Source: Salinivirgaceae bacterium
Lineage (GTDB): Bacteria; Bacteroidota; Bacteroidia; Bacteroidales; Salinivirgaceae
DNA length: 64,000 nucleotides
NCBI GenBank assembly: GCA_027858775.1
Contig: JAQICA010000154.1
Span: forward strand, 1-64,000
Direction: 5' to 3'
In this document: positions 1-64,000 of the stretch, piece after piece
Layout of the letters: every line of letters begins with the position of its first letter
Position numbering within the stretch: the first letter of the stretch is position 1
Made by a program: the position numbers and the translations under genes
The notes under the pieces: model-generated
Databases searched by the model: none
The model's input: the letters and a program-made list of their open reading frames with translations, nothing else
What the model was told of the DNA's origin: nothing

Positions 1-21
1 ATTTAATATATTTATAAAGAT

Positions 22-333
22 ATGGAATATACAGAAGGAATTAAAATAATTGAAAGGCAAATTGACAATTATAAACTTAATGATGCAATAGAACTTGCCG
101 ACAAATTGCTACAAAACTATCCCCAAAAAGAAGAATTGCTATGTTTAATGGGGAAAATTTACACACGCCAGCAAAAGTATGGCGACGCCCAAAACATTTA
201 TCTGAAAGTATTGGAAATAAATGAAGACAATAATGTTGCTAAAACGTCAATTACGATGATAGACAATATTTTAAAGATTAGGCGCACCTTTTATTATGAA
301 AATACTTACACAGATGACGATCTTTATCAATAA
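22..333 (+). CDS. Small TPR-type protein
   Basis: A 103-residue protein with no signal peptide. Residues about 1-85 read as two to three helix-turn-helix pairs of tetratricopeptide type: 'ADKLLQNYPQKEELLCLMGKIY' spacing followed by 'YGDAQNIYLKVLEINEDN', with the small/large residue alternation of TPRs. Such short TPR proteins are protein-interaction scaffolds; no partner can be named. An in-frame stop lies just upstream (bases 4-6), so the first ATG is the likely start and the gene is complete. A hairpin terminator follows about 75 bases after the stop. The function is unknown. Confidence 0.75.
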   Translation: MEYTEGIKIIERQIDNYKLNDAIELADKLLQNYPQKEELLCLMGKIYTRQQKYGDAQNIYLKVLEINEDNNVAKTSITMIDNILKIRRTFYYENTYTDDDLYQ

Positions 334-407
334 TGTTGGCATAGCATTTGCATTTGATTAAACGATTCATGGCTATTTTTTCATATGCAGTAATTTAGTT
401 AGTGATT

Positions 408-446
408 GAGGCCCGGGCTCGCAAGAGTACCGGGCTTCTCTTTGTG
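408..446 (+). terminator. Hairpin terminator after the TPR gene
   Basis: Inverted repeat GCCCGG (411-416) / CCGGGC (430-435), extended by GAG/CTC-like flanks, followed by the pyrimidine-rich run TTCTCTTT. It suits termination of the upstream plus-strand gene. The U tract is impure, so efficiency is uncertain. Confidence 0.55.
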
Positions 447-477
447 GGTAGAAATTTAACCAATAAGACTCACAGGC

Positions 478-535
478 CTTCGCGGTTCATATTTCTCTGC
501 GTCTCCGCGCCTTTGCAGTTCACATTTCTCTACAG
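478..535. repeat. Degenerate 'ctctgcgtctccgcg' type intergenic repeat
   Basis: Two imperfect direct units, at 483-501 and 516-534, share the core GTTCAYATTTCTCT and are separated by a stretch of the form tctccgcgcctttgc. Similar degenerate 'ctttgcg/ctctgcg' strings are, to my knowledge, common between genes in environmental Bacteroidota. The rest of the gap from 334 to 701 holds the terminator before it and a candidate promoter after it. No gene was seen there. Confidence 0.4.
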
Positions 536-659
536 TTGAAATTGTCGATCCCAATTGGAAAACAAATAATCAATCGAATATGCGGCTCTCAGTGCTTTCA
601 GATACAGCTTGAATACAATATTTTTATAATGTTCTATTCATATATAGTAAAAAAATATG

Positions 660-667
660 TAGGTTTG
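660..667 (+). promoter_or_regulatory. Candidate -7 element for the LysM gene
   Basis: TAGGTTTG matches the Bacteroidota -7 consensus TAnnTTTG and lies 34 bases before the chosen start codon. No clear TTG -33 box is present at the expected spacing, so this is a weak call. Confidence 0.35.
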
Positions 668-701
668 GGGTTTAATTCAACGAACACTAATATTACAACC
701 A

Positions 702-2738
702 ATGGGCATTGTAAGAGGAATTTTCATTATATTATGTGTATCATTTATTTCCCTGGGTTCAGCCATCGCACAAGACACACTTAAAATAGAAAAAAGTAAT
801 AACCAAGTAACAATTGGTGGGCAGAATTACTTCATCCACATCGTTAAGCGCGGCCAAACACTTTACCGAATTGCGAAGGCCTACAATGTAACGGTTGAGG
901 ATATTGAAAAGGAAAACTTTAATATAAAAGCAGAAGGATTAACAATTGGCCAACCGGTTAAAATTCCGATTATCGAACGAAAAGATCTTCCTCAAAAAAA
1001 AGAGATCAATATTCCACTTACTCACATAGTTGATTCCGGTGAAACAGCATTTTCTATTGCCAGACAATATAACCTTTCGCTTGATGAATTGTACAGTCTA
1101 AATCCACGGTCCCGAGAAGCAATATATGAAGGTGAGCGATTGTATTTGCCTGAAAAAAAAGATACTACGTCGGTTCAAATTCTTCAAGATGAAGAATTCT
1201 TATATCACATTGTGAAATCAGGTGAAACATTTTTTTCCATATCTCAAAATTATGGATTTAAAGAACGCCAATTGAAAAAATACAACAAAGACATTGATCA
1301 TGAGAATCTTACTCCGGAGCAAGTAATAAAAATACCAACATCTGCTATTGATGTCAAAGCTAAAGCCCCCGGAAAAAAAGATGATAAGTACTTTTATTAC
1401 AATGTAAAACAGGGTGACAATCTTTTCTCAATCAGTCAGCACTACCAGATTTCAGAAACATTAATAAAATCGCACAACCCAGACCTGAAACAGCGCGAGC
1501 TTCTTGCAGGAGAATACTTAAAGTTGCCCTATAGCCTTATTACTATTGAAGAGACACCAGATACTATACCCGTACAGCAAAACACAAAAAAAGTATTCAT
1601 AACAGATACGTGTCAGTGTTCAGAAATTGGACAAACGACAATTAATGTGGCACTGATGCTGCCACTGTATGGTTACACGAACGATACGGTGAATGAACGT
1701 TCTTCGCGATTGCAAATTTATAATCGTTCACAAATATTCATCGATTATTATGAGGGTACTTTATTAGCTGTTAACGAATTAAGTAAAAAGGGTCTTAATA
1801 TTGAATTACACCTGTTTGATACAGAGAACGATACAAATACGGTCCATGAAATTGTAAATCAAGATATTTTTCCCTATTTCGATTTAATAATTGGCCCCGT
1901 TTACAGTAAGAATATACCCATAATTGTAGAAAGAGCCCGCCTTTTCAATATTCCAGTGATTAGTCCGCTAAGTACAGAAACATCATTCTTAAAAGATTAT
2001 CGGTTAGGATTTCAGGTTAGTCCACCGGAAGAAATTCTGCTTGAGCAATCTATTGCCCAAATAAGTCAATTTAACGCCGATAATTATGTAATTATCAAAA
2101 ATGGGAATAATCCACAAGGCGAATTTATCAACTTGTTTAAAAAGTCTTTTTTCGAGGGCAAGCACGTGGATGAAATAGACCATTTAGGCTACGCCGAAGT
2201 AAATTATTTTGCCGGAGATGACGAACTTCGATTAGATTCATTTAATGATTCAGCACATAACCTGGTCATTATTCCTTCGCCCGATAAGGCATTTGTTAGT
2301 GACGTGGTTTCGCGGCTAAATACACTCCACGAGAAGTACACCATTACTCTTTTTGGGCATCCAAGATGGGTTAATTATGATAATATTGATATTCGATTTT
2401 TTCATAACCTAAATACACATGTTTATAGTTTAAACTACATTGACTATGACCTACCGGCAGTAAAAAACTTTGTTTACGATTTTCGAAAATTCTTTAGTAA
2501 AGAACCCGATAAATACGCATTTTATGGTTATGACATTACCTACTATTTTTTACATGCAATGCAATTATTTGGGGAAAACTTTTATTGCTGTTTCGACCGT
2601 TTTTATCCACAATTACTCCAAATGAGTTTTAATTATCAACAACAATGCCCTGAAGAAGGTTTCATAAATCAAAAAATGCAACTGCTGAATTATCAGCGAA
2701 ATTACCTGCTCAGACCACTAAAACCAACAAAAGAATAA
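702..2738 (+). CDS. LysM repeat / periplasmic-binding-like exported protein
   Basis: A 678-residue exported protein. Residues 1-24 form a signal peptide ending in 'GSAIAQ'. Four LysM domains follow at about 43-90, 105-150, 167-212 and 231-278, each beginning with a 'HIVKxGxT/YNVKQGDN' motif and ending in 'xIP/xLP'. The region from about 310 to 640 resembles a type I periplasmic-binding fold (ABC branched-chain amino-acid-binding type; 'NVALMLPLYG', 'IIGPVYSKNI', 'PVISPLSTE'). LysM domains bind peptidoglycan glycan, so the protein probably sits at the cell wall in the periplasm. The binding-like domain has no transporter neighbour, so a sensing or structural role is inferred instead of uptake. 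The next gene starts 3 bases after the stop, implying an operon. Confidence 0.85.
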   Translation: MGIVRGIFIILCVSFISLGSAIAQDTLKIEKSNNQVTIGGQNYFIHIVKRGQTLYRIAKAYNVTVEDIEKENFNIKAEGLTIGQPVKIPIIERKDLPQKKEINIPLTHIVDSGETAFSIARQYNLSLDELYSLNPRSREAIYEGERLYLPEKKDTTSVQILQDEEFLYHIVKSGETFFSISQNYGFKERQLKKYNKDIDHENLTPEQVIKIPTSAIDVKAKAPGKKDDKYFYYNVKQGDNLFSISQHYQISETLIKSHNPDLKQRELLAGEYLKLPYSLITIEETPDTIPVQQNTKKVFITDTCQCSEIGQTTINVALMLPLYGYTNDTVNERSSRLQIYNRSQIFIDYYEGTLLAVNELSKKGLNIELHLFDTENDTNTVHEIVNQDIFPYFDLIIGPVYSKNIPIIVERARLFNIPVISPLSTETSFLKDYRLGFQVSPPEEILLEQSIAQISQFNADNYVIIKNGNNPQGEFINLFKKSFFEGKHVDEIDHLGYAEVNYFAGDDELRLDSFNDSAHNLVIIPSPDKAFVSDVVSRLNTLHEKYTITLFGHPRWVNYDNIDIRFFHNLNTHVYSLNYIDYDLPAVKNFVYDFRKFFSKEPDKYAFYGYDITYYFLHAMQLFGENFYCCFDRFYPQLLQMSFNYQQQCPEEGFINQKMQLLNYQRNYLLRPLKPTKE

Positions 2739-2741
2739 TTT

Positions 2742-4520
2742 ATGGATATCTTCGGCGGCTCGCTGGTTATAATAGCAGTAATATTTATCTTGTTAAGTCT
2801 TTACTTAGAGTGGATTGGCCCCGCATATACTTTTCTTGTGGCGGTAGTCTTTCTGGGTATTTTTGGTGTGCTGTCACCATCCGAAATTCTCACCGGGTTT
2901 GCCAATGAACAATTGGCGGTAATTATCTTGCTTATATTGTTGGGCGATATTATCCGGCGAACATCTGTTATTGAAATAGCTTTTGAACGTATTTTTAAAA
3001 AGGCAAACACAGTCAGTCGATTCCGAAACCGCATGATGATAATGGTAGGTTTTTTCTCGGCTTTTTTAAACAATACCCCATTGGTCGCCATCATGATGCC
3101 ATTTGTACATAATTGGTCGAAGAAACACAATGAGTCGCCCTCAAAATTATTGATTCCCCTATCCTACGCTGCCATTCTTGGAGGTTGTGTCACACTCATT
3201 GGAACATCGACAAACCTCATTGTTAGTGGTTTTGTACAAGATCAAAGTATTATACCCAACCTGAAACCACTTAATATGTTCGATTTTGCCTGGGTTGGTG
3301 TACCTGCTCTTATTTTGGGTTATATATATTTGGCCTTGTTTAGTAACAGAATGTTGCCATGGAACAAAGATGCTCTATCGGACATTTCAAAATCGTCTCG
3401 CAAATTTATTGTGGAAGCGCAAATACGGCCTAAATCGCATTTAATCAATAAACCATTGCAGGAATCGGGTCTTATTGGAATAGAAGGATTATTTTTATTT
3501 GAAATAAAACGCGACGATAAAACAATCAAAGTTAATGCAGCCGGATTAGTTCTTAAAGAAAATGACTTACTGCGCTTTGCCGCAGAATCGGCTAATGTGG
3601 CAGATTTGATGAGTGATACTAGTGGACTAACATTCCCTAAAGTAGGAATGCTAAAACACAAAAGTAAAACAGAACTTGTAGAAGTAGTTGTTTCGCACAA
3701 CTCGACTCTAATTTCGAAAGAGATACAGCACATAAATTTCCGCGCAAAGTTTAATGCCGCACTAGTTGCTGTACACCGCAATGGTGAACGCATAACGGGA
3801 GTAGTCGACGATGTGAAATTAAAAGCCGGTGATGTTTTGCTGTTACTTGCCGATGACTTGTTCGAAGAACGAATTGCTTACAGCTCCGATGTTTATTACA
3901 TTTCGCAGATAAAAGAAGTACGTAGGCTTGGTGTGTTTCGCACCACTCTATTGCTTGGGGGAACATTATTAGCCATTGTTCTTTCCGCCTTTCGAATTAT
4001 TCCACTTTTCATGGGTATTATGGTCTTACTACTCATTTTGTTGCCGTTAAAAATAACGAGCCCGAAAGATCTACATAAAAGTATCGACTACGATTTAATT
4101 CTAATTATTGCTCTAGCCATTGCGCTCGGCAACGCCATGCTCAAAACTGGTGTGGCCGACGCCATAGCCAATTTGTTTATCGGGGCATTTTTGCCGTGGG
4201 GACATGTTGCTTTATTAAGCGGAATATATTTAACGACAGCAATTATGGCAGCCTACATTACAAATAAAGCTGCTGTAGCCCTCATTTTTCCCATTTCTTT
4301 ATCGCTCGCCGCAAACCTGGATTTGAATCCAATGCCATTTATTCTGGTAGTTGCCTTTGCCGCAGCGGCCAACTTTATTACTCCACACGGCTATCAAACC
4401 AACCTGATGGTATATGGACCGGGACGTTATACATTTAAAGATTTTTTCAAAATAGGTCTTCCATTAACGATAATGTATATGATTGTAACAATTACCGTGT
4501 TGAGTATTATGTACTTTTAA
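2742..4520 (+). CDS. SLC13/DASS-type permease with two RCK-C domains
   Basis: A 592-residue inner-membrane transporter. The N-terminal membrane half (about 1-200) and C-terminal half (about 395-592) enclose a soluble insert with two TrkA-C (RCK-C) domains at about 205-290 and 305-385, recognisable by 'GLFLFEIKRDDKTI' and 'LKAGDVLLLLADD'. The signature pairs 'NNTPLVA' (about 109-115) and 'GTSTNLIVSG' (about 156-165) are the SNT-type substrate and sodium motifs of the divalent-anion:sodium symporter family. The likely substrate is an inorganic or organic anion such as sulfate or a dicarboxylate; the sequence does not decide between them. It is cotranscribed with the LysM gene, with a 3-base gap. 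RCK-C domains suggest ligand gating, which is inferred. Confidence 0.85.
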   Translation: MDIFGGSLVIIAVIFILLSLYLEWIGPAYTFLVAVVFLGIFGVLSPSEILTGFANEQLAVIILLILLGDIIRRTSVIEIAFERIFKKANTVSRFRNRMMIMVGFFSAFLNNTPLVAIMMPFVHNWSKKHNESPSKLLIPLSYAAILGGCVTLIGTSTNLIVSGFVQDQSIIPNLKPLNMFDFAWVGVPALILGYIYLALFSNRMLPWNKDALSDISKSSRKFIVEAQIRPKSHLINKPLQESGLIGIEGLFLFEIKRDDKTIKVNAAGLVLKENDLLRFAAESANVADLMSDTSGLTFPKVGMLKHKSKTELVEVVVSHNSTLISKEIQHINFRAKFNAALVAVHRNGERITGVVDDVKLKAGDVLLLLADDLFEERIAYSSDVYYISQIKEVRRLGVFRTTLLLGGTLLAIVLSAFRIIPLFMGIMVLLLILLPLKITSPKDLHKSIDYDLILIIALAIALGNAMLKTGVADAIANLFIGAFLPWGHVALLSGIYLTTAIMAAYITNKAAVALIFPISLSLAANLDLNPMPFILVVAFAAAANFITPHGYQTNLMVYGPGRYTFKDFFKIGLPLTIMYMIVTITVLSIMYF

Positions 4521-4583
4521 CCTGGAATTTGCATTCACGTTTCGAGAAAAATACTATTCATGATTAATTCGGCAACCACGAGT

Positions 4584-4781
4584 TTACCCTTTTTGGTGCC
4601 CTACTGCCAAGTGATCGATTCCTTCCATCACACCTTTCATTGGGCACGATTTTCCACAGTTACCACAGGCGTTGGAATGCGAGTCTAATTTTGTACGAAC
4701 CGTAAAAAAACGAATAAAAGAACGTAGCGTGAAACCAATACTTAGTAGAATAAACAGATATGTAAGAATGTCTTGAATCAT
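4584..4781 (-). CDS. FeoB-associated Cys-rich small membrane protein
   Basis: A 65-residue protein with one N-terminal membrane segment (about residues 3-25) and a C-terminal Cys cluster, 'CGNCGKSC'. The start at 4781 is chosen because its ATG overlaps the feoAB stop by one base (TAATG), the classic arrangement for translational coupling; an upstream extension would run through the feoB C-terminus. Small Cys-rich proteins of this sort (FeoB-associated Cys-rich family) follow feoB in many Bacteroidota and are thought to assist iron(II) transport or its regulation. That role comes from family context only. Confidence 0.75.
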   Translation of the reverse strand: MIQDILTYLFILLSIGFTLRSFIRFFTVRTKLDSHSNACGNCGKSCPMKGVMEGIDHLAVGHQKG

Positions 4782-7243
4782 TATGCTCCAATTAATAATT
4801 TTCCAATTTGAAAAACAAAAAACGATAAGAACCATGCAAGCGAAGTAGTATATACAACCATAAATATCGGCCATTTCCAACTACCGGTTTCTTTTTTAAC
4901 AGCTGCTACCACACCTACACAGGGGAAGTAAATCAATACAAACAATAAAAAGGAAATAGCACGAAGATTAAACAAGCCTTTCGTTTCATTTTTCTTTTCG
5001 CGTTCTTCGCGCAGTTTAGAAATCAGGCTGGCGTCTGTTTCATCGTCGGTTTGGTATATTACCGCTAATGTACTTACCACAATTTCTTTCGCGGCAATGC
5101 CTGTAACTATACTAACTCCCATTTTCCAATCGAGTCCAATAGGTTTAAAAACAGGTTCTAATCCGCTACCAATCTGATACAGATAAGATTGTTCCATGTG
5201 TGTTTTTTCGAAATTTCGCTCAATTTCGCTAATCTGATGTGCTTTTTGACTCTCATTAAGTTCCGGTGTATTTTCTACCTGCTGTATACGAACTTCGCGC
5301 TGTTCATTGATTTCAGAGTTTTGTGGGTAAAACATTAATGCCCAAATTAGTATTACGGCAATTAAAATGGTTCCCCCCACCTTTTTTATATATTCGGCAG
5401 CTTTATCCCACATGTGACGCAAAATTACACGTAACGTAGGCACACGATAAGGAGGAAGCTCCATAACAAATGGTGCGCTCGGTTGTTTAAACAAAATCTT
5501 TTTGAAAATAAGCGATGAAAGTACTGCCAGCAAAATTCCGAACATATAGATGCCCATAAGGATTAATGTTGGGTATTGCGGGAAAAAAGCACCAATAATC
5601 AAAATATATACAGGCAACCGTGCACTGCAAGACATAAACGGATTAATAAGAATGGTCAGCAACCGGTCTTGCTTGTTTTCCAGGATACGTGTTGCCAAAA
5701 TTGCTGGTACATTACAGCCAAACCCCATGAGTAACGGAATAAACGATTTACCGTGAAGTCCAATTCGATGCATTATTTTATCCATAATAAAAGCTGCACG
5801 AGCCATGTATCCGGTATCTTCCATCAGACTAATGAAGAAAAACAGAATAAGAATATTGGGTAAAAAGACCAGCACTGCTCCGAGTCCGCTTATAATTCCA
5901 TCGGTTAGAAGGTGCCTGAACGAGCCCTTGGGCAATAGTTCATGCGATGTTGTATTGAGCCATCCAAACAGGTTTTCGATCCATTCCATTGGGTACTGTC
6001 CCACATTAAACGTAATATAGAACATGAAAAACATAAAAGCAAAGAATACGGGAAACCCGAATATTTTATGTGTCAGAAATGTATCGATAATTTCTGTTTT
6101 TCGCCGCCTGCGCACTGGACTCTCTGAATAAGTTTCTTTAAGTGCGCCGGCCACAAAGCCGTACTTGGCATCGGTAAATACAGCATCAGGCTTATCATTA
6201 TATATTTTCTCAATGCGTTTGGACTCCACCTGCGCTGTAATAAGTATTTCGTTAGCATTTTGGGCATCCTTTACCACATTTTGTACATGTTTATCCCGCT
6301 CAAGTAGTTTAATAGCAATATACCGGGCTGAACGTGTTGTGGTTAAGTGTTTATTACCTTTTATTTTTAATTTAACCCGATCAATCGCTTTTTCAATTTC
6401 CGCCCCGTAATTAATGTGAATCAATCGCACCTGGTCATCTTTGTCCTCGTATACATCAATCGCTTTTTGAAGAAGATCGTCGAGTCCTTTCCCTTTTGAA
6501 CCAATAGTAGGGATAATAGGAATTCCAAGCATATTGCCCAAATGTTCTCTATTGAGTTTTGCGCCTTTCTTCTCCAACTCGTCGAACATGTTGAGTGCGA
6601 TGACCACAGGCACATGCATATCGATAAGTTGCGTGGTTAAATACATGTTTCGCTCTAAATTCGAAGCATCTAAAACATTGATAATAATATCGGGAGTGTT
6701 TTCGAAAATAAAATTACGAACAAAAATCTCTTCATGAGAATACGCTGATAAAGAGTATGTTCCAGGTAAATCGTAAAAAGTAAAATTATATCCTTCAAAT
6801 TTGGTTGTTGCCTTCTTAATGTCGACAGTTACTCCGCCGTAATTGCCAACTTTCTCGTTGGAATGCGAAAGTTGGTTGAACAGAGTGGTTTTTCCAGCGT
6901 TGGGATTACCAATAAATGCCACATTGATGGATCTCCGCTTTAATTGAGCAGTATTCTGCAGCACCTCTTCTTCGGAAAAACTACCATTAGAAACGTTTAC
7001 ATCTAAATTAAGAGCCTCCTCCATGGTCACCACTTCAATCATATCGGCTTCTGTTCGGCGTAACGATACATCGTACCCCATAATTTCGTATTCCACCGGG
7101 TCTTTTAGTGGTGCACTGCGCACTACGCGAACTTCTTTGCCTCGTACAAAGCCCATTTCGGTTACTCTTCGACGAAAACCACTGTGGCCCCTAACCTTAA
7201 CTATAACTCCTTTTTCTCCGGTATTTAGTTCTGAAAGCTTCAT
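4781..7243 (-). CDS. feoB: FeoA-FeoB fusion, iron(II) transporter
   Basis: An 820-residue ferrous-iron importer of the inner membrane. Residues 1-75 are an FeoA SH3-like domain, normally a separate protein. The FeoB GTPase follows with G1 'GNPNAGKTT' (112-120), G3 'DLPG' (158-161) and G4 'NMFD'. The membrane part starts at about 400 and contains the two Gate-type regions ('LMGFGCNVPAI', 'GFGCN'). The C-terminus ends in several hydrophobic helices. The start 'MKLSELNTG' is preferred over an 18-residue upstream extension because it matches FeoA N-termini. FeoA-FeoB fusions are common in Bacteroidota. The Cys-rich partner gene overlaps its stop by one base. Fur-type control is likely in general, but I could not identify a box. 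Confidence 0.93.
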   Translation of the reverse strand: MKLSELNTGEKGVIVKVRGHSGFRRRVTEMGFVRGKEVRVVRSAPLKDPVEYEIMGYDVSLRRTEADMIEVVTMEEALNLDVNVSNGSFSEEEVLQNTAQLKRRSINVAFIGNPNAGKTTLFNQLSHSNEKVGNYGGVTVDIKKATTKFEGYNFTFYDLPGTYSLSAYSHEEIFVRNFIFENTPDIIINVLDASNLERNMYLTTQLIDMHVPVVIALNMFDELEKKGAKLNREHLGNMLGIPIIPTIGSKGKGLDDLLQKAIDVYEDKDDQVRLIHINYGAEIEKAIDRVKLKIKGNKHLTTTRSARYIAIKLLERDKHVQNVVKDAQNANEILITAQVESKRIEKIYNDKPDAVFTDAKYGFVAGALKETYSESPVRRRRKTEIIDTFLTHKIFGFPVFFAFMFFMFYITFNVGQYPMEWIENLFGWLNTTSHELLPKGSFRHLLTDGIISGLGAVLVFLPNILILFFFISLMEDTGYMARAAFIMDKIMHRIGLHGKSFIPLLMGFGCNVPAILATRILENKQDRLLTILINPFMSCSARLPVYILIIGAFFPQYPTLILMGIYMFGILLAVLSSLIFKKILFKQPSAPFVMELPPYRVPTLRVILRHMWDKAAEYIKKVGGTILIAVILIWALMFYPQNSEINEQREVRIQQVENTPELNESQKAHQISEIERNFEKTHMEQSYLYQIGSGLEPVFKPIGLDWKMGVSIVTGIAAKEIVVSTLAVIYQTDDETDASLISKLREEREKKNETKGLFNLRAISFLLFVLIYFPCVGVVAAVKKETGSWKWPIFMVVYTTSLAWFLSFFVFQIGKLLIGA

Positions 7244-7723
7244 TTTTTTATAATTATCTTCGATGGTCAAGTAGAACTCCAAATGAATTTTAATCATGCT
7301 CGCGTGGTGCTTAGCATACCAAAATTCAAGATCGTTTCATTCGACTATAAAGTTTTTTCATGTTCAAAATTCCAAAAAATATTACGTCTATTTAGATTGG
7401 ATAAAAATAGTAACTATCAATTAACATACCAACTACTTTATAAAACGATATAAATAAGCTACGATAATTATGACGATTTTTCAGGTAGGTAGCCAGGTTC
7501 GGGCAAGTGAAATAATGAAATGCAAAGCAAATCTCAATATCCATCACGTAAAACTCTGCTTAACAGGGCTTTATGTTTATTATTGTGAAAAAGAAAAACA
7601 GATAAACTTTTACTTGATAATTTTGCGAAATTGTCTCATATTAATTGGCGTACAATTTGCTCTTCTGAAGCAAGAGAACGAATGTGTAAGCAGCGGTTTA
7701 ATCGAGGATTAACAAAGAATATT
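7244..7723. other. Intergenic region between divergent feoAB and the acidic protein gene
   Basis: About 480 AT-rich bases that must hold the feoAB promoter (minus) and that of the following plus-strand gene. A plus-strand TAATTTTG at 7618-7625 fits the TAnnTTTG -7 element, but a TTG box at the right distance is missing. Short open frames here have no recognisable product and are not called. Confidence 0.4.
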
Positions 7724-8524
7724 ATGGAAAATAATAAAAACCTATACGAGAAACTTCAAAAAATAGTTGGCGATAAAAATGCTAAAATCAACATCTTACA
7801 AGAAGAGGTTGATGTTAAACTTCAAGTAGAGTATTTTAAACAAGCGAAACTGGCAAAAAAGAGTATCGATAAAAACCACGATTATTTAATTGAAGTAGAA
7901 AAACTTTACGACCCCGAAATTGACAACAATACAAAGCGTACTTTGATTTGCCAATTGGCTTCCATGGAAAATGTAACCTATTACCGGGCTCTTGAAAAGT
8001 TTAAGGAACATGCCGATCAGGAACTAAAACCCTGGGCTACTCTGGCATTGCAGGAAAGCAGAATGCTACTGGAAAGCAGTTTACTTGACGAAAAGCAGTT
8101 GTTTATTTCCACCGGACTGGGTGGCAAAGGAGCTAAGTTGCGGTATTTTGTGGTATTGATCAATAACTTTAAAGAAGAGTATAAAGCCAGTCAGCAAGAA
8201 ATTGTTAGCAAAGAATTTGCTTTCAGCCTGCAAAAAAACGAGGGCGAATTGGAAGAAATTCAGTTCGAAGACAAATACGCCATGTTGACATGTCTCTTGC
8301 CACTACAAAAGCCGGTTCAGGATATTTTAAGTGGTGCTACCAAAGAGTGTAATACTTTTGGCGATTTTATTAAGGAAAACTTCCTGATTACTAATGTGAA
8401 AAAAATGTCGTCGACCGAAATAAATGAATTTTTAAACGCTAAGGAAGACGATATTAATTTTGATATTGAAATTGATCCGGAATCGGATGAAGACAATGAT
8501 GACTTCGACGAGCTTAATAATTAA
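7724..8524 (+). CDS. Unrecognised acidic helical protein
   Basis: A 266-residue cytoplasmic-looking protein with no signal peptide or membrane segment. It is predominantly helical: an N-terminal coiled-coil-like stretch (about 5-60), then a region around 65-115 with HEAT-like spacing ('TLICQLASMENVTYYRALEKF', 'LKPWATLALQES'). A Gly-rich strand follows, 'STGLGGKGAKLRYFVVLIN' (about 125-143). The C-terminal 25 residues are almost all Asp, Glu and Asn ('DPESDEDNDDFDE'). The start 'MENNKN' is chosen because the upstream extension is unlike coding sequence. I believe similar proteins occur widely in Bacteroidota as hypotheticals, but no function can be assigned. The stop is immediately followed by the first copy of the 137-bp hairpin repeat. 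Confidence 0.75.
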   Translation: MENNKNLYEKLQKIVGDKNAKINILQEEVDVKLQVEYFKQAKLAKKSIDKNHDYLIEVEKLYDPEIDNNTKRTLICQLASMENVTYYRALEKFKEHADQELKPWATLALQESRMLLESSLLDEKQLFISTGLGGKGAKLRYFVVLINNFKEEYKASQQEIVSKEFAFSLQKNEGELEEIQFEDKYAMLTCLLPLQKPVQDILSGATKECNTFGDFIKENFLITNVKKMSSTEINEFLNAKEDDINFDIEIDPESDEDNDDFDELNN

Positions 8525-8663
8525 TCCGTCAATAAGCTCCATTTTCTGTGTTACTCTTACTCAAACCCGTTTTATTTACACCAGTAAACTCAACGGTTTT
8601 GAGTTTCGAAAGCCTTGAAAATGGAGCTTATCACTGGATACTCCGACTTTATCGACAGTATCT
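8524..8663. repeat. Long hairpin repeat, copy 1 (R1)
   Basis: An approximately 137-bp element (8527-8663) that recurs at 10449-10586, roughly 85-90% identical by eye. It folds into one long hairpin with three tiers: an outer stem ATAAGCTCCATTTTC / GAAAATGGAGCTTAT, a middle stem ACTCAAACCCGTT (8559-8571) / AACGGTTTTGAGT (8592-8604), and an apical TTTAC-ACCA-GTAAA. Just outside, ATCC (8524-8527) pairs with GGAT (8636-8639). A conserved linear tail GACTTTATCGACAGTATCT follows. It begins right at the stop of the preceding gene and may also act as its terminator. Confidence 0.8.
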
Positions 8664-8702
8664 CGTATCTCCAAAAAATATATAATAGCTGTGTTATAGC
8701 CC

Positions 8703-8749
8703 CTTTGAAAACAGTAATTCTGGAAACCGGGATGCCTTGGTTTTCAAAG
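8703..8749. repeat. Inverted repeat CTTTGAAAAC / GTTTTCAAAG
   Basis: A perfect 10-bp inverted repeat (8703-8712 and 8740-8749) with a 27-base spacer, extendable to 13 pairs with one mismatch. It lies in the gene-free stretch 8525-8892, between hairpin repeat R1 and the short repeat at 8823. It could be a factor-independent hairpin without a U tract or part of a decayed element. Confidence 0.5.
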
Positions 8750-8822
8750 TGGCCAAGCTCCTGATTATCGGGTATAACGTTGCTCCGACAAAGCTATGCG
8801 GAGGCTAGACTCGCTCTTGAGG

Positions 8823-8863
8823 TTTTATTATTGCACTCAATTAAAAAAGATACGTTTTCTTAG
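8823..8863. repeat. Short repeat R2, copy A
   Basis: A 41-base segment that matches 30161-30200 with only a few substitutions and one small gap. The last 21 bases, ending in GATACGTTTTCTTAG, are identical in both. Copy A lies downstream of rlmF (convergent side), whereas copy B lies in a 5' leader, so a shared gene-control function is unlikely and a dispersed repeat is inferred. Confidence 0.65.
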
Positions 8864-8892
8864 CCATACAATAATGCTTCACGTCAGAATTG

Positions 8893-9873
8893 TTATCGGG
8901 AATTCCACCGTGCATTGCGCCAAATTGCAGCTGCTTTCTGATTAAGAAATGACCACGCAATAATTCGGCTGCTTTTGTTGCCTTGCCCTACAGGAATGGT
9001 AATTATTTGCTCGACACCGATAGCCTCAAGAGCTTTACGAACAGTCTTTAGGTTGTTTTGTTTTGAAATAAGAGTTGAAAACCAGTAACAGTTGGAAGAA
9101 AATTGGCGACTTTCGCGAATCATGTCCAATACAAATTGTTTCTCGCCGCCTTTACACCAAAGCTCGGATTTATTACCACCAAAATTCCGCTTTACTGCGG
9201 CTCCTTTTGTACCCTTCAAATTTTCTACCTTGCGCAAGTTGGCCTCTGCGGCCTCCTCTTCTGAAGCATGGAACGGAGGATTACACATGGTAAAATCAAC
9301 CATTTCGTCCTGTTGAATAATATCTGTAAAGAAATGATTTTCTTTCTTTTGAATTCGCAAGCTGATGTGGCTTTCCAATCCTTTATTTCCATCTATTATT
9401 GCCTGAGCATTTGCAATAGCTACAGCATCGATATCTGAACCAATAAACTGCCATCCATATAATTGATGACCCAAAAGCGGATAAATACAATTGGCACCAA
9501 CACCAATATCGAGCCCTTTGATATTACGACCTTTCGGGATTTTTCCGTAATTGGAGTTACGAAGAATATCGGCCAAATGGTGTAAATAATCTGAGCGTCC
9601 GGGAATAGGCGGACATAAAAAGTTTTCGGGGATATCCCAGTACGCCACACCGTAATCGGCTTTTAGAATGGCTTTGTTGAGTAGTTTTATTGCTGTTGCA
9701 TTAGCGAAATCAATAGTTTGCAGTCCTGCTCGCCCTTCCATTACAAAAGGCTCTAGTTCGGGCACATGCGTAATAAGCGTGGGAAAATCATACGGGTTAT
9801 GATGTTTGTTCCGTACATGCATGCGGGGTTTAACATCGGGCTTAACTGGTTTGTTAGCTTTTTTGCTTTTCAT
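8893..9873 (-). CDS. rlmF: 23S rRNA (adenine-1618-N6)-methyltransferase RlmF
   Basis: A 326-residue SAM-dependent methyltransferase that, in the family, adds the N6-methyl group to A1618 of 23S rRNA. It has a basic N-terminus (lysines in residues 1-25), motif I 'LDIGVGANCIY' (121-131), the acidic binding residue in 'GSDIDA' (145-150), and the catalytic 'NPPF' motif of N6-adenine methyltransferases at 198-201. Length fits the YbiN/RlmF family (about 300). Its start overlaps the end of the upstream DUF1456 gene by 20 bases, so the two form an operon. The pair is bracketed by the two R1 hairpin repeats. Confidence 0.92.
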   Translation of the reverse strand: MKSKKANKPVKPDVKPRMHVRNKHHNPYDFPTLITHVPELEPFVMEGRAGLQTIDFANATAIKLLNKAILKADYGVAYWDIPENFLCPPIPGRSDYLHHLADILRNSNYGKIPKGRNIKGLDIGVGANCIYPLLGHQLYGWQFIGSDIDAVAIANAQAIIDGNKGLESHISLRIQKKENHFFTDIIQQDEMVDFTMCNPPFHASEEEAAEANLRKVENLKGTKGAAVKRNFGGNKSELWCKGGEKQFVLDMIRESRQFSSNCYWFSTLISKQNNLKTVRKALEAIGVEQIITIPVGQGNKSSRIIAWSFLNQKAAAIWRNARWNSR

Positions 9874-10339
9874 TGGGGTTGCGCATTTTAATTTGTAATC
9901 CTTTTAAAAAATTCCGCAGATACTGGTCTTTGCATTGCCTAAACTGCTTTTGCGTTGGTTTTCGGAAAAATGCACTTAATTCGTGTTTACTCATTTTTAC
10001 TCCTGCCAAATCATAGGTACCCAACATATCTTCATCGCGATAGTTTAGTGCAATTTTCAATTTCCGTAAAACAATATTATTCGTCAGTCGCTTTTCTGGA
10101 ATAGGCACAGAGGCCCCCTCTTTCAGCCCTCGTTTTTCAATGATTAACCCATTTAAAAAACTTGCCAGGTATTGATCCTCAATTGCGCGAATTTCCGGAT
10201 CGTCGTCTTTTTTGAGCCACTGACTGACTTGTGAACGTGTAACACTAAAATCTGCTTTAGCAAATATCCCGATCATTTGATCATCGCTAAAATCAAAAAT
10301 ATACCGAATACGGCGAATGATATCATTATTATTAATCAT
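9854..10339 (-). CDS. DUF1456 (YehS-like) protein
   Basis: A 161-residue protein made of two tandem halves, each about 70 residues, with the DUF1456 pattern: 'NNDIIRRIRYIFDFSDDQMIGIF' in the first and 'NNIVLRKLKIALNYRDEDMLGTY' in the second, each followed by a 'SQVSQWLKK / SKHELSAFFRKP' helix-turn-helix-like segment. The start 'MINNND' is chosen over a 7-residue longer form by comparison of the two repeats. YehS-type proteins have no established biochemical function; the helical repeats suggest nucleic-acid or protein binding. It overlaps rlmF by 20 bases, which hints at an rRNA- or ribosome-linked role (inference). Confidence 0.85.
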   Translation of the reverse strand: MINNNDIIRRIRYIFDFSDDQMIGIFAKADFSVTRSQVSQWLKKDDDPEIRAIEDQYLASFLNGLIIEKRGLKEGASVPIPEKRLTNNIVLRKLKIALNYRDEDMLGTYDLAGVKMSKHELSAFFRKPTQKQFRQCKDQYLRNFLKGLQIKMRNPNEKQKS

Positions 10340-10443
10340 AAACAAAAGAATTAAATCCATTTACCATGAAGCCTGTAGCCACAATTTCAATAGCCTACAA
10401 AAGTAATGAAAGAAAATTGTATTTAACGGAAAAACACTATTTA

Positions 10444-10586
10444 GTGTTCGTCAATAAACTCCATTTTCTTCGTTACTCTTACTCAAACCCGCATTATTTA
10501 CACCCGTAAACTCAACGGTTTTGAGTTTCGAAAGCCTTGAAAATGGATTTTATTCACTGAACACCTCGACTTTATGGACAGTATCT
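10444..10586. repeat. Long hairpin repeat, copy 2 (R1)
   Basis: The second copy of the 137-bp element at 8527, in the same orientation (core 10449-10586). The outer stem here is AATAAACTCCATTTTC / GAAAATGGATTTTATT, so the G-C pair of copy 1 is replaced by an A-T pair. The next-outer arms are GTGTTC (10444-10449) and GAACAC (10559-10564), different in sequence from copy 1 but again complementary. The apical TTTAC-ACCC-GTAAA and the tail GACTTTATGGACAGTATCT are retained. It sits about 105 bases upstream of the DUF1456 start. Confidence 0.8.
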
Positions 10587-10628
10587 ATTTAGTCTATGCA
10601 GGAAAACGCCAAATACTGCGTTATTCTT

Positions 10629-10677
10629 GTTTTTGAATCAGCCATTTACTGAATGTAAACTTCTTGTATTCAAAAAC
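10629..10677 (-). terminator. Inverted repeat downstream of rluF
   Basis: A perfect inverted repeat GTTTTTGAAT (10629-10638) / ATTCAAAAAC (10668-10677) with a 29-base loop, lying just beyond the rluF stop on the minus strand. It could terminate rluF, but there is no long U tract, so the assignment is tentative. The rest of the 10340-10696 gap is occupied by R1 copy 2. Confidence 0.4.
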
Positions 10678-10696
10678 TTATAAAGCCTTGCAGACC

Positions 10697-11422
10697 CTAT
10701 TTAGGTGTTGAATAGGACGAATGAACAAGTTTTTGAATCGTGCTTAGTTCGGTTTCGGTTAAATGCCGCCATTTGCCTAAAGGCACATCGAGTTCAATAT
10801 TCATAATTCGTACTCGCTTTAATCTAACCACTTTATAATCAAGGGTCTCACACATTCTTCTAATTTGTCGGTTTAAGCCTTGGGTAAGTGTTATGCGAAA
10901 AGTAGTGCGATCGATTTGTTCTAATTTACATTTACGCGTAACCGTTCCTAAAATACGCACACCGGAACTCATTTGGTCGATAAACGATTGTGTAATGGGT
11001 TTATTCACACGCACTACATACTCCTTTTCATGAAAATTTCCTGCACGCAATATTTTGTTCACGATATCGCCGTCGTTGGTAAGTAAAATAAGTCCTTCAC
11101 TGGGTTTATCAAGTCGGCCAATTGGGAAAATACGCTCCGGATAATTGATAAAATCAATAATATTGTCCTTTTCACGCTTGGTATCGGTCGTACAAACAAT
11201 TCCCACCGGTTTATTTAAGGCGATGTAAACGCTATCGGACTCCTGTGCAACAGACTTACCATCGACTAACACAACATCGGATGCCGAAATTTTTGTGCCC
11301 AATTCCGGAACCTCACCATTTATGGTAATGCGTCCCTGCTCCAAAAGCGTATCGGCCTGTCGTCGAGAGCAATACCCTACTTCACTTAAATATTTATTTA
11401 TACGTATCAAACGTTTTTCCAT
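10697..11422 (-). CDS. rluF: 23S rRNA pseudouridine synthase RluF-like
   Basis: A 241-residue pseudouridine synthase of the RsuA/RluB/E/F family. Residues about 3-50 form the S4 RNA-binding domain ('RINKYLSEVGYCSRRQADTLLEQGRITING'-type pattern). The catalytic motif 'GRLDKPSEGLILLTNDGD' (about 100-117) supplies the essential Asp, and 'GLNRQIRRMCE' (about 198-208) is the conserved KINGD/RQIRRM region. The 'NKILRAGNFHEKEYVV' stretch is typical of RluF, which modifies U2604 of 23S rRNA. The start 'MEKRLIRI' is preferred over a 20-residue extension. With rlmF it is the second rRNA-modifying enzyme within 2.5 kb. Confidence 0.88.
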   Translation of the reverse strand: MEKRLIRINKYLSEVGYCSRRQADTLLEQGRITINGEVPELGTKISASDVVLVDGKSVAQESDSVYIALNKPVGIVCTTDTKREKDNIIDFINYPERIFPIGRLDKPSEGLILLTNDGDIVNKILRAGNFHEKEYVVRVNKPITQSFIDQMSSGVRILGTVTRKCKLEQIDRTTFRITLTQGLNRQIRRMCETLDYKVVRLKRVRIMNIELDVPLGKWRHLTETELSTIQKLVHSSYSTPK

Positions 11423-11572
11423 ACATGATTTTTCTTTATCTATTTTGTGAACACACAAATATTCGGGGGACAAAAATAGCAAAGTTATTCCATTTTGTAA
11501 AAAACCTCACCACCAGATGAAAAAGCCGTACGATTTTTATTTCTTTTTTTTTCAACTTCACGCCAGCATGTT

Positions 11573-11616
11573 AAAAAAAATCCCATATGTACTGTACGCA
11601 ATACATATGGGATTTT
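11573..11616 (-). terminator. Terminator of trxB
   Basis: A strong inverted repeat AAAATCCCATATGTA / ATACATATGGGATTTT with a 9-base loop, followed on the minus strand by a run of eight T residues. This is an intrinsic terminator directly after trxB. A-rich and T-rich flanks mean it may work in both directions. Confidence 0.85.
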
Positions 11617-11651
11617 CTATCAACCTTTTGTGGGTTTCTAATTGGAAACTA

Positions 11652-12662
11652 TTATTCTTGTTCACCGAGAAATCGTTCGGCATCGAGCGCAGCCTGACAA
11701 CCGGAACCGGCAGCTGTAACAGCCTGTCGGTATATTTTATCTTGCACATCGCCGCTGGCAAATACACCGGGAATATTGGTTTTTGATGAACCGGCATCGG
11801 TAACAATGTATCCCTCTTTATCGGTAGTAATGAACTGTGAAAATACTGTACTATTTGGAGTATGGCCAATAGCAAGGAAGAAACCATCAATTTTTATATC
11901 AACCTCTTCTTCATCAGGTTTGCCCCTGCGCTTAATCAGCCTGACTCCCTGCACTACGTTATCGCCGTATATTTCTTTGGTTTCATGTTCATATAGCATT
12001 TCAATGTTTTTGGTGTTGTCTACCCGCTTTTGCATGGTTTTCGAAGCTCTCATATAGTCTTTTCGAATAATCACATACACTTTTTCTGCCAGTCCGGCAA
12101 GGTAAGTAGCCTCTTCAGCGGCAGTATCGCCACCACCAACTACAGCTACACGCTTTCCTTTATAGAAAAAGCCATCGCAGGTAGCACAAGCCGAAACGCC
12201 TGAACCTTTATATTTTGTTTCAGTTTCCAGGCCCAAATACCGGGCGGTTGCGCCGGTTGCAATAATTAGCGTTTCAGCCTCAATAACCGATTTATCGTCA
12301 ATTGCCACTTTAAACGGCCTTTTACTTAAGTCGGCTTTCGTAGCCATGCCCCACCGAACATCGGATCCAAATCGTTCGGCCTGTTTTTTCAAATCTTCCA
12401 TCATTTCCGGACCGGTAACACCTTCGGGATAGCCGGGGAAATTCTCGACTTCAGTGGTTGTCGTCAATTGCCCGCCAGGTTCCATTCCCTGATACATTAC
12501 CGGAGCCATATTGGCACGTGCAGCATAAATTGCGGCTGTATATCCGGCCGGGCCTGAGCCAATGATTAAACATTTTACTTTTTCGGGCTCTACGTCGGGC
12601 CATTCGTTTTGAGCTTTCGATTCATTGGATTCTGTGCTGTCCAGTGATTTGAATAATGCCAT
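11652..12662 (-). CDS. trxB: Thioredoxin reductase
   Basis: A 336-residue FAD/NADPH flavoenzyme that reduces thioredoxin in the cytoplasm. It has the FAD-binding 'GSGPAG' (35-40), the redox-active disulfide 'CATC' (C159, C162), the NADPH-binding 'GGGDT' (176-180) and the second FAD motif 'GVFASGDVQD' near the C-terminus. An acidic N-terminal extension of about 27 residues, 'DSTESNESKAQNEW', precedes the normal start of the fold; it may be a tether or the true start may lie downstream. The gene has its own promoter (12699-12730) and terminator (11573-11616), so it appears monocistronic. Confidence 0.95.
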   Translation of the reverse strand: MALFKSLDSTESNESKAQNEWPDVEPEKVKCLIIGSGPAGYTAAIYAARANMAPVMYQGMEPGGQLTTTTEVENFPGYPEGVTGPEMMEDLKKQAERFGSDVRWGMATKADLSKRPFKVAIDDKSVIEAETLIIATGATARYLGLETETKYKGSGVSACATCDGFFYKGKRVAVVGGGDTAAEEATYLAGLAEKVYVIIRKDYMRASKTMQKRVDNTKNIEMLYEHETKEIYGDNVVQGVRLIKRRGKPDEEEVDIKIDGFFLAIGHTPNSTVFSQFITTDKEGYIVTDAGSSKTNIPGVFASGDVQDKIYRQAVTAAGSGCQAALDAERFLGEQE

Positions 12663-12698
12663 AGTTTTATTTTTTAATAATCAAAATATTCCTTTTTG

Positions 12699-12730
12699 CA
12701 AATATATCAATTCTCGTGCAAAGTTTACAA
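12699..12730 (-). promoter_or_regulatory. Promoter of trxB
   Basis: On the minus strand, TATATTTG (complement of 12699-12706) fits the TAnnTTTG -7 element. A TTG (complement of 12728-12730) lies 21 bases upstream, within the usual spacing. The inferred transcription start is about 30 bases before the trxB start codon. Confidence 0.65.
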
Positions 12731-12827
12731 AAAGGTCAAATTGGCATAACATTTCAATAAATATATCTATGTGAATACTTCTATTTATTTAGGTCGCAAT
12801 AATGACAGAACAAAAAACCGAAAAAGT

Positions 12828-12859
12828 TTTTGCAAAACTAAAATATGTCTCTATATTTG
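12828..12859 (+). promoter_or_regulatory. Promoter of the tRNA-Pro transcript
   Basis: TTTTTG ending at 12832, a 19-base spacer, then TATATTTG (12852-12859), a good match to the Bacteroidota TTG/TAnnTTTG promoter. Transcription would start near 12866, just before the tRNA relic at 12878, so relic and intact tRNA-Pro share one transcript. Confidence 0.75.
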
Positions 12860-12877
12860 CAACCGCTAAAGAAAACA

Positions 12878-12986
12878 GGATGTAGCTTAGTCCGACTCCG
12901 ATCTACGTTTGATTGTAAAATCGAGAGTCTTCGAAAAAAGACGAAATCGCAGATTTCTGTTTATTCGGGATTAGAGTACTTCCGAA
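12878..12986 (+). pseudogene. Interrupted tRNA-Pro relic
   Basis: GGATGTAGCTTAGTCCG (12878-12894) matches the 5' part of the intact tRNA-Pro (GGATGTAGCTCAGTCCG) at all but one base. The continuation of the tRNA, GGTTAGAGTACTC, reappears as GGATTAGAGTACTTC at 12968-12982 after about 73 unrelated bases. The anticodon arm, T arm and 3' acceptor strand are absent, so it cannot be a functional tRNA. It lies between the promoter and the intact gene and would be transcribed with it. Confidence 0.6.
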
Positions 12987-13002
12987 TAGAAAACAAAAGT
13001 AG

Positions 13003-13077
13003 CGGGATGTAGCTCAGTCCGGTTAGAGTACTCGTCTGGGGGGCGAGGGGCCCCGAGTTCAAATCTCGGCATCCCGA
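13003..13077 (+). tRNA. tRNA-Pro (anticodon GGG)
   Basis: A complete 75-base cloverleaf: acceptor CGGGATG / CATCCCG, D stem GCTC / GAGT (last pair a wobble), anticodon stem CTCGT / GCGAG with loop CTGGGGG giving anticodon GGG, T arm CCGAG-TTCAAAT-CTCGG and discriminator A. The 3' CCA is not encoded. It decodes CCC and CCU proline codons. Confidence 0.95.
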
Positions 13078-13080
13078 CTG

Positions 13081-13122
13081 AAAAAAGGGTTAATCTGTTA
13101 ATATGCAGGTTAACCCTTTTTT
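13081..13122 (+). terminator. Terminator of the tRNA-Pro transcript
   Basis: AAAAAAGGGTTAA and TTAACCCTTTTTT form a 13-bp stem around a 16-base loop, with the T run on the 3' side. It lies four bases after the tRNA. The A/T symmetry would allow bidirectional use. Confidence 0.85.
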
Positions 13123-13214
13123 ATTTTGTCCATTTTCATTTGAGCTCAATCAAATCCGCACTCTGCGATTCACAAAATTTGCTGAAGGATAAAGATTGTT
13201 GATTCTTCGGACAA

Positions 13215-13670
13215 TTAATTCTCCCGAAGAATGTACTCATCGTAGGCCATTTCGAACCGTAATTTATGCTTCGATTCCTCCATAGCAAGCGATTCAAATA
13301 GTACTCTCAAGTCATTGGAAGGTGCTCGATTGGCCAGATTCGTGTATAATTTAAATGCGGCTTTTTCCTTTTGCATGGCCAAAATCAATGAATCCTGATA
13401 ATCCATATCAGGCGAAGGTTTTACTTTAGTTACATAATCTGCAATATGCAGATCGGCCACCGCCGACTGCTCTATCCGGTAACTTCCCGTTTCTTTTACT
13501 TCCAATAACCGCTCTTTGTGTTTCATCTCCTCCTCAACAAACGATTCAAATATGGCCGTCATGTCATCAGAAGTGGCTCTCTGAGCCAGCAACAAATAAA
13601 AATCGATAGCTTCTTGTTCACTATTTATGGCGAAATTGAGAATGTCGTCGATGGTCTTGAACTCTTTCAT
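13215..13670 (-). CDS. Ferritin-like / rubrerythrin-type di-iron protein
   Basis: A 151-residue four-helix-bundle protein. The two halves each contain the di-iron ligand pattern: 'SEQEAIDFY' and 'EEEMKHKE' in the first, 'QKEKAAFKLY' and 'MEESKHK' in the second, supplying Glu and Glu-x-x-His ligands. There is no C-terminal rubredoxin domain, so it is a rubrerythrin-like domain protein and not full rubrerythrin. Such proteins handle peroxide or iron in the cytoplasm of anaerobes and microaerophiles. It lies 50 bases downstream of the NuoG/GltD-type fusion on the same strand and is probably cotranscribed, which would suggest its electrons come from that complex (inference). Confidence 0.85.
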   Translation of the reverse strand: MKEFKTIDDILNFAINSEQEAIDFYLLLAQRATSDDMTAIFESFVEEEMKHKERLLEVKETGSYRIEQSAVADLHIADYVTKVKPSPDMDYQDSLILAMQKEKAAFKLYTNLANRAPSNDLRVLFESLAMEESKHKLRFEMAYDEYILREN

Positions 13671-13720
13671 GGTTTCTTATTTTAAAGTTGAAAAATAATT
13701 ATAGTAAAACCTAACCTGGC

Positions 13721-16700
13721 TTATTTGCTCCCATCTAATGCATTCGCTGAATGCACATCGAATGCATGCACGATGCTGTCGGCTCCTGATTTAAAAAGCG
13801 CCTTACCTCCCGGCTCCTGCGTAGAAACAAAACGGTGCTTTTGTTCTCTCATATCGGGCAACTGACCAGCAATTTCATGAAATAATGTTTCACTATCGGC
13901 CATTGCTTCCACATCGAATCGTTTCAACAGCGCAACAATCTGCTCCAATGTAGTAAACTTTATTGTTGATGCTACTCCGGTTTCAAATGACTGTATTTGA
14001 ACATTGGTATTTGTAAACGAACCCGATGATTCCAAAGGAAAGCTCGCCGGAAGTATCAAATCGGCCATTTCTGCCGTGGGTGTCATAAACGCATCTTGCA
14101 CTACAACAAAAGTGGCGCTTTCCAATATTTTTCGAACGTTATCCGGTTCTTTTGCTGTTCCAAGTGGATCTTCACCCCAAATCAGCACGTTTTTTATTGC
14201 TTTGTCCAAAAATTTGGAATATAGTTGGTTATGATCCCGGGAATTAACCACGCCTCCAAATTCTAAATTCGAGCCTATGCCCATATCGATAAGGCCTTGT
14301 GAATTATTTTTTTCTTTCAACACAATGAGCCCGGTATCTGATTTACCCAATTTACCGGTAAGTAAAGCCAAATTTGACAGTTCGTATGTAGTACTTGTAC
14401 ACACATTATTTTCAGCAACTATAAGCAGTGCTCTCTGTTCAAGATTATATTCATTTGCAAGCGCCTCAATTTCTGTCATTTCCATTCCACACTGCTCCGC
14501 CAAAGCTTCTGGATTTTCAGAAAGCAGTTCTGATTTATATGCATCGAATCCAACAGTATTCGGATCGATAAACATTTTATTTTCAGAACCATTAGCCAAC
14601 ATTACATAATTCATTGCTTTAGCAAGATGGTAATACGATTTTACGCGAATGGTGCGATGAGCCTTATAGCTCACAGGAGATTTCTCACCATCTGTAATGA
14701 CGGTTAATTGTGCTCCATGCTGAACTGCCTCCTGTACCTTATAGCCCAAAACTGCGTGCTCCATATTCAGGTTTGCCCCCACTAAAAACACTTTTTTCAC
14801 GTTCTTTACCTGTTCAAAATCAAGGTTTTTTCGGTTTATCTGACCGAACCCATCTTCACGTCCCAAGTAATGAAAACTTCCCAGCAAATCGGTTCTAAGG
14901 CCTTGTTTAGCCAGCTTCCGCAATAGAAACAACTCTTCGTTTGACAATCGTGCTCCGGCAAACAATGCATTAAGTTCGGATTTATCTTGCGAAAATGTTT
15001 GCGCAATTTTATCGAACGCTTCTTCGAAAGATATTTTTTCAAATGAATCACCTTTTCGAATCAGCGGTTCTGTAATCCTCTCTTTGCTATTCATATATTG
15101 ATAACCAAAACGGGCGTATCTGCATATGTTCCCATCTGTATTTACTTCACCATCGGCACCTGTAACACGGGTAACATATCCATTTCGGTGATGAATGCGA
15201 ATTTGGCATCCAATGGAGCAGTAATTGCATATTGTATCGATCGATTGCGTTACTGCTGGAAGTGGTTTTGCAGTTGAATTTTCGGTCAGAGCGCCAGTTG
15301 GACAGGCAGAAATACACATCCCGCATGATTCGCAGTTGGTATCGAGTAGCGAAGCTCCCATTGCAGGTGCAATAGCAGTTTCGAAACCACGGTCAACTAA
15401 TCCCAACGCATTGGCACCAACTACTTCGCGACAAATGCGTACACAGCGAGTACATAAAATACATTTATTATTATCGATTTCGATAAACGGATGCGAAAAA
15501 TCGACTGTATGTTCGTTAAACTCGCCACTAAAATGTTCTTGATTAGCCTCGTAATCAGTTGCATATGTTTTTAAATCGCAATGATACAATGCCGAACACC
15601 CACATTCCATACACCGATTGGCCTCGTGAATTGCAGTCTCTTCATCGGGGTAACCTAATTCAACCTCCTTAAAATTAATACGGGAATTTTCTGGAATAGT
15701 AGGCATTTCTGCTCGCAATTGGTTGCGATACCGTCCGATATAATCGATTTGCTGCTGTGTTTTAAAATTTTCTTTCCGACTGAAAAATGGCTTTTTGTCC
15801 GGACTAACCGGTAGTTCCTGTAAATACTGATGACAACTATGTGCTGCAACTTTTGCCTGAGCAATTGCCTCGATAATGGTTGCTGGTCCGGAAACACCAT
15901 CACCTGCCGCAAATACCGAAGGAATTCCTGTTTGTAAGGTAGCTTCATCGCAATCGATATCGCCCCAGCGGTTGGCTTTTAATTCGCCCGAATTGCTATT
16001 TTTATTAATGTCATCAAGAAAATTGATTTCGGTTTTTTGACCGATTGCCGCCAAAATATAATCGAACTCTTCTTCATATGTTGACCCCTCAATCGGTTGC
16101 GGCCTGCGCCTCCCCGACTCATCGGGTTCACCCAACTCCATCTTAATCAGCAACATACTTTTTACCTTACCCTTTTCGTCCTGATTTACTTTCACGGGAT
16201 TGGTTAAAAGGTCGTACTGCACACCCTCCAGTTTCGATTCATGAATTTCGATAGGATTAGCGGGCATCTCCTTTTCGGTGCGGCGATATATGACCTTCAC
16301 ATCGGTAGAACCACAGCGAATAGCCGTGCGGCAACAATCCATAGCAGTATTGCCACCGCCTACAACGGCAACTTTCTTATTCGTAAAATCGTATCGTTGC
16401 CCGGTCTCCTCCATATTTCGCAAAAAGTCGATGCCGGAGAACACATTTTCAGCCTCCTCGCCATCAACGCGCAACAGAGTACCTCGCTGCGATCCAATGG
16501 TTAATATCGTAGCATCGAATGCTGCATTTAGGCGACTGTAACTTAAGTTTTCACCTAATTTTTGGTTGTATTCAATAGAACCACCCAATTCAATAATTCG
16601 ATTAACCTCTTTATCGATAATATCGTTAGGTAAGCGATATTCGGGAATTCCGTAGCGGAGCCAACCACCAGCATAGGGTTGCGCTTCAAAAATAGTACAT

Positions 16701-17368
16701 TCGTGCCCCTGCTGTTGCAAAAACCAGGCAGCAGATAAGCCGCCAGGTCCGGCACCAATTATGGCTACTTTTTTTCCTGTGGGTGCTGCAACTTTGGGTT
16801 TGGCATAATGAACCGATTCCAAATCGATATCGGAAGCAAAGCGCTTCAGATAATCGATTCCCACAGGATTTTTTTCGTCGAGCAGATTTCTCCGACAGGC
16901 CACCTCGCAAGGTCTTACACAAACACGCCCACAAATTGCGGGTAACGGATTCGTTTCTTTTATTAACGCTACAGCGTCGATATATCGTTTTTTCTCGATA
17001 AGCGAAATATACCCCTGTACATCTACTCCGGCCGGACAGGTTTCCTTGCACGGTGCAATACAATCGGCGTAATGATTACTAAGCAATAGCTCAAGCGCTG
17101 TTTTTCGTGACTTTCGCACCTCAGTGTTTTCCGTATTGATATGCATCCCCTCTGCAACTAATGTAGAACATGATGGTTGCATGGTTTTGCGGCCATTTTG
17201 CTCCACTTCTACCACACACACAAAGCAGGATGAATTGGGCAATAATCGTTTATCGAAACACAACGTAGGAATTTCAATTTCATGCTGTTTTGCTACTTCT
17301 AATAAAGTTTCACCATCGAATGCGGTGGTATGTTTTCCGTTTAGTATAATATTTACCTTATTCTTCAT
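13721..17368 (-). CDS. NuoG/GltD-type multidomain iron-sulfur flavoprotein
   Basis: A 1215-residue cytoplasmic electron-transfer protein. In order: a [2Fe-2S] domain (C37, C48, C51, C67); a His/Cys-rich segment (H99, C103, C107, C111) merging into a GltD-type N-terminal cluster region ('CGRVCVRPCEVAC'); a GltD/NfnB-like flavin reductase with FAD motif 'GAGPGG' (about 205) and pyridine nucleotide motif 'GGGNTAMD' (about 345); a 'CMECGC' linker; two [4Fe-4S] sites ('CILCTRCVRIC', 'CESCGMCISAC'); a further [4Fe-4S] site ('CNYCSIGC'); and a molybdopterin-oxidoreductase-like region to the end. The last region lacks the Cys/Sec residue of formate dehydrogenases (the position reads 'GSFHYLGRED') and the usual C-terminal cofactor-binding domain, as in complex I NuoG. 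It is the third gene after NuoE- and NuoF-like partners. NADPH-linked transhydrogenation or electron bifurcation is inferred, not shown. Confidence 0.8.
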   Translation of the reverse strand: MKNKVNIILNGKHTTAFDGETLLEVAKQHEIEIPTLCFDKRLLPNSSCFVCVVEVEQNGRKTMQPSCSTLVAEGMHINTENTEVRKSRKTALELLLSNHYADCIAPCKETCPAGVDVQGYISLIEKKRYIDAVALIKETNPLPAICGRVCVRPCEVACRRNLLDEKNPVGIDYLKRFASDIDLESVHYAKPKVAAPTGKKVAIIGAGPGGLSAAWFLQQQGHECTIFEAQPYAGGWLRYGIPEYRLPNDIIDKEVNRIIELGGSIEYNQKLGENLSYSRLNAAFDATILTIGSQRGTLLRVDGEEAENVFSGIDFLRNMEETGQRYDFTNKKVAVVGGGNTAMDCCRTAIRCGSTDVKVIYRRTEKEMPANPIEIHESKLEGVQYDLLTNPVKVNQDEKGKVKSMLLIKMELGEPDESGRRRPQPIEGSTYEEEFDYILAAIGQKTEINFLDDINKNSNSGELKANRWGDIDCDEATLQTGIPSVFAAGDGVSGPATIIEAIAQAKVAAHSCHQYLQELPVSPDKKPFFSRKENFKTQQQIDYIGRYRNQLRAEMPTIPENSRINFKEVELGYPDEETAIHEANRCMECGCSALYHCDLKTYATDYEANQEHFSGEFNEHTVDFSHPFIEIDNNKCILCTRCVRICREVVGANALGLVDRGFETAIAPAMGASLLDTNCESCGMCISACPTGALTENSTAKPLPAVTQSIDTICNYCSIGCQIRIHHRNGYVTRVTGADGEVNTDGNICRYARFGYQYMNSKERITEPLIRKGDSFEKISFEEAFDKIAQTFSQDKSELNALFAGARLSNEELFLLRKLAKQGLRTDLLGSFHYLGREDGFGQINRKNLDFEQVKNVKKVFLVGANLNMEHAVLGYKVQEAVQHGAQLTVITDGEKSPVSYKAHRTIRVKSYYHLAKAMNYVMLANGSENKMFIDPNTVGFDAYKSELLSENPEALAEQCGMEMTEIEALANEYNLEQRALLIVAENNVCTSTTYELSNLALLTGKLGKSDTGLIVLKEKNNSQGLIDMGIGSNLEFGGVVNSRDHNQLYSKFLDKAIKNVLIWGEDPLGTAKEPDNVRKILESATFVVVQDAFMTPTAEMADLILPASFPLESSGSFTNTNVQIQSFETGVASTIKFTTLEQIVALLKRFDVEAMADSETLFHEIAGQLPDMREQKHRFVSTQEPGGKALFKSGADSIVHAFDVHSANALDGSK

Positions 17369-17391
17369 GGATTTGATAGGTTTACCAAGGT

Positions 17392-19170
17392 TTATGAAAC
17401 TGAAATGGCGTCGAAATTACATTTATTAAAACATTCGCCACATTGAATACATTTCTCCTGATCGATGTAGTGCACTTGTTTCCGTTCGCCGGAAATGGCA
17501 TTAGTAGGACAAACTTTTGCACATACAGTACATCCGGTACATTTATCTTCGATAATTTCGTAATGAAGCAACTGTTTACACACAGCAGCCGGACATTTTT
17601 TATCTATAATGTGAGCTTCATACTCATCGCGAAAGTACTTAATTGTTGTCAGCACAGGATTTGGAGCCGTTTGTCCTAAGCCGCAAAGCGAGTTTTTCTT
17701 AATCTGCTCACCCAGCTCAAGTAGCTTATCAATATCTTCAATTACTCCCTTTCCCTCGGTAATTCCTGTTAATATTTCGAGCATACGCTTGGTGCCTACT
17801 CTACAAAAGGTGCATTTACCACAAGACTCTTTTCGGGTAAAATCAAGAAAAAAACGCGCCACGTCGACCATGCATGTATCTTCATCCATAACCACTAAGC
17901 CACCGGATCCCATAATTGCTCCTGTAGCGGTCACCGATTCATAATCGACTTTTGTATGCATTAAATGCTCGGGAATACATCCTCCGGAAGGTCCTCCTAA
18001 CTGCACAGCTTTTAACTTTTTATTATTGGGAACACCGCCCCCCAGGTTGTTTACCACTTCTTCAAGCGAAATTCCCATAGGAACCTCAACCAGTCCACCG
18101 CGATTTATTTTACCAGCTAATGCAAAAACCTTTGTCCCTTTACTTTTTTCGGTACCATATTGGGCATAGGCCGATGCGCCATGTTGGATGATCCACGGAA
18201 TATTGGCAAGCGTTTCTACATTATTGATATTCGATGGTTTGTTCCATAAGCCTGAAGCCGCAGGAAAAGGCGGACGTTTGCGTGGCATTCCGCGTTTGCC
18301 TTCGATGGAGGCTATAAGTGCAGTTTCTTCGCCACAAACAAAAGCTCCTGCTCCTTCTTTAACGTTAATATTGAAGTCGAAACCGGTTACACCAAAAATG
18401 TTTTTTCCCAAATATCCCTTTTCACGTGCTTGATGGATAGCAATATTTAAGCGTTTTATAGCCAATGGGTATTCTGCCCGACAGTAGATGACACCGGCAG
18501 TTGCCCCCATTGCACGGGCTCCAATAATCATTCCTTCAAGCACTGCATGCGGATCGCCCTCAAGCAACGACCTATCCATAAATGCTCCGGGATCGCCTTC
18601 ATCGGCATTACAAATAATATATTTTTCAATAGCAACATTATTGGCAGCAAACTTCCACTTAAGTCCGGTAGGAAAACCGCCCCCTCCGCGCCCGCGGAGG
18701 CCGGAATCCTGGATTGTTTGGATAATATTTTCAGTCGACAAATTTTCGCTTAAAATCGATTGAATTGCTTTGTAGCCATTGTGCTGTTCGTATTCGTCAA
18801 TCTTTTCAGGATCGATAACTCCACAGTTGCGCAATGCAATACGTATCTGATCGTCTAAAAATCGGTTGTGATCAGATTGAATACGATTACTGTGCACCAC
18901 ATACTGTTTTAAAGGCACATTGAGTTTCAAATGACTGTGAATAACTTCTTCGGCTAATTCGGGGGTCATATCGCCATAAAGATAAGTCCCGTCTGCATCG
19001 ACAACCTCCAGTAGGGGCTCTTTATAACACATACCTATACCGCTGGTTTGTTTTAGGTTAACTGCTAAGTTGTCTTTTTCGACAATTGTGCGCAAATGAT
19101 CATAAACCTTACCGGCACCGGATGCTATACCCGAGCTGCCTATATCTACTGTTAATTGTATATGTTCCAT
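17392..19170 (-). CDS. NuoF/HydB-like NADH-binding flavoprotein subunit
   Basis: A 592-residue NADH:acceptor module. Residues about 150-165 carry the Gly-rich NADH/FMN motif 'GLRGRGGGGFPTG', about 275-290 the FMN motif 'GAGAFVCGEETAL', and about 460-510 the N3-type [4Fe-4S] site 'SCGKCTFCRVG...CGLG'. The last 55 residues add a two-cluster ferredoxin domain ('CTGCTVCAKVC', 'CIQCGECFNKC'), as in HydB of bifurcating hydrogenases. The N-terminal thioredoxin-like domain (1-90) normally holds a [2Fe-2S] cluster, but only C48 remains; the other ligand positions read 'GSSGIASGA' and 'TSGIG'. It lies between the NuoE-like gene (86-base gap) and the NuoG/GltD fusion (23-base gap), so the three form one operon. 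Confidence 0.88.
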   Translation of the reverse strand: MEHIQLTVDIGSSGIASGAGKVYDHLRTIVEKDNLAVNLKQTSGIGMCYKEPLLEVVDADGTYLYGDMTPELAEEVIHSHLKLNVPLKQYVVHSNRIQSDHNRFLDDQIRIALRNCGVIDPEKIDEYEQHNGYKAIQSILSENLSTENIIQTIQDSGLRGRGGGGFPTGLKWKFAANNVAIEKYIICNADEGDPGAFMDRSLLEGDPHAVLEGMIIGARAMGATAGVIYCRAEYPLAIKRLNIAIHQAREKGYLGKNIFGVTGFDFNINVKEGAGAFVCGEETALIASIEGKRGMPRKRPPFPAASGLWNKPSNINNVETLANIPWIIQHGASAYAQYGTEKSKGTKVFALAGKINRGGLVEVPMGISLEEVVNNLGGGVPNNKKLKAVQLGGPSGGCIPEHLMHTKVDYESVTATGAIMGSGGLVVMDEDTCMVDVARFFLDFTRKESCGKCTFCRVGTKRMLEILTGITEGKGVIEDIDKLLELGEQIKKNSLCGLGQTAPNPVLTTIKYFRDEYEAHIIDKKCPAAVCKQLLHYEIIEDKCTGCTVCAKVCPTNAISGERKQVHYIDQEKCIQCGECFNKCNFDAISVS

Positions 19171-19256
19171 ATGAATTCTTGTTTCGGTAAAATTCGGGCT
19201 CCCTCGTTTTTTTTTACTAATCGTCCATTGAGAATACTGTATAATACCAGAGTTGA

Positions 19257-19775
19257 TTATTTCTCATTACGTCTGATTTCTTTTACTATTTTGGCTGCTG
19301 ATTTTTGATCTAAATTTCCATAGGTTTCATCACCAATCATCATTACAGGAGCCAGCGAACAGCAACCCAAACAGGCTACCGATTCGAGTGTAAAAAGCAT
19401 ATCTTCAGTGGTTTCACCGTCTTTTATGCCAAGTGTATCTTCCATAGATCTTGATATTTTCCCGGCATTTTGCACGTGACATGCGGTACCATGACAAACC
19501 TTGACGATGTTTTTGCCAACGGGCTTTAGTCTGAATTGAGCATAAAAGGTTGCTACTCCGTATAAATCAGCAAGTTTTAATCCGGTTTCATCGGCAATTT
19601 TATAAAAGGAAGCCTCTGGTAAATAGCCATAAATACGTTGTACGCCTTGCAGTATCGGAATAAGGTTACCACGTTTTTTCCTAAGCGTGGTAATTAAAGG
19701 ATCCATAAGCGACAAGTCTACTTTGGAAGCCGTTTGCGGCTGTTTGGTGTTGGGTTCTACTCTTTTTACACGCAT
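19257..19775 (-). CDS. NuoE/HydC-like [2Fe-2S] subunit
   Basis: A 172-residue thioredoxin-like ferredoxin. The N-terminal helical region (about 25-80) includes 'GNLIPILQGVQRIYGYLP', typical of NuoE. The four [2Fe-2S] ligands are present as C94, C99 ('CHGTAC'), C135 and C139 ('CLGCC', with an extra C138). It is the first gene of the NuoE-NuoF-NuoG/GltD operon and would pass electrons to or from the FMN site of the NuoF-like subunit. Length and motifs fit NuoE/HydC (about 160). The gene is read away from pdxH, so the 330-base gap between them must hold divergent promoters. Confidence 0.88.
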   Translation of the reverse strand: MRVKRVEPNTKQPQTASKVDLSLMDPLITTLRKKRGNLIPILQGVQRIYGYLPEASFYKIADETGLKLADLYGVATFYAQFRLKPVGKNIVKVCHGTACHVQNAGKISRSMEDTLGIKDGETTEDMLFTLESVACLGCCSLAPVMMIGDETYGNLDQKSAAKIVKEIRRNEK

Positions 19776-20105
19776 TGTAATAGGGTAATTGATTGTTCAA
19801 CAATTTTTATGTTGGTATTTGCTTTAGCGCTATTCAAAAAGGAATAAATCATAAAAAGCATATACTTATCTATATATCAAAGAATTAAAATGTAAGATTA
19901 ATTCACATATTTTTATACAGTGTATTTCTGTGTGAAAATATGAAATGTGAGGGCTCCAATGAAAAGGTTTTGTGCTTTTTTACATTCATTTATTTAATTT
20001 GAATCGATTCCAAATAATTTTTCCAAATAAGTTGACGCACAATATTTTTAAAAAAACTTACTGTTATCAAATTTGTTTATAAGATAAATTGCTAAAGGAA
20101 CGAAC
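19776..20105. other. Divergent intergenic region, NuoE-like gene and pdxH
   Basis: About 330 very AT-rich bases between divergently read genes. I found no exact TTG/TAnnTTTG promoter on either strand and no clear hairpin. No gene is called here. Confidence 0.4.
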
Positions 20106-20732
20106 ATGAAATTATTGAACAATAGAGAATATACAGATGTACCGTTAAGAAAAAGTGACTTTGGAAACTCTCCACATAATGAATTGCATAAATGGCTATT
20201 GGAGGCAGAAAGCAGCAATATTGAGGATTTCAATGCTTTCCATCTGGCCACATCAGATCTTGAGGGCCATGTAACCGCCAGAATGGTATTACTTAAAGAG
20301 GTTAGAGAAGAAAAGCTATTTTTTTTCACGAATTACTCGAGCAAAAAGGGAAAACAAATAGTTGAAAATCCACAAGTGGCCGCAACCTTTTATTGGGGAG
20401 CTCTTAATCGGCAGGTTCGTATTGAGGGCACAATAAAAAAGCTCAGCTCATCAGAGAATGATGCATACTTTGACATCAGGCCAAGAGCATCGCAAATTGC
20501 CTCGATACTATCGACCCAAAGTCACGAAATAAAAGACCGAAATTCCATTGAAGAACCCTTTATAAAAATGCTCAAAGAAGGGCGAAAAGTTGAGCGTCCG
20601 GAAGACTGGGGTGGCTATGCAATTGAGCCGTTTTATTATGAGTTTTGGCAAGGCAGACCCAATAGACTTAATGATCGGATTGTGTTTGAGTTGCACAATG
20701 AACGATGGAAAAAGTTACGATTAGCACCATAA
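20106..20732 (+). CDS. pdxH: Pyridoxamine 5'-phosphate oxidase
   Basis: A 208-residue FMN enzyme that oxidises pyridoxine or pyridoxamine 5'-phosphate to pyridoxal 5'-phosphate. The family motifs are present in order: 'ARMVLLKEV' (about 59-67), 'FFTNYSSKKGKQ' (75-86), 'FYWGALNRQVRIEG' (about 98-111), 'ASILSTQSHEI' and the C-terminal 'EFWQGRPNRLNDR' (substrate-binding Arg and FMN contacts). Length agrees with the family (about 210-220). It stands alone, with its own terminator directly after the stop. Confidence 0.95.
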   Translation: MKLLNNREYTDVPLRKSDFGNSPHNELHKWLLEAESSNIEDFNAFHLATSDLEGHVTARMVLLKEVREEKLFFFTNYSSKKGKQIVENPQVAATFYWGALNRQVRIEGTIKKLSSSENDAYFDIRPRASQIASILSTQSHEIKDRNSIEEPFIKMLKEGRKVERPEDWGGYAIEPFYYEFWQGRPNRLNDRIVFELHNERWKKLRLAP

Positions 20733-20774
20733 AAAAATGCAACCGTCAATATTTTATCAGTTGCATTTTTACAG
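20733..20774 (+). terminator. Terminator of pdxH
   Basis: AAAAATGCAAC and GTTGCATTTTT form an 11-bp stem with a 16-base loop and T run, immediately after the pdxH stop. Confidence 0.8.
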
Positions 20775-20836
20775 TTTGTGATATATTATGTTGGGTTTTC
20801 TAAAATTTATCCATTTTTAACCCGATAAGTCATGGC

Positions 20837-22033
20837 TTAATTCAAACCCATTTTTTTCTTTACATCCTCTTTCAAGGCATCTTTGTGCACCATGATTCCA
20901 ATGGTTTTGTACTTAAAATATGCTTCTGATGCATAAAAATAACCGTCTTGATCGTTGGTTGTACCCCAGCTGTTTTTCACCTTAAAGAAAATTTTCCCGT
21001 CGGTAGTTTTGTAGTAGCCCGTAATGTGCATTCCGTGATCATCTTGCGTACGATAATCGTCAAAAGCCTTCTGACGCATTTTCTGTGTAATCTCTTTTTC
21101 GGGAATCGGTTCTGAAAAGTCGTAAAGGCGCTCGTTACGTTCTTTTTCGCTCATGGACTCCCACTTTTCTTTTTCGCTACCTGCCAGGTTTTCAAAATCG
21201 GTTTGGGGAATCAACGCAATGGCATTGCTGTGCGAAAAACCTTCCTCGCTTACATCAGCACCCCATAGAATGGTGTATCCCTTATCGAGTGCAAAAATTG
21301 CATGGTCGGTAAATTCATCGAGCGGAAGGTTATAAAGTTCACCAAATGCCCAATTGTCGGGCACTTCCATAATAAACTTGGTGTAAAACGGATGATGGGT
21401 AAACGATGAAAGCTCTACATAATCGTCGGGTACAATTCCCATAGCATCGCGAAACGATTCGGGTGTATACTTTTCACCGTTGTAGGTAAATTCGTCGACA
21501 TCTTCACCCAGATAGGCATCCAAAATATTATCGAAAGCCTTTATCCATGCCGTGGATAGTTTTTTATTTTTATTTTCCAGCACCGCATTTACAAATGCTT
21601 CGAGCACGGCATCAAACTCGCCGTGTACGTGTTTATCTTCGCCATATTCAAGTCCCGGAAATTCGGTTTCGGGTACAATACCATACAGTTTTATCATATC
21701 CATTACATCGTTCGATTCGGCTCCCGGCCCAAAAGAAATGGCTCCATGAAATCGAACATAATCAATAGCGCGTTCGTGATAATCCTTTTTGATCAGCCAC
21801 ATATCGGCCAAATCGATGGAATCTTTTCCCATGCGCAGCAATTCCGCCTCTAAAAACGAAAGTCCGCTAAACGACCAGCAAGTACCTGAACGATACTGGT
21901 TTTTCATGGATGTTGTCGGCAAATCGACCACTTTGGTTAGTTTATACCCTGCTACATTAACGGATTCCTGAGCATGAACCAAAAACATTGAGCTAACGAT
22001 TAGTAAACTCAAAATATATTTCAATCGCTTCAT
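20837..22033 (-). CDS. pepC: Exported C1-family aminopeptidase (bleomycin hydrolase type)
   Basis: A 398-residue papain-fold cysteine peptidase with an N-terminal signal peptide (1-22, ending 'FLVHAQ'), so it acts in the periplasm. The catalytic Cys lies in 'SGTCWSFSG' (about 49-57), the His in 'HGMHITGYYKT' near residue 330, and the Asn in 'KNSWGTT' near 352, the order of bleomycin hydrolase/PepC. Cytoplasmic PepC is about 445 residues and hexameric; this is a shorter secreted relative common in Bacteroidota. A role in degrading peptides taken in by outer-membrane systems is inferred. Confidence 0.9.
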   Translation of the reverse strand: MKRLKYILSLLIVSSMFLVHAQESVNVAGYKLTKVVDLPTTSMKNQYRSGTCWSFSGLSFLEAELLRMGKDSIDLADMWLIKKDYHERAIDYVRFHGAISFGPGAESNDVMDMIKLYGIVPETEFPGLEYGEDKHVHGEFDAVLEAFVNAVLENKNKKLSTAWIKAFDNILDAYLGEDVDEFTYNGEKYTPESFRDAMGIVPDDYVELSSFTHHPFYTKFIMEVPDNWAFGELYNLPLDEFTDHAIFALDKGYTILWGADVSEEGFSHSNAIALIPQTDFENLAGSEKEKWESMSEKERNERLYDFSEPIPEKEITQKMRQKAFDDYRTQDDHGMHITGYYKTTDGKIFFKVKNSWGTTNDQDGYFYASEAYFKYKTIGIMVHKDALKEDVKKKMGLN

Positions 22034-22072
22034 AATTATCTAGGTGTAAAAATTCTATTAATGGCTCTTTTG

Positions 22073-22150
22073 TAAAAAAAAGTGTGCAATGAATTTTGAT
22101 TTGTCCATACCTCACGGTTCAAACCGAAACTCCTTGCACACCAATGTTTT
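22073..22150 (-). terminator. Terminator after the 98-residue helical protein gene
   Basis: On the minus strand, GTGTGCAA and TTGCACAC form the base of a hairpin with a long loop (itself holding CGGTT/AACCG), followed by nine T residues. The T run supports intrinsic termination; the large loop is unusual. Confidence 0.55.
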
Positions 22151-22152
22151 TC

Positions 22153-22449
22153 CTATTTCGACTTCTTTTCCGAATCTTTTTTCGAAGCCATCGCTTTAAG
22201 CTGCTGATATTTTGCATCGATATCATCAACGGCACGTTTTATAAGATCGTTGTAATACTGCTTACTGCTATCAACCGCCTTATTAATTTCACGACCAAAA
22301 TTCTTCTGCGATTCATCAATTTCTGTCAATAAGGTCGATACTTTTTCTTTCCCCTCTTCTTTATTAATTGCAATGTACTGCGCAATATCTTCTGAAAGAC
22401 GATTGTACTCATTTCTGATTCTCTTTTTTACTTCTTTTTTACTTGCCAT
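22153..22449 (-). CDS. Small charged coiled-coil protein
   Basis: A 98-residue, strongly charged and helical protein. The N-terminus is basic ('MASKKEVKKRIRNEY'), the middle forms a long amphipathic coiled coil ('LLTEIDESQKNFGREINKAVDSS') and the C-terminus is Lys-rich ('SKKDSEKKSK'). There is no membrane segment. The start at 22449 is chosen because an upstream extension would run through the neighbouring membrane protein gene; the two overlap by 11 bases. Coiled-coil proteins of this size paired with a small membrane protein are often envelope-stress related, but no function is shown. Confidence 0.65.
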   Translation of the reverse strand: MASKKEVKKRIRNEYNRLSEDIAQYIAINKEEGKEKVSTLLTEIDESQKNFGREINKAVDSSKQYYNDLIKRAVDDIDAKYQQLKAMASKKDSEKKSK

Positions 22450-22636
22450 TGTTTCTTCTTTTAAATTGTGAAAATATCGATACGAATATAAACAAAATAA
22501 CCCACCAAACAGCAAACACAACCACCAGCATTTTAATATTCTGCCACCATGTAAGTCCTTCGAAAAGGTTTAACAGAAATACGATTACTGCAATAATGAG
22601 GGTTGCACCTGTAGCATTTTTGAGGTTTTTCTTCAT
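22439..22636 (-). CDS. Small membrane protein with two membrane helices
   Basis: A 65-residue protein with a Lys-rich start, two hydrophobic segments (about 10-26 and 35-55) separated by 'EGLTWWQNIK', and a basic C-terminus ('QFKRRNNGK'). It starts one base after the symporter stop and overlaps the next small gene by 11 bases, so all three look like one operon. The function is not known. Confidence 0.65.
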   Translation of the reverse strand: MKKNLKNATGATLIIAVIVFLLNLFEGLTWWQNIKMLVVVFAVWWVILFIFVSIFSQFKRRNNGK

Positions 22637-22637
22637 T

Positions 22638-23978
22638 TTAGTACTTCTTTAAACGCTTGAAATTGAGTATTTTTGATCCGGAACCATCATCAGGATGAAG
22701 TTTATTTTCGCTTTCGGCAATAATTGAAGCAATGGCAGAATCTCCGGTAATATTTACCACTGTGCGCAACATATCTAAGGGCCGATCGACGGCAAAAATA
22801 AGTGCGATTCCCGCACTGGGTACACCAATAGATTCGAGTACAATAACCAACATTACAATTCCTGCACTGGGAACAGCGGCTGCTCCAATTGAAGCCAAAG
22901 TTGCTGTAAGGACAATAGTGAGTTGCTGGCCAAGTGTAAGATCGTAACCGAAAACAATTGATATAAACACTGCTGCAACAGCCTGATACAGGCTTGTACC
23001 GTCCATATTAATTGTTGCTCCCACAGGCAATACAAAACTGCTTACTTCCTTGGAGACACCTAATTCGTTTTCGCACTGCTTCATGGTAAGCGGTAATGTG
23101 GCTGCACTTGAACTAGTACTAAATGCAAGCATTTGCGCGGGAAAAATTCCTTTCAAAAACTGAAAGTATTTTAATTTTGTAAAAATCGATAACAGTCCGG
23201 GATAGACAACAGCGATTAGAAAAACAAGTCCGAAAATCACTACAAGGGCATAAAAGCCTAACGATTGTAGCAAACTAACCGACGAAGCAGGATCGTTGCC
23301 GGCCAACTCGACCATTAAACTGGCCATAAGCGCAAAAACACCAATTGGTGCCGTTTTCATAATCAGTTGCACCATCATTATAATAATGTCGTTCACTCCG
23401 CTAATAAAATCGAGCACCGTTTTCACCTTTTTCCTCTTTAAGGCTACCATTGAAATGCCAAAAAGTATGGCAAAAAATATTACTTGCAACATGTTTGAAT
23501 TATCGGCTGAAGCCCCTACAATATTATCAGGAACAATATCAACAATAAACCTTAATGGCCCCTCGTCGGTACTGTGTGCGATATTTATTTTAGACTCTGC
23601 ATCGCCGCCATAAATTAGCTGAAACTCCTCCTTTTTGTCTTCGGGGAAGTTATCGCCCGGGCGAAACAAATTTACCATTCCCAAGCCCACAGTAATAGCA
23701 ATTACGGTGGAAACAATATAAAAAGCAAGGGTTTTTATCCCCATTCGCGATAGCTTCGAGATATTTTCCAAACTTCCGATCCCTTGTACAAGGGAGAAAA
23801 AAATGAGTGGCACGGCAATCAGCTTTAGCATTCGTATAAAAATTGTTCCCCACGGTTTTACCCAATCAATGGTAAAATCCTGCCATCCGGCAAATGAGGC
23901 TACAAAGCCATACAAAATTCCAATCCCTAATGCAATTAAAATTTGCCAGTGCAACGCCAATTTTTTCATCCTAAACAT
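22638..23978 (-). CDS. Dicarboxylate/glutamate:cation symporter (DAACS family)
   Basis: A 446-residue inner-membrane secondary transporter of the GltP/DctA type. It has about eight membrane helices, the re-entrant-loop Ser-rich motif 'STSSSAATLP' (about 290-299), the substrate/cation motif 'NMDGTSLYQ' (about 325-333) and the C-terminal 'DRPLDMLRT' (about 400), the family's hallmark residues. A substrate of glutamate, aspartate or a C4-dicarboxylate is likely; the sequence does not settle which. A start three residues further on (23969) is also possible. It heads an operon with two small proteins. Confidence 0.9.
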   Translation of the reverse strand: MFRMKKLALHWQILIALGIGILYGFVASFAGWQDFTIDWVKPWGTIFIRMLKLIAVPLIFFSLVQGIGSLENISKLSRMGIKTLAFYIVSTVIAITVGLGMVNLFRPGDNFPEDKKEEFQLIYGGDAESKINIAHSTDEGPLRFIVDIVPDNIVGASADNSNMLQVIFFAILFGISMVALKRKKVKTVLDFISGVNDIIIMMVQLIMKTAPIGVFALMASLMVELAGNDPASSVSLLQSLGFYALVVIFGLVFLIAVVYPGLLSIFTKLKYFQFLKGIFPAQMLAFSTSSSAATLPLTMKQCENELGVSKEVSSFVLPVGATINMDGTSLYQAVAAVFISIVFGYDLTLGQQLTIVLTATLASIGAAAVPSAGIVMLVIVLESIGVPSAGIALIFAVDRPLDMLRTVVNITGDSAIASIIAESENKLHPDDGSGSKILNFKRLKKY

Positions 23979-24028
23979 TTTTTATTTAAGTGTTTGCTTT
24001 TTTTTGTAATTATCAATTTCTACCTATA

Positions 24029-25093
24029 TTAAATGGTTATATCGCCCCATTTTGTGCTTTGCTGCATGAGCATATCGAGCAGCACTAATGCCGTCATCGA
24101 TTCCACTACAACGGCTGCACGAGGTACAATACAACTGTCATGACGACCTTTGATGCGTATTTGTCGGATTTCATTATCAGTAGTTAAAGCCTGTTGAGGC
24201 TGTCCGATAGAAGACGGCGGCTTAAAAGCTACCCGAAACGACAATACATTTCCATTAGAAATGCCGGCTTGAATTCCACCATCGTGATTGGACAAGAATT
24301 CAGGTTTGTTGTTTTCTATTGTCATCTGATCATTATAATCCATTCCCGTCATTGAGGCAGCATTAAATCCGGCACCAATATCGAATCCCTTTACTGCATT
24401 TATGGAAAACATGGCAGCAGCCAGTTTGCTGTTCAATTTGCCGTACAACGGCTCACCCAAGCCTACCGGCATTCCGTGTACACGGCACGAAATAACGCCG
24501 CCAACGGAATTTTGGTCTTCACGTAGTTTTTCAAGATAAGCCACAACCTGCTTTCGCAGATAATCATCAGTAATAAGTTGATTATTAGTCAAAACCGACG
24601 GTTCAGGAAGTTCAAAAGAGCCAATTTGGGAAATAAATGTACCAATTTGCAATTGTTTTTGAGCTAGCATTTGAGTTGCAATACTACCGGCTACAACCCG
24701 AGTTGCAGTTTCGCGAGCCGAAGCCCTTCCTCCGCCTTCGTGGTGGTAAATACCGTATTTTTGACGATAAACAAAATCGGCATGCGATGGTCGATTAACA
24801 TCGGAAAGATTGTCATAATCAGTGCTTTGTTGGTGCTTATTCTCAATAAGAAAAGCAACCGGAGCTCCAGTAGTAGTATAATTTTTCAGTCCGGACAGGA
24901 ACTGTACGCTATCGGTTTCTTTACGCGATGTACCTCCATAAATTTCATCGGGTTTGCGTCTGGCCAAAAAGGCATTAATGTGCTCGATATCAATAGAAAA
25001 ACCGGAAGGTAAACCATCCAGGACAGCGCCGATGGCCGATCCATGTGATTCGCCAAAAGTTGTTAGTCGTATTTTTTCTCCAAATGTATTCAC
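24029..25093 (-). CDS. aroC: Chorismate synthase
   Basis: A 354-residue enzyme of the last shikimate-pathway step, converting EPSP to chorismate with reduced FMN. The family signatures are all visible: 'GESHGSAIG' (about 14-22), 'RPSHADFVYRQKYG' (about 101-114), 'GGGRASARETATRVVAG' (about 118-134) and 'RHDSCIVPRAAVVVESMTALVLLD' near residue 325. Length matches the monofunctional bacterial enzyme. There is no flavin reductase domain, so it depends on cellular reductant. No other aro gene is adjacent. Confidence 0.97.
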   Translation of the reverse strand: MNTFGEKIRLTTFGESHGSAIGAVLDGLPSGFSIDIEHINAFLARRKPDEIYGGTSRKETDSVQFLSGLKNYTTTGAPVAFLIENKHQQSTDYDNLSDVNRPSHADFVYRQKYGIYHHEGGGRASARETATRVVAGSIATQMLAQKQLQIGTFISQIGSFELPEPSVLTNNQLITDDYLRKQVVAYLEKLREDQNSVGGVISCRVHGMPVGLGEPLYGKLNSKLAAAMFSINAVKGFDIGAGFNAASMTGMDYNDQMTIENNKPEFLSNHDGGIQAGISNGNVLSFRVAFKPPSSIGQPQQALTTDNEIRQIRIKGRHDSCIVPRAAVVVESMTALVLLDMLMQQSTKWGDITI

Positions 25094-25159
25094 TTAGCAG
25101 TTATTCCAGTTAAAATTCCGCCAGAATTGCGGTACGACAATAATAACCATTTTTACCAT

Positions 25160-25238
25160 AAAAAAAGCGTCTTTCGTAATTCAAATCTTCAAAAAACGTT
25201 TAATTTTTGAGGATTTGAACCCATGAAAGACGCTTTAC
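25160..25238 (-). terminator. Very long hairpin between the SlyD-like gene and aroC
   Basis: Minus-strand reading gives AAAGCGTCTTTC ... TTCAAATC ... CAAAAA, a short loop, then TTTTTG ... GATTTGAA ... GAAAGACGCTTT and a T run. The arms are about 35 bases each, with small internal bulges. It can terminate the SlyD-like transcript but is far longer than a usual terminator. Confidence 0.7.
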
Positions 25239-25242
25239 ATTA

Positions 25243-25285
25243 ATTAAAGGAAAATGACGGTATGACCGACAATTTCCTTTAAAAA
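25243..25285 (-). terminator. Second hairpin after the SlyD-like gene
   Basis: TTAAAGGAAA and TTTCCTTTAA form a 10-bp stem; the loop contains CGGT...ACCG. It lies 10 bases after the SlyD-like stop and before the very long hairpin, giving two tandem hairpins. Confidence 0.6.
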
Positions 25286-25295
25286 CTATTTTCTA

Positions 25296-25832
25296 CTAGC
25301 AATTTCCGCAACCACTGCACTCATCGTGCTCATGATCGTGTTCGTGTTCGTGCGGTTGAACGGCGGCTAGTTCTTCTTCTGTAGCTTCGCGCACATTTAG
25401 CACATTACCTTTAAAGTGAAGATCTTTACCTGCCATTGGGTGGTTAAAATCCATTTTTACAGCTTCGTCACCCATATCAAGTACTGTACCATTTAGTCGG
25501 TTACCGGCTTTATCCATCATTGGCACAATAGCGCCAACTTTTACGATTTCGGTATTTATTTCGCCGTCAACTTTAAAAATATCGATGGGTAAATCCATCA
25601 CCATATCATCTGATTTTGTACCGTAAGCTTCTGCACTTTTAAGTTGAAATTCGAAATCATCGCCGGGGTTCATTCCATCGATGTTGGCTTCAAACTTAGG
25701 AATCATTAATCCGGCACCAAATATAAACGTCAACGGACGCTCTTCTGTTACCTTCTCAATTACTTCACCTGAAGCATCTTCATTTTTCAATTCGTATGTC
25801 AATTCGACTACTTTGTTCTGTTCAATCATCAT
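25296..25832 (-). CDS. slyD: SlyD-like FKBP-type prolyl isomerase
   Basis: A 178-residue peptidyl-prolyl cis-trans isomerase and chaperone of the SlyD branch. The FKBP domain is split by the insert-in-flap domain: 'FGAGLMIPKFEANIDGM' (about 33-49) and 'EAYGTKSDDMVMDLP' (about 68-82) mark the FKBP part, and the flap covers about 75-125, returning with 'VKMDFNHPMAGKDLHF'. The C-terminal tail 'HEHEHDHEHDECSGCGNC' is a His/Cys metal-binding tail like that of E. coli SlyD, which binds nickel and zinc. A cytoplasmic folding or metallochaperone role follows from the family. The start could be the second Met (25829). Confidence 0.92.
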   Translation of the reverse strand: MMIEQNKVVELTYELKNEDASGEVIEKVTEERPLTFIFGAGLMIPKFEANIDGMNPGDDFEFQLKSAEAYGTKSDDMVMDLPIDIFKVDGEINTEIVKVGAIVPMMDKAGNRLNGTVLDMGDEAVKMDFNHPMAGKDLHFKGNVLNVREATEEELAAVQPHEHEHDHEHDECSGCGNC

Positions 25833-26211
25833 AATTCCTTAATTCTTATTATTTATAAAATGCAAAGGAACAATTTATTCCTTAACTCAGCAAATACTCA
25901 AGCGGTGAAATCGAAAAAAAATGGGCACGATAAACAAATAGGTTTTTTTACGTATGCCGATGACCTATTTTATCTTTATTTTTAACATGTTAAGAAAGCT
26001 CTTTCACGTGTGATACTAGAAAAACAAACGTATTTCATTTCAAATGGAGGAAAATCTTCTACAAAGATTAAAATATACGTTTAAGTTATTAAATTAGTAA
26101 GCTGGAAGTAGTATTCACTTTGTAAAATCTATGTGAAACAAAGCCTAAAGATAGAGCACAACTATTGGTTGGGACGAAAATGTCACATACTAAATTGTAA
26201 ATAAATAGCGC
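25833..26211. other. Divergent intergenic region, SlyD-like gene and propeller sensor gene
   Basis: About 380 AT-rich bases that should contain promoters in both directions. I see no exact TAnnTTTG match (TCACTTTG at about 26116 is one base off) and no strong inverted repeat or gene. Confidence 0.35.
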
Positions 26212-29200
26212 ATGAAATTATTTACCACCGTTATTCTTGTTTTTGTAATTCAATCAGCTTTTAATCAGATAACTACTACAAATGCCGATTCAGTGGAGCT
26301 ATATAATCCAGGGAAGGGATCAATTCCCGTTTTACACCAAACCCAAGTAGTGCAACCGCACAGAACTCAATTTATAGGTATAAAGCGCATCCATCCTGGT
26401 CGTTCAGCCCGCTATGATGCCTATGATGAATCAATCATTACAGCTTTACCCCTCAAAATACCTTACAAAAACTTCGAAAACAATTCCTCAACAATAATTG
26501 AGCAACCTGAAGTAATTACCCCCTACTATGTGGATAGCGTACAGGTTAAATCGAATATGCGGCGCGGATTAATTGAAACCATTCGGGCTGGTTTACCCGA
26601 CAAAAAACCGGCAGGAAAAGCGCTCTACAAAGACAACTCTATCATAAATGTTAAGTATAACGATATTGCCCAAAATATGTTTTCTTCTTATTTGGTGGCA
26701 TTGGCACAAGACTCCAACCAAACTATTTGGATGGGAACTTTTGGCAGCGGTTTATCGGCCTACGACGGTCAATCATTTTGGCAATACAGTAAAAAACAAG
26801 GACTTCGTAGTAACTCAATTGTTGAACTATTATTCGACTCAAAAGGCAATTTATGGTTAGGTACCTACAAACACGGTGCAATATGTTTTAATGGTACTGA
26901 TTTTCAATACTTTAATACTAGTAGCGGGTTGCCGGGAAATCAAATTATGGCGCTGCACGAAGACCGGGAAGGTAATATATGGATTGGATCAGACAACGGA
27001 ATGACCAAGTTTACTGGAGAAAAACTAGTAGTATATTCAGAAAAACAAGGGTTGAATGTTCGCCAGATTAACGATATAGCCGAGGACCAAAAGGGAAACT
27101 TATGGGTTGCTACTTTTAACAGCGGTTTTTACCAATTCGATGGGAAGAATTTTGTGCATTACACCACAAATAATAATTTACCTACGAACATGATTTGGAA
27201 CATCATCAGCGATAAAAATAATTCTATTTGGCTCGGCAGTTTTGGTGAAGGCATTATTCAATTCGATGGAAAAAACTTTTATCAATATGCATCGGAACAA
27301 GGCATCCAAGGTACAGAAATACTATCGACTTATCTGGATCGGTGCGGAGACTTATGGTTTGGTACCGACGGAAACGGGCTGTACAATTATGACGGGGAAG
27401 CGTTTACCAATTTATCTACTGATCAGGGATTGGCAAACGACAAAATTTGGGATTTGTTAGAAGATGCCACCGGCAATTATTGGATTGCCTCTTTTGGCGG
27501 AGGATTGATGCAATACGATGGTGGTGTATTTAATCACATTACTGAAAAGCAGGGATTGCCTGGAAATATCATGCTATCGTTTTGCGAAGATGATGAACAT
27601 AATAAATGGCTGGGAATTTGGAACAAGGGACTGGTAAAGTTTGACGGGAAAGACTTTTATACTTATAATCAGTATAACGGATTGCCCAGTACCACAATTT
27701 GGGATATAAAAAAAGACAATCAAAACCGTCTGTGGCTGGCAACCGATGGCAGTGGTGTAATTGTATTTAACGGCCATACTTTTACTCAATATACACAAGA
27801 ACAGGGATTGCCACATAACGAAGTTATTTCTATCTACATCGACGAAAGTCAAAACGTTTGGGCAGGTACGTTTGGTGGCCTTGTTTGCATACAGCCCAAC
27901 AACACGGTTAAGCCGTTTACGGAAAAGCAAGGTTTATACCTTAAAGAAATACGACATGTAACGCACGACAAATACAACAATCTATGGATAGCATCCTCTG
28001 ACAATGGACTAGCCGTTTTGGTTGGCGACACCTTCTATCATTTCAATAAGCAACACGGATTGTGCAGCAATGATACACGAAAATTATTTTTCGACCAGGC
28101 GGGCAATTTATGGGTTGGCACGAGCAATCAACTATCAGTAATCAACAAATCATTTATTGAATACATTGGCACAGCAGATAGTAGTACATTGCGCTCGATT
28201 GGTGAAAAAGAGCTTTACAGCCTGTTCTCCTCCTCTATCACAACACTATCGACAAAAAATGGGTTGGCCTCAGATATGATTAAAACCATTTTATCGGCCG
28301 ACAACAACGAAATATGGCTTGGAACAGAGCATGGAATATCACATTTAATTCCAGCCAAAACGTCCTCAAAATCGGGTAATAATGTTGAAGTATTTCATGA
28401 TGTTTATACCATCGAAAACTACTCGTATAGTGAGGGTTATATTGGGGGCGATGTATTTTCAAATAACTCGGCCGGGGTTGATCATACCGGTCAAATTTGG
28501 TGGGGAACCGGAAAAATGATCAGTCAGTACCGCAAACCCTTTGAAAGGGTCGACACTATGCAATTAAGTGTTAGGATCAACGACTTAGAGCTGTTTTTTG
28601 AGCCCATCGACTGGACAAAACAGGATGTGAAAAATAACCCGTTGGATCAGCTCAAAAAGAAGCTTAATATTCCCGACCAGGCCTCAATAAATTATTCAGG
28701 AATCAAAGATTGGACATTCCTCCCCGAAGAATTAACCATAAGTCACCAAATTAATCACCTGACATTTAACTTTAACGCAACCTCCTGGCGTGGCAGCGAA
28801 ACCGTAAAATATGCCTTCATGCTCGATGGTTACGAAGAAAATTGGAATCCTACTACACGGTTGCACAAATCTACCTACAGTAACCTTCCGCCGGGAAAAT
28901 ACACATTTAAAGTCAAGGCCTACAACTCAAAAGGCCAATGGAGTAACACGGCCAAATTCCATTTCATGATAACACCTCCCTGGTGGCAAACCATTTGGGC
29001 AAAAGTTATGGGTGTTGTTGTGCTTTTTCTTATTCTATTTGGCGTATATCGTTGGCGCATAGAATCGTACAGATATCGCCAAAGAGAACTGGAAGGATTA
29101 GTAGTTACACGTACAAAAGAAATTCAGGAAAAAAATGAAGAATTGCTTCAGCAAACCGAAGAAATACTTGCTCAGCGTAATGAACTGGAATCAAAAAAAG

Positions 29201-29973
29201 ATCAATTGGAAATTATTCACCGCGACTTAACAGAAAGTATTGAGTATGCCAAGCGCATTCAAAGCAGCATGTTTACCGACCAATTGATTTTAACAAATTT
29301 TTTTAGCGATAATATGCTTTTGTTTTATCCCAGAGATCGGGTTAGTGGTGACTTTTATTGGTGGGCACATATAGATGCAAAAATTGTTATTGCTATAGCC
29401 GATTGCACCGGACACGGTGTTCCGGGTGCTTTAATGAGTATGCTGGGAATGTCATTTTTGCGCGAAATAGTAATGAAAGAACAGCAAACCGTACCAGGTA
29501 CTATTCTCGACCGCTTACGCGATGAAATTATCACATCGCTCAATCAAAGTCTGGAGCTGGGTGAGCAACGCGATGGAATGGATATTTCTATCGTATCGTT
29601 CGATGCAGAAAACCAAAAATTGCAATATGCCGGAGCACGCAATCCGCTTATCTTAATTCGCGATGGCAAACTCCTTGAATACAAAGCAGACAAGGCTCCC
29701 ATTTCTATTTACTTGAAAATGCAACCATTTACTACACAAACCATTGATATAAAAACCAATGACCAATTTTACATGTTTAGTGATGGGTATGCTGACCAAT
29801 TTGGTGGGCAATATCTGAAAAAGTTCAATAAAAGTCGGTTTAAACAACTTTTGGAAACGAATGCCCACCTTAGTATGGCTAACCAACAAGCCATTTTAAT
29901 TAATACGTTCCAAAAATGGAAAGGTGTTAACGAACAAATAGACGACATTGTGGTTTTCGGAGTAAAAGTGTAA
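26212..29973 (+). CDS. Two-component-type propeller sensor with SpoIIE phosphatase output
   Basis: A 1253-residue membrane sensor. Residues 1-19 are a signal peptide. About 150-770 hold some 14 beta-propeller repeats of Reg_prop type ('GNLWLGT', 'NNIWLGS', 'GLPGN' motifs every 40-45 residues), then a Y_Y_Y domain (about 853-916) and one membrane helix (about 923-945). A coiled coil (950-1020) and a PP2C/SpoIIE-type phosphatase (about 1035-1253) with 'SGDFYW' (about 1045) and 'ADCTGHGVPGALMS' (about 1062-1075), supplying metal-binding Asp residues, complete it. The layout is that of Bacteroides hybrid sensors, but the output is a serine phosphatase instead of a histidine kinase. SpoIIE-type enzymes usually dephosphorylate an anti-anti-sigma factor; none is encoded nearby. 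The periplasmic ligand may be a glycan, as in related sensors (inference). Confidence 0.88.
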   Translation: MKLFTTVILVFVIQSAFNQITTTNADSVELYNPGKGSIPVLHQTQVVQPHRTQFIGIKRIHPGRSARYDAYDESIITALPLKIPYKNFENNSSTIIEQPEVITPYYVDSVQVKSNMRRGLIETIRAGLPDKKPAGKALYKDNSIINVKYNDIAQNMFSSYLVALAQDSNQTIWMGTFGSGLSAYDGQSFWQYSKKQGLRSNSIVELLFDSKGNLWLGTYKHGAICFNGTDFQYFNTSSGLPGNQIMALHEDREGNIWIGSDNGMTKFTGEKLVVYSEKQGLNVRQINDIAEDQKGNLWVATFNSGFYQFDGKNFVHYTTNNNLPTNMIWNIISDKNNSIWLGSFGEGIIQFDGKNFYQYASEQGIQGTEILSTYLDRCGDLWFGTDGNGLYNYDGEAFTNLSTDQGLANDKIWDLLEDATGNYWIASFGGGLMQYDGGVFNHITEKQGLPGNIMLSFCEDDEHNKWLGIWNKGLVKFDGKDFYTYNQYNGLPSTTIWDIKKDNQNRLWLATDGSGVIVFNGHTFTQYTQEQGLPHNEVISIYIDESQNVWAGTFGGLVCIQPNNTVKPFTEKQGLYLKEIRHVTHDKYNNLWIASSDNGLAVLVGDTFYHFNKQHGLCSNDTRKLFFDQAGNLWVGTSNQLSVINKSFIEYIGTADSSTLRSIGEKELYSLFSSSITTLSTKNGLASDMIKTILSADNNEIWLGTEHGISHLIPAKTSSKSGNNVEVFHDVYTIENYSYSEGYIGGDVFSNNSAGVDHTGQIWWGTGKMISQYRKPFERVDTMQLSVRINDLELFFEPIDWTKQDVKNNPLDQLKKKLNIPDQASINYSGIKDWTFLPEELTISHQINHLTFNFNATSWRGSETVKYAFMLDGYEENWNPTTRLHKSTYSNLPPGKYTFKVKAYNSKGQWSNTAKFHFMITPPWWQTIWAKVMGVVVLFLILFGVYRWRIESYRYRQRELEGLVVTRTKEIQEKNEELLQQTEEILAQRNELESKKDQLEIIHRDLTESIEYAKRIQSSMFTDQLILTNFFSDNMLLFYPRDRVSGDFYWWAHIDAKIVIAIADCTGHGVPGALMSMLGMSFLREIVMKEQQTVPGTILDRLRDEIITSLNQSLELGEQRDGMDISIVSFDAENQKLQYAGARNPLILIRDGKLLEYKADKAPISIYLKMQPFTTQTIDIKTNDQFYMFSDGYADQFGGQYLKKFNKSRFKQLLETNAHLSMANQQAILINTFQKWKGVNEQIDDIVVFGVKV

Positions 29974-30032
29974 CCCTCGTAAGTATTTGCATAATTTTTT
30001 CTCCACCACCGATAAAATTCATAAAAAAAGTG

Positions 30033-30061
30033 TTGACAATCGTAAAACACTTCTATTTTTG
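30033..30061 (+). promoter_or_regulatory. Promoter of the permease operon
   Basis: TTGACA starting at 30033, an 18-base spacer and TATTTTTG (30054-30061). This is one of the best TTG/TAnnTTTG matches in the window. The predicted transcript has a leader of about 160 bases containing the hairpin at 30119-30176. Confidence 0.8.
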
Positions 30062-30118
30062 CAACAAACCAATGACACTATAATTTCCGCGTACTGAATT
30101 ATTCACAACCGGGATTTA

Positions 30119-30176
30119 GTGCGCAGTAATAAACTTCAAGAACAAGCACTGTTTTGGAAGTTTTACTACTGCACAC
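30119..30176 (+). promoter_or_regulatory. Leader hairpin upstream of the permease gene
   Basis: GTGCGCAGTAATAAACTTC (30119-30137) pairs with GAAGTTTTACTACTGCACAC (30157-30176) with two mismatches and one bulge, around a 19-base loop. It lies in the transcribed leader. The right arm is also the beginning of repeat R2 copy B, so it may be a repeat end and not a regulator. Confidence 0.5.
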
Positions 30177-30200
30177 AAGAAAAAAGATACGTTTTCTTAG
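30161..30200. repeat. Short repeat R2, copy B
   Basis: A 40-base match to 8823-8863; the last 21 bases are identical. Here the segment AAGAAAA-aagatacg-TTTTCTT can form its own small hairpin 28 bases before the permease start codon. Confidence 0.65.
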
Positions 30201-30227
30201 ATACACTATTTAAACTACATCTGAATT

Positions 30228-32441
30228 ATGAGTCAAAAGAAGTTCGGAACTGCACCTGTTTTTTTTACAGCCATTAGCACAATACTTGGTGCCATATTGT
30301 TTTTACGTTTTGGCTACGCCATTGGTACAGTAGGCTTTTTTGGCGTTATATTTATTGTATTGCTAGGCCACATGGTAACGATTCCAACTGCCCTGGCTAT
30401 TTCGGAAATAGCGACCAACAAACGGGTACAAGGTGGTGGGGAATATTACATAGTGAGTCGTTCATTTGGGCTCAATATAGGCGCCACCATTGGAATTGCA
30501 CTCTATTTAAGTCAGGCAATTAGTGTTGCATTCTACGTTATTGCATTTACCGAATCGTTTTCGGCACTATTCGATTGGTTTTCACAAACATATGGTTACA
30601 TATTACCCAGACAAGTTATAAGTATTCCGGCCATGTTACTACTGGGATTATTAATTCTAAAAAAAGGAGCTAACCTTGGCGTTAAAGCACTTTACGTGGT
30701 TGTGGCTATTTTATTTTTAGCATTGGGGTTATTTTTCATGGGTGAACCCTCCGGCCAGACAACCGACTTTTTTTCTTCGAATTTAAATTTTAAAAACGGC
30801 ACCTCTTTTTTCACCGTATTTGCCATTATTTTTCCTGCTTTTACGGGTATGACAGCCGGAGTAGGATTATCGGGCGATTTAAAAAAGCCCGGTAAAAGCA
30901 TCCCTTTCGGAACCATTGCAGGCACGCTAAGCGGCTTTGTAATTTACTTTTTCATTGCCTGGAAGATGGCATCATCGGCATCACCAGACGATTTAATGAA
31001 CGAGCAACTGATAATGGCACAAATTGCTCCTTATGGAAAGTACGTTATTCCTCTGGGACTGGCAGCATCGACCATTTCATCGGCTCTGGGGTCAATAATG
31101 GTTGCGCCACGCACACTGCAAGCATTGGGAAACGATATGGCACTACCTTGGAGTAATGCAAGCAAAATAGTACGCAAAACGCGAAGAAAAGACGGTGAGC
31201 CCTTTAATGCATCATTTGTTACAATTATCATCGCCTTGGTTTTTGTTATTATTGGCGATGTCAATATTGTAGCACAGATTATCACGATGTTTTTTATGGT
31301 AACCTACGGTTCTTTATCATTAATATCTTTTCTAAACCATTTTGGGTCGGCACCTTCCTACCGACCAACGTTTAAAAGTCGTTGGTTTGTTTCATTGATT
31401 GGTTTTATTATGGCTGTATGGCTCATGTTTAAAATCGATGCCACATATGCGTTCGCAGCAATAGCAGCCATTGGTGCTTTATATGTATACATCAATAAAG
31501 TTCATACGCACCATCGTGGTATGGAAGATATTTTTAAAGGTGCATTTTTTCAACTCAACCGTAAACTGCAGGTTTACATGCAGAAAAATTACAAAACCCG
31601 AAAACATGAAGAATGGCGACCATCGGCTATCTGTATCAGCAGCGATTCATTTAATCGGCAAAAAGCACTAGACTTTATGAGTTGGTTGGCTTACAAATAC
31701 GGATTTGGCACCTATATTCACATGAAAAACGGATATTTTTCATCGAAACTTGCAACAGAAGCAGCACAAGAACTCAAGAAGCTCGTGCACATTATTGATC
31801 AAAAAAAGAGTACTGTTTATGTCGACACAATAATATCGCCCTCCTACACCTCGGCAGTTGCTCAGTCGATACAACTTCCCGGCATTTCAGGAATGGAAAA
31901 CAACATGGTGGTTTTCGAATCGCTACGAACCGATGTTGAAAGCATGCAGGCTATAGTTGAAAACATGCCACTTGTACGAGCTGGAGATTTCGATATTTGT
32001 TTGTACGGATCAACCATAAAACCGGTTAATCACCAAAATGGTATTCATGTTTGGATCAGAGCTACCGATGTTGACAACGCCAACGAAATGATTCTTTTGA
32101 GTTACATTATAACTGCCCATCCCGCATGGGAAAAAGTGCAAATAAGCATTTTCAACATCGTTTCTGAAGGACAAAAACAACCCGCCCGCGATCAAATTTT
32201 ATCCATCGTAGAAGAGGGACGCTTGCCCATTTCAGCAAAAAACATTGAAAGTATCGAAATACCTGAAAATATGACTTCAAAAGAACTTATTTGCGAAAAA
32301 TCGGGCGATGCAGGACTTGTAATTATCGGTTTCCTCGAAGAGCAGGTTAAACACGATGGGAAAGAAATATTTATGAATTATAATAACATGGGAGATATTT
32401 TATTCGTTAATTCCCGAAACGAAAAAACAATAATCGATTAA
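30228..32441 (+). CDS. APC-superfamily permease, cation-chloride-cotransporter-like
   Basis: A 737-residue inner-membrane transporter. Residues 1-430 contain about 12 membrane helices with APC signatures: 'TILGAILFLRFGYAIG' (about 18-33) in helix 1 and 'FTGMTAGVGLSGDLKKPGKSIPFGT' spacing (about 205-229) in helix 6. Residues about 440-737 form a soluble C-terminal domain with alpha/beta character ('WRPSAICISSDSFNRQKALDFMSWLA', 'DAGLVIIGFLEE'), as in SLC12-type Na-K-Cl cotransporters and their bacterial relatives. The substrate could be amino acids or ions; the C-terminal domain favours the cation-chloride type. The next gene starts 11 bases after its stop. Confidence 0.82.
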   Translation: MSQKKFGTAPVFFTAISTILGAILFLRFGYAIGTVGFFGVIFIVLLGHMVTIPTALAISEIATNKRVQGGGEYYIVSRSFGLNIGATIGIALYLSQAISVAFYVIAFTESFSALFDWFSQTYGYILPRQVISIPAMLLLGLLILKKGANLGVKALYVVVAILFLALGLFFMGEPSGQTTDFFSSNLNFKNGTSFFTVFAIIFPAFTGMTAGVGLSGDLKKPGKSIPFGTIAGTLSGFVIYFFIAWKMASSASPDDLMNEQLIMAQIAPYGKYVIPLGLAASTISSALGSIMVAPRTLQALGNDMALPWSNASKIVRKTRRKDGEPFNASFVTIIIALVFVIIGDVNIVAQIITMFFMVTYGSLSLISFLNHFGSAPSYRPTFKSRWFVSLIGFIMAVWLMFKIDATYAFAAIAAIGALYVYINKVHTHHRGMEDIFKGAFFQLNRKLQVYMQKNYKTRKHEEWRPSAICISSDSFNRQKALDFMSWLAYKYGFGTYIHMKNGYFSSKLATEAAQELKKLVHIIDQKKSTVYVDTIISPSYTSAVAQSIQLPGISGMENNMVVFESLRTDVESMQAIVENMPLVRAGDFDICLYGSTIKPVNHQNGIHVWIRATDVDNANEMILLSYIITAHPAWEKVQISIFNIVSEGQKQPARDQILSIVEEGRLPISAKNIESIEIPENMTSKELICEKSGDAGLVIIGFLEEQVKHDGKEIFMNYNNMGDILFVNSRNEKTIID

Positions 32442-32452
32442 AAATAAAAATT

Positions 32453-32923
32453 ATGCCAACAGTTTGGATTGAAAACAAAGACGACCAGGAAGAAATAATT
32501 GAAAAATGCGACAGTTGCGCCATGGCAATGGTTGACACAGATGGAAAACCCTATGTGGTAATGATGAACTTCGGGTACCACGACGGATACCTATACTTGC
32601 ACGGCGACCCGCAGGGCAAAAAAATGGATATTTTGCATAAGAATCCACAGATTTGCATTACAATGAGTACCGGACACGGTATTTACAAACAAAACGAAGA
32701 AGTAGCCTGCTCCTATGGGATGAATTATAAGAGTATTGTGGCCGACGGGCGTATTGAATTTGTGGATGATTACAACCAAAAAGTCGATGCTCTAAATATT
32801 ATTATGAAACAATACGTAGATCGCGACTTCAAGTATAATGAGCCGGCAGTGAAGCAAGTGTGCATATTTAAAGTGAAATTAACAAATCTGAAGGCGAAAA
32901 ACTTCGGCCGATTTGTTCGGTAA
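32453..32923 (+). CDS. FMN-binding split-barrel protein (PNPOx-like, NimA-related)
   Basis: A 156-residue protein of the pyridoxamine-phosphate-oxidase-like fold. It has 'CDSCAMAMVDTDGKPYVVMMNFGYHDGYLYLHGDPQGKKMDIL', the usual strand order of this family with FMN-contact residues, and later 'SVVADGRIEFV'-like strands (here 'SIVADGRIEFV', about 96-106). Relatives include 5-nitroimidazole reductases (Nim) and haem-degrading enzymes, so the substrate is not determined. It follows the permease gene with an 11-base gap and precedes the alkaline phosphatase; cotranscription with the permease is likely. Confidence 0.82.
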   Translation: MPTVWIENKDDQEEIIEKCDSCAMAMVDTDGKPYVVMMNFGYHDGYLYLHGDPQGKKMDILHKNPQICITMSTGHGIYKQNEEVACSYGMNYKSIVADGRIEFVDDYNQKVDALNIIMKQYVDRDFKYNEPAVKQVCIFKVKLTNLKAKNFGRFVR

Positions 32924-32971
32924 ATATTGAATTAATAACAGTATTTGTGTTAAGCACAATAATGAATACTT

Positions 32972-34375
32972 ATGAAGCGTATTATTTTTCCCGTATTAAT
33001 GGTCGTAGTGTTGATTTTGGTTTCGTGTTCTACTCCAAACAACGAAACCAAAAGTCAAAAAGTCAAATATGTATTTTACTTCATTGGCGATGGATTATCA
33101 CTTCCACAACTAAGTTTAACAGAAGCATGGATGGCACAAACCACACAAAACCACGGCATGCAACAAACAAATCAAAGCAAGATGCAGGCGCATGGCTGGT
33201 TTTATACCCATGCCAATAATCGGTTTATTACAGGATCGGCTGCGGCAGGGACAGCCCTTGCCACAGGGCAGAAAACCAGCATTAACACTATAGGAAAAAC
33301 AGCCAATCGAACAATAAACCTTGAAAGCATTGCCGTAAAGGCAAAAAAGGTCGGTCGCAAAGTGGGAATTGTTTCATCGGTATCGATCGACCATGCAACA
33401 CCTGCTGCTTTTTATGCCCATGCTGACAAAAGAAATCAGTACTACGCAATTGGTAAACAGCTATTTACTAGTGGGTTTGATTTATTTGCCGGTGGTGGTT
33501 TTAAAGATTCTATCGATGGAGAAAACAACCGTCCCAATTTGTACGAAACACAGTCGGGGTTTACCATTTTACGAACAAACGCGGCTTTTAGCAATGCCAC
33601 AAAAACTGATTTACCGCTCTATTTTGCTCACGAACGACTTACTGAGGGCGCAGCTATGCCTTACGCTATTGATATGGATGACAACGACCTGTCATTGGCC
33701 ACCATTACTGAGAAAAGTATTGAACTGCTCGACAACGAAGAAGGATTTTTTCTGATGGTTGAAGGTGGTAAAATTGACTGGGCTTGTCATGCCAACGATG
33801 CTGCAACAACTGTACACGAAGTTGTAGATTTCGATAATGCCGTGGGTGAGGCCATGGAATTCGCCTCACAACGTCCAAACGAAACGCTAATAGTGGTACT
33901 CGGCGACCATGAAACGGGTGGATTAACGCTAGGAAACAGGGCGTTACACTACGAAACAAACTTTACGTTACTAAATAACCAAATACGATCGCTTGATGCA
34001 CTGGCCGAAGCCATTAAGCCATTGATAAACAAAAAGGCTGGTTTTCAAGAGGCTTTAATGTTTATAGATGAAAATATGGGCTTAGGAACATCTATTGAAT
34101 TGAGTACAGAAGATAAAAATGAATTGGAAAAATCGTGGAACGAATCAATAAACTATAAGCATGCACAAGTAACCTTCTTGTATGGTTCAGTACAGAAATT
34201 TTTACAAACGGCTTTAAACATGCTCAATGAAAAGGCCGGTGTAGGCTGGACTACCGGTTCGCACACCGGACTACCAGTTATTATGCACGCTCACGGCGTT
34301 GGAGCCGACAAATTCGATGGAATTTTAGACAATACCGATATTCCAATATTAATTGAGGAAATAATCCACCAATAA
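32972..34375 (+). CDS. Alkaline phosphatase, lipoprotein form
   Basis: A 467-residue secreted phosphomonoesterase. The signal peptide ends in a lipobox 'LVSC' (C19), so it is likely membrane-anchored. The metal-binding Asp lies in 'FIGDGLS' (D40), the nucleophile Ser in 'TGSAAAGTALATG' (S89), and further metal ligands in 'EGGKIDWACHANDA' (about 265-278), 'LGDHETGGL' (about 310-318) and 'GSHTGLPVIMHAHG' near residue 430. The Asp that precedes the nucleophile Ser in most alkaline phosphatases is Gly (G88) here. Phosphate release outside the cytoplasm is the expected role. No Pho box was recognised. Confidence 0.92.
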   Translation: MKRIIFPVLMVVVLILVSCSTPNNETKSQKVKYVFYFIGDGLSLPQLSLTEAWMAQTTQNHGMQQTNQSKMQAHGWFYTHANNRFITGSAAAGTALATGQKTSINTIGKTANRTINLESIAVKAKKVGRKVGIVSSVSIDHATPAAFYAHADKRNQYYAIGKQLFTSGFDLFAGGGFKDSIDGENNRPNLYETQSGFTILRTNAAFSNATKTDLPLYFAHERLTEGAAMPYAIDMDDNDLSLATITEKSIELLDNEEGFFLMVEGGKIDWACHANDAATTVHEVVDFDNAVGEAMEFASQRPNETLIVVLGDHETGGLTLGNRALHYETNFTLLNNQIRSLDALAEAIKPLINKKAGFQEALMFIDENMGLGTSIELSTEDKNELEKSWNESINYKHAQVTFLYGSVQKFLQTALNMLNEKAGVGWTTGSHTGLPVIMHAHGVGADKFDGILDNTDIPILIEEIIHQ

Positions 34376-34468
34376 TTGCAGGAAGATTAGCAATGGTGAA
34401 ATAAGGTTTCCCAATTGTCCTTTAATGTGGACACATGATTACTATTTAATTCTTCTTACGACCATAAA

Positions 34469-34780
34469 TCATCGTAACCTGTTGATCTGTTCTTTTGTCA
34501 ATCCGGTTAATTCAATTATCTCGGAAACAGGCTTACCTAATTTTAAAGCATTTAATGCAATTTGCTCAATTCCCTTTTCAATTCCTCTTTCAATCCCTTC
34601 AGAAATGCCTTCTTCTTTTGCTGTATCCAAGGAGTTTTTCAAATCACGATAATACTTTAAACTATTCTCATACGAACGTACTTGTTCTGGTGTAAATTTT
34701 GCTATTTCAGCTGCTTCAAACAATTTTTTAAATCCATAATCGGTGAATGGGTTTATGTATTTTTCGACAAACTCAGTCAT
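34469..34780 (-). pseudogene. Internally deleted Rpn/PD-(D/E)XK transposase-nuclease relic
   Basis: A 103-residue reading frame that joins the extreme N-terminus of an Rpn-type (recombination-promoting nuclease / PDDEXK family transposase) protein, 'INPFTDYGFKKLF', directly to the typical C-terminal part, 'FTPEQVRSYENSLKYYRDLKN' region and a Glu/Gly-rich repeat 'GISEGIERGIEKGIEQ', ending in a small helix-turn-helix-like tail. Full-length relatives are about 290 residues; the missing central part carries the nuclease active site. The frame is intact, so a short product could still be made. Rpn C-terminal fragments act as inhibitors of full-length Rpn nucleases in other bacteria, so an antitoxin-like remnant is possible. 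Confidence 0.7.
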
Positions 34781-34894
34781 AGTCTTTTTTTCTGAAAGTT
34801 ACAAAATTTTTGAATAGCAAGTAGTCGCGGTGGCTGAATACATTAACTGTTACAATTTATGGATTAACTCATATCGCTTTAGCTAAATTTGATA

Positions 34895-35527
34895 TCATAT
34901 CACCCACCGTAACACTTCAAACGATTCGGCATATTGCTTTGATACTTGCGTTCCTCTAACGGTTGCCAAGCTAAAGTAGAACTCAGACGACTTATAGAAA
35001 CGTGCATCCTGCGATTGATAAGCTGTAATGGCATCGACTTTAGCCTGTACGTGTTCTTTACGTACATCAACGAATAGTTGGTTCTTCAATTCCAAATCGT
35101 TCCATGGCAGCTCGTAACCCAGCAAACACGTATTTTTAAAAGCCCTTACTCCTTCGTTGTGTATAATCTGATGATCCTGATGTACATCGACCGAATTGGG
35201 AATAAGCACCATATCGGGATTGATTTTCTTTTTCAGACCAATGAGTTCTTCCAAAATATCCTGACGCATTTTGTAAAAATAGCGTACCTCAAAGTTGTAC
35301 TTAAAAATATGGTCTTCGTCCACACCCAATACACGAGCCGATTGCGCCATTTCTTTAAACAACCTGTTGTACTCACTACCCGAAGGCAACGATTTTACAC
35401 AAGGCGAAAATACCGCCCAGTAAACATTAGCTCCCTCCTCCACCATCTTTTTAATGGTGGCTCCCGAAGAAAATTCTATATCGTCGGGATGTGCTCCCAA
35501 CGCTAAAATAGTTTTATTTTTGAACAT
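34895..35527 (-). CDS. PIG-L / LmbE-family deacetylase
   Basis: A 210-residue zinc-dependent N-deacetylase fold. The metal motif 'GAHPDDIEFSSG' (H13, D15, D16) and the second 'HQDH' (116-119) are intact. The family removes N-acetyl groups from GlcNAc-containing glycans or glycolipids, and the context, last gene of a surface-glycan cluster, fits modification of a polysaccharide or lipid-linked sugar. Length is typical (about 210-230). It is read in the same direction as the flippase, 147 bases downstream, so it may have its own promoter. Confidence 0.88.
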   Translation of the reverse strand: MFKNKTILALGAHPDDIEFSSGATIKKMVEEGANVYWAVFSPCVKSLPSGSEYNRLFKEMAQSARVLGVDEDHIFKYNFEVRYFYKMRQDILEELIGLKKKINPDMVLIPNSVDVHQDHQIIHNEGVRAFKNTCLLGYELPWNDLELKNQLFVDVRKEHVQAKVDAITAYQSQDARFYKSSEFYFSLATVRGTQVSKQYAESFEVLRWVI

Positions 35528-35674
35528 ATATACGTGTAATTTTCAAAACAAAATTAATAATATGATTTCTATTTACTATAAAATGTTAGTATAATCGCAC
35601 TATTCCTGTAATTTGACATAATAAGTAAACTTGTTTGCCTTACGCACATCCGAAACCGAATAAACATTATTGGC

Positions 35675-37183
35675 CTATTCTGTTTTTCTTCCGGTTGCCT
35701 CATGAAAATTGTTTTTCCACTTTCCAGGATCTCTCCACTTACGAACAAAGCCCTTCATTGCGAGTAATTCCTGCATATCGTAAAACTTGAAAACATACAA
35801 TAAAACAGGAAATAGTATTAATAAACCGAGTTTAATAACAACAGCAACCACCATTTCTATACCTACTGTAAACCAAGAGATAGCATAAATACTTCCACCA
35901 ATAATAAATAGCAATCCTATTTTCTTTAATTCAAAGGGTATTGGATAAAACTTTTGCGAGTACTTATAAAAAAGTATTGCCAATAATAAATTAGATAAAA
36001 CAGCAGAAACGGCAGCACCATAATACCCAATTATTGGAATGAGAATAATACTGAGGCCAAAACTAAAAACAACCGAAAGTGTGATAATGTACGCATTGTA
36101 CTTCATTTTTTTCGCATAATGCATTCCAAGTGAAAAAACAAATAGCATTCCTTTTAAAATAAACGCTAACGAAATGATAGGAACTACAGCATGAGCCACA
36201 TAATATTCAGATTTATCAGCCATCAATATTAACATCTCGCGTGAAAAAAATGATAAAGCCAAACTGCTTAATATGAGAATAAACGTGTAATATGTAAGTA
36301 TTTTTGAATAAAAGCGTTTTGCTCCGGGTTGATCAAACATTTTAAATGCAATGGGCATAAAACCCAGCTGAAACGATTGAATAAGCAACATATTAATGAC
36401 TCCGGCAATTTTGTACCCCAAACTGTAAATACCTACATCAGAATAACTTAAAAAGTATTTTAATAAATATCGATCGCCCATGGTTAGTAAAAGCATTGAT
36501 ATGCCTGCAAATATTAGTGGAACACCATATCGAAGCATCTCTTTTGTTAGTTCCTTATCGAACCGGAAGCTCATGGAACGGAATATTCTTGGCATAATGG
36601 CTATAAAAACCAATGCACTACCTATAAGTTGGCTTAAAATAACTCCTTCAACTCCCATGTGTTGGTAGGCAATAAAATAAATATTTAATGCTAAAACAAC
36701 AATTACTTTTATAATTACAGTTAAAATATAAAAGGTCGACTTGTTGTCGATTCTTAAATGACTAAGAAACAATTTGTTAAATATTTCAAAGGATGACCAT
36801 AAAAATAGTATATGAAAATAATTACTGAAATTTGTATGATCGAAAAACAATTCCGAAAAGTTATCGGCAAACGGATGCAATAAAAAGTTCATCAGCAATA
36901 CACTAATAAATGTGGTTGCAAATGATATAAACACAATAACTTTACGACGTTCAATTACTTTTTCGGCAGCACCAAATCTTAGTAATGCAGTAGCCATTCG
37001 CAAACCAACAATTACAGTAAGTAACTGACTGGTAACTTCAAGAATCGAAAGCATCCCATACTCTGCACTGGTAAGTTCCGATGTATATAGTGGCAACAAA
37101 ATAAGACCTACAATTTTGGTACTTAGATTACCCAAACTGTAAATAATTGAATGCTTTGCCGTGCTGCGTAGTTTATTGAGCAT
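35675..37183 (-). CDS. Wzx-type polysaccharide flippase (MATE/MOP superfamily)
   Basis: A 502-residue integral membrane protein with about 14 hydrophobic helices. It begins 'RSTAKHSIIYSLGNLSTKIVGLILLPLYT', the pattern of polysaccharide-exporter flippases of the MOP superfamily. The central part has 'MLRYGVPLIFAGISMLLLT', typical of Wzx helix 7. It moves undecaprenyl-linked oligosaccharide units across the inner membrane. The start overlaps the methyltransferase stop by 11 bases. It is strongly AT-rich, as is usual for Wzx genes. The presence of Wzx without an obvious Wzy here suggests the polymerase is elsewhere or the product is short. Confidence 0.9.
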   Translation of the reverse strand: MLNKLRSTAKHSIIYSLGNLSTKIVGLILLPLYTSELTSAEYGMLSILEVTSQLLTVIVGLRMATALLRFGAAEKVIERRKVIVFISFATTFISVLLMNFLLHPFADNFSELFFDHTNFSNYFHILFLWSSFEIFNKLFLSHLRIDNKSTFYILTVIIKVIVVLALNIYFIAYQHMGVEGVILSQLIGSALVFIAIMPRIFRSMSFRFDKELTKEMLRYGVPLIFAGISMLLLTMGDRYLLKYFLSYSDVGIYSLGYKIAGVINMLLIQSFQLGFMPIAFKMFDQPGAKRFYSKILTYYTFILILSSLALSFFSREMLILMADKSEYYVAHAVVPIISLAFILKGMLFVFSLGMHYAKKMKYNAYIITLSVVFSFGLSIILIPIIGYYGAAVSAVLSNLLLAILFYKYSQKFYPIPFELKKIGLLFIIGGSIYAISWFTVGIEMVVAVVIKLGLLILFPVLLYVFKFYDMQELLAMKGFVRKWRDPGKWKNNFHEATGRKTE

Positions 37184-37793
37184 TATCTACCTTTTGAAAA
37201 ACAAAATAACACAATGACTGAAATTTATGATGTGCCTTTAATTGAAAACCATTCGATAAAAAAACTTCGATAATGCGTTTTCGTGTGTACGATTTATAAT
37301 CGATTTCCCAGAAATGAAGTTTTGTAAGAATTTTATTGCGTTTTGTGGCAATCTGAAAATCATTTATCTTAAATAGTTTCAAATTAAGGGATAATCGAAA
37401 TCTAAGTTTTTCGTTTCGTGGTAGTGAAACAAACATTGTTTTGTTACAAATTGCTGATAAATTATGAATGGCTTTTTCAAATGCATCGAAAGGTAAATGC
37501 TCAAATATTTCGAACGCTAGAATATGATCAAATCTTTCATTCGATTGATAATCGATAATATTGGCAACTATATCAGGTGATTTTTCAGCATCTATATCAA
37601 TAGTTTTCACATTAAAATTACGTGATTTAAGATAATTGGAGGTAAATTTAGATCCAACCCCTATTTCGAGTATCTGATCGGTTGGTTGAATGAGCCCTTC
37701 CATTATTTTTTGCTGGTGCCAATAATAGCGCCAATGGTTTTCAGTTTCTAGCTTATGAATCCAATCTGATGAGTAGTGATGTGAATTTTCCAT
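37173..37793 (-). CDS. Class I SAM-dependent methyltransferase
   Basis: A 206-residue methyltransferase. Motif I is 'ILEIGVGSKFT' (about 42-52), followed by the acidic 'VKTIDIDAEKSPDIVANIID' and motif 'FDHILAFEIFEHLPFDAFEKAIHNL' (about 88-112), characteristic of family 11/23 methyltransferases. The C-terminal half has no recognisable substrate domain. It overlaps the flippase start by 11 bases and follows the deacetylase by 8 bases, so it probably methylates the glycan, or its carrier, made by this cluster (inference). Confidence 0.85.
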   Translation of the reverse strand: MENSHHYSSDWIHKLETENHWRYYWHQQKIMEGLIQPTDQILEIGVGSKFTSNYLKSRNFNVKTIDIDAEKSPDIVANIIDYQSNERFDHILAFEIFEHLPFDAFEKAIHNLSAICNKTMFVSLPRNEKLRFRLSLNLKLFKINDFQIATKRNKILTKLHFWEIDYKSYTRKRIIEVFLSNGFQLKAHHKFQSLCYFVFQKVDNAQ

Positions 37794-37801
37794 GTTAAAA
37801 A

Positions 37802-39163
37802 TTACAAGATGTTTATTAAATCCCTCCCTAAAACAATATCAGGCTTATCGTCGATGATGGTCTTTAATGCATTTCCATAAAATGTAGAAATTTCTGGATA
37901 TAAACGATCATCGAAAAAACTATTGTGCCACAAAAATGTAAAAAGTCCGTGAAACTTACTCACTTCCCTCGTTAATTTTTTTATTTGAACCAATGCCTGC
38001 TCGTTTGTTAGTTGTCGGTAACTAAACAGGGTTCCATCCATTACAATTAATGGGAATTCCCAAACATCGATTATGCGTTCTTCTTCAAAATCGTAAAGCT
38101 TAAAAGGCAAACAATAACTATTTCGAAACCCTTCGTGTCCGGCAAAACCTAACGTTGAATCGTATTTTAACGCTAATTTTTCTTGTATTAAATGTGTTTG
38201 CGGCATATTAAACATAAGCCTGTGCTGCCGACCGCCAATAACATTACGACAGGTCAGGTTATTTAATTTACTTAAAACATCTTGCATAGCACTGGAATTG
38301 TGCGCCGACCGGATGGTTCCATGAATTCCTACTTCATGGCCATTTGTTTCAAGGAATTCGATTAGTTTACGAATGCGGGATTCCGAAAAATTATAATACG
38401 AATCCGCGGGAGAATCATTCGTTAAAAAATACCAGGCAGACCGCAGTCCAAGATCCTTCTCTATTTGGTGCAACTGAGCAAAGTTCCAAAAACTGTTTTT
38501 CCTATAAAAAATATTGATAGCGTTGAATAAATAGGTCAAATTAGCTTTCAGCAAGCGGCTATATGCGATTTTTGCTGGTGCGAACTTCAATAATTGCTTA
38601 ATTTTAAATATGCTGTCGGTAAAATTAAATTGGTCAATCTTATCAACATCGTGAGTAAGGAAAAAACCGTAATTATCGAATAATTTTCTTCGAGCAAATG
38701 GAATGTGGTTTCGTTGGCAAAATTCTTCAAGAGCTGTTATAATTTTCTCGAAATAATAATTGACAATGGGTTTTTCGATGATATCCAATTGAGCCTGCAC
38801 CGATTTTTCGTATGGAAAACGCCCCAATATGTCTTTTTCAGGCGAGTTATACTCCTGGTATCCAGATAGCAGATAAAACGTAGATTTTAGCAAATCATGT
38901 TCAAAATACAAACTATTGCCTTCGAAACGATAAAAAGTTTTTGTATTAGACATTGGGAATAACACAGGTATCTCATCAATAACCAAAACATCGTTCAATC
39001 GAAGAGAGTGTTCCGATAAAGGAAATAATACACACGGCAAGGCATTGGCATCACCAGTTTCATCAAAAACAAAGCGCTTTTTTAAATCATCACTTACAGC
39101 ACAGCTTTTAAACAAGTGATAAAGTACATAGCCTATTCTGTTCTGGTGCAATAGTTTATTCAT
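37802..39163 (-). CDS. Polysaccharide deacetylase family protein
   Basis: A 453-residue protein of the NodB-like fold seen in Bacteroidota glycan clusters. The N-terminal part (about 1-160) is the extra domain that goes with this family ('LNDVLVIDEIPVLFP'). The catalytic half has 'FFLTHDVDKID' (metal Asp pair, about 168-178), 'NGHEVGIHGTIRSAHN' (His-containing motif, about 275-290), 'GFAGHEGFRNSYCLPF' and 'FLWHNSFFDD' (His, about 420). It resembles the gene at 50024-51328, so the two clusters share this enzyme type. The exact N- or O-deacetylation target is not known. Confidence 0.85.
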   Translation of the reverse strand: MNKLLHQNRIGYVLYHLFKSCAVSDDLKKRFVFDETGDANALPCVLFPLSEHSLRLNDVLVIDEIPVLFPMSNTKTFYRFEGNSLYFEHDLLKSTFYLLSGYQEYNSPEKDILGRFPYEKSVQAQLDIIEKPIVNYYFEKIITALEEFCQRNHIPFARRKLFDNYGFFLTHDVDKIDQFNFTDSIFKIKQLLKFAPAKIAYSRLLKANLTYLFNAINIFYRKNSFWNFAQLHQIEKDLGLRSAWYFLTNDSPADSYYNFSESRIRKLIEFLETNGHEVGIHGTIRSAHNSSAMQDVLSKLNNLTCRNVIGGRQHRLMFNMPQTHLIQEKLALKYDSTLGFAGHEGFRNSYCLPFKLYDFEEERIIDVWEFPLIVMDGTLFSYRQLTNEQALVQIKKLTREVSKFHGLFTFLWHNSFFDDRLYPEISTFYGNALKTIIDDKPDIVLGRDLINIL

Positions 39164-39249
39164 CCTTACATCATTTTAATTTTTGCAAACAATAATATAT
39201 CCATTACAACAGTTCATTCATTTCATTTAAAACAGTAAAGCGTTCAAAG

Positions 39250-40212
39250 CTATTTCTCCTTAATACTCCGGTACAAGCAGGAAAGGAATTTTACCGGAAG
39301 GCTTCTTTGATCTTTTTCAATGGTAAAAAACTGTTGCTGAACTGAACCAAATGAGCTAAAATATCTTTCAATAGGCTTAATCATGCTTCCCTCAAAATTA
39401 AAGTCCAGGTTCATCTGCAAAGCGTCTTGTATGGCCGTCCACATGAGCAAAGCAGTAGCTCCACCGCTGCGCAATTCAGGGTCTGAGCCACCCATAAGGT
39501 AATAGGCTGTATTAGAATCAAAAACCACATAAATGGCCGCATGCAATTGCCCCTCGCTGTCGTAAGCCATATAAATTTTTCTAACCCCGTGCTCCAGGCA
39601 CGCTGTATCTATTGCTCTAACCAAATCGAACGGATAGGGAATTTTTTTTTCTTGCCTTTCAAATGTTTTTTTATTTAGTGCATAAAAAATCTCTATATCT
39701 TCTGACAAAGAAACGGTTAATTCTTTTTTTGCTTTTTGAATATTACGACGAATGCTTCCGGCCATTTCGCGCCAAACAGAAGCGCTATCAAACAATTTGG
39801 AAATTATATAGGTATAACGTGTAGTTTGCTTAAAACCATTCCAGTAAAAAGGCAACCAATTAACAAAAGTTGGAGAAAAATTTTGTTTAAAATAGGCAAA
39901 ATTTGGCAAGCTATTAATAAGTTGTTCCATCGTTTTTTTCTCGAACGACAAACGCGTAGCATATTTTTGGTCATCGGGATATTTTATGTAAGGCCCTAAA
40001 AACTGGGTTAGCATAGGTTGCATTGAATAACGGCCATTATGGCTCAAGCTATAAGGCATAGCTGCGTGTATGTGTTGTCCTTTTTGAACCAACACAACAT
40101 CCCAATTATCGTTACACACAGCATCGAGCCACCAGGGTTGTAAAAATATTGGTATCTCCTTTTCAATGCTACAAAAGTTTATGTATACCTCTTTATTTGT
40201 CATATTTTTCAA
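39250..40212 (-). CDS. FemAB/GNAT-like acyltransferase
   Basis: A 320-residue protein with a double GNAT fold. It begins 'EIPIFLQPWWLDAVCNDNWDVVLVQ', typical of the Bacteroidota FemAB-like/peptidoglycan-bridge acyltransferases, and has 'GSIRRNIQKAKKELTVSLSED' (about 160-180) and 'YYLMGGSDPELRSGGATALLMW' (about 245-266), where the acyl donor site is expected. It overlaps the sulfotransferase stop by 20 bases; a start at 40203 is possible. It likely transfers an acyl or aminoacyl group to a sugar of the exported glycan (inference). Confidence 0.8.
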   Translation of the reverse strand: MKNMTNKEVYINFCSIEKEIPIFLQPWWLDAVCNDNWDVVLVQKGQHIHAAMPYSLSHNGRYSMQPMLTQFLGPYIKYPDDQKYATRLSFEKKTMEQLINSLPNFAYFKQNFSPTFVNWLPFYWNGFKQTTRYTYIISKLFDSASVWREMAGSIRRNIQKAKKELTVSLSEDIEIFYALNKKTFERQEKKIPYPFDLVRAIDTACLEHGVRKIYMAYDSEGQLHAAIYVVFDSNTAYYLMGGSDPELRSGGATALLMWTAIQDALQMNLDFNFEGSMIKPIERYFSSFGSVQQQFFTIEKDQRSLPVKFLSCLYRSIKEK

Positions 40213-41116
40213 TCGCTTTTATTAACTTTTCCTGTTCCGCACCGGTTAAGGTAGAGAAAGTACCTCTTACTGAAAATGTACTAAAGTTCGATTTCTTTGG
40301 TTTTACGGTTAATCTATTTGCTTCAAAAAATGTGGCTAGTTGTTTGAGTATTTTGTTGGGTTCGTTACATAGCTCCTCATACCGTACATGTAAATAATTA
40401 CAATCCAATGCGTTCACATCCTCAATAATATTCCTCTTTAAGAAGTGTAATTGTGCTATTATCTGCTCATAACCATCAAGTTGCACAAGATTATTAATTT
40501 CTTTTGGCATCACCCCAAGCCATTTATCAACACTTCCCACTTTCTTTTTACGCATTTGAACTATCGAAGCAGCATTTTCCTTAATATCTCGCTCAATATG
40601 AAGGAACAATGCATCTGGAAATACATGGTTAAGGGCACGAATTCGCACACAGTTTTTTACATTTTTGTTAACAAACGGTGCGCCTATAATCTGCTCAATA
40701 TGTGCAATAGTTTGATAGATGATTTTGGTTTGCGCCAATGATAAAAAATGCTCATCAACATAATTATAGTGATGGCCTTTCTCCGTAGGAAACCATCTGT
40801 TCCAAAACCTGCCGGCCTCGCCGGGAGCAAACGCTCCCTCGGGATGCCCATAATTGCTATTAAATCCTTCGTTATCGGAGTCGAATTTATGCCGTTTTTT
40901 TTCTGTAACTGTAACCGGAGCCCATGGAATATTTGCAGCATATTCGGTAAAATATGCGAAGTGCCATGCTTGTGTTATAAGTTGATACAACAGTGTCGTG
41001 CCGCTACGAGGTGCGCCAACAATAAATACTGGGCTATTTTTCAGTTTGAGTGAGTTATGTCGCATTTTTATTGCTTCTAGCGGCCCTAGAATGTATTTGT
41101 ATATCTGTGGTATCAT
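40193..41116 (-). CDS. PAPS-dependent sulfotransferase
   Basis: A 307-residue sulfotransferase. The 5'-phosphosulfate loop 'GAPRSGTTLLYQL' (34-46) and the 3'-phosphate-binding region with 'HIERDIKENAASIVQMR' (about 182-198) are visible, followed by 'LHVRYEELCNEPNKILKQLATFF' (about 253-275), a C-terminal signature of the family. It would sulfate a hydroxyl group of a glycan in this cluster, using PAPS from the cytoplasm. Sulfated surface glycans are less often described in bacteria than in algae or animals. No PAPS-forming genes are present in the window. Confidence 0.88.
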   Translation of the reverse strand: MIPQIYKYILGPLEAIKMRHNSLKLKNSPVFIVGAPRSGTTLLYQLITQAWHFAYFTEYAANIPWAPVTVTEKKRHKFDSDNEGFNSNYGHPEGAFAPGEAGRFWNRWFPTEKGHHYNYVDEHFLSLAQTKIIYQTIAHIEQIIGAPFVNKNVKNCVRIRALNHVFPDALFLHIERDIKENAASIVQMRKKKVGSVDKWLGVMPKEINNLVQLDGYEQIIAQLHFLKRNIIEDVNALDCNYLHVRYEELCNEPNKILKQLATFFEANRLTVKPKKSNFSTFSVRGTFSTLTGAEQEKLIKAIEKYDK

Positions 41117-41132
41117 GTATTAAATCATATTC

Positions 41133-42314
41133 TTATAAATTCTTATATAGCGCTATTAAGTTTTGTTCCGTAATTGACCACAAATACTTTTTCTTCAAAA
41201 CAGAAAAGCCACCTTTCAGGGCATCTCTATTGTTTAGTATTACTGACAATTTATTTACAAAATCATCAGGATTATCGTGTTCATAGGTTACTCCTATCTT
41301 TTCGGTCTCGACAACCCGCTGAACCGATTTGCAATTACTTGTCAATATTGGTTTATTGCTTAACATGTACTCGTACAATTTGTTGGGCGAAGAATTATCT
41401 GTTTGCTCCGATTTTAAATGAGGAATTAATGCAATATCGGATTTCATAAGCATGCTAAAAACTTCTTTATAGGGCTTATGTCCATGAAAAGTCACATAGT
41501 CTGCAACTTGAAGTTCCTGCGCTAAGTGCCTAAGATGGTGTACATAACTACCATCTCCCACAATCCAAAGTCGCATTTTGGGATATTTTGTAATGACTTT
41601 TGGTAATGCATTTATAACAATTTGTAAGCCTCTGTGCTTGTTTATTCCACCTGAATAAAACAGCGTTAGGAATTCGGGATTGGAATTACCAGAAAAACTA
41701 TCGAGCATAGCGTCGGTTAAAGTATTTTCTACTTCATAAATCATGTCTCGGTTGACTCCCAATGCATGAATTCTATCGCCCATTTCTTGTACTACGACCA
41801 CCACAGCATCGGCAAGGTGGGTCATTTTTTTTTCATAATTTCGCCATTGTTTATTTGATGACAGTATTCGCCCCATAAACGTATTGGTATGGTGAGCAAT
41901 TTCCATGGCGGCCGGCCAATTCTCATGTAAATCAAGCACAAAATGGAGTTTAAATTCACGCTTCATTTCGTATCCAATTTTTGCAAGTGGCAAATCATGA
42001 ACATGTATAGCATCAAAGGCATGAGTACTGAGAATATCACGAATATAGTTTCGCCAAAAATTGAAATAAATCGGAAATTTCAAACATCCTACACTCGATT
42101 TGAATACAACATTTGAAATTTTACGTCTGAATACTTGACACCCAGTTGTTAGCATTTCTTCTTTTTCAAATAGTCGCTTATGCGAAATAGTTGCAATACT
42201 AACCGAATGCCCTGCTTTAATCAGCGTATCAATCTCTTTCTCAACCCGTATATCGTGTGGAAATTCTTTTTCAAGAAGCATTAAAATATTCACAGCAGCC
42301 CTTTTTTTAATCAT
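41133..42314 (-). CDS. Glycosyltransferase family 4
   Basis: A 393-residue GT-B-fold glycosyltransferase. The N-terminal Rossmann half shows 'NILMLLEKEFPHDIRVEKEIDTLIKAGHSVSI' (about 9-40), a typical GT4 start. The C-terminal half has 'FLTLFYSGGINKHRGLQIVINALPKV' (about 212-237), 'LWIVGDGSY', and 'SDIALIPHLKSEQTDNSSPNKLYEYMLSNKPI' near 300-330, including the EX7E-like donor-binding motif. It is first in the minus-strand glycan cluster and ends 16 bases before the sulfotransferase start. The sugar donor is unknown. Confidence 0.88.
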   Translation of the reverse strand: MIKKRAAVNILMLLEKEFPHDIRVEKEIDTLIKAGHSVSIATISHKRLFEKEEMLTTGCQVFRRKISNVVFKSSVGCLKFPIYFNFWRNYIRDILSTHAFDAIHVHDLPLAKIGYEMKREFKLHFVLDLHENWPAAMEIAHHTNTFMGRILSSNKQWRNYEKKMTHLADAVVVVVQEMGDRIHALGVNRDMIYEVENTLTDAMLDSFSGNSNPEFLTLFYSGGINKHRGLQIVINALPKVITKYPKMRLWIVGDGSYVHHLRHLAQELQVADYVTFHGHKPYKEVFSMLMKSDIALIPHLKSEQTDNSSPNKLYEYMLSNKPILTSNCKSVQRVVETEKIGVTYEHDNPDDFVNKLSVILNNRDALKGGFSVLKKKYLWSITEQNLIALYKNL

Positions 42315-42468
42315 AATTTAACCGACAAAGCTAACATTTTTCTATTTATTGTTTTATATATTCAATAGATAACAGTGTTTTTAAGTGTTTAGAACGATTT
42401 TTTTTTCTAATTAAATATTGCACGATAATTGCAGCTCCGGGATCATATCAACAAAATATTTTACAACC

Positions 42469-43161
42469 ATGATGAAGCTCATATCTATATTGCTATTAAC
42501 AAGTTTAACATTAGTATCTTACTCTCAAAAATTTCAGGAAACCAGACGGTTCGATGCTCCCACATCGGTAAAAATAGATGGGAAAATGTTGGTGAAATTC
42601 CACAAGGCCGAAGATGTTGAGGTAGTTATTAATACTGAAAAGGTAGACCTGAAAGACATTTACACCAAATATTCGGGAGAAGAACTTTTAGTTCGGGTTG
42701 AACCACTTGACATTGAAGGAGGTAAAGTTACTGTCGATCTGTATTTACCGCCCTTCACAACCATCCAGATCTCGCGGGGAGCTGCCGCACGTGTTCAGCA
42801 CGAATTACTCTTGAATAATTTCGAAGCAACGGTTTCATCCGGTGCTACACTAAACCTGCATTTGGATCTGGAAAACCTGACTGCAAAAGTCGCCTCGGGT
42901 GGATTTCTGGAACTTTTCGGCAATCTTAAACACCTTGAAGCGAAAGCTGTAACAAGTGGTAAAATACGAACTGATAGTTTGACATTACAAACAGCAAAAC
43001 TTAAAGCACGTTCTGGAGGCTTTATTGCTGCAAATCCGAAAGAAAATGCCGAACTTAGAGCAACATTTGGTGGTGAAATAAAACTGTTAGAACTTGTTAA
43101 AACCAAAACGGTTTCAACATTTTTTAAAGGTGAAATAATCGAAGACGACCAAAACAATTAA
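42469..43161 (+). CDS. Head-GIN domain (DUF2807) exported protein
   Basis: A 230-residue protein with a signal peptide (1-19, ending 'LVSYSQ'). The rest is a single beta-helix-like domain of stacked short strands ('TVSSGATLNLHLDLENLTAKVASGGFLELFGNL...'), which is the DUF2807 or head-GIN fold. The start 'MMKLISILL' is chosen because the 17-residue extension before it lacks signal-peptide character. The fold is extracellular or periplasmic and thought to be adhesive or structural; no specific role is known. It is read divergently from the glycan cluster and followed 33 bases later by the DUF2520 gene. Confidence 0.85.
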   Translation: MMKLISILLLTSLTLVSYSQKFQETRRFDAPTSVKIDGKMLVKFHKAEDVEVVINTEKVDLKDIYTKYSGEELLVRVEPLDIEGGKVTVDLYLPPFTTIQISRGAAARVQHELLLNNFEATVSSGATLNLHLDLENLTAKVASGGFLELFGNLKHLEAKAVTSGKIRTDSLTLQTAKLKARSGGFIAANPKENAELRATFGGEIKLLELVKTKTVSTFFKGEIIEDDQNN

Positions 43162-43193
43162 CCAGATTAATATTTAACAAAAAAAACGGAATT

Positions 43194-43970
43194 GTGTCGA
43201 AACCTTCCATATCTGTCATAGGCGCCGGAAATGTTGCTACATCGCTCGTTCCGGCACTTTTAAAAAGTGGTTATCCAATTAAACTATTAGCCGCACGTAC
43301 GGAAAAACACTTGAAAGATCTGGCAAAACGCCATAATTTACCCTACACAACAGATATTACCGCGACTAGTGCCGATGTAATCATTATTTGCACAAGCGAT
43401 AATTCCATTGAAAAAGTAGCCGCCACACTCCCATCGAAACCAAACCAGCTCGTACTTCACACAGCCGGTAGTGTGTCGTTAAATACAATTAGTCAATACC
43501 ATGCACATAGTGGAGTGCTTTACCCACTGCAAACCTTCTCTGCCGAACGAACAATTCCTTTTTCGGAAGTACCTTTGTGCATCGAAACACATCAAAAAAG
43601 CGATTTTGTCCAAATCAACGCAATTGCAACTTCTATATCGCAGAAAGTGAGAACCATAGATAGTTCTGAACGACTAAAAATTCACACTGCGGCAGTTTTT
43701 GTATGCAATTTTACCAACCTCATGTATAGCTATGGTGCTGATATAATGGAAAATGCAGGTCTTGACTTCGAAATTTTACGCCCCTTAATTGAGGAGACAA
43801 CACGAAAAGCAACCACACACAACCCAAAAAAAGTACAAACCGGACCGGCTCTTCGCATGGATACCTCTACTATGGAAATGCACGAAAAGCAATTAGATGA
43901 ACCAATGGCAAAAATATACAAAGTGCTGTCGCAGTGGATTATCGAATTTTTCAACCCCAAAAATCGGTAG
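43194..43970 (+). CDS. Rossmann / DUF2520 oxidoreductase-like protein
   Basis: A 258-residue protein. Residues 1-125 are an NAD(P)-binding Rossmann domain ('SVIGAGNVATSLVPALLKSG', 7-26, with the GxGxxxxS pattern) and about 130-258 form the all-helical DUF2520 domain ('HTAAVFVCNFTNLMYSYGAD'). The start codon is GTG. It is common in Bacteroidota genomes next to KdsC and Maf genes, as here; the substrate is not established. The fold relates to F420-dependent NADP reductases and ketopantoate reductases. Confidence 0.85.
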   Translation: MSKPSISVIGAGNVATSLVPALLKSGYPIKLLAARTEKHLKDLAKRHNLPYTTDITATSADVIIICTSDNSIEKVAATLPSKPNQLVLHTAGSVSLNTISQYHAHSGVLYPLQTFSAERTIPFSEVPLCIETHQKSDFVQINAIATSISQKVRTIDSSERLKIHTAAVFVCNFTNLMYSYGADIMENAGLDFEILRPLIEETTRKATTHNPKKVQTGPALRMDTSTMEMHEKQLDEPMAKIYKVLSQWIIEFFNPKNR

Positions 43971-44233
43971 CAATTTCATTAAAACATATTATGTAATCAT
44001 TCAGCCGTTGGCAATTTTGCATCTAATTTAACCTACACGCAAAAAACATACGTAATTTAAATTACCACGCAACGAATAAAAAGAGATACGAAGAATTTGC
44101 GCATAAATTTGAAACACCTTTCTGTTTTGACATACAATTGCACAACGAAAATATTATCTTTAACCTTTGAAATTAATAAAAATGAACGATGCTTCCTCAC
44201 TTACTAAAGAGGAAAGTAAATACGAAAAAAAAC
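43971..44233. other. Gap before kdsC
   Basis: About 260 AT-rich bases. TTGACA occurs near 44127 and a loose TATCTTTA follows, but spacing and match are poor. An in-frame extension of kdsC runs part-way into this gap but has no coding character. No hairpin or gene is called. Confidence 0.35.
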
Positions 44234-44746
44234 ATGAAAAAGAATTTCAAAGAACGACTCTCAGATGTTAAAGCCTTTGTATTCGACGTCGACGGCGTTT
44301 TTACGGATGGAACACTCACGCTTTTGCCGGGTGGCGAACAAGCGCGCACCATGAATATCAGAGACGGCTTCGCTATAAAATACGCAGTTGAACAAGGTTA
44401 CCCCATAGCTATTATCACGGGAGGAGATGATGAACCCGTACGTTGGCGGTTTAATCGTTTGGGTGTAAAACACGTGTACTTACCTTCAAGTGATAAAGTA
44501 ACCGATTTAAAGTCATTCATTGAAAAAGAGAACATTAACCCGGAAGATGTTCTTTATATGGGAGACGATTTGCCCGATTGGGAGGTGATGCAAATGGTAG
44601 GCGTTCCAACTTGTCCCTGCGATGCCGACAGCGAAATACAAAAAATATCTTATTACACTTCAGATAAGAAAGGAGGCGAAGGATGTGTAAGAGACGTTAT
44701 AGAACAAGTTCTTCGTGCACAACATAACTGGCTAACTCAAAAGTAA
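44234..44746 (+). CDS. kdsC: 3-deoxy-D-manno-octulosonate 8-phosphate phosphatase
   Basis: A 170-residue HAD-superfamily enzyme that removes phosphate from Kdo-8-phosphate in LPS inner-core synthesis. The catalytic motif is 'FVFDVDGVFTDG' (D18, D20); motif II is 'IAIITGGDD' (about 63-71); and motif IV 'YMGDDLPDWEVM' (about 113-124) is the KdsC type. The cap domain is absent, which fits the tetrameric KdsC family. Start 'MKKNFKE' is preferred over a 15-residue extension. The next gene starts 5 bases after its stop. Kdo synthesis fits the surface-glycan genes around it. Confidence 0.92.
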   Translation: MKKNFKERLSDVKAFVFDVDGVFTDGTLTLLPGGEQARTMNIRDGFAIKYAVEQGYPIAIITGGDDEPVRWRFNRLGVKHVYLPSSDKVTDLKSFIEKENINPEDVLYMGDDLPDWEVMQMVGVPTCPCDADSEIQKISYYTSDKKGGEGCVRDVIEQVLRAQHNWLTQK

Positions 44747-44751
44747 ATACT

Positions 44752-45708
44752 ATGCAAACGTTTTTTCGACTTATTCGATGGCCAAACCTCATTATTATTC
44801 CGTTGGTAATGGCCGCCATTCGGTTTGCCGTGCTGGAACCCATGCTACTTGTTTCAGGTTTGCAACCCGCCATGCCACTCAGCCACTTTTGGATGATGGT
44901 GGCCGCCACCATGTTTTTAGGTTCGGGCGGTTATATTATTAACGATTACTTCGATCGAAAAATTGATTTAATTAACAAGCCCGGAAGGGTAATTGTAGGT
45001 CAAAAAATAAGTCGGATTTATACCATTACCCTACACATCATATTTAATGTAATAGCTATAGTCATTGGTTTTTGGTTGGCCTGGCAGGTGCATCTTTGGT
45101 GGGTGGCAGCCATTTACCTCATGATAAGTGGAATATTTTGGTTTTACTCCACCACATATAAACGAATGTTTTTAGTAGGAAATATTATTGTTTCAGTTCT
45201 AACAGCCATGGTTCCCTTGCAAGTTCTCCTTTTTGAATATACGTACATGGCGAACGAAGGTGTGTGGAGCACAATTCAACGACCACTTGAAAACAATTTA
45301 CACATCATTGCGCTTTGGGTCATTGCATTTTCATTTTTCGCTTTCATGACGAACCTAATTCGAGAAATTGTGAAAGATTTTGAAGATATCAGAGGCGATA
45401 TGCGCTATGGCAGACAATCGGTTCCTATTGTTTTGGGAGCCATTAAAAGCAAATGGCTAGTACAACTATTGACAGTCACTACTATTGCTGCCATTTTATA
45501 TGTGGCTACACGAGTGGTAAACGACACCCTTTCGTGGATTTATATTCCGATATTTGTGCTCATTCCTCTGTTTCTACACATGTATTGGGTACACTACGCC
45601 ACAAAAAAGAAAGATTTTCATCGCATTAGTCAATTAATGAAGATTATTATGCTTACCGGTTTGCTATACTGCCTTATCGTTTGGTATAATGTAATACAAA
45701 TTGTATGA
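44752..45708 (+). CDS. UbiA-family prenyltransferase
   Basis: A 318-residue integral membrane prenyltransferase with about eight or nine helices. The two Asp-rich motifs are 'NDYFDRKIDLINKP' (64-77) and 'REIVKDFEDIRGD' (about 203-215), which bind prenyl diphosphate through Mg. Bacteroidota members of this group are annotated as geranylgeranylglycerol-phosphate geranylgeranyltransferase-like or 4-hydroxybenzoate polyprenyltransferase-like; the sequence alone does not choose. Its stop overlaps the Maf start (ATGA). It is one of a kdsC-ubiA-maf run often conserved in this phylum. Confidence 0.87.
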   Translation: MQTFFRLIRWPNLIIIPLVMAAIRFAVLEPMLLVSGLQPAMPLSHFWMMVAATMFLGSGGYIINDYFDRKIDLINKPGRVIVGQKISRIYTITLHIIFNVIAIVIGFWLAWQVHLWWVAAIYLMISGIFWFYSTTYKRMFLVGNIIVSVLTAMVPLQVLLFEYTYMANEGVWSTIQRPLENNLHIIALWVIAFSFFAFMTNLIREIVKDFEDIRGDMRYGRQSVPIVLGAIKSKWLVQLLTVTTIAAILYVATRVVNDTLSWIYIPIFVLIPLFLHMYWVHYATKKKDFHRISQLMKIIMLTGLLYCLIVWYNVIQIV

Positions 45709-46292
45709 TCGAAAAAATCAATAATACCTATTCCATTACACTGGGATCGGGTTCGCCCCGTCGACAAAATTTACTGAAAGATCTGGGACTGGATTTTAAG
45801 GTGGAAACACTTCCTACCGATGAGAGCTATCCCGAATATTTGTCGGCAAAGCAAGTTGCCGAACATATTGCAGAGAATAAAGCAGCAGCTTTCCCCTTGC
45901 CAAAAAAAAATGCGTTGATTATTACTGCCGACACCATTGTTGCAGTTGATAATCTGATTTTAGGCAAACCTACTGATTCGCATGACGCCCGGCAAATGTT
46001 ACAATTACTCTCCGGCAACACGCATGAAGTAATTACCGGCGTCTGTATCCGAAGCGCTGCCAAGACTCATATTTTTAGCGCAACAACAAAAGTTACTTTC
46101 GATCAGTTGACACCTGAATTTATTGCTGACTATATAGAAAAGTATAAACCTTTCGACAAGGCGGGAGCCTACGGTATACAAGAGTGGTTTGGTTTAGTCG
46201 CAGTTACGCATATCGAAGGAAGTTTTTTTAACGTAATGGGACTTCCTGTACAATTGCTCTACAAGGAATTATTAAATATTGTTGAATTATAA
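45705..46292 (+). CDS. maf: Maf-like nucleoside triphosphate pyrophosphatase
   Basis: A 195-residue Maf/Ham1-type house-cleaning enzyme that hydrolyses non-canonical or dTTP/UTP-type nucleotides to the monophosphate. It has the Maf start 'ITLGSGSPRRQNLLKDLG' (10-27), the catalytic 'ADTIVAVDNLILGKP' (about 76-90) and the 'FDKAGAYGIQEW' motif near 150-161. The start ATG overlaps the UbiA stop by 4 bases, so translation is coupled. The S46 peptidase begins 5 bases after it. Confidence 0.93.
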   Translation: MIEKINNTYSITLGSGSPRRQNLLKDLGLDFKVETLPTDESYPEYLSAKQVAEHIAENKAAAFPLPKKNALIITADTIVAVDNLILGKPTDSHDARQMLQLLSGNTHEVITGVCIRSAAKTHIFSATTKVTFDQLTPEFIADYIEKYKPFDKAGAYGIQEWFGLVAVTHIEGSFFNVMGLPVQLLYKELLNIVEL

Positions 46293-46297
46293 ATCAA

Positions 46298-48475
46298 ATG
46301 AAAATGAGAAAAGGATTTTTATTACTATTTATCATTTTATTCATTAGTCTACCGCTTCTGCGTGCAGCGGAAGGTATGTGGATGCCCATTTTACTAAAAA
46401 AATACACCATTGAGGAAATGCAAAAGGCTGGTTTTAAACTAACTGCTGAAGATATTTACGATATTAACAAGGCTTCACTAAAAGATGCCGTAGTTGGTTT
46501 GGGTTATAATGGACGCCCATTTTCACATTTTTGCAGTGGAGAACTGGTTTCCGATCAGGGACTAATGCTAACAAATCACCATTGTGCATATAGAGCCATC
46601 CAAAAACACAGCACACTGGAACACGACTATTTGACCGATGGTTTTTGGGCTTATAATAAAGATGAAGAGCTTGCAAACCCATGGATTACCGCCTCATTTC
46701 TAAAACGCATGGAGGATGTGACAAGTGAAGTTTTAAAAGGCATAACAGACGAAATGACGGAAGAAGAGCGGGAAGCAACAATTATAGAGAACCAAAAATC
46801 AATAATTGAAAAAACAGAAGAAGGAACACATTACCGTGCGAGTATTAAACAGTTCTTTGCTGGAAACGAATATTATATGTCGGTTTACGAAATTTTTGAA
46901 GATGTACGTTTAGTGGGCGCCCCCCCATCGGCCATTGGGAAATTTGGCGGCGATACAGACAACTGGTCGTGGCCTCGCCATACAGGCGATTTTGCCATGT
47001 TCCGCATTTACGCATCGAAAACGAACGAACCGAACGAATACAGCGAGGAAAATGTTCCTTACAAACCGGTAATGCATTACGAAATTTCTGTCAAAGGGAT
47101 TAACAAAGGCGATTTCACCATGGTTTTGGGGTATCCGGGAACTACAGAGCAACACTTGCCTTCATTTGCCGTAGAGCTGAAGAAAAACCACATTAATCCT
47201 TTACGTATCGACCTGCGTGGTAAGCGGCTAAATATCATGAATAAATACATGGAAAAGGATAAAGGTGTGCGAATTCAATATGCATCAAAATATGCCGGAA
47301 TTGCCAATGGATGGAAAAAGTGGATTGGTGAAAATAATGGCATGGATCGGTTTGAAACGATAAAAAATAAAAAAATACTGGAAAACGAATTCGAACTCTG
47401 GGCAAAATCAAACAAAGCATATCAAGGAATTATTGAGGCGTACAAAAACAAATATGAAGCCCTCACTCCTCTTCAGGAAGGTTTTTACTATGCTATAGAG
47501 GCAGTTCTTTCTATCGAAACAGTTGACTTTGCCGGACAGTTTTCGCGATTGGTAGACGATGCTAAAAAAGAAGACAATCAGGAAAAAGTTAAGAAAGACA
47601 TTGAAAACCTGAAAGAAAGAGCAGAAACTCATTTTAAAGACTTTTATACGCCTATCGACAAAGAAATTACTGCAGAAGTTCTCCACGTTTATATTAATGA
47701 TGCACCAAAAGCATATTTACCGGAAATTATTAAAGAAATTGACGGCAAATATAAAGGTGACATGCAAAAGTACGCTAAAAAGCTTTTCGATAAAACAATC
47801 TTTAGCGATAAAGAGCAAGTGCTCGACTTGTTAAACAATTTCAGCAGTAAGGATTACAAAAAAATTGAGAAAGATCCAGCTTACCAGGTAAATGATCACG
47901 TGGTTGAATTTTACAAGGAGAACATCCAACCTGAGTATGCAAATCATTCTGACGAAATCGATATTTTAGATCGCAAATATGTAGCCGGGCTGCGCCAAAT
48001 GCAATCGGATGAAAACTTCTACCCTGATGCAAACTCAACATTCCGAATTGGGTATGGCAAGGTAGATGGCTACGAACCGCGCGATGGTGTTGCATATTCA
48101 TATCAAACCACGTTGAAAGGTATTATTGAAAAAGATAATCCCGAAATTTATGATTACCGTGTTCCTGAGAAACTTAAAAAACTATACAAAACAAAAGATT
48201 TTGGTGTGTATACGAACGACAACGGCGAAGTGCCCGTGTGCTTTATTGGTACAAACCATACTACAGGCGGAAACTCAGGCAGCCCGGTTTTAAATGCCGA
48301 AGGCCGGTTAATCGGCATCAACTTCGATCGTGCGTGGGAAGGCGTGATGAGCGATATTACATACAAACCCGAAATTTGTAGAAACATTATGCTCGATATA
48401 CGCTACGTACTATTTATTGTAGACAAATATGCCGAAGCACAAAACCTAATCGACGAAATGATAATAGTTAAATAA
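46298..48475 (+). CDS. dpp11: S46 dipeptidyl-peptidase, DPP11 type
   Basis: A 725-residue periplasmic serine peptidase with a signal peptide (1-23). The chymotrypsin-like triad is visible: His in 'NHHCAY' (H94/H95), Asp in 'WPRHTGDF' (about residue 228) and Ser in 'GGNSGSP' (S660). Eighteen residues after the Ser is Arg678 ('FDRAWEG'). From family knowledge this position is Arg in DPP11, which cleaves after Asp or Glu at P1, and Gly in DPP7, which prefers hydrophobic P1. It removes dipeptides from oligopeptide N-termini. It starts 5 bases after maf and is closed by a strong terminator. Confidence 0.9.
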   Translation: MKMRKGFLLLFIILFISLPLLRAAEGMWMPILLKKYTIEEMQKAGFKLTAEDIYDINKASLKDAVVGLGYNGRPFSHFCSGELVSDQGLMLTNHHCAYRAIQKHSTLEHDYLTDGFWAYNKDEELANPWITASFLKRMEDVTSEVLKGITDEMTEEEREATIIENQKSIIEKTEEGTHYRASIKQFFAGNEYYMSVYEIFEDVRLVGAPPSAIGKFGGDTDNWSWPRHTGDFAMFRIYASKTNEPNEYSEENVPYKPVMHYEISVKGINKGDFTMVLGYPGTTEQHLPSFAVELKKNHINPLRIDLRGKRLNIMNKYMEKDKGVRIQYASKYAGIANGWKKWIGENNGMDRFETIKNKKILENEFELWAKSNKAYQGIIEAYKNKYEALTPLQEGFYYAIEAVLSIETVDFAGQFSRLVDDAKKEDNQEKVKKDIENLKERAETHFKDFYTPIDKEITAEVLHVYINDAPKAYLPEIIKEIDGKYKGDMQKYAKKLFDKTIFSDKEQVLDLLNNFSSKDYKKIEKDPAYQVNDHVVEFYKENIQPEYANHSDEIDILDRKYVAGLRQMQSDENFYPDANSTFRIGYGKVDGYEPRDGVAYSYQTTLKGIIEKDNPEIYDYRVPEKLKKLYKTKDFGVYTNDNGEVPVCFIGTNHTTGGNSGSPVLNAEGRLIGINFDRAWEGVMSDITYKPEICRNIMLDIRYVLFIVDKYAEAQNLIDEMIIVK

Positions 48476-48493
48476 CATTGCAAACTTAACACC

Positions 48494-48534
48494 TTAAAAA
48501 AAGCTGTTCGGGTTTTCGAACAGCTTTTTTTTTG
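48494..48534 (+). terminator. Terminator of the kdsC-ubiA-maf-dpp11 transcript
   Basis: AAAAAAGCTGTTCG and CGAACAGCTTTTTT form a 14-bp stem with a 6-base loop, followed by more T. A strong intrinsic terminator 20 bases after the S46 stop. Confidence 0.9.
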
Positions 48535-48690
48535 TACTTATCATGGCGAACTCCATATGACCATTAAATCAAGCACTCAGAAAAGTAGGTAGTTTTCATG
48601 CTGGCACTATGTAAGATATTAATATTCAGTATTTTGATTAATACAATTATGCCGCACCTGGCGGCGCTCGTTTATTACGTTATCATAAAA

Positions 48691-48778
48691 TTTCTACCAT
48701 AATTTCGCATCTATCGGTGCTTTCTGAAATATACCAAGCCGCGCCCGCATTGAGCTTATCGAAATGTTATGGTAGAAA
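48691..48778. repeat. Inverted-repeat element with 17-19-base arms
   Basis: TTTCTACCATAATTTCG (48691-48707) pairs with CGAAATGTTATGGTAGAAA (48760-48778), with a 2-base bulge, around a 52-base GC-richer spacer (48708-48759). The left arm's 12-base TTTCTACCATAA is perfectly mirrored. It lies in the gene-free stretch 48476-48971 and could be a small non-autonomous mobile element or a structured RNA. A small GCCGC-ACCTG-GCGGC hairpin (48651-48665) precedes it. No protein gene is called here; a 31-residue frame at 48769-48864 is too short to support. Confidence 0.5.
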
Positions 48779-48971
48779 AAGTAGTCAAAAATGGAATATC
48801 GCTGCGACGTACAGTAAAAAGTATATTAAAGAAATTATCGGCGAAAGTGTGTGAAGCAGAATAGAATTAATTTACATAATTCATTATTTTACAGCTCATT
48901 AAGAGAGGAAAACATACTTCTAAACAATCGATGCATACAAAAAAGCACCTTAACAATTTAGCAATATAACA

Positions 48972-49871
48972 CTAAAACAGCTTACGTTTTTTTCTAACGA
49001 TAGCATATGCTATTTTCGAAAATCCATTTTCATTTAAAACCGTTTCAAATACTTTGCTATCATTTGCACAACACTCCAACACTAAATCCTGATGTTCATA
49101 TTCACTGTAAAGTTGTCCAACAATAAGTTGAAAAATATGTTTTGCGTTTTTTTCATTTTCACTGACACAAAATAATAAGTATACGCGATTGTGGAAGCGC
49201 AACACATAGCCCAGTCCTTCCAAATTGTTTGTCTCTGAATATACTCCATAAGCTGTTCCGAAACTAGATCGAGAACTAAAAGATACAATGCGCCGCATGG
49301 CTAAAATATCGCGACTATTAATTTTACCGCCATACACACGCAGTAGAAAGTTTATAATAACGGCTAATTGCACTCCCTTATTTACGTACATTCCGTTCCC
49401 CCCGGCAGTAGTTGCGATCCCTACAGGCTTGTGCTGTGTATCTGATGCATAAATGAGATCTTTATTGTAAGTGTGACGAATAACCTGCTTAAAGCCATGA
49501 AAAGATTGGCCATTCATCACGTTTAAGGGAATTTGAAAATGCTTATATTTTTCGGCAACAGCCAATAAAAATGCTTCCGTTTTTTCGTGGGTAAGTGGTA
49601 CGGTAGAAAAAACACCAAGTTGTGGAACAATAGAAAGTGCCCGAATACGCCATTTGCCGCGAATATGCCACAGTGGAATGGGCAATACCGCCTCATAGTC
49701 TCCTTCTATAATGGCATCCCAACGCTCTGCTATGGCGTCCAGATACCATGAGTAGGCATAAACCAGTGTGTTGAATGATTTATTGATGCAGATATCCCAT
49801 TTTCGAGTATCAATATTAGTATACGTTACGTATTTGAGCGCGTACTTTTTTGTTTCTTCGGGCTTCTTCAT
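48972..49871 (-). CDS. GNAT/FemAB-like protein of the second glycan cluster
   Basis: A 299-residue soluble protein. It begins 'YVTYTNIDTRKWDICINKSFNTLVYAYSWYLDAI', a start shared by many uncharacterised Bacteroidota FemAB-like proteins, and has 'VMNGQSFHGFKQVIRHTY' (about 116-133) and a Gly-rich 'GGNGMYVNKGVQL' (about 157-169). The C-terminal part resembles an acyltransferase fold. The equivalent gene in the first cluster lies at 39250-40212. The acceptor is unknown; a glycan target is inferred from the neighbours. Confidence 0.65.
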   Translation of the reverse strand: MKKPEETKKYALKYVTYTNIDTRKWDICINKSFNTLVYAYSWYLDAIAERWDAIIEGDYEAVLPIPLWHIRGKWRIRALSIVPQLGVFSTVPLTHEKTEAFLLAVAEKYKHFQIPLNVMNGQSFHGFKQVIRHTYNKDLIYASDTQHKPVGIATTAGGNGMYVNKGVQLAVIINFLLRVYGGKINSRDILAMRRIVSFSSRSSFGTAYGVYSETNNLEGLGYVLRFHNRVYLLFCVSENEKNAKHIFQLIVGQLYSEYEHQDLVLECCANDSKVFETVLNENGFSKIAYAIVRKKRKLF

Positions 49872-50023
49872 TCATTTGTATATAATTCCCACTTAAGTAA
49901 TCAACATTACCTGCCATTTTGAAATGACAACGATCTGTAAATTATCACAAAAAAAGAAATACTCACACAGAACTTACCTTGTTGCAACAATTTTAATTGG
50001 TAATTCAATGGTACATATGTACT

Positions 50024-51328
50024 TTATTTCACGGCATATTCAACCACTTTCTCGTACAATCCGTCCCAGCCGCGCCATGGTGAAATTCCACTTAACGACT
50101 CGTTATGCCACACTGTATTTAACTCTCCCCCAACCGCTTTTACTTTATCGATTAACACCGTGGCCTGTTCGAACGCCTCATTGGGTGATAGTTTGCTGTA
50201 AAAGTTAAGCGTTGCATCCATAATCTGAAACGGATGTATTCGAAGGTTTGTTGATTGGTTTTGTTTTAAATTGAAAAAATTATACTGACCGGCAAATCCC
50301 GAACGGAAACCCATTCTGGAAGCATAACCCATAGAATAATCGTGAGTTAGCCCCTTGCTGAGTAATTGCTCATATGATTGAGGCATTTTAAATTTAATAA
50401 AATGGTATCGATTACTCATCACCTGATCTTCAATTATATCCGCCATGTATTCAATCTCATCTTTTAAATGAAACTGATTATCAGAGGAGGCAAACGATGC
50501 GTGAATACCTACCTCTTCCAATTGGTGATACCTTTTTATAAGTGCCTGTAAGTATTTATTGGCAGGTGAAATCGATTTATCGTTACCACCATAATTCCCC
50601 AGCAAAAAGAAAATGATTGGTTTTAGATTGTATTTATGATGAATCCGATCCATTTCGTCATAAGTATCAAACGGATCGCGCTCCCTACCCATCAACACAT
50701 TCGAACGCTTTCCAAAATCGGTAAAACGGTGTTTAACCATGTTCATAAGCATGCCGCCACCTGTACGAAACCATCCTTTATGAAGGTATGCCCATGCACT
50801 GTCGATATCGATAGTTGGCCGGTAAGTATATTCAGGCTTTCGCAATTCAAGCTTCGGATACCGATGTAAAATCAGCTCACGCAAGCGGTTAAGCCAGATA
50901 TTTACCACCGGATCGTATAAAAATGCATTTTTCCAGGCAAGACTATTCCTCGGGTCGTACCTGTCAAACCGATCGCGCTTAGCATACAAATACTCTTCGT
51001 ACCGCGAAATCATAAAAAAAGTGGCAGCAAATACATCAAACGGCAAATCGCCCTTCGACACCTTATAAAAGATCTTCACATTATCCCACTCTCCCACTTG
51101 TATTTGGTGTTCGGTTACATCTTCCTGAAAAAGCAATAGCACCGGAAAAATTCGCACGCTCTGATCATTAAAATTTTCCATCGAATAGTTAAGCTTTGGT
51201 CCCAACTCATTCTTGAACATTTCGGCATCGGTAGTAACTGTATAATCGATGCCGAAATAATCTTTCAATACAAAATCCAGTGTATATAATAATCGGTTCG
51301 TTTTTTTGTGTGTATAAACTGTGAGCAT
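50024..51328 (-). CDS. Polysaccharide deacetylase family protein
   Basis: A 434-residue protein with an N-terminal accessory domain (about 1-165) and a NodB-like catalytic region. Metal-binding 'PTIDIDSAW' (about 170-178), 'EEVGIHASFAS' (about 270-280), 'HDYSMGYASRMGFRSG' (about 330-345) and 'TVWHNESLSG' (about 410-419) correspond to the motifs of the paralogous enzyme at 37802-39163. It starts 3 bases before the glycosyltransferase stop region, at a 3-base gap, and so is translationally linked to it. Removal of acetyl groups from a surface polysaccharide is the likely task. Confidence 0.85.
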   Translation of the reverse strand: MLTVYTHKKTNRLLYTLDFVLKDYFGIDYTVTTDAEMFKNELGPKLNYSMENFNDQSVRIFPVLLLFQEDVTEHQIQVGEWDNVKIFYKVSKGDLPFDVFAATFFMISRYEEYLYAKRDRFDRYDPRNSLAWKNAFLYDPVVNIWLNRLRELILHRYPKLELRKPEYTYRPTIDIDSAWAYLHKGWFRTGGGMLMNMVKHRFTDFGKRSNVLMGRERDPFDTYDEMDRIHHKYNLKPIIFFLLGNYGGNDKSISPANKYLQALIKRYHQLEEVGIHASFASSDNQFHLKDEIEYMADIIEDQVMSNRYHFIKFKMPQSYEQLLSKGLTHDYSMGYASRMGFRSGFAGQYNFFNLKQNQSTNLRIHPFQIMDATLNFYSKLSPNEAFEQATVLIDKVKAVGGELNTVWHNESLSGISPWRGWDGLYEKVVEYAVK

Positions 51329-51331
51329 ATT

Positions 51332-52414
51332 CTATATCTTATATAAATCAATTAACGTTTTTTCTTCGTTTTCCCAACAAAGTACTTCTGCGGCTCTTGC
51401 CAATGCAGGTTCAAATGTATGGTGTTTATCGTAAATATTCTGTATTTGTTGCGCCAATTTTTCGGGCTGTCTGCTTTGGATCACTTCGCCAACTTTATAA
51501 TTAGTGACAATTTCGGCCATAGCAGGCAAATCTGACACCATAACCGGAACTTGCGCTTGAATATAATCGAAAAGTTTATTAGGCAGCGCGTAATAATAAT
51601 TTTTTCCCAAATTTTCTTCCCAGCTCAATCCAATATGCGCCCGACGTGTTACCGAAGCCAAATCGGCAAACGCCAAATGCCCTTTAAAAACCACATTCTC
51701 CAGTTTTTGATCGGTAACTATTTGCTTTAATTCGTTTTCCAAATCGCCTGTACCGCAAATAATTAAGATAAAGCCCGGCAAATATTTCATGGTTTCAATC
51801 ATTAATTCAATTCCACGCCCCATATTTAGCGCACCCTGATAAATTAGTGCAGGCTGATCGAATTTTTTGATGGCCATTGGAGGCTGCCGGAATGGAACAT
51901 TTCTAATTACAGAGACATTTACATGGTACTTATTCGCATAAATATGTGCTATTGGCCTACAAACAGTATAAAACCGTTGGATTCCGGGTATGAAAATTCG
52001 TTCGATCAGCTCCCAAATCCGCTTAATTGTTGGTCGGTGCACCAATTCAGGCACTTCTGTAAATAGTTCATGACTATCGAACACAAGTTTCTTTCGACGA
52101 AGCGCAGCAGCCACCCGGCATGCAGGTAAGGTATCTAAATCGTTACTAACAACTATTGTAAACTTAGAAAAAAGCAAATAAATAAACAGTCGTAAATTGT
52201 AACATAGGTAAAATAATGAACCCGAGTTAATCAATAACCGAAAACGCTTGGTTTGATATGGCCTGTCTATCTTTTTACTCTGCTGCAAGTGCCGCCCCGT
52301 TAGAGTAACAGTATAGTTCAAATGCTTTTGCAAACTAACGGCAACCTTGTGAACACGCTGATCGGTCGACAAGTCGTTCGTTACACAGATAATCACATGT
52401 GTTTGCTTTTGCAT
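51332..52414 (-). CDS. Glycosyltransferase family 4
   Basis: A 360-residue GT-B glycosyltransferase. The N-terminal part has 'VIICVTNDLSTDQRVHKVAVSL' (7-28) and 'VVSNDLDTLPACRVAAALRRKKLVFDSHELFTEVPEL' (about 88-124), typical of GT4. The C-terminal donor domain shows 'LIYQGALNMGRGIELMIETMKYLPG' (about 192-216) and 'NYYYALPNKLFDYIQAQVPVMVSDLPAM' (about 275-302), with the EX7E-like region near 'KLFDYIQ'. It heads the second glycan cluster, ending 3 bases before the deacetylase start. The donor sugar is unknown. Confidence 0.88.
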   Translation of the reverse strand: MQKQTHVIICVTNDLSTDQRVHKVAVSLQKHLNYTVTLTGRHLQQSKKIDRPYQTKRFRLLINSGSLFYLCYNLRLFIYLLFSKFTIVVSNDLDTLPACRVAAALRRKKLVFDSHELFTEVPELVHRPTIKRIWELIERIFIPGIQRFYTVCRPIAHIYANKYHVNVSVIRNVPFRQPPMAIKKFDQPALIYQGALNMGRGIELMIETMKYLPGFILIICGTGDLENELKQIVTDQKLENVVFKGHLAFADLASVTRRAHIGLSWEENLGKNYYYALPNKLFDYIQAQVPVMVSDLPAMAEIVTNYKVGEVIQSRQPEKLAQQIQNIYDKHHTFEPALARAAEVLCWENEEKTLIDLYKI

Positions 52415-52763
52415 AAGGTATTATACTATTGTTATGAATTTGCAACAATCAAAACTACATTTTTTTTCCGAAAAACAGACCTATTTTCAGGCAAATCGGA
52501 AAAGTGTCTCCAATAATAACGTTAGTGAAACGAAGCCAATGATTAAGCTCATTACATGATTATGAATGATAAATTCAACACACAAAACAGACCCGGGGTT
52601 TTTCAGGAATAAATTGACGTCTAAGAGTTATTATCATTGCTTTCTTGAAAAGTTATGGAATTTTGCCCGTAATAGAATTCCAATTGCTGCATTACAGTCA
52701 TATTGAAAAATTATTTTAATTGGGAGTAAATTGGACTTTTCGGGCAAGCACTGTGTATTTTTG
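52415..52763. other. Gene-free stretch upstream of murB
   Basis: About 350 bases between the divergent glycosyltransferase and the murB promoter. It is AT-rich and I see no hairpin, repeat or protein gene in it; it must contain the minus-strand promoter of the glycan cluster. Confidence 0.35.
52731..52763 (+). promoter_or_regulatory. Promoter of murB
   Basis: TTG at 52731-52733, a 22-base spacer and TATTTTTG (52756-52763), matching the Bacteroidota promoter. The predicted start (near 52770) is about 115 bases before murB and about 15 before a small open frame that overlaps it. Confidence 0.6.
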
Positions 52764-52784
52764 CCTATTCACTGTTTTGAAGTA

Positions 52785-52901
52785 ATGGATATTTCCAGAC
52801 TCTTTTTACGTATTTTTTATAAAAATCCGCTCTGGCCTTGGCTTTACAAAATTATAAGCATTATTTTGTCAGAAAAATTTTATTATGTGGTCATTATCTG
52901 A
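52785..52901 (+). CDS. Possible 38-residue leader peptide overlapping murB
   Basis: A short frame encoding 'MDISRLFLRIFYKNPLWPWL...' and ending 'YYVVII', very hydrophobic with several aromatic residues. Its stop lies 17 bases inside murB, and its start lies close to the predicted transcription start. This fits a translationally coupled leader but could be chance. No homologue is known to me. Confidence 0.25.
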   Translation: MDISRLFLRIFYKNPLWPWLYKIISIILSEKFYYVVII

Positions 52902-53904
52902 AAATGTAAATATAAAATCGCTTCATACATTTGGCATTCAACATTATTCTTCTGCTCTGTTCTGTTTTACAGAAGCCGATGAATTAATTACGTTTATGGG
53001 AGAAAATCGAAATCGATTTTCGCGATTTTTCGCATTGGGCAGTGGCAGTAACTTGTTATTTACCAGTAACTTTCCAGGCTGCCTACTCCAGTCGACCAAC
53101 ACCGACATAGAAGTTATTTCAGATATAGCTGATAAGGTACTTATAAAAGTGGGTGCAGGCAAGGACTGGGACGAACTGGTTGAATGGAGTGTAAAAAACA
53201 ATTTATACGGAATCGAAAACTTATCGTTAATTCCCGGCACTGTGGGAGCTTCAGCCGTTCAAAACATTGGTGCCTATGGTGTAGAAGTAAATCAACACAT
53301 CACGCAAGTTGAGGGCGTAAACCTCGATTTACTTAAATTGGAACACATTACAAAGGAAGCATGTAATTATGGCTATCGGGACAGTATTTTTAAGAATGAA
53401 CTATCTAACCGATTTTTTATCACTCATGTGTATTATCAACTATCGCGAAAAGCGCAGTTTCAATTGGAATACGGAGCCGTAAAAGCTGAAGTGGAAAAAC
53501 ATGGAGCTCCGAGCCTGAAAACGGTTCGCCATGCAATAATCGATATTCGTAGCAGCAAACTGCCCGACCACACTGTTACAGGAAATGCAGGTAGTTTCTT
53601 CAAGAATCCTATTATCGACACCGATAAAGCCCGGGAACTGGCAAAAAAACATCCCAATATGCCCATGTATGCGGCTCAGAAAGGAAAAACAAAAATTGCA
53701 GCCGGGTGGCTCATCGATCAATGTGGGTTAAAAGGCTTTACAACACCTGAAGGAGCTGGCGTACATTACAAACAAGCATTAGTTCTTATTAATAATGGTG
53801 TGCAAAATGGTACGGATATTCTGAAACTTGCTCAGCTTATTCAAAAAACTGTTTCGGATACATTTCACATTTGGCTTGAGCCGGAAGTAACTATTCTGCC
53901 ATAG
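52885..53904 (+). CDS. murB: UDP-N-acetylmuramate dehydrogenase
   Basis: A 339-residue FAD/NADPH enzyme that forms UDP-MurNAc in peptidoglycan synthesis. The FAD-binding region has 'ALGSGSNLLF' (about 50-59) and 'GIENLSLIPGTVGASAVQNIGAYGVEV' (about 112-138), the MurB signature. 'YGYRDSIFKNEL' (about 164-175) is the type I Tyr loop, and 'GNAGSFFKNPII' (about 231-242) carries the active-site Ser. The C-terminal Glu region 'LEPEVTILP' is present. Length and the Tyr loop match the E. coli type. It may be preceded by a short leader frame. Confidence 0.96.
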   Translation: MWSLSENVNIKSLHTFGIQHYSSALFCFTEADELITFMGENRNRFSRFFALGSGSNLLFTSNFPGCLLQSTNTDIEVISDIADKVLIKVGAGKDWDELVEWSVKNNLYGIENLSLIPGTVGASAVQNIGAYGVEVNQHITQVEGVNLDLLKLEHITKEACNYGYRDSIFKNELSNRFFITHVYYQLSRKAQFQLEYGAVKAEVEKHGAPSLKTVRHAIIDIRSSKLPDHTVTGNAGSFFKNPIIDTDKARELAKKHPNMPMYAAQKGKTKIAAGWLIDQCGLKGFTTPEGAGVHYKQALVLINNGVQNGTDILKLAQLIQKTVSDTFHIWLEPEVTILP

Positions 53905-53974
53905 TGGTATAAAAAGATATAAATTATTTCCTATCTTTAAACAACCAACTATAAACCAACCTGAAAACCAGCAT

Positions 53975-56074
53975 ATGGCAACAAGTCGCTCACAAGAAAA
54001 TCGATACTTATCGCAAATCGAAGCGCTTCAGGAAGAAAATGAAACGCTAAGAAACAAAGTAGCACGAAATAGTTCCAACAGTAATGAATTAAAATATCAA
54101 AATGTATTTTATAATGCACCCATTGGGATACTCCATTACAATGAAGAAGGTGTTATTACCGATTGTAACGATGTTTTTGTAAATATCATAGGCTCCACAA
54201 AACAGCGGCTTATTGGGTTTAACATGCTCAAAGAATTAAGGGATACAAAATTACAAAATGCAGTTCAAGAATCGCTTTCTACAGGAATTTCCAGCTACGA
54301 AGACCTATACAAATCAGTAACTGCCGATAAGCAAACCCGGGTTCGGATTACCTTCAAGGGGATAACAGATACGCTTGGACAAATTGTAGAAGGAATGGGA
54401 ATAATTGAAGACATTACATTACAATACAATGCCCGTATAGAACTAGAAAAAAGCGAACATACTTACCGCTCTATTTTTGAACAAAACGCTGTAGGCATAG
54501 CCCACATGGCACCCGACGCCACCTTATTGAGAGCAAACTCACGCTTTGCAGCCATTATTGGTCGCGACATGCAATCGATTTATAACGTAGATTTCAAAAG
54601 TATTACCCACCCTGATGATCAGAAGTTAGATAGACGATATATTATTAAAGCCCTCAAAAACGAAATCGATGATTTTAGTTTTGAAAAACGATATATTAAG
54701 CCCGATAATAGCATTGTTTGGGTAAAACTTTATGGAAAAGTAATCAGAGACAACGCCAACAAATTGCAATACGCAATTATTGCTATTAGCGACATTACGC
54801 AACAAAAAGAGGTTCAGGCAGAACTTAAAGGGCAAAAAGAAAAATACTATAAATTGTATTCGCAATACCTCGAACAGAACCGTGAACTAAAAAATTACGT
54901 TCATCAATTGGAGGAAGCGAACAAGAACCTAAAAACAGCCAAAGAGCGTGCAGAGGAATCGAACCGGCTCAAAACGGCTTTCCTGACCAATATGAGTCAC
55001 GATATACGTACACCAATGAATGGTATTTTGGGGTTTACTGACATGCTTAAAAATTCTGATCTTGCCAACGACCTAAGTCAAAGATATACTGAACTCATTT
55101 CGCAAAGTGGGCATCGTCTATTAAATGTTATTGACTCACTAATCGATATGAGTAAAATTGAGGCAGGAATTAATGAAATTAACCTGGAAGAAATCGACAT
55201 TATAGAACATATTGCAAAAATTGCGGCCAATTTTGAGCAAAAAACTACGGAGAAAGGATTACAACTCATAAAAAATTACGATTCAAAGCACGTAAAATCA
55301 ATAGTAACAGATCCTCTCAAACTGGAACAAATTCTCACAAACGTACTGGATAATGCACTTAAATTTACAAAAAAAGGAAGTATAAAAATATCCATCGATA
55401 CGAGTGATAGCAGTGTTCTCATTTCTGTTACTGACACGGGTTTCGGCATTGAAAGCGAATATCAGCAAGTAATTTTTGAGCGCTTCAGGCAGGCTCCCGC
55501 GAATAGTTATAGTGTTAATGAAGGTGCCGGATTGGGTCTGGCCGTGGCTAAAGGACTAACCCTGCAACTAAATGGTGAAATTTGGGTGGAATCGATTAAA
55601 AATGAAGGCTCCACATTCTATATCAGCCTGCCAAAAAATGAATTAAACACGAGCGTGCAACCTTCCAAATCATTGATAGATAAGCACCAAAATGAGATTC
55701 TTGATAATTTAATAGCACCAAAAATTTTAATTGTTGAAGATGAGCCTTTGAATTATATTTTAATAGAAGAGCTACTATCCCCCTTTGGCTACAACATATT
55801 GCATGCTGTTGATGGGCAAATGGCGCTTGAAATCGTAAAGAAGACACCCGATATTTCGTTAGTTTTAATGGATATAAAGCTTCAGGGAATGAATGGAATT
55901 GAGGCCACCAAAAGAATTAGGCAACAGAATAATGATGTGAAAATTATAGCGATATCTGCTTACACAAAACCAGAAATATTTACAGCAGAGACTCTTTCAA
56001 TATTTGACGACTACATGACTAAACCCATTGAAGCAAAAAAGCTTATTGAAAAAGTAAGACGTTCAGTAAAATAA
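53975..56074 (+). CDS. PAS-domain hybrid histidine kinase with receiver
   Basis: A 699-residue cytoplasmic hybrid kinase. An N-terminal coiled coil (about 5-35, 'LSQIEALQEENETLRNKV') leads to PAS1 (about 40-155) and PAS2 with PAC (about 160-280; 'KSEHTYRSIFEQNAVGIAHM'). A second coiled coil (285-330) precedes HisKA with the phosphorylated His in 'NMSHDIRTPMNGILGF' (H342), then HATPase ('NVLDNALKF', 'TDTGFGI', 'GAGLGLAVAKG', about 440-560) and a receiver domain (about 577-697) with the phospho-acceptor Asp in 'VLMDIKLQGMNG' (D633). There is no membrane segment, so the signal is intracellular. No separate output regulator is adjacent. It may have its own promoter 70 bases downstream of murB. 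Confidence 0.93.
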   Translation: MATSRSQENRYLSQIEALQEENETLRNKVARNSSNSNELKYQNVFYNAPIGILHYNEEGVITDCNDVFVNIIGSTKQRLIGFNMLKELRDTKLQNAVQESLSTGISSYEDLYKSVTADKQTRVRITFKGITDTLGQIVEGMGIIEDITLQYNARIELEKSEHTYRSIFEQNAVGIAHMAPDATLLRANSRFAAIIGRDMQSIYNVDFKSITHPDDQKLDRRYIIKALKNEIDDFSFEKRYIKPDNSIVWVKLYGKVIRDNANKLQYAIIAISDITQQKEVQAELKGQKEKYYKLYSQYLEQNRELKNYVHQLEEANKNLKTAKERAEESNRLKTAFLTNMSHDIRTPMNGILGFTDMLKNSDLANDLSQRYTELISQSGHRLLNVIDSLIDMSKIEAGINEINLEEIDIIEHIAKIAANFEQKTTEKGLQLIKNYDSKHVKSIVTDPLKLEQILTNVLDNALKFTKKGSIKISIDTSDSSVLISVTDTGFGIESEYQQVIFERFRQAPANSYSVNEGAGLGLAVAKGLTLQLNGEIWVESIKNEGSTFYISLPKNELNTSVQPSKSLIDKHQNEILDNLIAPKILIVEDEPLNYILIEELLSPFGYNILHAVDGQMALEIVKKTPDISLVLMDIKLQGMNGIEATKRIRQQNNDVKIIAISAYTKPEIFTAETLSIFDDYMTKPIEAKKLIEKVRRSVK

Positions 56075-56190
56075 AAATGCGCCAATAGCAAACTATTCAT
56101 TAACATCACATTCATTCGAATCTTTTTTTATAAAAAACCGCCAATTTGAAACAATACCTATAGAGGCCATATAAATAAACAAACTACAGT

Positions 56191-57414
56191 ATGTTGAAAA
56201 AAAAATTGAAAACACAGTATTATAATAAAAGAATCTTTGTTTTATTATTGTTTCTATTCGTTTCAGGTCAGTTGTTAAATGCTCAAAATACAAATAAACT
56301 TGAGGGAATAATTTATAATTCATCAGATTCAACATATTTAGCTTATGTTAATATCTTTATAAGAAGCAACACCTCTGGAACAATAAGTAATGAGCAAGGT
56401 GCGTTTTCTTTCTTTTTTAAATCAGACAATACCTCGGATACAGTTGTTTTTTCAGCTATTGGATATGAAACTCAAAAATATTGCATATCTGGCCTTAATA
56501 ACAAAGAATTAACTATATATCTGCAACCTGCAATTATACCTTTAGAAGAAGTTGTAATTACTCCCCTGAACTCAAAAGAAATAGTTAAAGAAGCTCTTAG
56601 TAAAATGGAGCAAAACTATTCTCAAAATGCATCCATTTTGCACTCTTATACACGTCAAATAGTAGAAGAAAACAATAAATATACACGATTTGCAGAAGCC
56701 GCATTAGATATTTATAATCCAACATATTTCAGTAATAAAAGGAAACCTCAAAAGCAAAACCTGATAAGGTTAAGAAATTCAAAAGCCAGTTTGGATAAAA
56801 CACATGAATTAATCAAATATAAAATCAATACAGCTGATTTTGTAGCTAACATTTTCATTAATCAAACACTAAGTTTTTTAGAAGATTTAAATAATTATGA
56901 ATTTAGCTTTATTGAGCAAATTAATTATGACGATCTTTTACTATATGAAATAAAGTTCACTTCAATTAATGATAAAAATTCGTCTGACTATGACGGTGTT
57001 ATTTATATCGATCAAGAAACGAAAGCCTTTGTATCGCTTCAATATAAGTACAAATATGACTATATAAAACAAGTTAAAGCCTATATAAATGGGTTCGTAA
57101 AAGTTAATTATGAATACCTGGATTATAATTTTAGGATTGACTTCAAAAAAGTAAGTGACAAGTGGCATTTAAGCTATATGAGAAAGGGATATAATATTGA
57201 TATTTATACAGAGGATAAGTCTATTATTAATTTAAAGGTGCATGCATTTAATGACTTATTAGTTAATAAAACTCAACTTGATGATGTATCTACATTTAAA
57301 GGTAGTGAATTAATAAATTACAAAAAGGATATTTATTACCAAATTGGCACTTACGGTAATGAAATATGGAAAAACTTTAATAGAATAGAACCTCCTAAAT
57401 TTTTGAATAAATGA
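56191..57414 (+). CDS. CarboxypepD_reg-like outer-surface protein
   Basis: A 407-residue exported protein. The signal peptide is about 1-31 ('RIFVLLLFLFVSGQLLNAQ'). Residues about 35-115 are a carboxypeptidase-regulatory-like (beta-sandwich) domain: 'LEGIIYNSSDSTYLAYVNIFI...GTISNEQGAFSFFF...DTVVFSAIGYETQ', common at the start of TonB-dependent receptors. From about 115 the protein has a large domain of beta-strand character, 'LEEVVITPLNSKEIVKEALSKM...', the arrangement of DUF5686-like proteins, but it is too short for a receptor barrel. The gene is noticeably AT-richer than its neighbours by eye. The function is unknown. Confidence 0.75.
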   Translation: MLKKKLKTQYYNKRIFVLLLFLFVSGQLLNAQNTNKLEGIIYNSSDSTYLAYVNIFIRSNTSGTISNEQGAFSFFFKSDNTSDTVVFSAIGYETQKYCISGLNNKELTIYLQPAIIPLEEVVITPLNSKEIVKEALSKMEQNYSQNASILHSYTRQIVEENNKYTRFAEAALDIYNPTYFSNKRKPQKQNLIRLRNSKASLDKTHELIKYKINTADFVANIFINQTLSFLEDLNNYEFSFIEQINYDDLLLYEIKFTSINDKNSSDYDGVIYIDQETKAFVSLQYKYKYDYIKQVKAYINGFVKVNYEYLDYNFRIDFKKVSDKWHLSYMRKGYNIDIYTEDKSIINLKVHAFNDLLVNKTQLDDVSTFKGSELINYKKDIYYQIGTYGNEIWKNFNRIEPPKFLNK

Positions 57415-57521
57415 TTTATTTCAACCCAATTGAAAAGGAAAAACATCATAGATAATAAATATATGCTTTTAAGCCTAACGCTCAGGCAATAAATTAATTA
57501 TTTGCCCCAATATAAACTGAG

Positions 57522-57568
57522 CAAAAAAAAGCGCCCACCTGATTTTGGTCAGTTGTGCGCTTTTTTTA
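57522..57568 (-). terminator. Terminator of fbaA (bidirectional)
   Basis: AAAAAAAAGCGCCCAC... pairs with ...GTGCGCTTTTTTT with an internal CTGA/TCAG stem and small mismatches. T runs on both sides allow termination of both fbaA and the convergent plus-strand gene at 57414. Confidence 0.8.
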
Positions 57569-57582
57569 TGCACTAATTATGC

Positions 57583-58659
57583 TTAGTTGCGATCGATGCA
57601 ATTTAGATTAGAGAAAGCTTCCTCGAGGCGTTTAACCATCGAATTTTCCAGCTCTCTGAGCCATTTACGCGGATCGTAATATTTTTTGTTGGGTTTATCC
57701 TCGCCATCGGGATTGCCAATTTGCGCTTGCAGGTAATCATGGTGCTGCTGGTCGTATTTACGCACACCATCCCAGGCTGCCCACTGGGTATCGGTATCGA
57801 TATTCATTTTTATAACTCCGTACCCAATGGCTTCGCGAATTTCTTCTACCGAAGACCCCGAACCTCCATGAAATACAAAATTTACAGGTTTAGTATTTGT
57901 TCCTTCTTTCTGCTCAATAAATTGCTGCGATTTATCCAGAATCTTTGGAGTCAGCTTTACATTTCCGGGCTTATATACTCCGTGCACATTTCCAAACGAT
58001 GCAGCGATGGTGAATTTGTCCGAAACTTTCATCAATTCATTATAAGCATAATGCACCTCTTCAGGCTGCGTATAAAGCAATGATGAATCAACACCCGAAT
58101 TATCTACACCATCTTCTTCGCCACCGGTTACTCCGAGTTCAATTTCAAGCGTCATACCCATTTTCTTCATGCGATGGAGGTATTTTGCAGAAATGGCAAT
58201 ATTCTCCTCCAAAGGCTCTTCCGAAAGATCGAGCATATGCGATGAAAACAAAGGTTTTCCGGTCTTTTTCATATTTTCTTCTGATGCATCGAGCAATCCA
58301 TCGATCCATGGAAGCAATTTCTTAGCAGCATGGTCTGTATGCAGAATAACCGGTACTCCATAAAGCTCTGCCAAGTGATTGATATGCAATGCAGCTGCAA
58401 CTCCACCGGCAATAGCGGCTTGCTGGCCTTCGAGACCAATGCCTTTACCTGCATAAAAAGAAGCGCCACCATTAGAAAGTTGGATAATTACCGGTGAATT
58501 TACTTTTTTAGCAGCTTCAAGTACAGCATTTGCAGAATTTGTTCCTACTATATTAACTGCCGGAAGCGCAAAACCTTCAGCTTTTGCATGCTTTAAGACT
58601 TTGGTAACATCGTCACCAAAAAGTACTCCGGGCTTAACAAGATCAAGTATTTTTGTCAT
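57583..58659 (-). CDS. fbaA: Class II fructose-bisphosphate aldolase
   Basis: A 358-residue zinc-dependent aldolase of glycolysis and gluconeogenesis that cleaves fructose 1,6-bisphosphate to DHAP and glyceraldehyde 3-phosphate. The zinc-binding 'LHTDHAAKK' (about 108-116) and the 'ELGVTGGEEDGVDN' stretch (about 172-185) are intact, as are 'FHGGSGSSVEEI' (about 265-276) and 'NIDTDTQWA' (about 287-295), where substrate phosphates bind. Length and motif order match the E. coli FbaA class (type A). A paired hairpin terminator follows. Confidence 0.96.
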   Translation of the reverse strand: MTKILDLVKPGVLFGDDVTKVLKHAKAEGFALPAVNIVGTNSANAVLEAAKKVNSPVIIQLSNGGASFYAGKGIGLEGQQAAIAGGVAAALHINHLAELYGVPVILHTDHAAKKLLPWIDGLLDASEENMKKTGKPLFSSHMLDLSEEPLEENIAISAKYLHRMKKMGMTLEIELGVTGGEEDGVDNSGVDSSLLYTQPEEVHYAYNELMKVSDKFTIAASFGNVHGVYKPGNVKLTPKILDKSQQFIEQKEGTNTKPVNFVFHGGSGSSVEEIREAIGYGVIKMNIDTDTQWAAWDGVRKYDQQHHDYLQAQIGNPDGEDKPNKKYYDPRKWLRELENSMVKRLEEAFSNLNCIDRN

Positions 58660-58802
58660 AAGTGTACTATTTTGATTATATAAAAGATAAAGGTACTGTT
58701 TTTATTATTTGTGTCAAACGTTCAACAATTTTATATTAAACATGTTGTGCTTTCTTAAAAACTTTTACCGGGAACACCTGAAAAATATTTACTCGTAATA
58801 AA

Positions 58803-58834
58803 ATAATGCCCCACCAAATACTGGCAGGGCATCA
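58803..58834 (-). terminator. Terminator of the tricorn-like protease gene
   Basis: On the minus strand, ATGCCCTGCC and GGTGGGGCAT form an imperfect stem around TTTGG-type loop sequence, followed by TATTTTATT. It lies 23 bases after the stop of the protease gene. Confidence 0.65.
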
Positions 58835-58856
58835 AAAAAATTATGCTTAATTAATT

Positions 58857-61800
58857 CTATTTTGTTTTATCAGGAAGAGGTGGGATAGCCGGTTTTTTCA
58901 CCGGATTTTGTTCAAGCTCCTTCAGAATAACCTCAATAGCTTTATTTAATTGTGCATCTTCGCCCATAAACTCTTTGTATGGGTCGTTATCTATCTCAAT
59001 ATCAGGATCTACGCCATGGCCTTCAATAATAAACTTGCTGCCATCTTTTGCAAAAGGTGCAAATTCGGGCTTCCGAAGGTTGGCTCCATCAATAAACGGC
59101 AGCGAACCGGTGATACCAACAACTCCTCCCCATGAGCGTTTTCCAATAATTTTTCCCTCTTTGTGCATTTTAAATCTGTATGGGAATAAATCGCCATCGG
59201 AGGCAGAATACCCATTAATTAACAATACTTTAGGGCCGTTTAGCATTCCCGAAGGGCTGTTATCTACAACCTGACGGTTCCGGCGCATGTTATAGAAAAC
59301 CAATTCGCGGCGCAGGCGCTCCATAATCATGGGCGACACATTTCCACCACCATTACCACGATCATCAATTATTAAAGCTTCTTTATTCAGTTGTGGATAA
59401 AAATGTTTCACAAACTCGTTGAGTCCGCCGGGTCCCATATCAGGAATATGAATATAGCCAATACGATCTGAGGCATTATTGACCTTCTCGATGTTCGATT
59501 GTACCCAATTATAATAGTACAACTCCGATTCGTCATCGATGGTTTTCACCAAAACTTTACGCACATCTTTTGCATTGGCTTTTTCGCTCACGGTAAGCTC
59601 AACCAATTGGTTGGCTTTGCCTGTTAGAAGTTGGTAAAAATCATTGACACTTTTCGTGCTATTTCCATCAACAGCAATAATATAATCGCCTGTATTAACG
59701 GCTACGCCAGGCTCTGTAAAGGGTGAACGAGCATCTTTTCGCCAGTTTTCACCTCGTAGTATTTCCTTAACCTGAAAATATCCCGATTTATCGGCTACAA
59801 TTTTCGCCCCCAGTAAACCGGTTTTAATACGCTCAACATCAGGTCTGTCGCCGCCATTAATGTAGGCATGACCAATATTTAACTCGCCTATTAATTCACC
59901 GATAAGGTAATTCAAATCGTTGCGGTGATTAATATATGGAATTAGATCGTAATATTTGTCGTGCATGGCTTTCCAATCTGTTCCATGCATATTTTCGGCA
60001 TAAAAGAACTCCCGCATCTGGCGCCAGGCCTCTGTATAAATTTGCTTCCACTCCTCTTTTTTGTCGACCCACATTTTCATGTTCGAAACATCAACACTAT
60101 TTTCTGGTTTCAACTCTCCACCAGGTACATTCTCGACAAAATATTTCCCATTCTGACGAACAAGGACTTTTTCACCGTCGGCTGACACCATAATTGATGT
60201 ACCTTCAGCTACATCAGTTTCCTTTTTATTTTCAAAATCGTAAACTTTAAGTTTCGATTTATCATCGCCCGATTGTATGGTTGAATAGAATAGTTTGTTT
60301 TTCACAGGTTGCAAATTCCAGTAATACCCCGGATCAATAGGCAATACGGTTATACGATCTGCTATTCCTTCTGCATCAACTTTTACAGATGGAGCATCTT
60401 TCTTTTCCTCTGCTTTTTCGTCACTTTCGGTTATTGTTTCTACTTCGTCATTTTCGGGAGCAAAAGGCACTTTAGTGTCCTTACTTAAAGGAATTAAATA
60501 AATGCGATCCATGTTTTCGTAAGCATAGTTCCATTCTACATCGCTGTAGCTCGGCGAAAAATCGCGTGCCGAAGTAAAATAAATAAACTTGCCACAGGGC
60601 GAGAAAATTGGCGATCCGGCGTCGTACCAATTATTTGTAACCGCTATCTTTTCAGTGCTTTCCAGGTTGTACAATTTAATGATGGTCATATCATTTTCCT
60701 GCGGTTCGCCAAAAACAATCCATTTTGAATCGGGGCTCCAATTGTAACTGTACACGTGGCCGTATGTTGAATGAACTACTTCGGTTACATTTTTATTTTC
60801 AATATTTACGTAGTTCAATTTATAGTCCTGATCGCGCCACACAATTTTCTTACTATCGGGCGACCATTCAAAACTAAAAATATAAGTGTCGTTTGTGGTA
60901 ACTTTTACCGGCTCGGCATTTTCGGTATTTTCACGAATATAAATCTGGTCTTCACCATCCATATCTGAGATCCATGCCATATACTTACCATCGGGCGACC
61001 ATGCGGGTTCACGATCATGTGCATTGGCCGATTGTGTTAAATTGTAGGAAATGCCATTTTTTGCAGGCACACTCCATACGTCGCCGCGGGCTCCAAATAA
61101 AACGCGCTTACCTTTCGGCGAAATGGTTGCATCATCAATATTTTTTGATGCATCGACGAAAGCATCGCGACCAAAACGCTGATCATTTTTAATCGTAATA
61201 GACAACTTCTCAAGTTGCTTATCTTCAAATCGATAAATGTATAGATATCCTTCATTTTCAAAAATAATTCCATCGGTACCCAACGAAGGGAATTTCACAT
61301 CGTACGTATCAAATTGGGTTACTTTCTCAATTTTTTTACTTTCTGCGCGGTACACATACAAATTCATCGTGCGTTCCCTGTCTGATGCAAAGTACACATC
61401 GCCTTTGTACCACATGGGGAAAATATCTTGCGAAACATTATCGGTAAGTTGTTTTGTTTCTTTGGTTTTAAAATCGAATAACCAAATATCGTCAGCCATT
61501 CCGCCTTTATAATATTTCCAGGTGCGAAATTCGCGCATTACGCGATTAAATGCCAATTGGTTTCCATCTTCAGAAAACGTATTGAATCCGCCGGTAGCCA
61601 GGGGCAGTTGTTCCGACATACCACCGTTTATAGGAACTTTAAACAAGTGGCCAATAAACGAATTGAACGTCACACTGCGACTGCGATACACGATATATTG
61701 GCCATCGGGTGTCCACGAAGTTACAATGTTATTTGGTCCCATACGGTCGCTCACATCATCGCGATTCAAAGTAGCGGTATGTGTAAGTCTCTTAGGTTTA

Positions 61801-62096
61801 CCGCCTTCAGCAGGAACCACGTACACCTCCGTATTGCCATCGTATTGACCTGTAAAGGCAATTTGGGAACCGTCGGGCGAAAAGCGTGGAAACATTTCAT
61901 ACCCTTCATGAGATGTTAGTTTGCGCGCTGTTCCATCTACTCTGTCGGCCAGATATATATCTCCGGCATATGAAAACACTACATTGTTTTCATGAAAATC
62001 GGGAAAACGCATCATTCGAGCCTCCTGAGCATCCAGCTGACCAAATAAGGCTGAAAGTACTAATAAAATCAATAATTTGTAATGTATCATGTTCAC
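58857..62096 (-). CDS. Tricorn-like S41 protease, exported
   Basis: A 1079-residue periplasmic protease. Signal peptide 1-24 ('LFGQLDAQ'). Residues about 25-520 hold WD40/PD40-type beta-propeller repeats ('PRFSPDGSQIAFTGQYDG', 'WSPDGKYMAWISD', 'WSPDSKWIVFGE'). A charged linker, 'ESDEKAEEKKDAPSV' (about 550-565), and the Tricorn C1 domain ('GELIGELNIGHAYING', about 735-750, contributing the catalytic-site His) follow. A PDZ domain (about 765-850) and the S41 core ('GNGGGNVSPMI', 'NGYSASDGDLFPYRF' with the nucleophile Ser, and 'EGHGVDPDIEI') complete it. The Ser that precedes the C1 His in tricorn is Gly here. In Bacteroidota such proteins degrade peptides in the periplasm. A start at the third residue is possible. 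Confidence 0.9.
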   Translation of the reverse strand: MNMIHYKLLILLVLSALFGQLDAQEARMMRFPDFHENNVVFSYAGDIYLADRVDGTARKLTSHEGYEMFPRFSPDGSQIAFTGQYDGNTEVYVVPAEGGKPKRLTHTATLNRDDVSDRMGPNNIVTSWTPDGQYIVYRSRSVTFNSFIGHLFKVPINGGMSEQLPLATGGFNTFSEDGNQLAFNRVMREFRTWKYYKGGMADDIWLFDFKTKETKQLTDNVSQDIFPMWYKGDVYFASDRERTMNLYVYRAESKKIEKVTQFDTYDVKFPSLGTDGIIFENEGYLYIYRFEDKQLEKLSITIKNDQRFGRDAFVDASKNIDDATISPKGKRVLFGARGDVWSVPAKNGISYNLTQSANAHDREPAWSPDGKYMAWISDMDGEDQIYIRENTENAEPVKVTTNDTYIFSFEWSPDSKKIVWRDQDYKLNYVNIENKNVTEVVHSTYGHVYSYNWSPDSKWIVFGEPQENDMTIIKLYNLESTEKIAVTNNWYDAGSPIFSPCGKFIYFTSARDFSPSYSDVEWNYAYENMDRIYLIPLSKDTKVPFAPENDEVETITESDEKAEEKKDAPSVKVDAEGIADRITVLPIDPGYYWNLQPVKNKLFYSTIQSGDDKSKLKVYDFENKKETDVAEGTSIMVSADGEKVLVRQNGKYFVENVPGGELKPENSVDVSNMKMWVDKKEEWKQIYTEAWRQMREFFYAENMHGTDWKAMHDKYYDLIPYINHRNDLNYLIGELIGELNIGHAYINGGDRPDVERIKTGLLGAKIVADKSGYFQVKEILRGENWRKDARSPFTEPGVAVNTGDYIIAVDGNSTKSVNDFYQLLTGKANQLVELTVSEKANAKDVRKVLVKTIDDESELYYYNWVQSNIEKVNNASDRIGYIHIPDMGPGGLNEFVKHFYPQLNKEALIIDDRGNGGGNVSPMIMERLRRELVFYNMRRNRQVVDNSPSGMLNGPKVLLINGYSASDGDLFPYRFKMHKEGKIIGKRSWGGVVGITGSLPFIDGANLRKPEFAPFAKDGSKFIIEGHGVDPDIEIDNDPYKEFMGEDAQLNKAIEVILKELEQNPVKKPAIPPLPDKTK

Positions 62097-62233
62097 TCTA
62101 TATTTTAGTTCGTTCGAAATTAACGTTTTTTTTGCAAAACTGTTGAGCCTGACCTATGAAATATCCGAAAACCCAATTAAATTTGTGCCATCGAAAATTC
62201 ACTGAATATTCACATGATTAATCGTCTTTCAAA

Positions 62234-64000
62234 ATGACAAGACCAACAGCGTTTTACAGTAAGCTTCTTCCATTACTTATAATCTTCACTTTAACAACAA
62301 GCACAAATCTTCGTGCAATAAATCCAACCTTCGACACCACTTACCACTGGGTCGACAGTGTATTCAAATCGCTCACTCTCGAGCAGCGAATTGCACAGCT
62401 GATAATGGTTGATGCTTACTCGAATAAAGGCAGCGCTCACGAAAAATATATTGAAAAGTTAGTCCGACAATATAACATTGGAGGCATCATATTTTTCCAG
62501 GGCGGTCCCGTGAGGCAAGCCACCCTTACTAACCGGTACCAGCAAGCTGCAAAAACACCAATAATGATTGCCATGGACGCTGAGTGGGGACTTGCCATGC
62601 GGCTCGATAGTGTGGCGCCGTTTCCACGGCAAATGATGCTGGGAGCCATGAGCAATAATGGTCTTATCTACGATATGGGAACCGCTGTAGCAAAGCAATG
62701 CCGCCGATTGGGAGTTCACGTCAATTTTGCTCCTGTTGTGGATGTCAATAATAATTCGCAAAACCCTGTAATCAATAGTCGGTCGTTTGGTGAAAACAAG
62801 CATAATGTGCTCAGAAAATCGTTTGCTTACATGCAGGGCATGATTGATAATCGCATGATAGTTACCGCCAAACACTTTCCCGGACATGGCGATACCGATG
62901 CCGACTCGCACCATAACCTTCCAGTACTCAACCATTCGAAGGAACGGCTGCATTCGATTGAGCTTTTTCCTTATAAATACCTTATTAAACTAGGACTAAA
63001 TGGAATTATGGTGGCTCACTTACAGGTAAATGCCCTGGATAATCGTCCCAACAATCCATCGAGCATATCGTACCCTACCATAACCACATTACTCAAAGAA
63101 CAAATGGGTTATCAGGGGCTTATTTTCACCGATGCTCTCAATATGCGGGGTGTGGCCGATTACTATTCTCCGGGTCAACTGGAAATTAAAGCACTTCAGG
63201 CAGGTAATGATGTACTTCTTTACCCCGAAAACGCCGAAACATCAATCAAAGCCATTGCAGCGGCAGTTCGCAACGGAGAACTAAAGGAATCGATTATCAA
63301 TACACGCTGCAAGCGGGTGCTGGCTGCAAAATACTGGCTCGGCCTCGATCAGAAACAATATGTTGAAACAAAAAACCTGATTGCCGATCTGAATCCGGCC
63401 AAAACAGACGAACTTAATCATTGGTTTGCCCGCGAAGCCATTACGCTTATTAAAAATACGAGCAATCATATTCCGTTCAACAATCAGGCACTAAAAAAAC
63501 TGGCTGTTGTAACACTAGGGAGCGGCGAATCGAACATGTTTCACTTACGAATGAATGATTATACTTCTCCAGACTATTTTTACCTAAGCACACACCCAAC
63601 CGAAAACGAAATAGCACGAATCAACCACCAACTTAAAAACTACGATAATTGTATTATTGCCGTACAGCGCACAAGCAACTCGCCCTACCGAAAATATAAT
63701 GTTAATCCGTCCTTAGTATCGGCAGTAAAGCAATTTTCACAAAACAAAAATGCCTCGTTAGTATATTTTGGTAACCCTTACGCACTACAAATGCTAGAGG
63801 GAACGGCCAATTATCGTTCAATACTTGTGACCTATCACGATACCGAATACACCCGCGACTATGCTGCACAAATACTCATGGGTGGCCAACCGGCAAAAGG
63901 CAAACTTCCGGTAAGCATTGACATGCACAAAGCAGGTAGTGGATATAAAACATCGAAAACCCGACTGGGCTTTGTACACCCCGACATGGTTGGAGCCAAC
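62234..64000 (+). CDS. GH3 beta-N-acetylglucosaminidase (partial at window end)
   Basis: The first 589 residues of a glycoside hydrolase family 3 enzyme; the reading frame is still open at the window end. A signal peptide occupies about 1-27. The NagZ-type signature 'KHFPGHGDTDADSHHNLP' begins at K213, and its His/Asp dyad and 'DADSHH' loop define the beta-N-acetylglucosaminidase subgroup. The nucleophile is D300 in 'FTDALNM'. From about 400 a second domain of alpha/beta sandwich type starts ('FAREAITLIKNTSNHIPF'). Many Bacteroidota homologues are about 1000 residues and end in a beta-lactamase-like serine hydrolase domain, so the missing part probably contains it (inference). A role in peptidoglycan or chitin-type recycling is likely. 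Confidence 0.9.
   Translation, partial: MTRPTAFYSKLLPLLIIFTLTTSTNLRAINPTFDTTYHWVDSVFKSLTLEQRIAQLIMVDAYSNKGSAHEKYIEKLVRQYNIGGIIFFQGGPVRQATLTNRYQQAAKTPIMIAMDAEWGLAMRLDSVAPFPRQMMLGAMSNNGLIYDMGTAVAKQCRRLGVHVNFAPVVDVNNNSQNPVINSRSFGENKHNVLRKSFAYMQGMIDNRMIVTAKHFPGHGDTDADSHHNLPVLNHSKERLHSIELFPYKYLIKLGLNGIMVAHLQVNALDNRPNNPSSISYPTITTLLKEQMGYQGLIFTDALNMRGVADYYSPGQLEIKALQAGNDVLLYPENAETSIKAIAAAVRNGELKESIINTRCKRVLAAKYWLGLDQKQYVETKNLIADLNPAKTDELNHWFAREAITLIKNTSNHIPFNNQALKKLAVVTLGSGESNMFHLRMNDYTSPDYFYLSTHPTENEIARINHQLKNYDNCIIAVQRTSNSPYRKYNVNPSLVSAVKQFSQNKNASLVYFGNPYALQMLEGTANYRSILVTYHDTEYTRDYAAQILMGGQPAKGKLPVSIDMHKAGSGYKTSKTRLGFVHPDMVGAN

Follow-up and report, generated by a model that had tools for sequence, protein, structure and literature searches.

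What are two near-identical hairpins doing on either side of an rlmF-DUF1456 gene pair? They lie in a stretch of 64,000 nucleotides from a Salinivirgaceae bacterium (the window; contig JAQICA010000154.1 of assembly GCA_027858775.1), and they could belong to the genes that they flank, mark the edges of a movable block, or have arrived independently. We favour the last reading, with a probability of about 0.8: both hairpins are non-autonomous, MITE-like insertions that are mobilized in trans by an ISNCY-family transposase and that carry a core selected for its fold, and the genes are bystanders. The MITE-like origin is the ordinary and well-supported part of this reading; its novelty lies in a fold that is conserved independently of the ends.

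Position and ends of the two hairpins

Each hairpin is about 140 bp long and three-tiered. The initial annotation had described two copies with this shared structure in the same orientation, and they are indeed present, 92% identical over 105 nt and 1922 bp apart from start to start. The ends that it gave (8527-8663 and 10449-10586) were a few bases off, and comparison with other copies fixed them as listed in Table 1. Copy 1 folded as DNA has an energy z-score of -7.5 and copy 2 folded as RNA one of -7.2, with 0 of 200 shuffles as good in either case. Only the rlmF-DUF1456 operon had been thought to separate the copies. However, R1, a covariance model of the core for which genomes G050 and G056 were the sole source, finds copy 1, X1, copy 2 and X2 at this locus, so that each hairpin copy is followed by a second element: X1 also lies between the copies, and X2 follows copy 2. 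The right end of X1, ATACGTTTTCTTAG, resembles a second class of terminal inverted repeat (TIR), described below.

Table 1. Features around the two hairpin copies (window positions)
Feature	Position	Strand	Evidence or remark
Copy 1, A-family hairpin element (AATCCGTCAATAAGC ... GACAGTAT)	8523..8661	+	R1 core match 8540-8623, 57.3 bits
X1, divergent superfamily element directly after copy 1	8663..8869 (ends approximate), core 8683-8767	+	R1 26.9 bits (weak)
rlmF-type RNA methyltransferase, resident gene	8893..9873	-	PF05971, E 1.6e-115
DUF1456 gene, resident	9854..10360	-	PF07308, E 1.1e-57
Left target-site duplication of copy 2, CTATTTAG	10437..10444	.	sequence
Copy 2, A-family hairpin element (TGTTCGTCAATAAAC ... 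GACAGTAT)	10445..10584	+	R1 core match 10462-10545, 51.2 bits
Second CTATTTAG, shared by copy 2 (right duplication) and X2 (left flank)	10585..10592	.	sequence
X2, second-type element directly after copy 2	10593..10696, core 10616-10690	+	R1 54.3 bits
Third CTATTTAG	10697..10704	.	overlaps pseudouridine synthase stop codon
Pseudouridine synthase, upstream neighbour	10697..11482	-	PF00849 + S4

Copy 1 adjoins, at its left end, the stop codon of the ORF upstream, and comparison of its flanks revealed no recognizable target duplication. Copy 2 lies between a perfect pair of CTATTTAG, and X2 is likewise flanked on both sides by this sequence. The third CTATTTAG is probably the original target site.

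A dispersed element family and its probable link to ISNCY transposons

The genome that contains the window (G000) is a fragmented assembly of 4.25 Mb in 305 contigs. When copy 1 was compared with it by BLAST, as the initial annotation had proposed, 40 of the 84 candidate places were scored, all with matches, giving a family of about 40 scored copies; R1 finds at least 110 cores dispersed in the same genome (E<=1e-3). The case that had been named against a selected structure, only two copies genome-wide and no covariation, is thus far from what is seen: about 40 copies, at least 110 cores and strong covariation.

The elements are mostly 137-193 bp long, non-coding, multicopy (about 40 or more) and intergenic, and not one of the 41 copies examined lies inside an ORF of at least 80 aa. 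Among 40 A-family copies the target consensus is CTANNTAG, and the mean shared flank is 5.1 nt against 4.0 nt in shuffled pairings (maximum 4.6 of 2000); a flank of at least 7 nt is shared in eight of these copies, where 1.1 would be expected, although flank comparison shows no clear duplication for many single copies, copy 1 included. Their terminal inverted repeats, TRTYCGTCAATAAACTC and CTGTCTATAAAGTC, are imperfect; CTGTCTATAAAGTC is the sequence of the right end in the inward direction. This genome also contains a second set of elements with better-matched TGCCWGCAMGAAAAC ends, the same CTANNTAG target, the same core and significant target duplications (shared flank 4.6 against 3.5 when shuffled, 0 of 2000 shuffles being as high). 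Seven contigs break inside identical copies of this second class, which suggests its recent spread. Hallmarks of MITEs are thus found, namely terminal inverted repeats, target duplications and a small, non-coding, multicopy and intergenic character. Ends in common with autonomous insertion sequences (IS) of the same genome are found as well, at contig ends C67/C204 and C70/C71/C261/C278; because the full IS gene is not assembled there, this last point is established in part through relatives.

Two contigs, C67 and C204, break off within an IS that has the end sequence AGTCTGTCTATAAAGT, adjoining CTATTTAA and CTAAATAG, and the CTGTCTATAAAGT of the hairpin elements equals the end of this fragment, with a CTATTTA flank. 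Its transposase begins MQIFEEFQIRFEQPNWKNDPELG, and this 36-aa start matches, at 50% (E 2.7e-10), a protein of genome G027 that itself matches the NCBIfam ISNCY model NF033593 (E 4.4e-31). Related complete IS from named MAGs have AGTCTGTCTATAAA...TTTATGGACAGACA ends and CTANNTAG flanks. IS fragments with second-class ends occur at contig ends C70, C71, C261 and C278, and genome G042 contains an IS that encodes a protein exceeding the NF033593 cut-off and carries TGYCTCTAAGAAAACTC ends, similar to the IS fragments of the own genome. Both end classes, with the core, coexist in a further genome (G365). A family search for a complete transposase gene in the fragmented own assembly was empty. On account of the shared ends and target sites, we infer that an ISNCY transposase mobilizes the elements in trans. 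Such a transposase would most likely recognize the terminal repeats and insert the element into CTANNTAG. About 6-8 bp of target are duplicated upon insertion, the sites and duplications being directly visible and the transposase a putative assignment. Each insertion would leave a CTANNTAG site at its edge beside which further elements could land, and the tandem clusters seen repeatedly, copy 1-X1 and copy 2-X2 among them, point to this.

The empty family search counts against this reading, and so do the distributions of transposase and core, which overlap only modestly. In 60 genomes sampled around the own genome and including it, ISNCY was found in 14 and the core in 18, with 7 shared; of 27 genomes chosen for this IS, only 4 have the core. 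In a sample of 296 genomes from the phylum, R1 with stricter filters detects the core in only 2, the own genome being one. The core was not found in the IS loci searched, the IS 3' regions included, and an origin of the elements as deletion derivatives of an ISNCY (NF033593) transposon was rejected on this ground. At the start of contig C286 of the own genome (positions 1-240 of locus L099), a short ORF ending DAILYYRKRIQIEPFV lies directly before a GACTTTATAGACAGGCT end, a possible transposase remnant of another IS with the same end.

A covarying core common to different ends

From the outside inward, the core consists of an outer stem, an internal loop CTGCGTTACGC/GCAAGCCTTG, a variable stem, an internal loop TCA/CTCC and an apical hairpin. 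The paired differences between the arms of copies 1 and 2 that the initial annotation had pointed out recur across 25 copies: the outermost arms read TATCC/GGATA in 11, TGTCC/GGACA in 4, TGTTC/GAACA in 3 and TATTC/GAATA in 1, and carry a mismatch or wobble in the remainder. A tree built without the flanking-arm columns suggests that several of these paired changes were independent. In 60 distinct cores from 15 genomes, 93.5% of cells pair and 23 of 29 pairs have changed on both sides. The covariation score of this set is 0.563, against 0.159 for shuffled alignments and at most 0.155 for slid structures; an earlier core set gave 0.503 against 0.161 when shuffled. Since the core alignments were fitted to R1, it is the slide and shuffle controls that carry weight here. 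A selected structure is thus supported more strongly than two copies could reveal.

Long inverted repeats undergo quasi-palindrome correction. The same elements could therefore owe their paired changes to mutation, through such correction (template switching) together with exchange between copies, and their core would then be passive. Recombinant-looking copies do exist (one, L032, joins two subtypes), and hairpin modules have been swapped between families. However, correction should erase loops, and both internal loops, CTGCGTTACGC/GCAAGCCTTG as well as TCA/CTCC, stay conserved across families and genomes without being complementary, which argues against pure palindrome correction; the core is moreover common to elements with different ends. 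This passive alternative is accordingly possible but doubtful. The mean majority frequency is 0.78 in unpaired columns against 0.73 in paired ones. Modules have been inserted or swapped with the loops left undisturbed, as with a hairpin of about 53 bp at the first loop and the apical TTTAC..GTAAA exchanged for TCCCGA..TCGGGA types.

Several observations concern such rearrangements. In seven loci (L031, L033, L035, L036, L037, L104 and L113) a module of about 53 bp (AACCGACCAAAGG..CTCATGAG..) occupies one fixed loop position. In three others (L077 at 1462-1515, L111 and L116) near-identical core deletions are found, and as the remaining arms match different subtypes, these look like independent hairpin deletions; hairpin extrusion during replication would give such repeated losses. 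A core tree of low support mixes end classes and genomes, which fits an exchange of ends together with horizontal spread.

That the folded core persists through the exchange of ends, stems and apical hairpins, families with different ends having it in common, makes selection on the fold likely in the MITE-like reading. As single-stranded DNA or RNA, the fold would most plausibly aid the propagation or survival of the element itself. Tentatively, the core may be a structure-dependent, cis-acting module, independent of any particular transposase, that lets short elements adopt different ISNCY ends and multiply; for instance, single-stranded DNA of the core could fold into a structure to which the transposase or a host factor binds, or the core could act as a small RNA that brings in such a protein. 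Such a module would be a hitch-hiker motif of a new kind. If the core does drive multiplication, then nucleic-acid structure, and not end sequence alone, would define a bacterial MITE superfamily, and this can be put to the test.

Alternatively, the hairpin could be a cis-regulatory or processing RNA (a terminator, an mRNA stabilizer or an RNase III site) that is selected by the host and spread by transposition. The strong fold would suit such a role, insertions often begin within 5 nt of a stop codon, and known MITEs act on transcripts (PMC10969869, PMC3733652). Yet the CTANNTAG target may by itself account for the closeness to stop codons, the hairpin is not followed by a T run, and the two orientations are about equally frequent beside genes, the left gene pointing inward in 19 of 38 cases and the right gene in 23 of 37, with no clear preference. 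Nor are wobble pairs enriched: outside two near-constant pairs, G-U (26) is set against A-C (29), which does not favour a plus-strand RNA. Orientation and wobble counts together give no support to a strand preference as RNA, and a host-selected regulatory RNA is unlikely. On the opposite strand, however, the two near-constant G-U positions would fail to pair, which hints weakly that one particular strand folds.

Resident genes and comparison with known elements

In a genome of the same genus (G002), the order synthase (rlu)-DUF1456-rlmF is identical and no element is present, and for this reason rlmF-DUF1456 are resident bystanders, not a mobile cassette. With the target-site duplication proper to copy 2, the hairpins look like independent insertions beside resident genes. 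The initial annotation had suggested this comparison, along with the idea that direct repeats might permit excision or duplication of the block; the relative's repeat-free gene order and the duplication of copy 2 leave that idea unsupported, and recombination between copies 1 and 2 may at most be rare. That two direct copies bracket the genes would be explained by a local duplication, or by a mobile cassette of rlmF and DUF1456 with direct repeats, but dozens of copies are dispersed in the genome, G002 has the genes in order without repeats, and copy 2 has its own CTATTTAG duplication, so that such an origin is largely refuted and highly improbable. Two independent intrinsic terminators, for which the position of copy 1 between convergent genes might speak, have a negligible chance given 92% identity over 105 nt, the placement of copy 2 between co-directional genes and a genome-wide family with target duplications. 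Both the cassette and the terminators were considered and dropped.

The MITE-like elements proposed here can be compared with several known systems. They resemble bacterial MITEs with foldable interiors (ERIC/RU-1, Correia/NEMIS, RUP and CIR; PMC2229807, PMC10969869) in being short, non-coding, multicopy and mostly intergenic, with terminal repeats, target duplications, hairpin folds and some internal insertions. They differ from them in their ISNCY-matching ends, their CTANNTAG target and the one covarying multi-loop fold common to two end classes. BrickBuilt/MITEPgRS of Porphyromonas gingivalis (PMC4596501) are likewise Bacteroidetes MITEs that share ends with IS of their own genome, but these are IS5-family ends around a tandem-repeat interior. 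ISNCY-family IS (NF033593) have the same terminal repeats and CTANNTAG insertion sites, whereas they measure about 1.6-1.9 kb, encode a transposase of about 440-510 aa and lack the core in those checked. The IS1202 family, once an ISNCY group itself (PMC10132070), also comes from the 'not characterised yet' category and has a transposase of similar size; it differs by its TGT/ACA ends, repeats of 24-26 bp, duplications of 3-5, >15 or 0 bp and dif-like targets. REP elements and their RAYT transposases (PMC3733652, PMC2817692) are high-copy extragenic palindromes too, and the CGTC string at the left end, also a REP feature, is probably a likeness by chance; REP units are 20-40 bp long, depend on tyrosine transposases and lack the duplications seen here, and a REP/RAYT identity was excluded by length and target duplications.

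Two other candidates were set aside. An integron attC site would show a GTTRRRY core site and a cassette array, and here the conserved motif is GTTACGC and the sites are dispersed with target duplications. A known RNA was discarded as no Rfam family model matches: only a tRNA was found in the window, and nothing relevant in nine loci up to E=1. A literature search for the core motif found no report. What results is a working model (ends, target, fold and census) for repeats at which these Bacteroidales assemblies break; it ties these repeats to ISNCY transposases and brings to light a strongly covarying fold absent from Rfam.

Further relatives were noticed inside and outside the window. At 30120-30205 lies a core-less one, TGCGCAGTAATAAACTTC...AGATACA, between GGATTTAG and CTATTTAA, with outer stem and tail kept, and at 48550-48606 a second-class element is represented by its truncated right end (CAAGCACTCAGAAAAGTAGGTAGTTTTCATGCTGGCA), which precedes CTATGTAAG. 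Seven of eight pattern matches in viral contigs are near-identical, coding-like and unrelated sequence. The eighth, an IMG/VR contig with portal- and terminase-like ORFs (L302), has GC-rich sites at 4265-4350 and 7610-7677 with exact CTGCGTTACGC and GCAAGCCTTG; their R1 scores are weak (20.9 and 17.8 bits), just one of the two has a better fold than its shuffles, and they are possibly a distant relative, the same core in another bacterial group.
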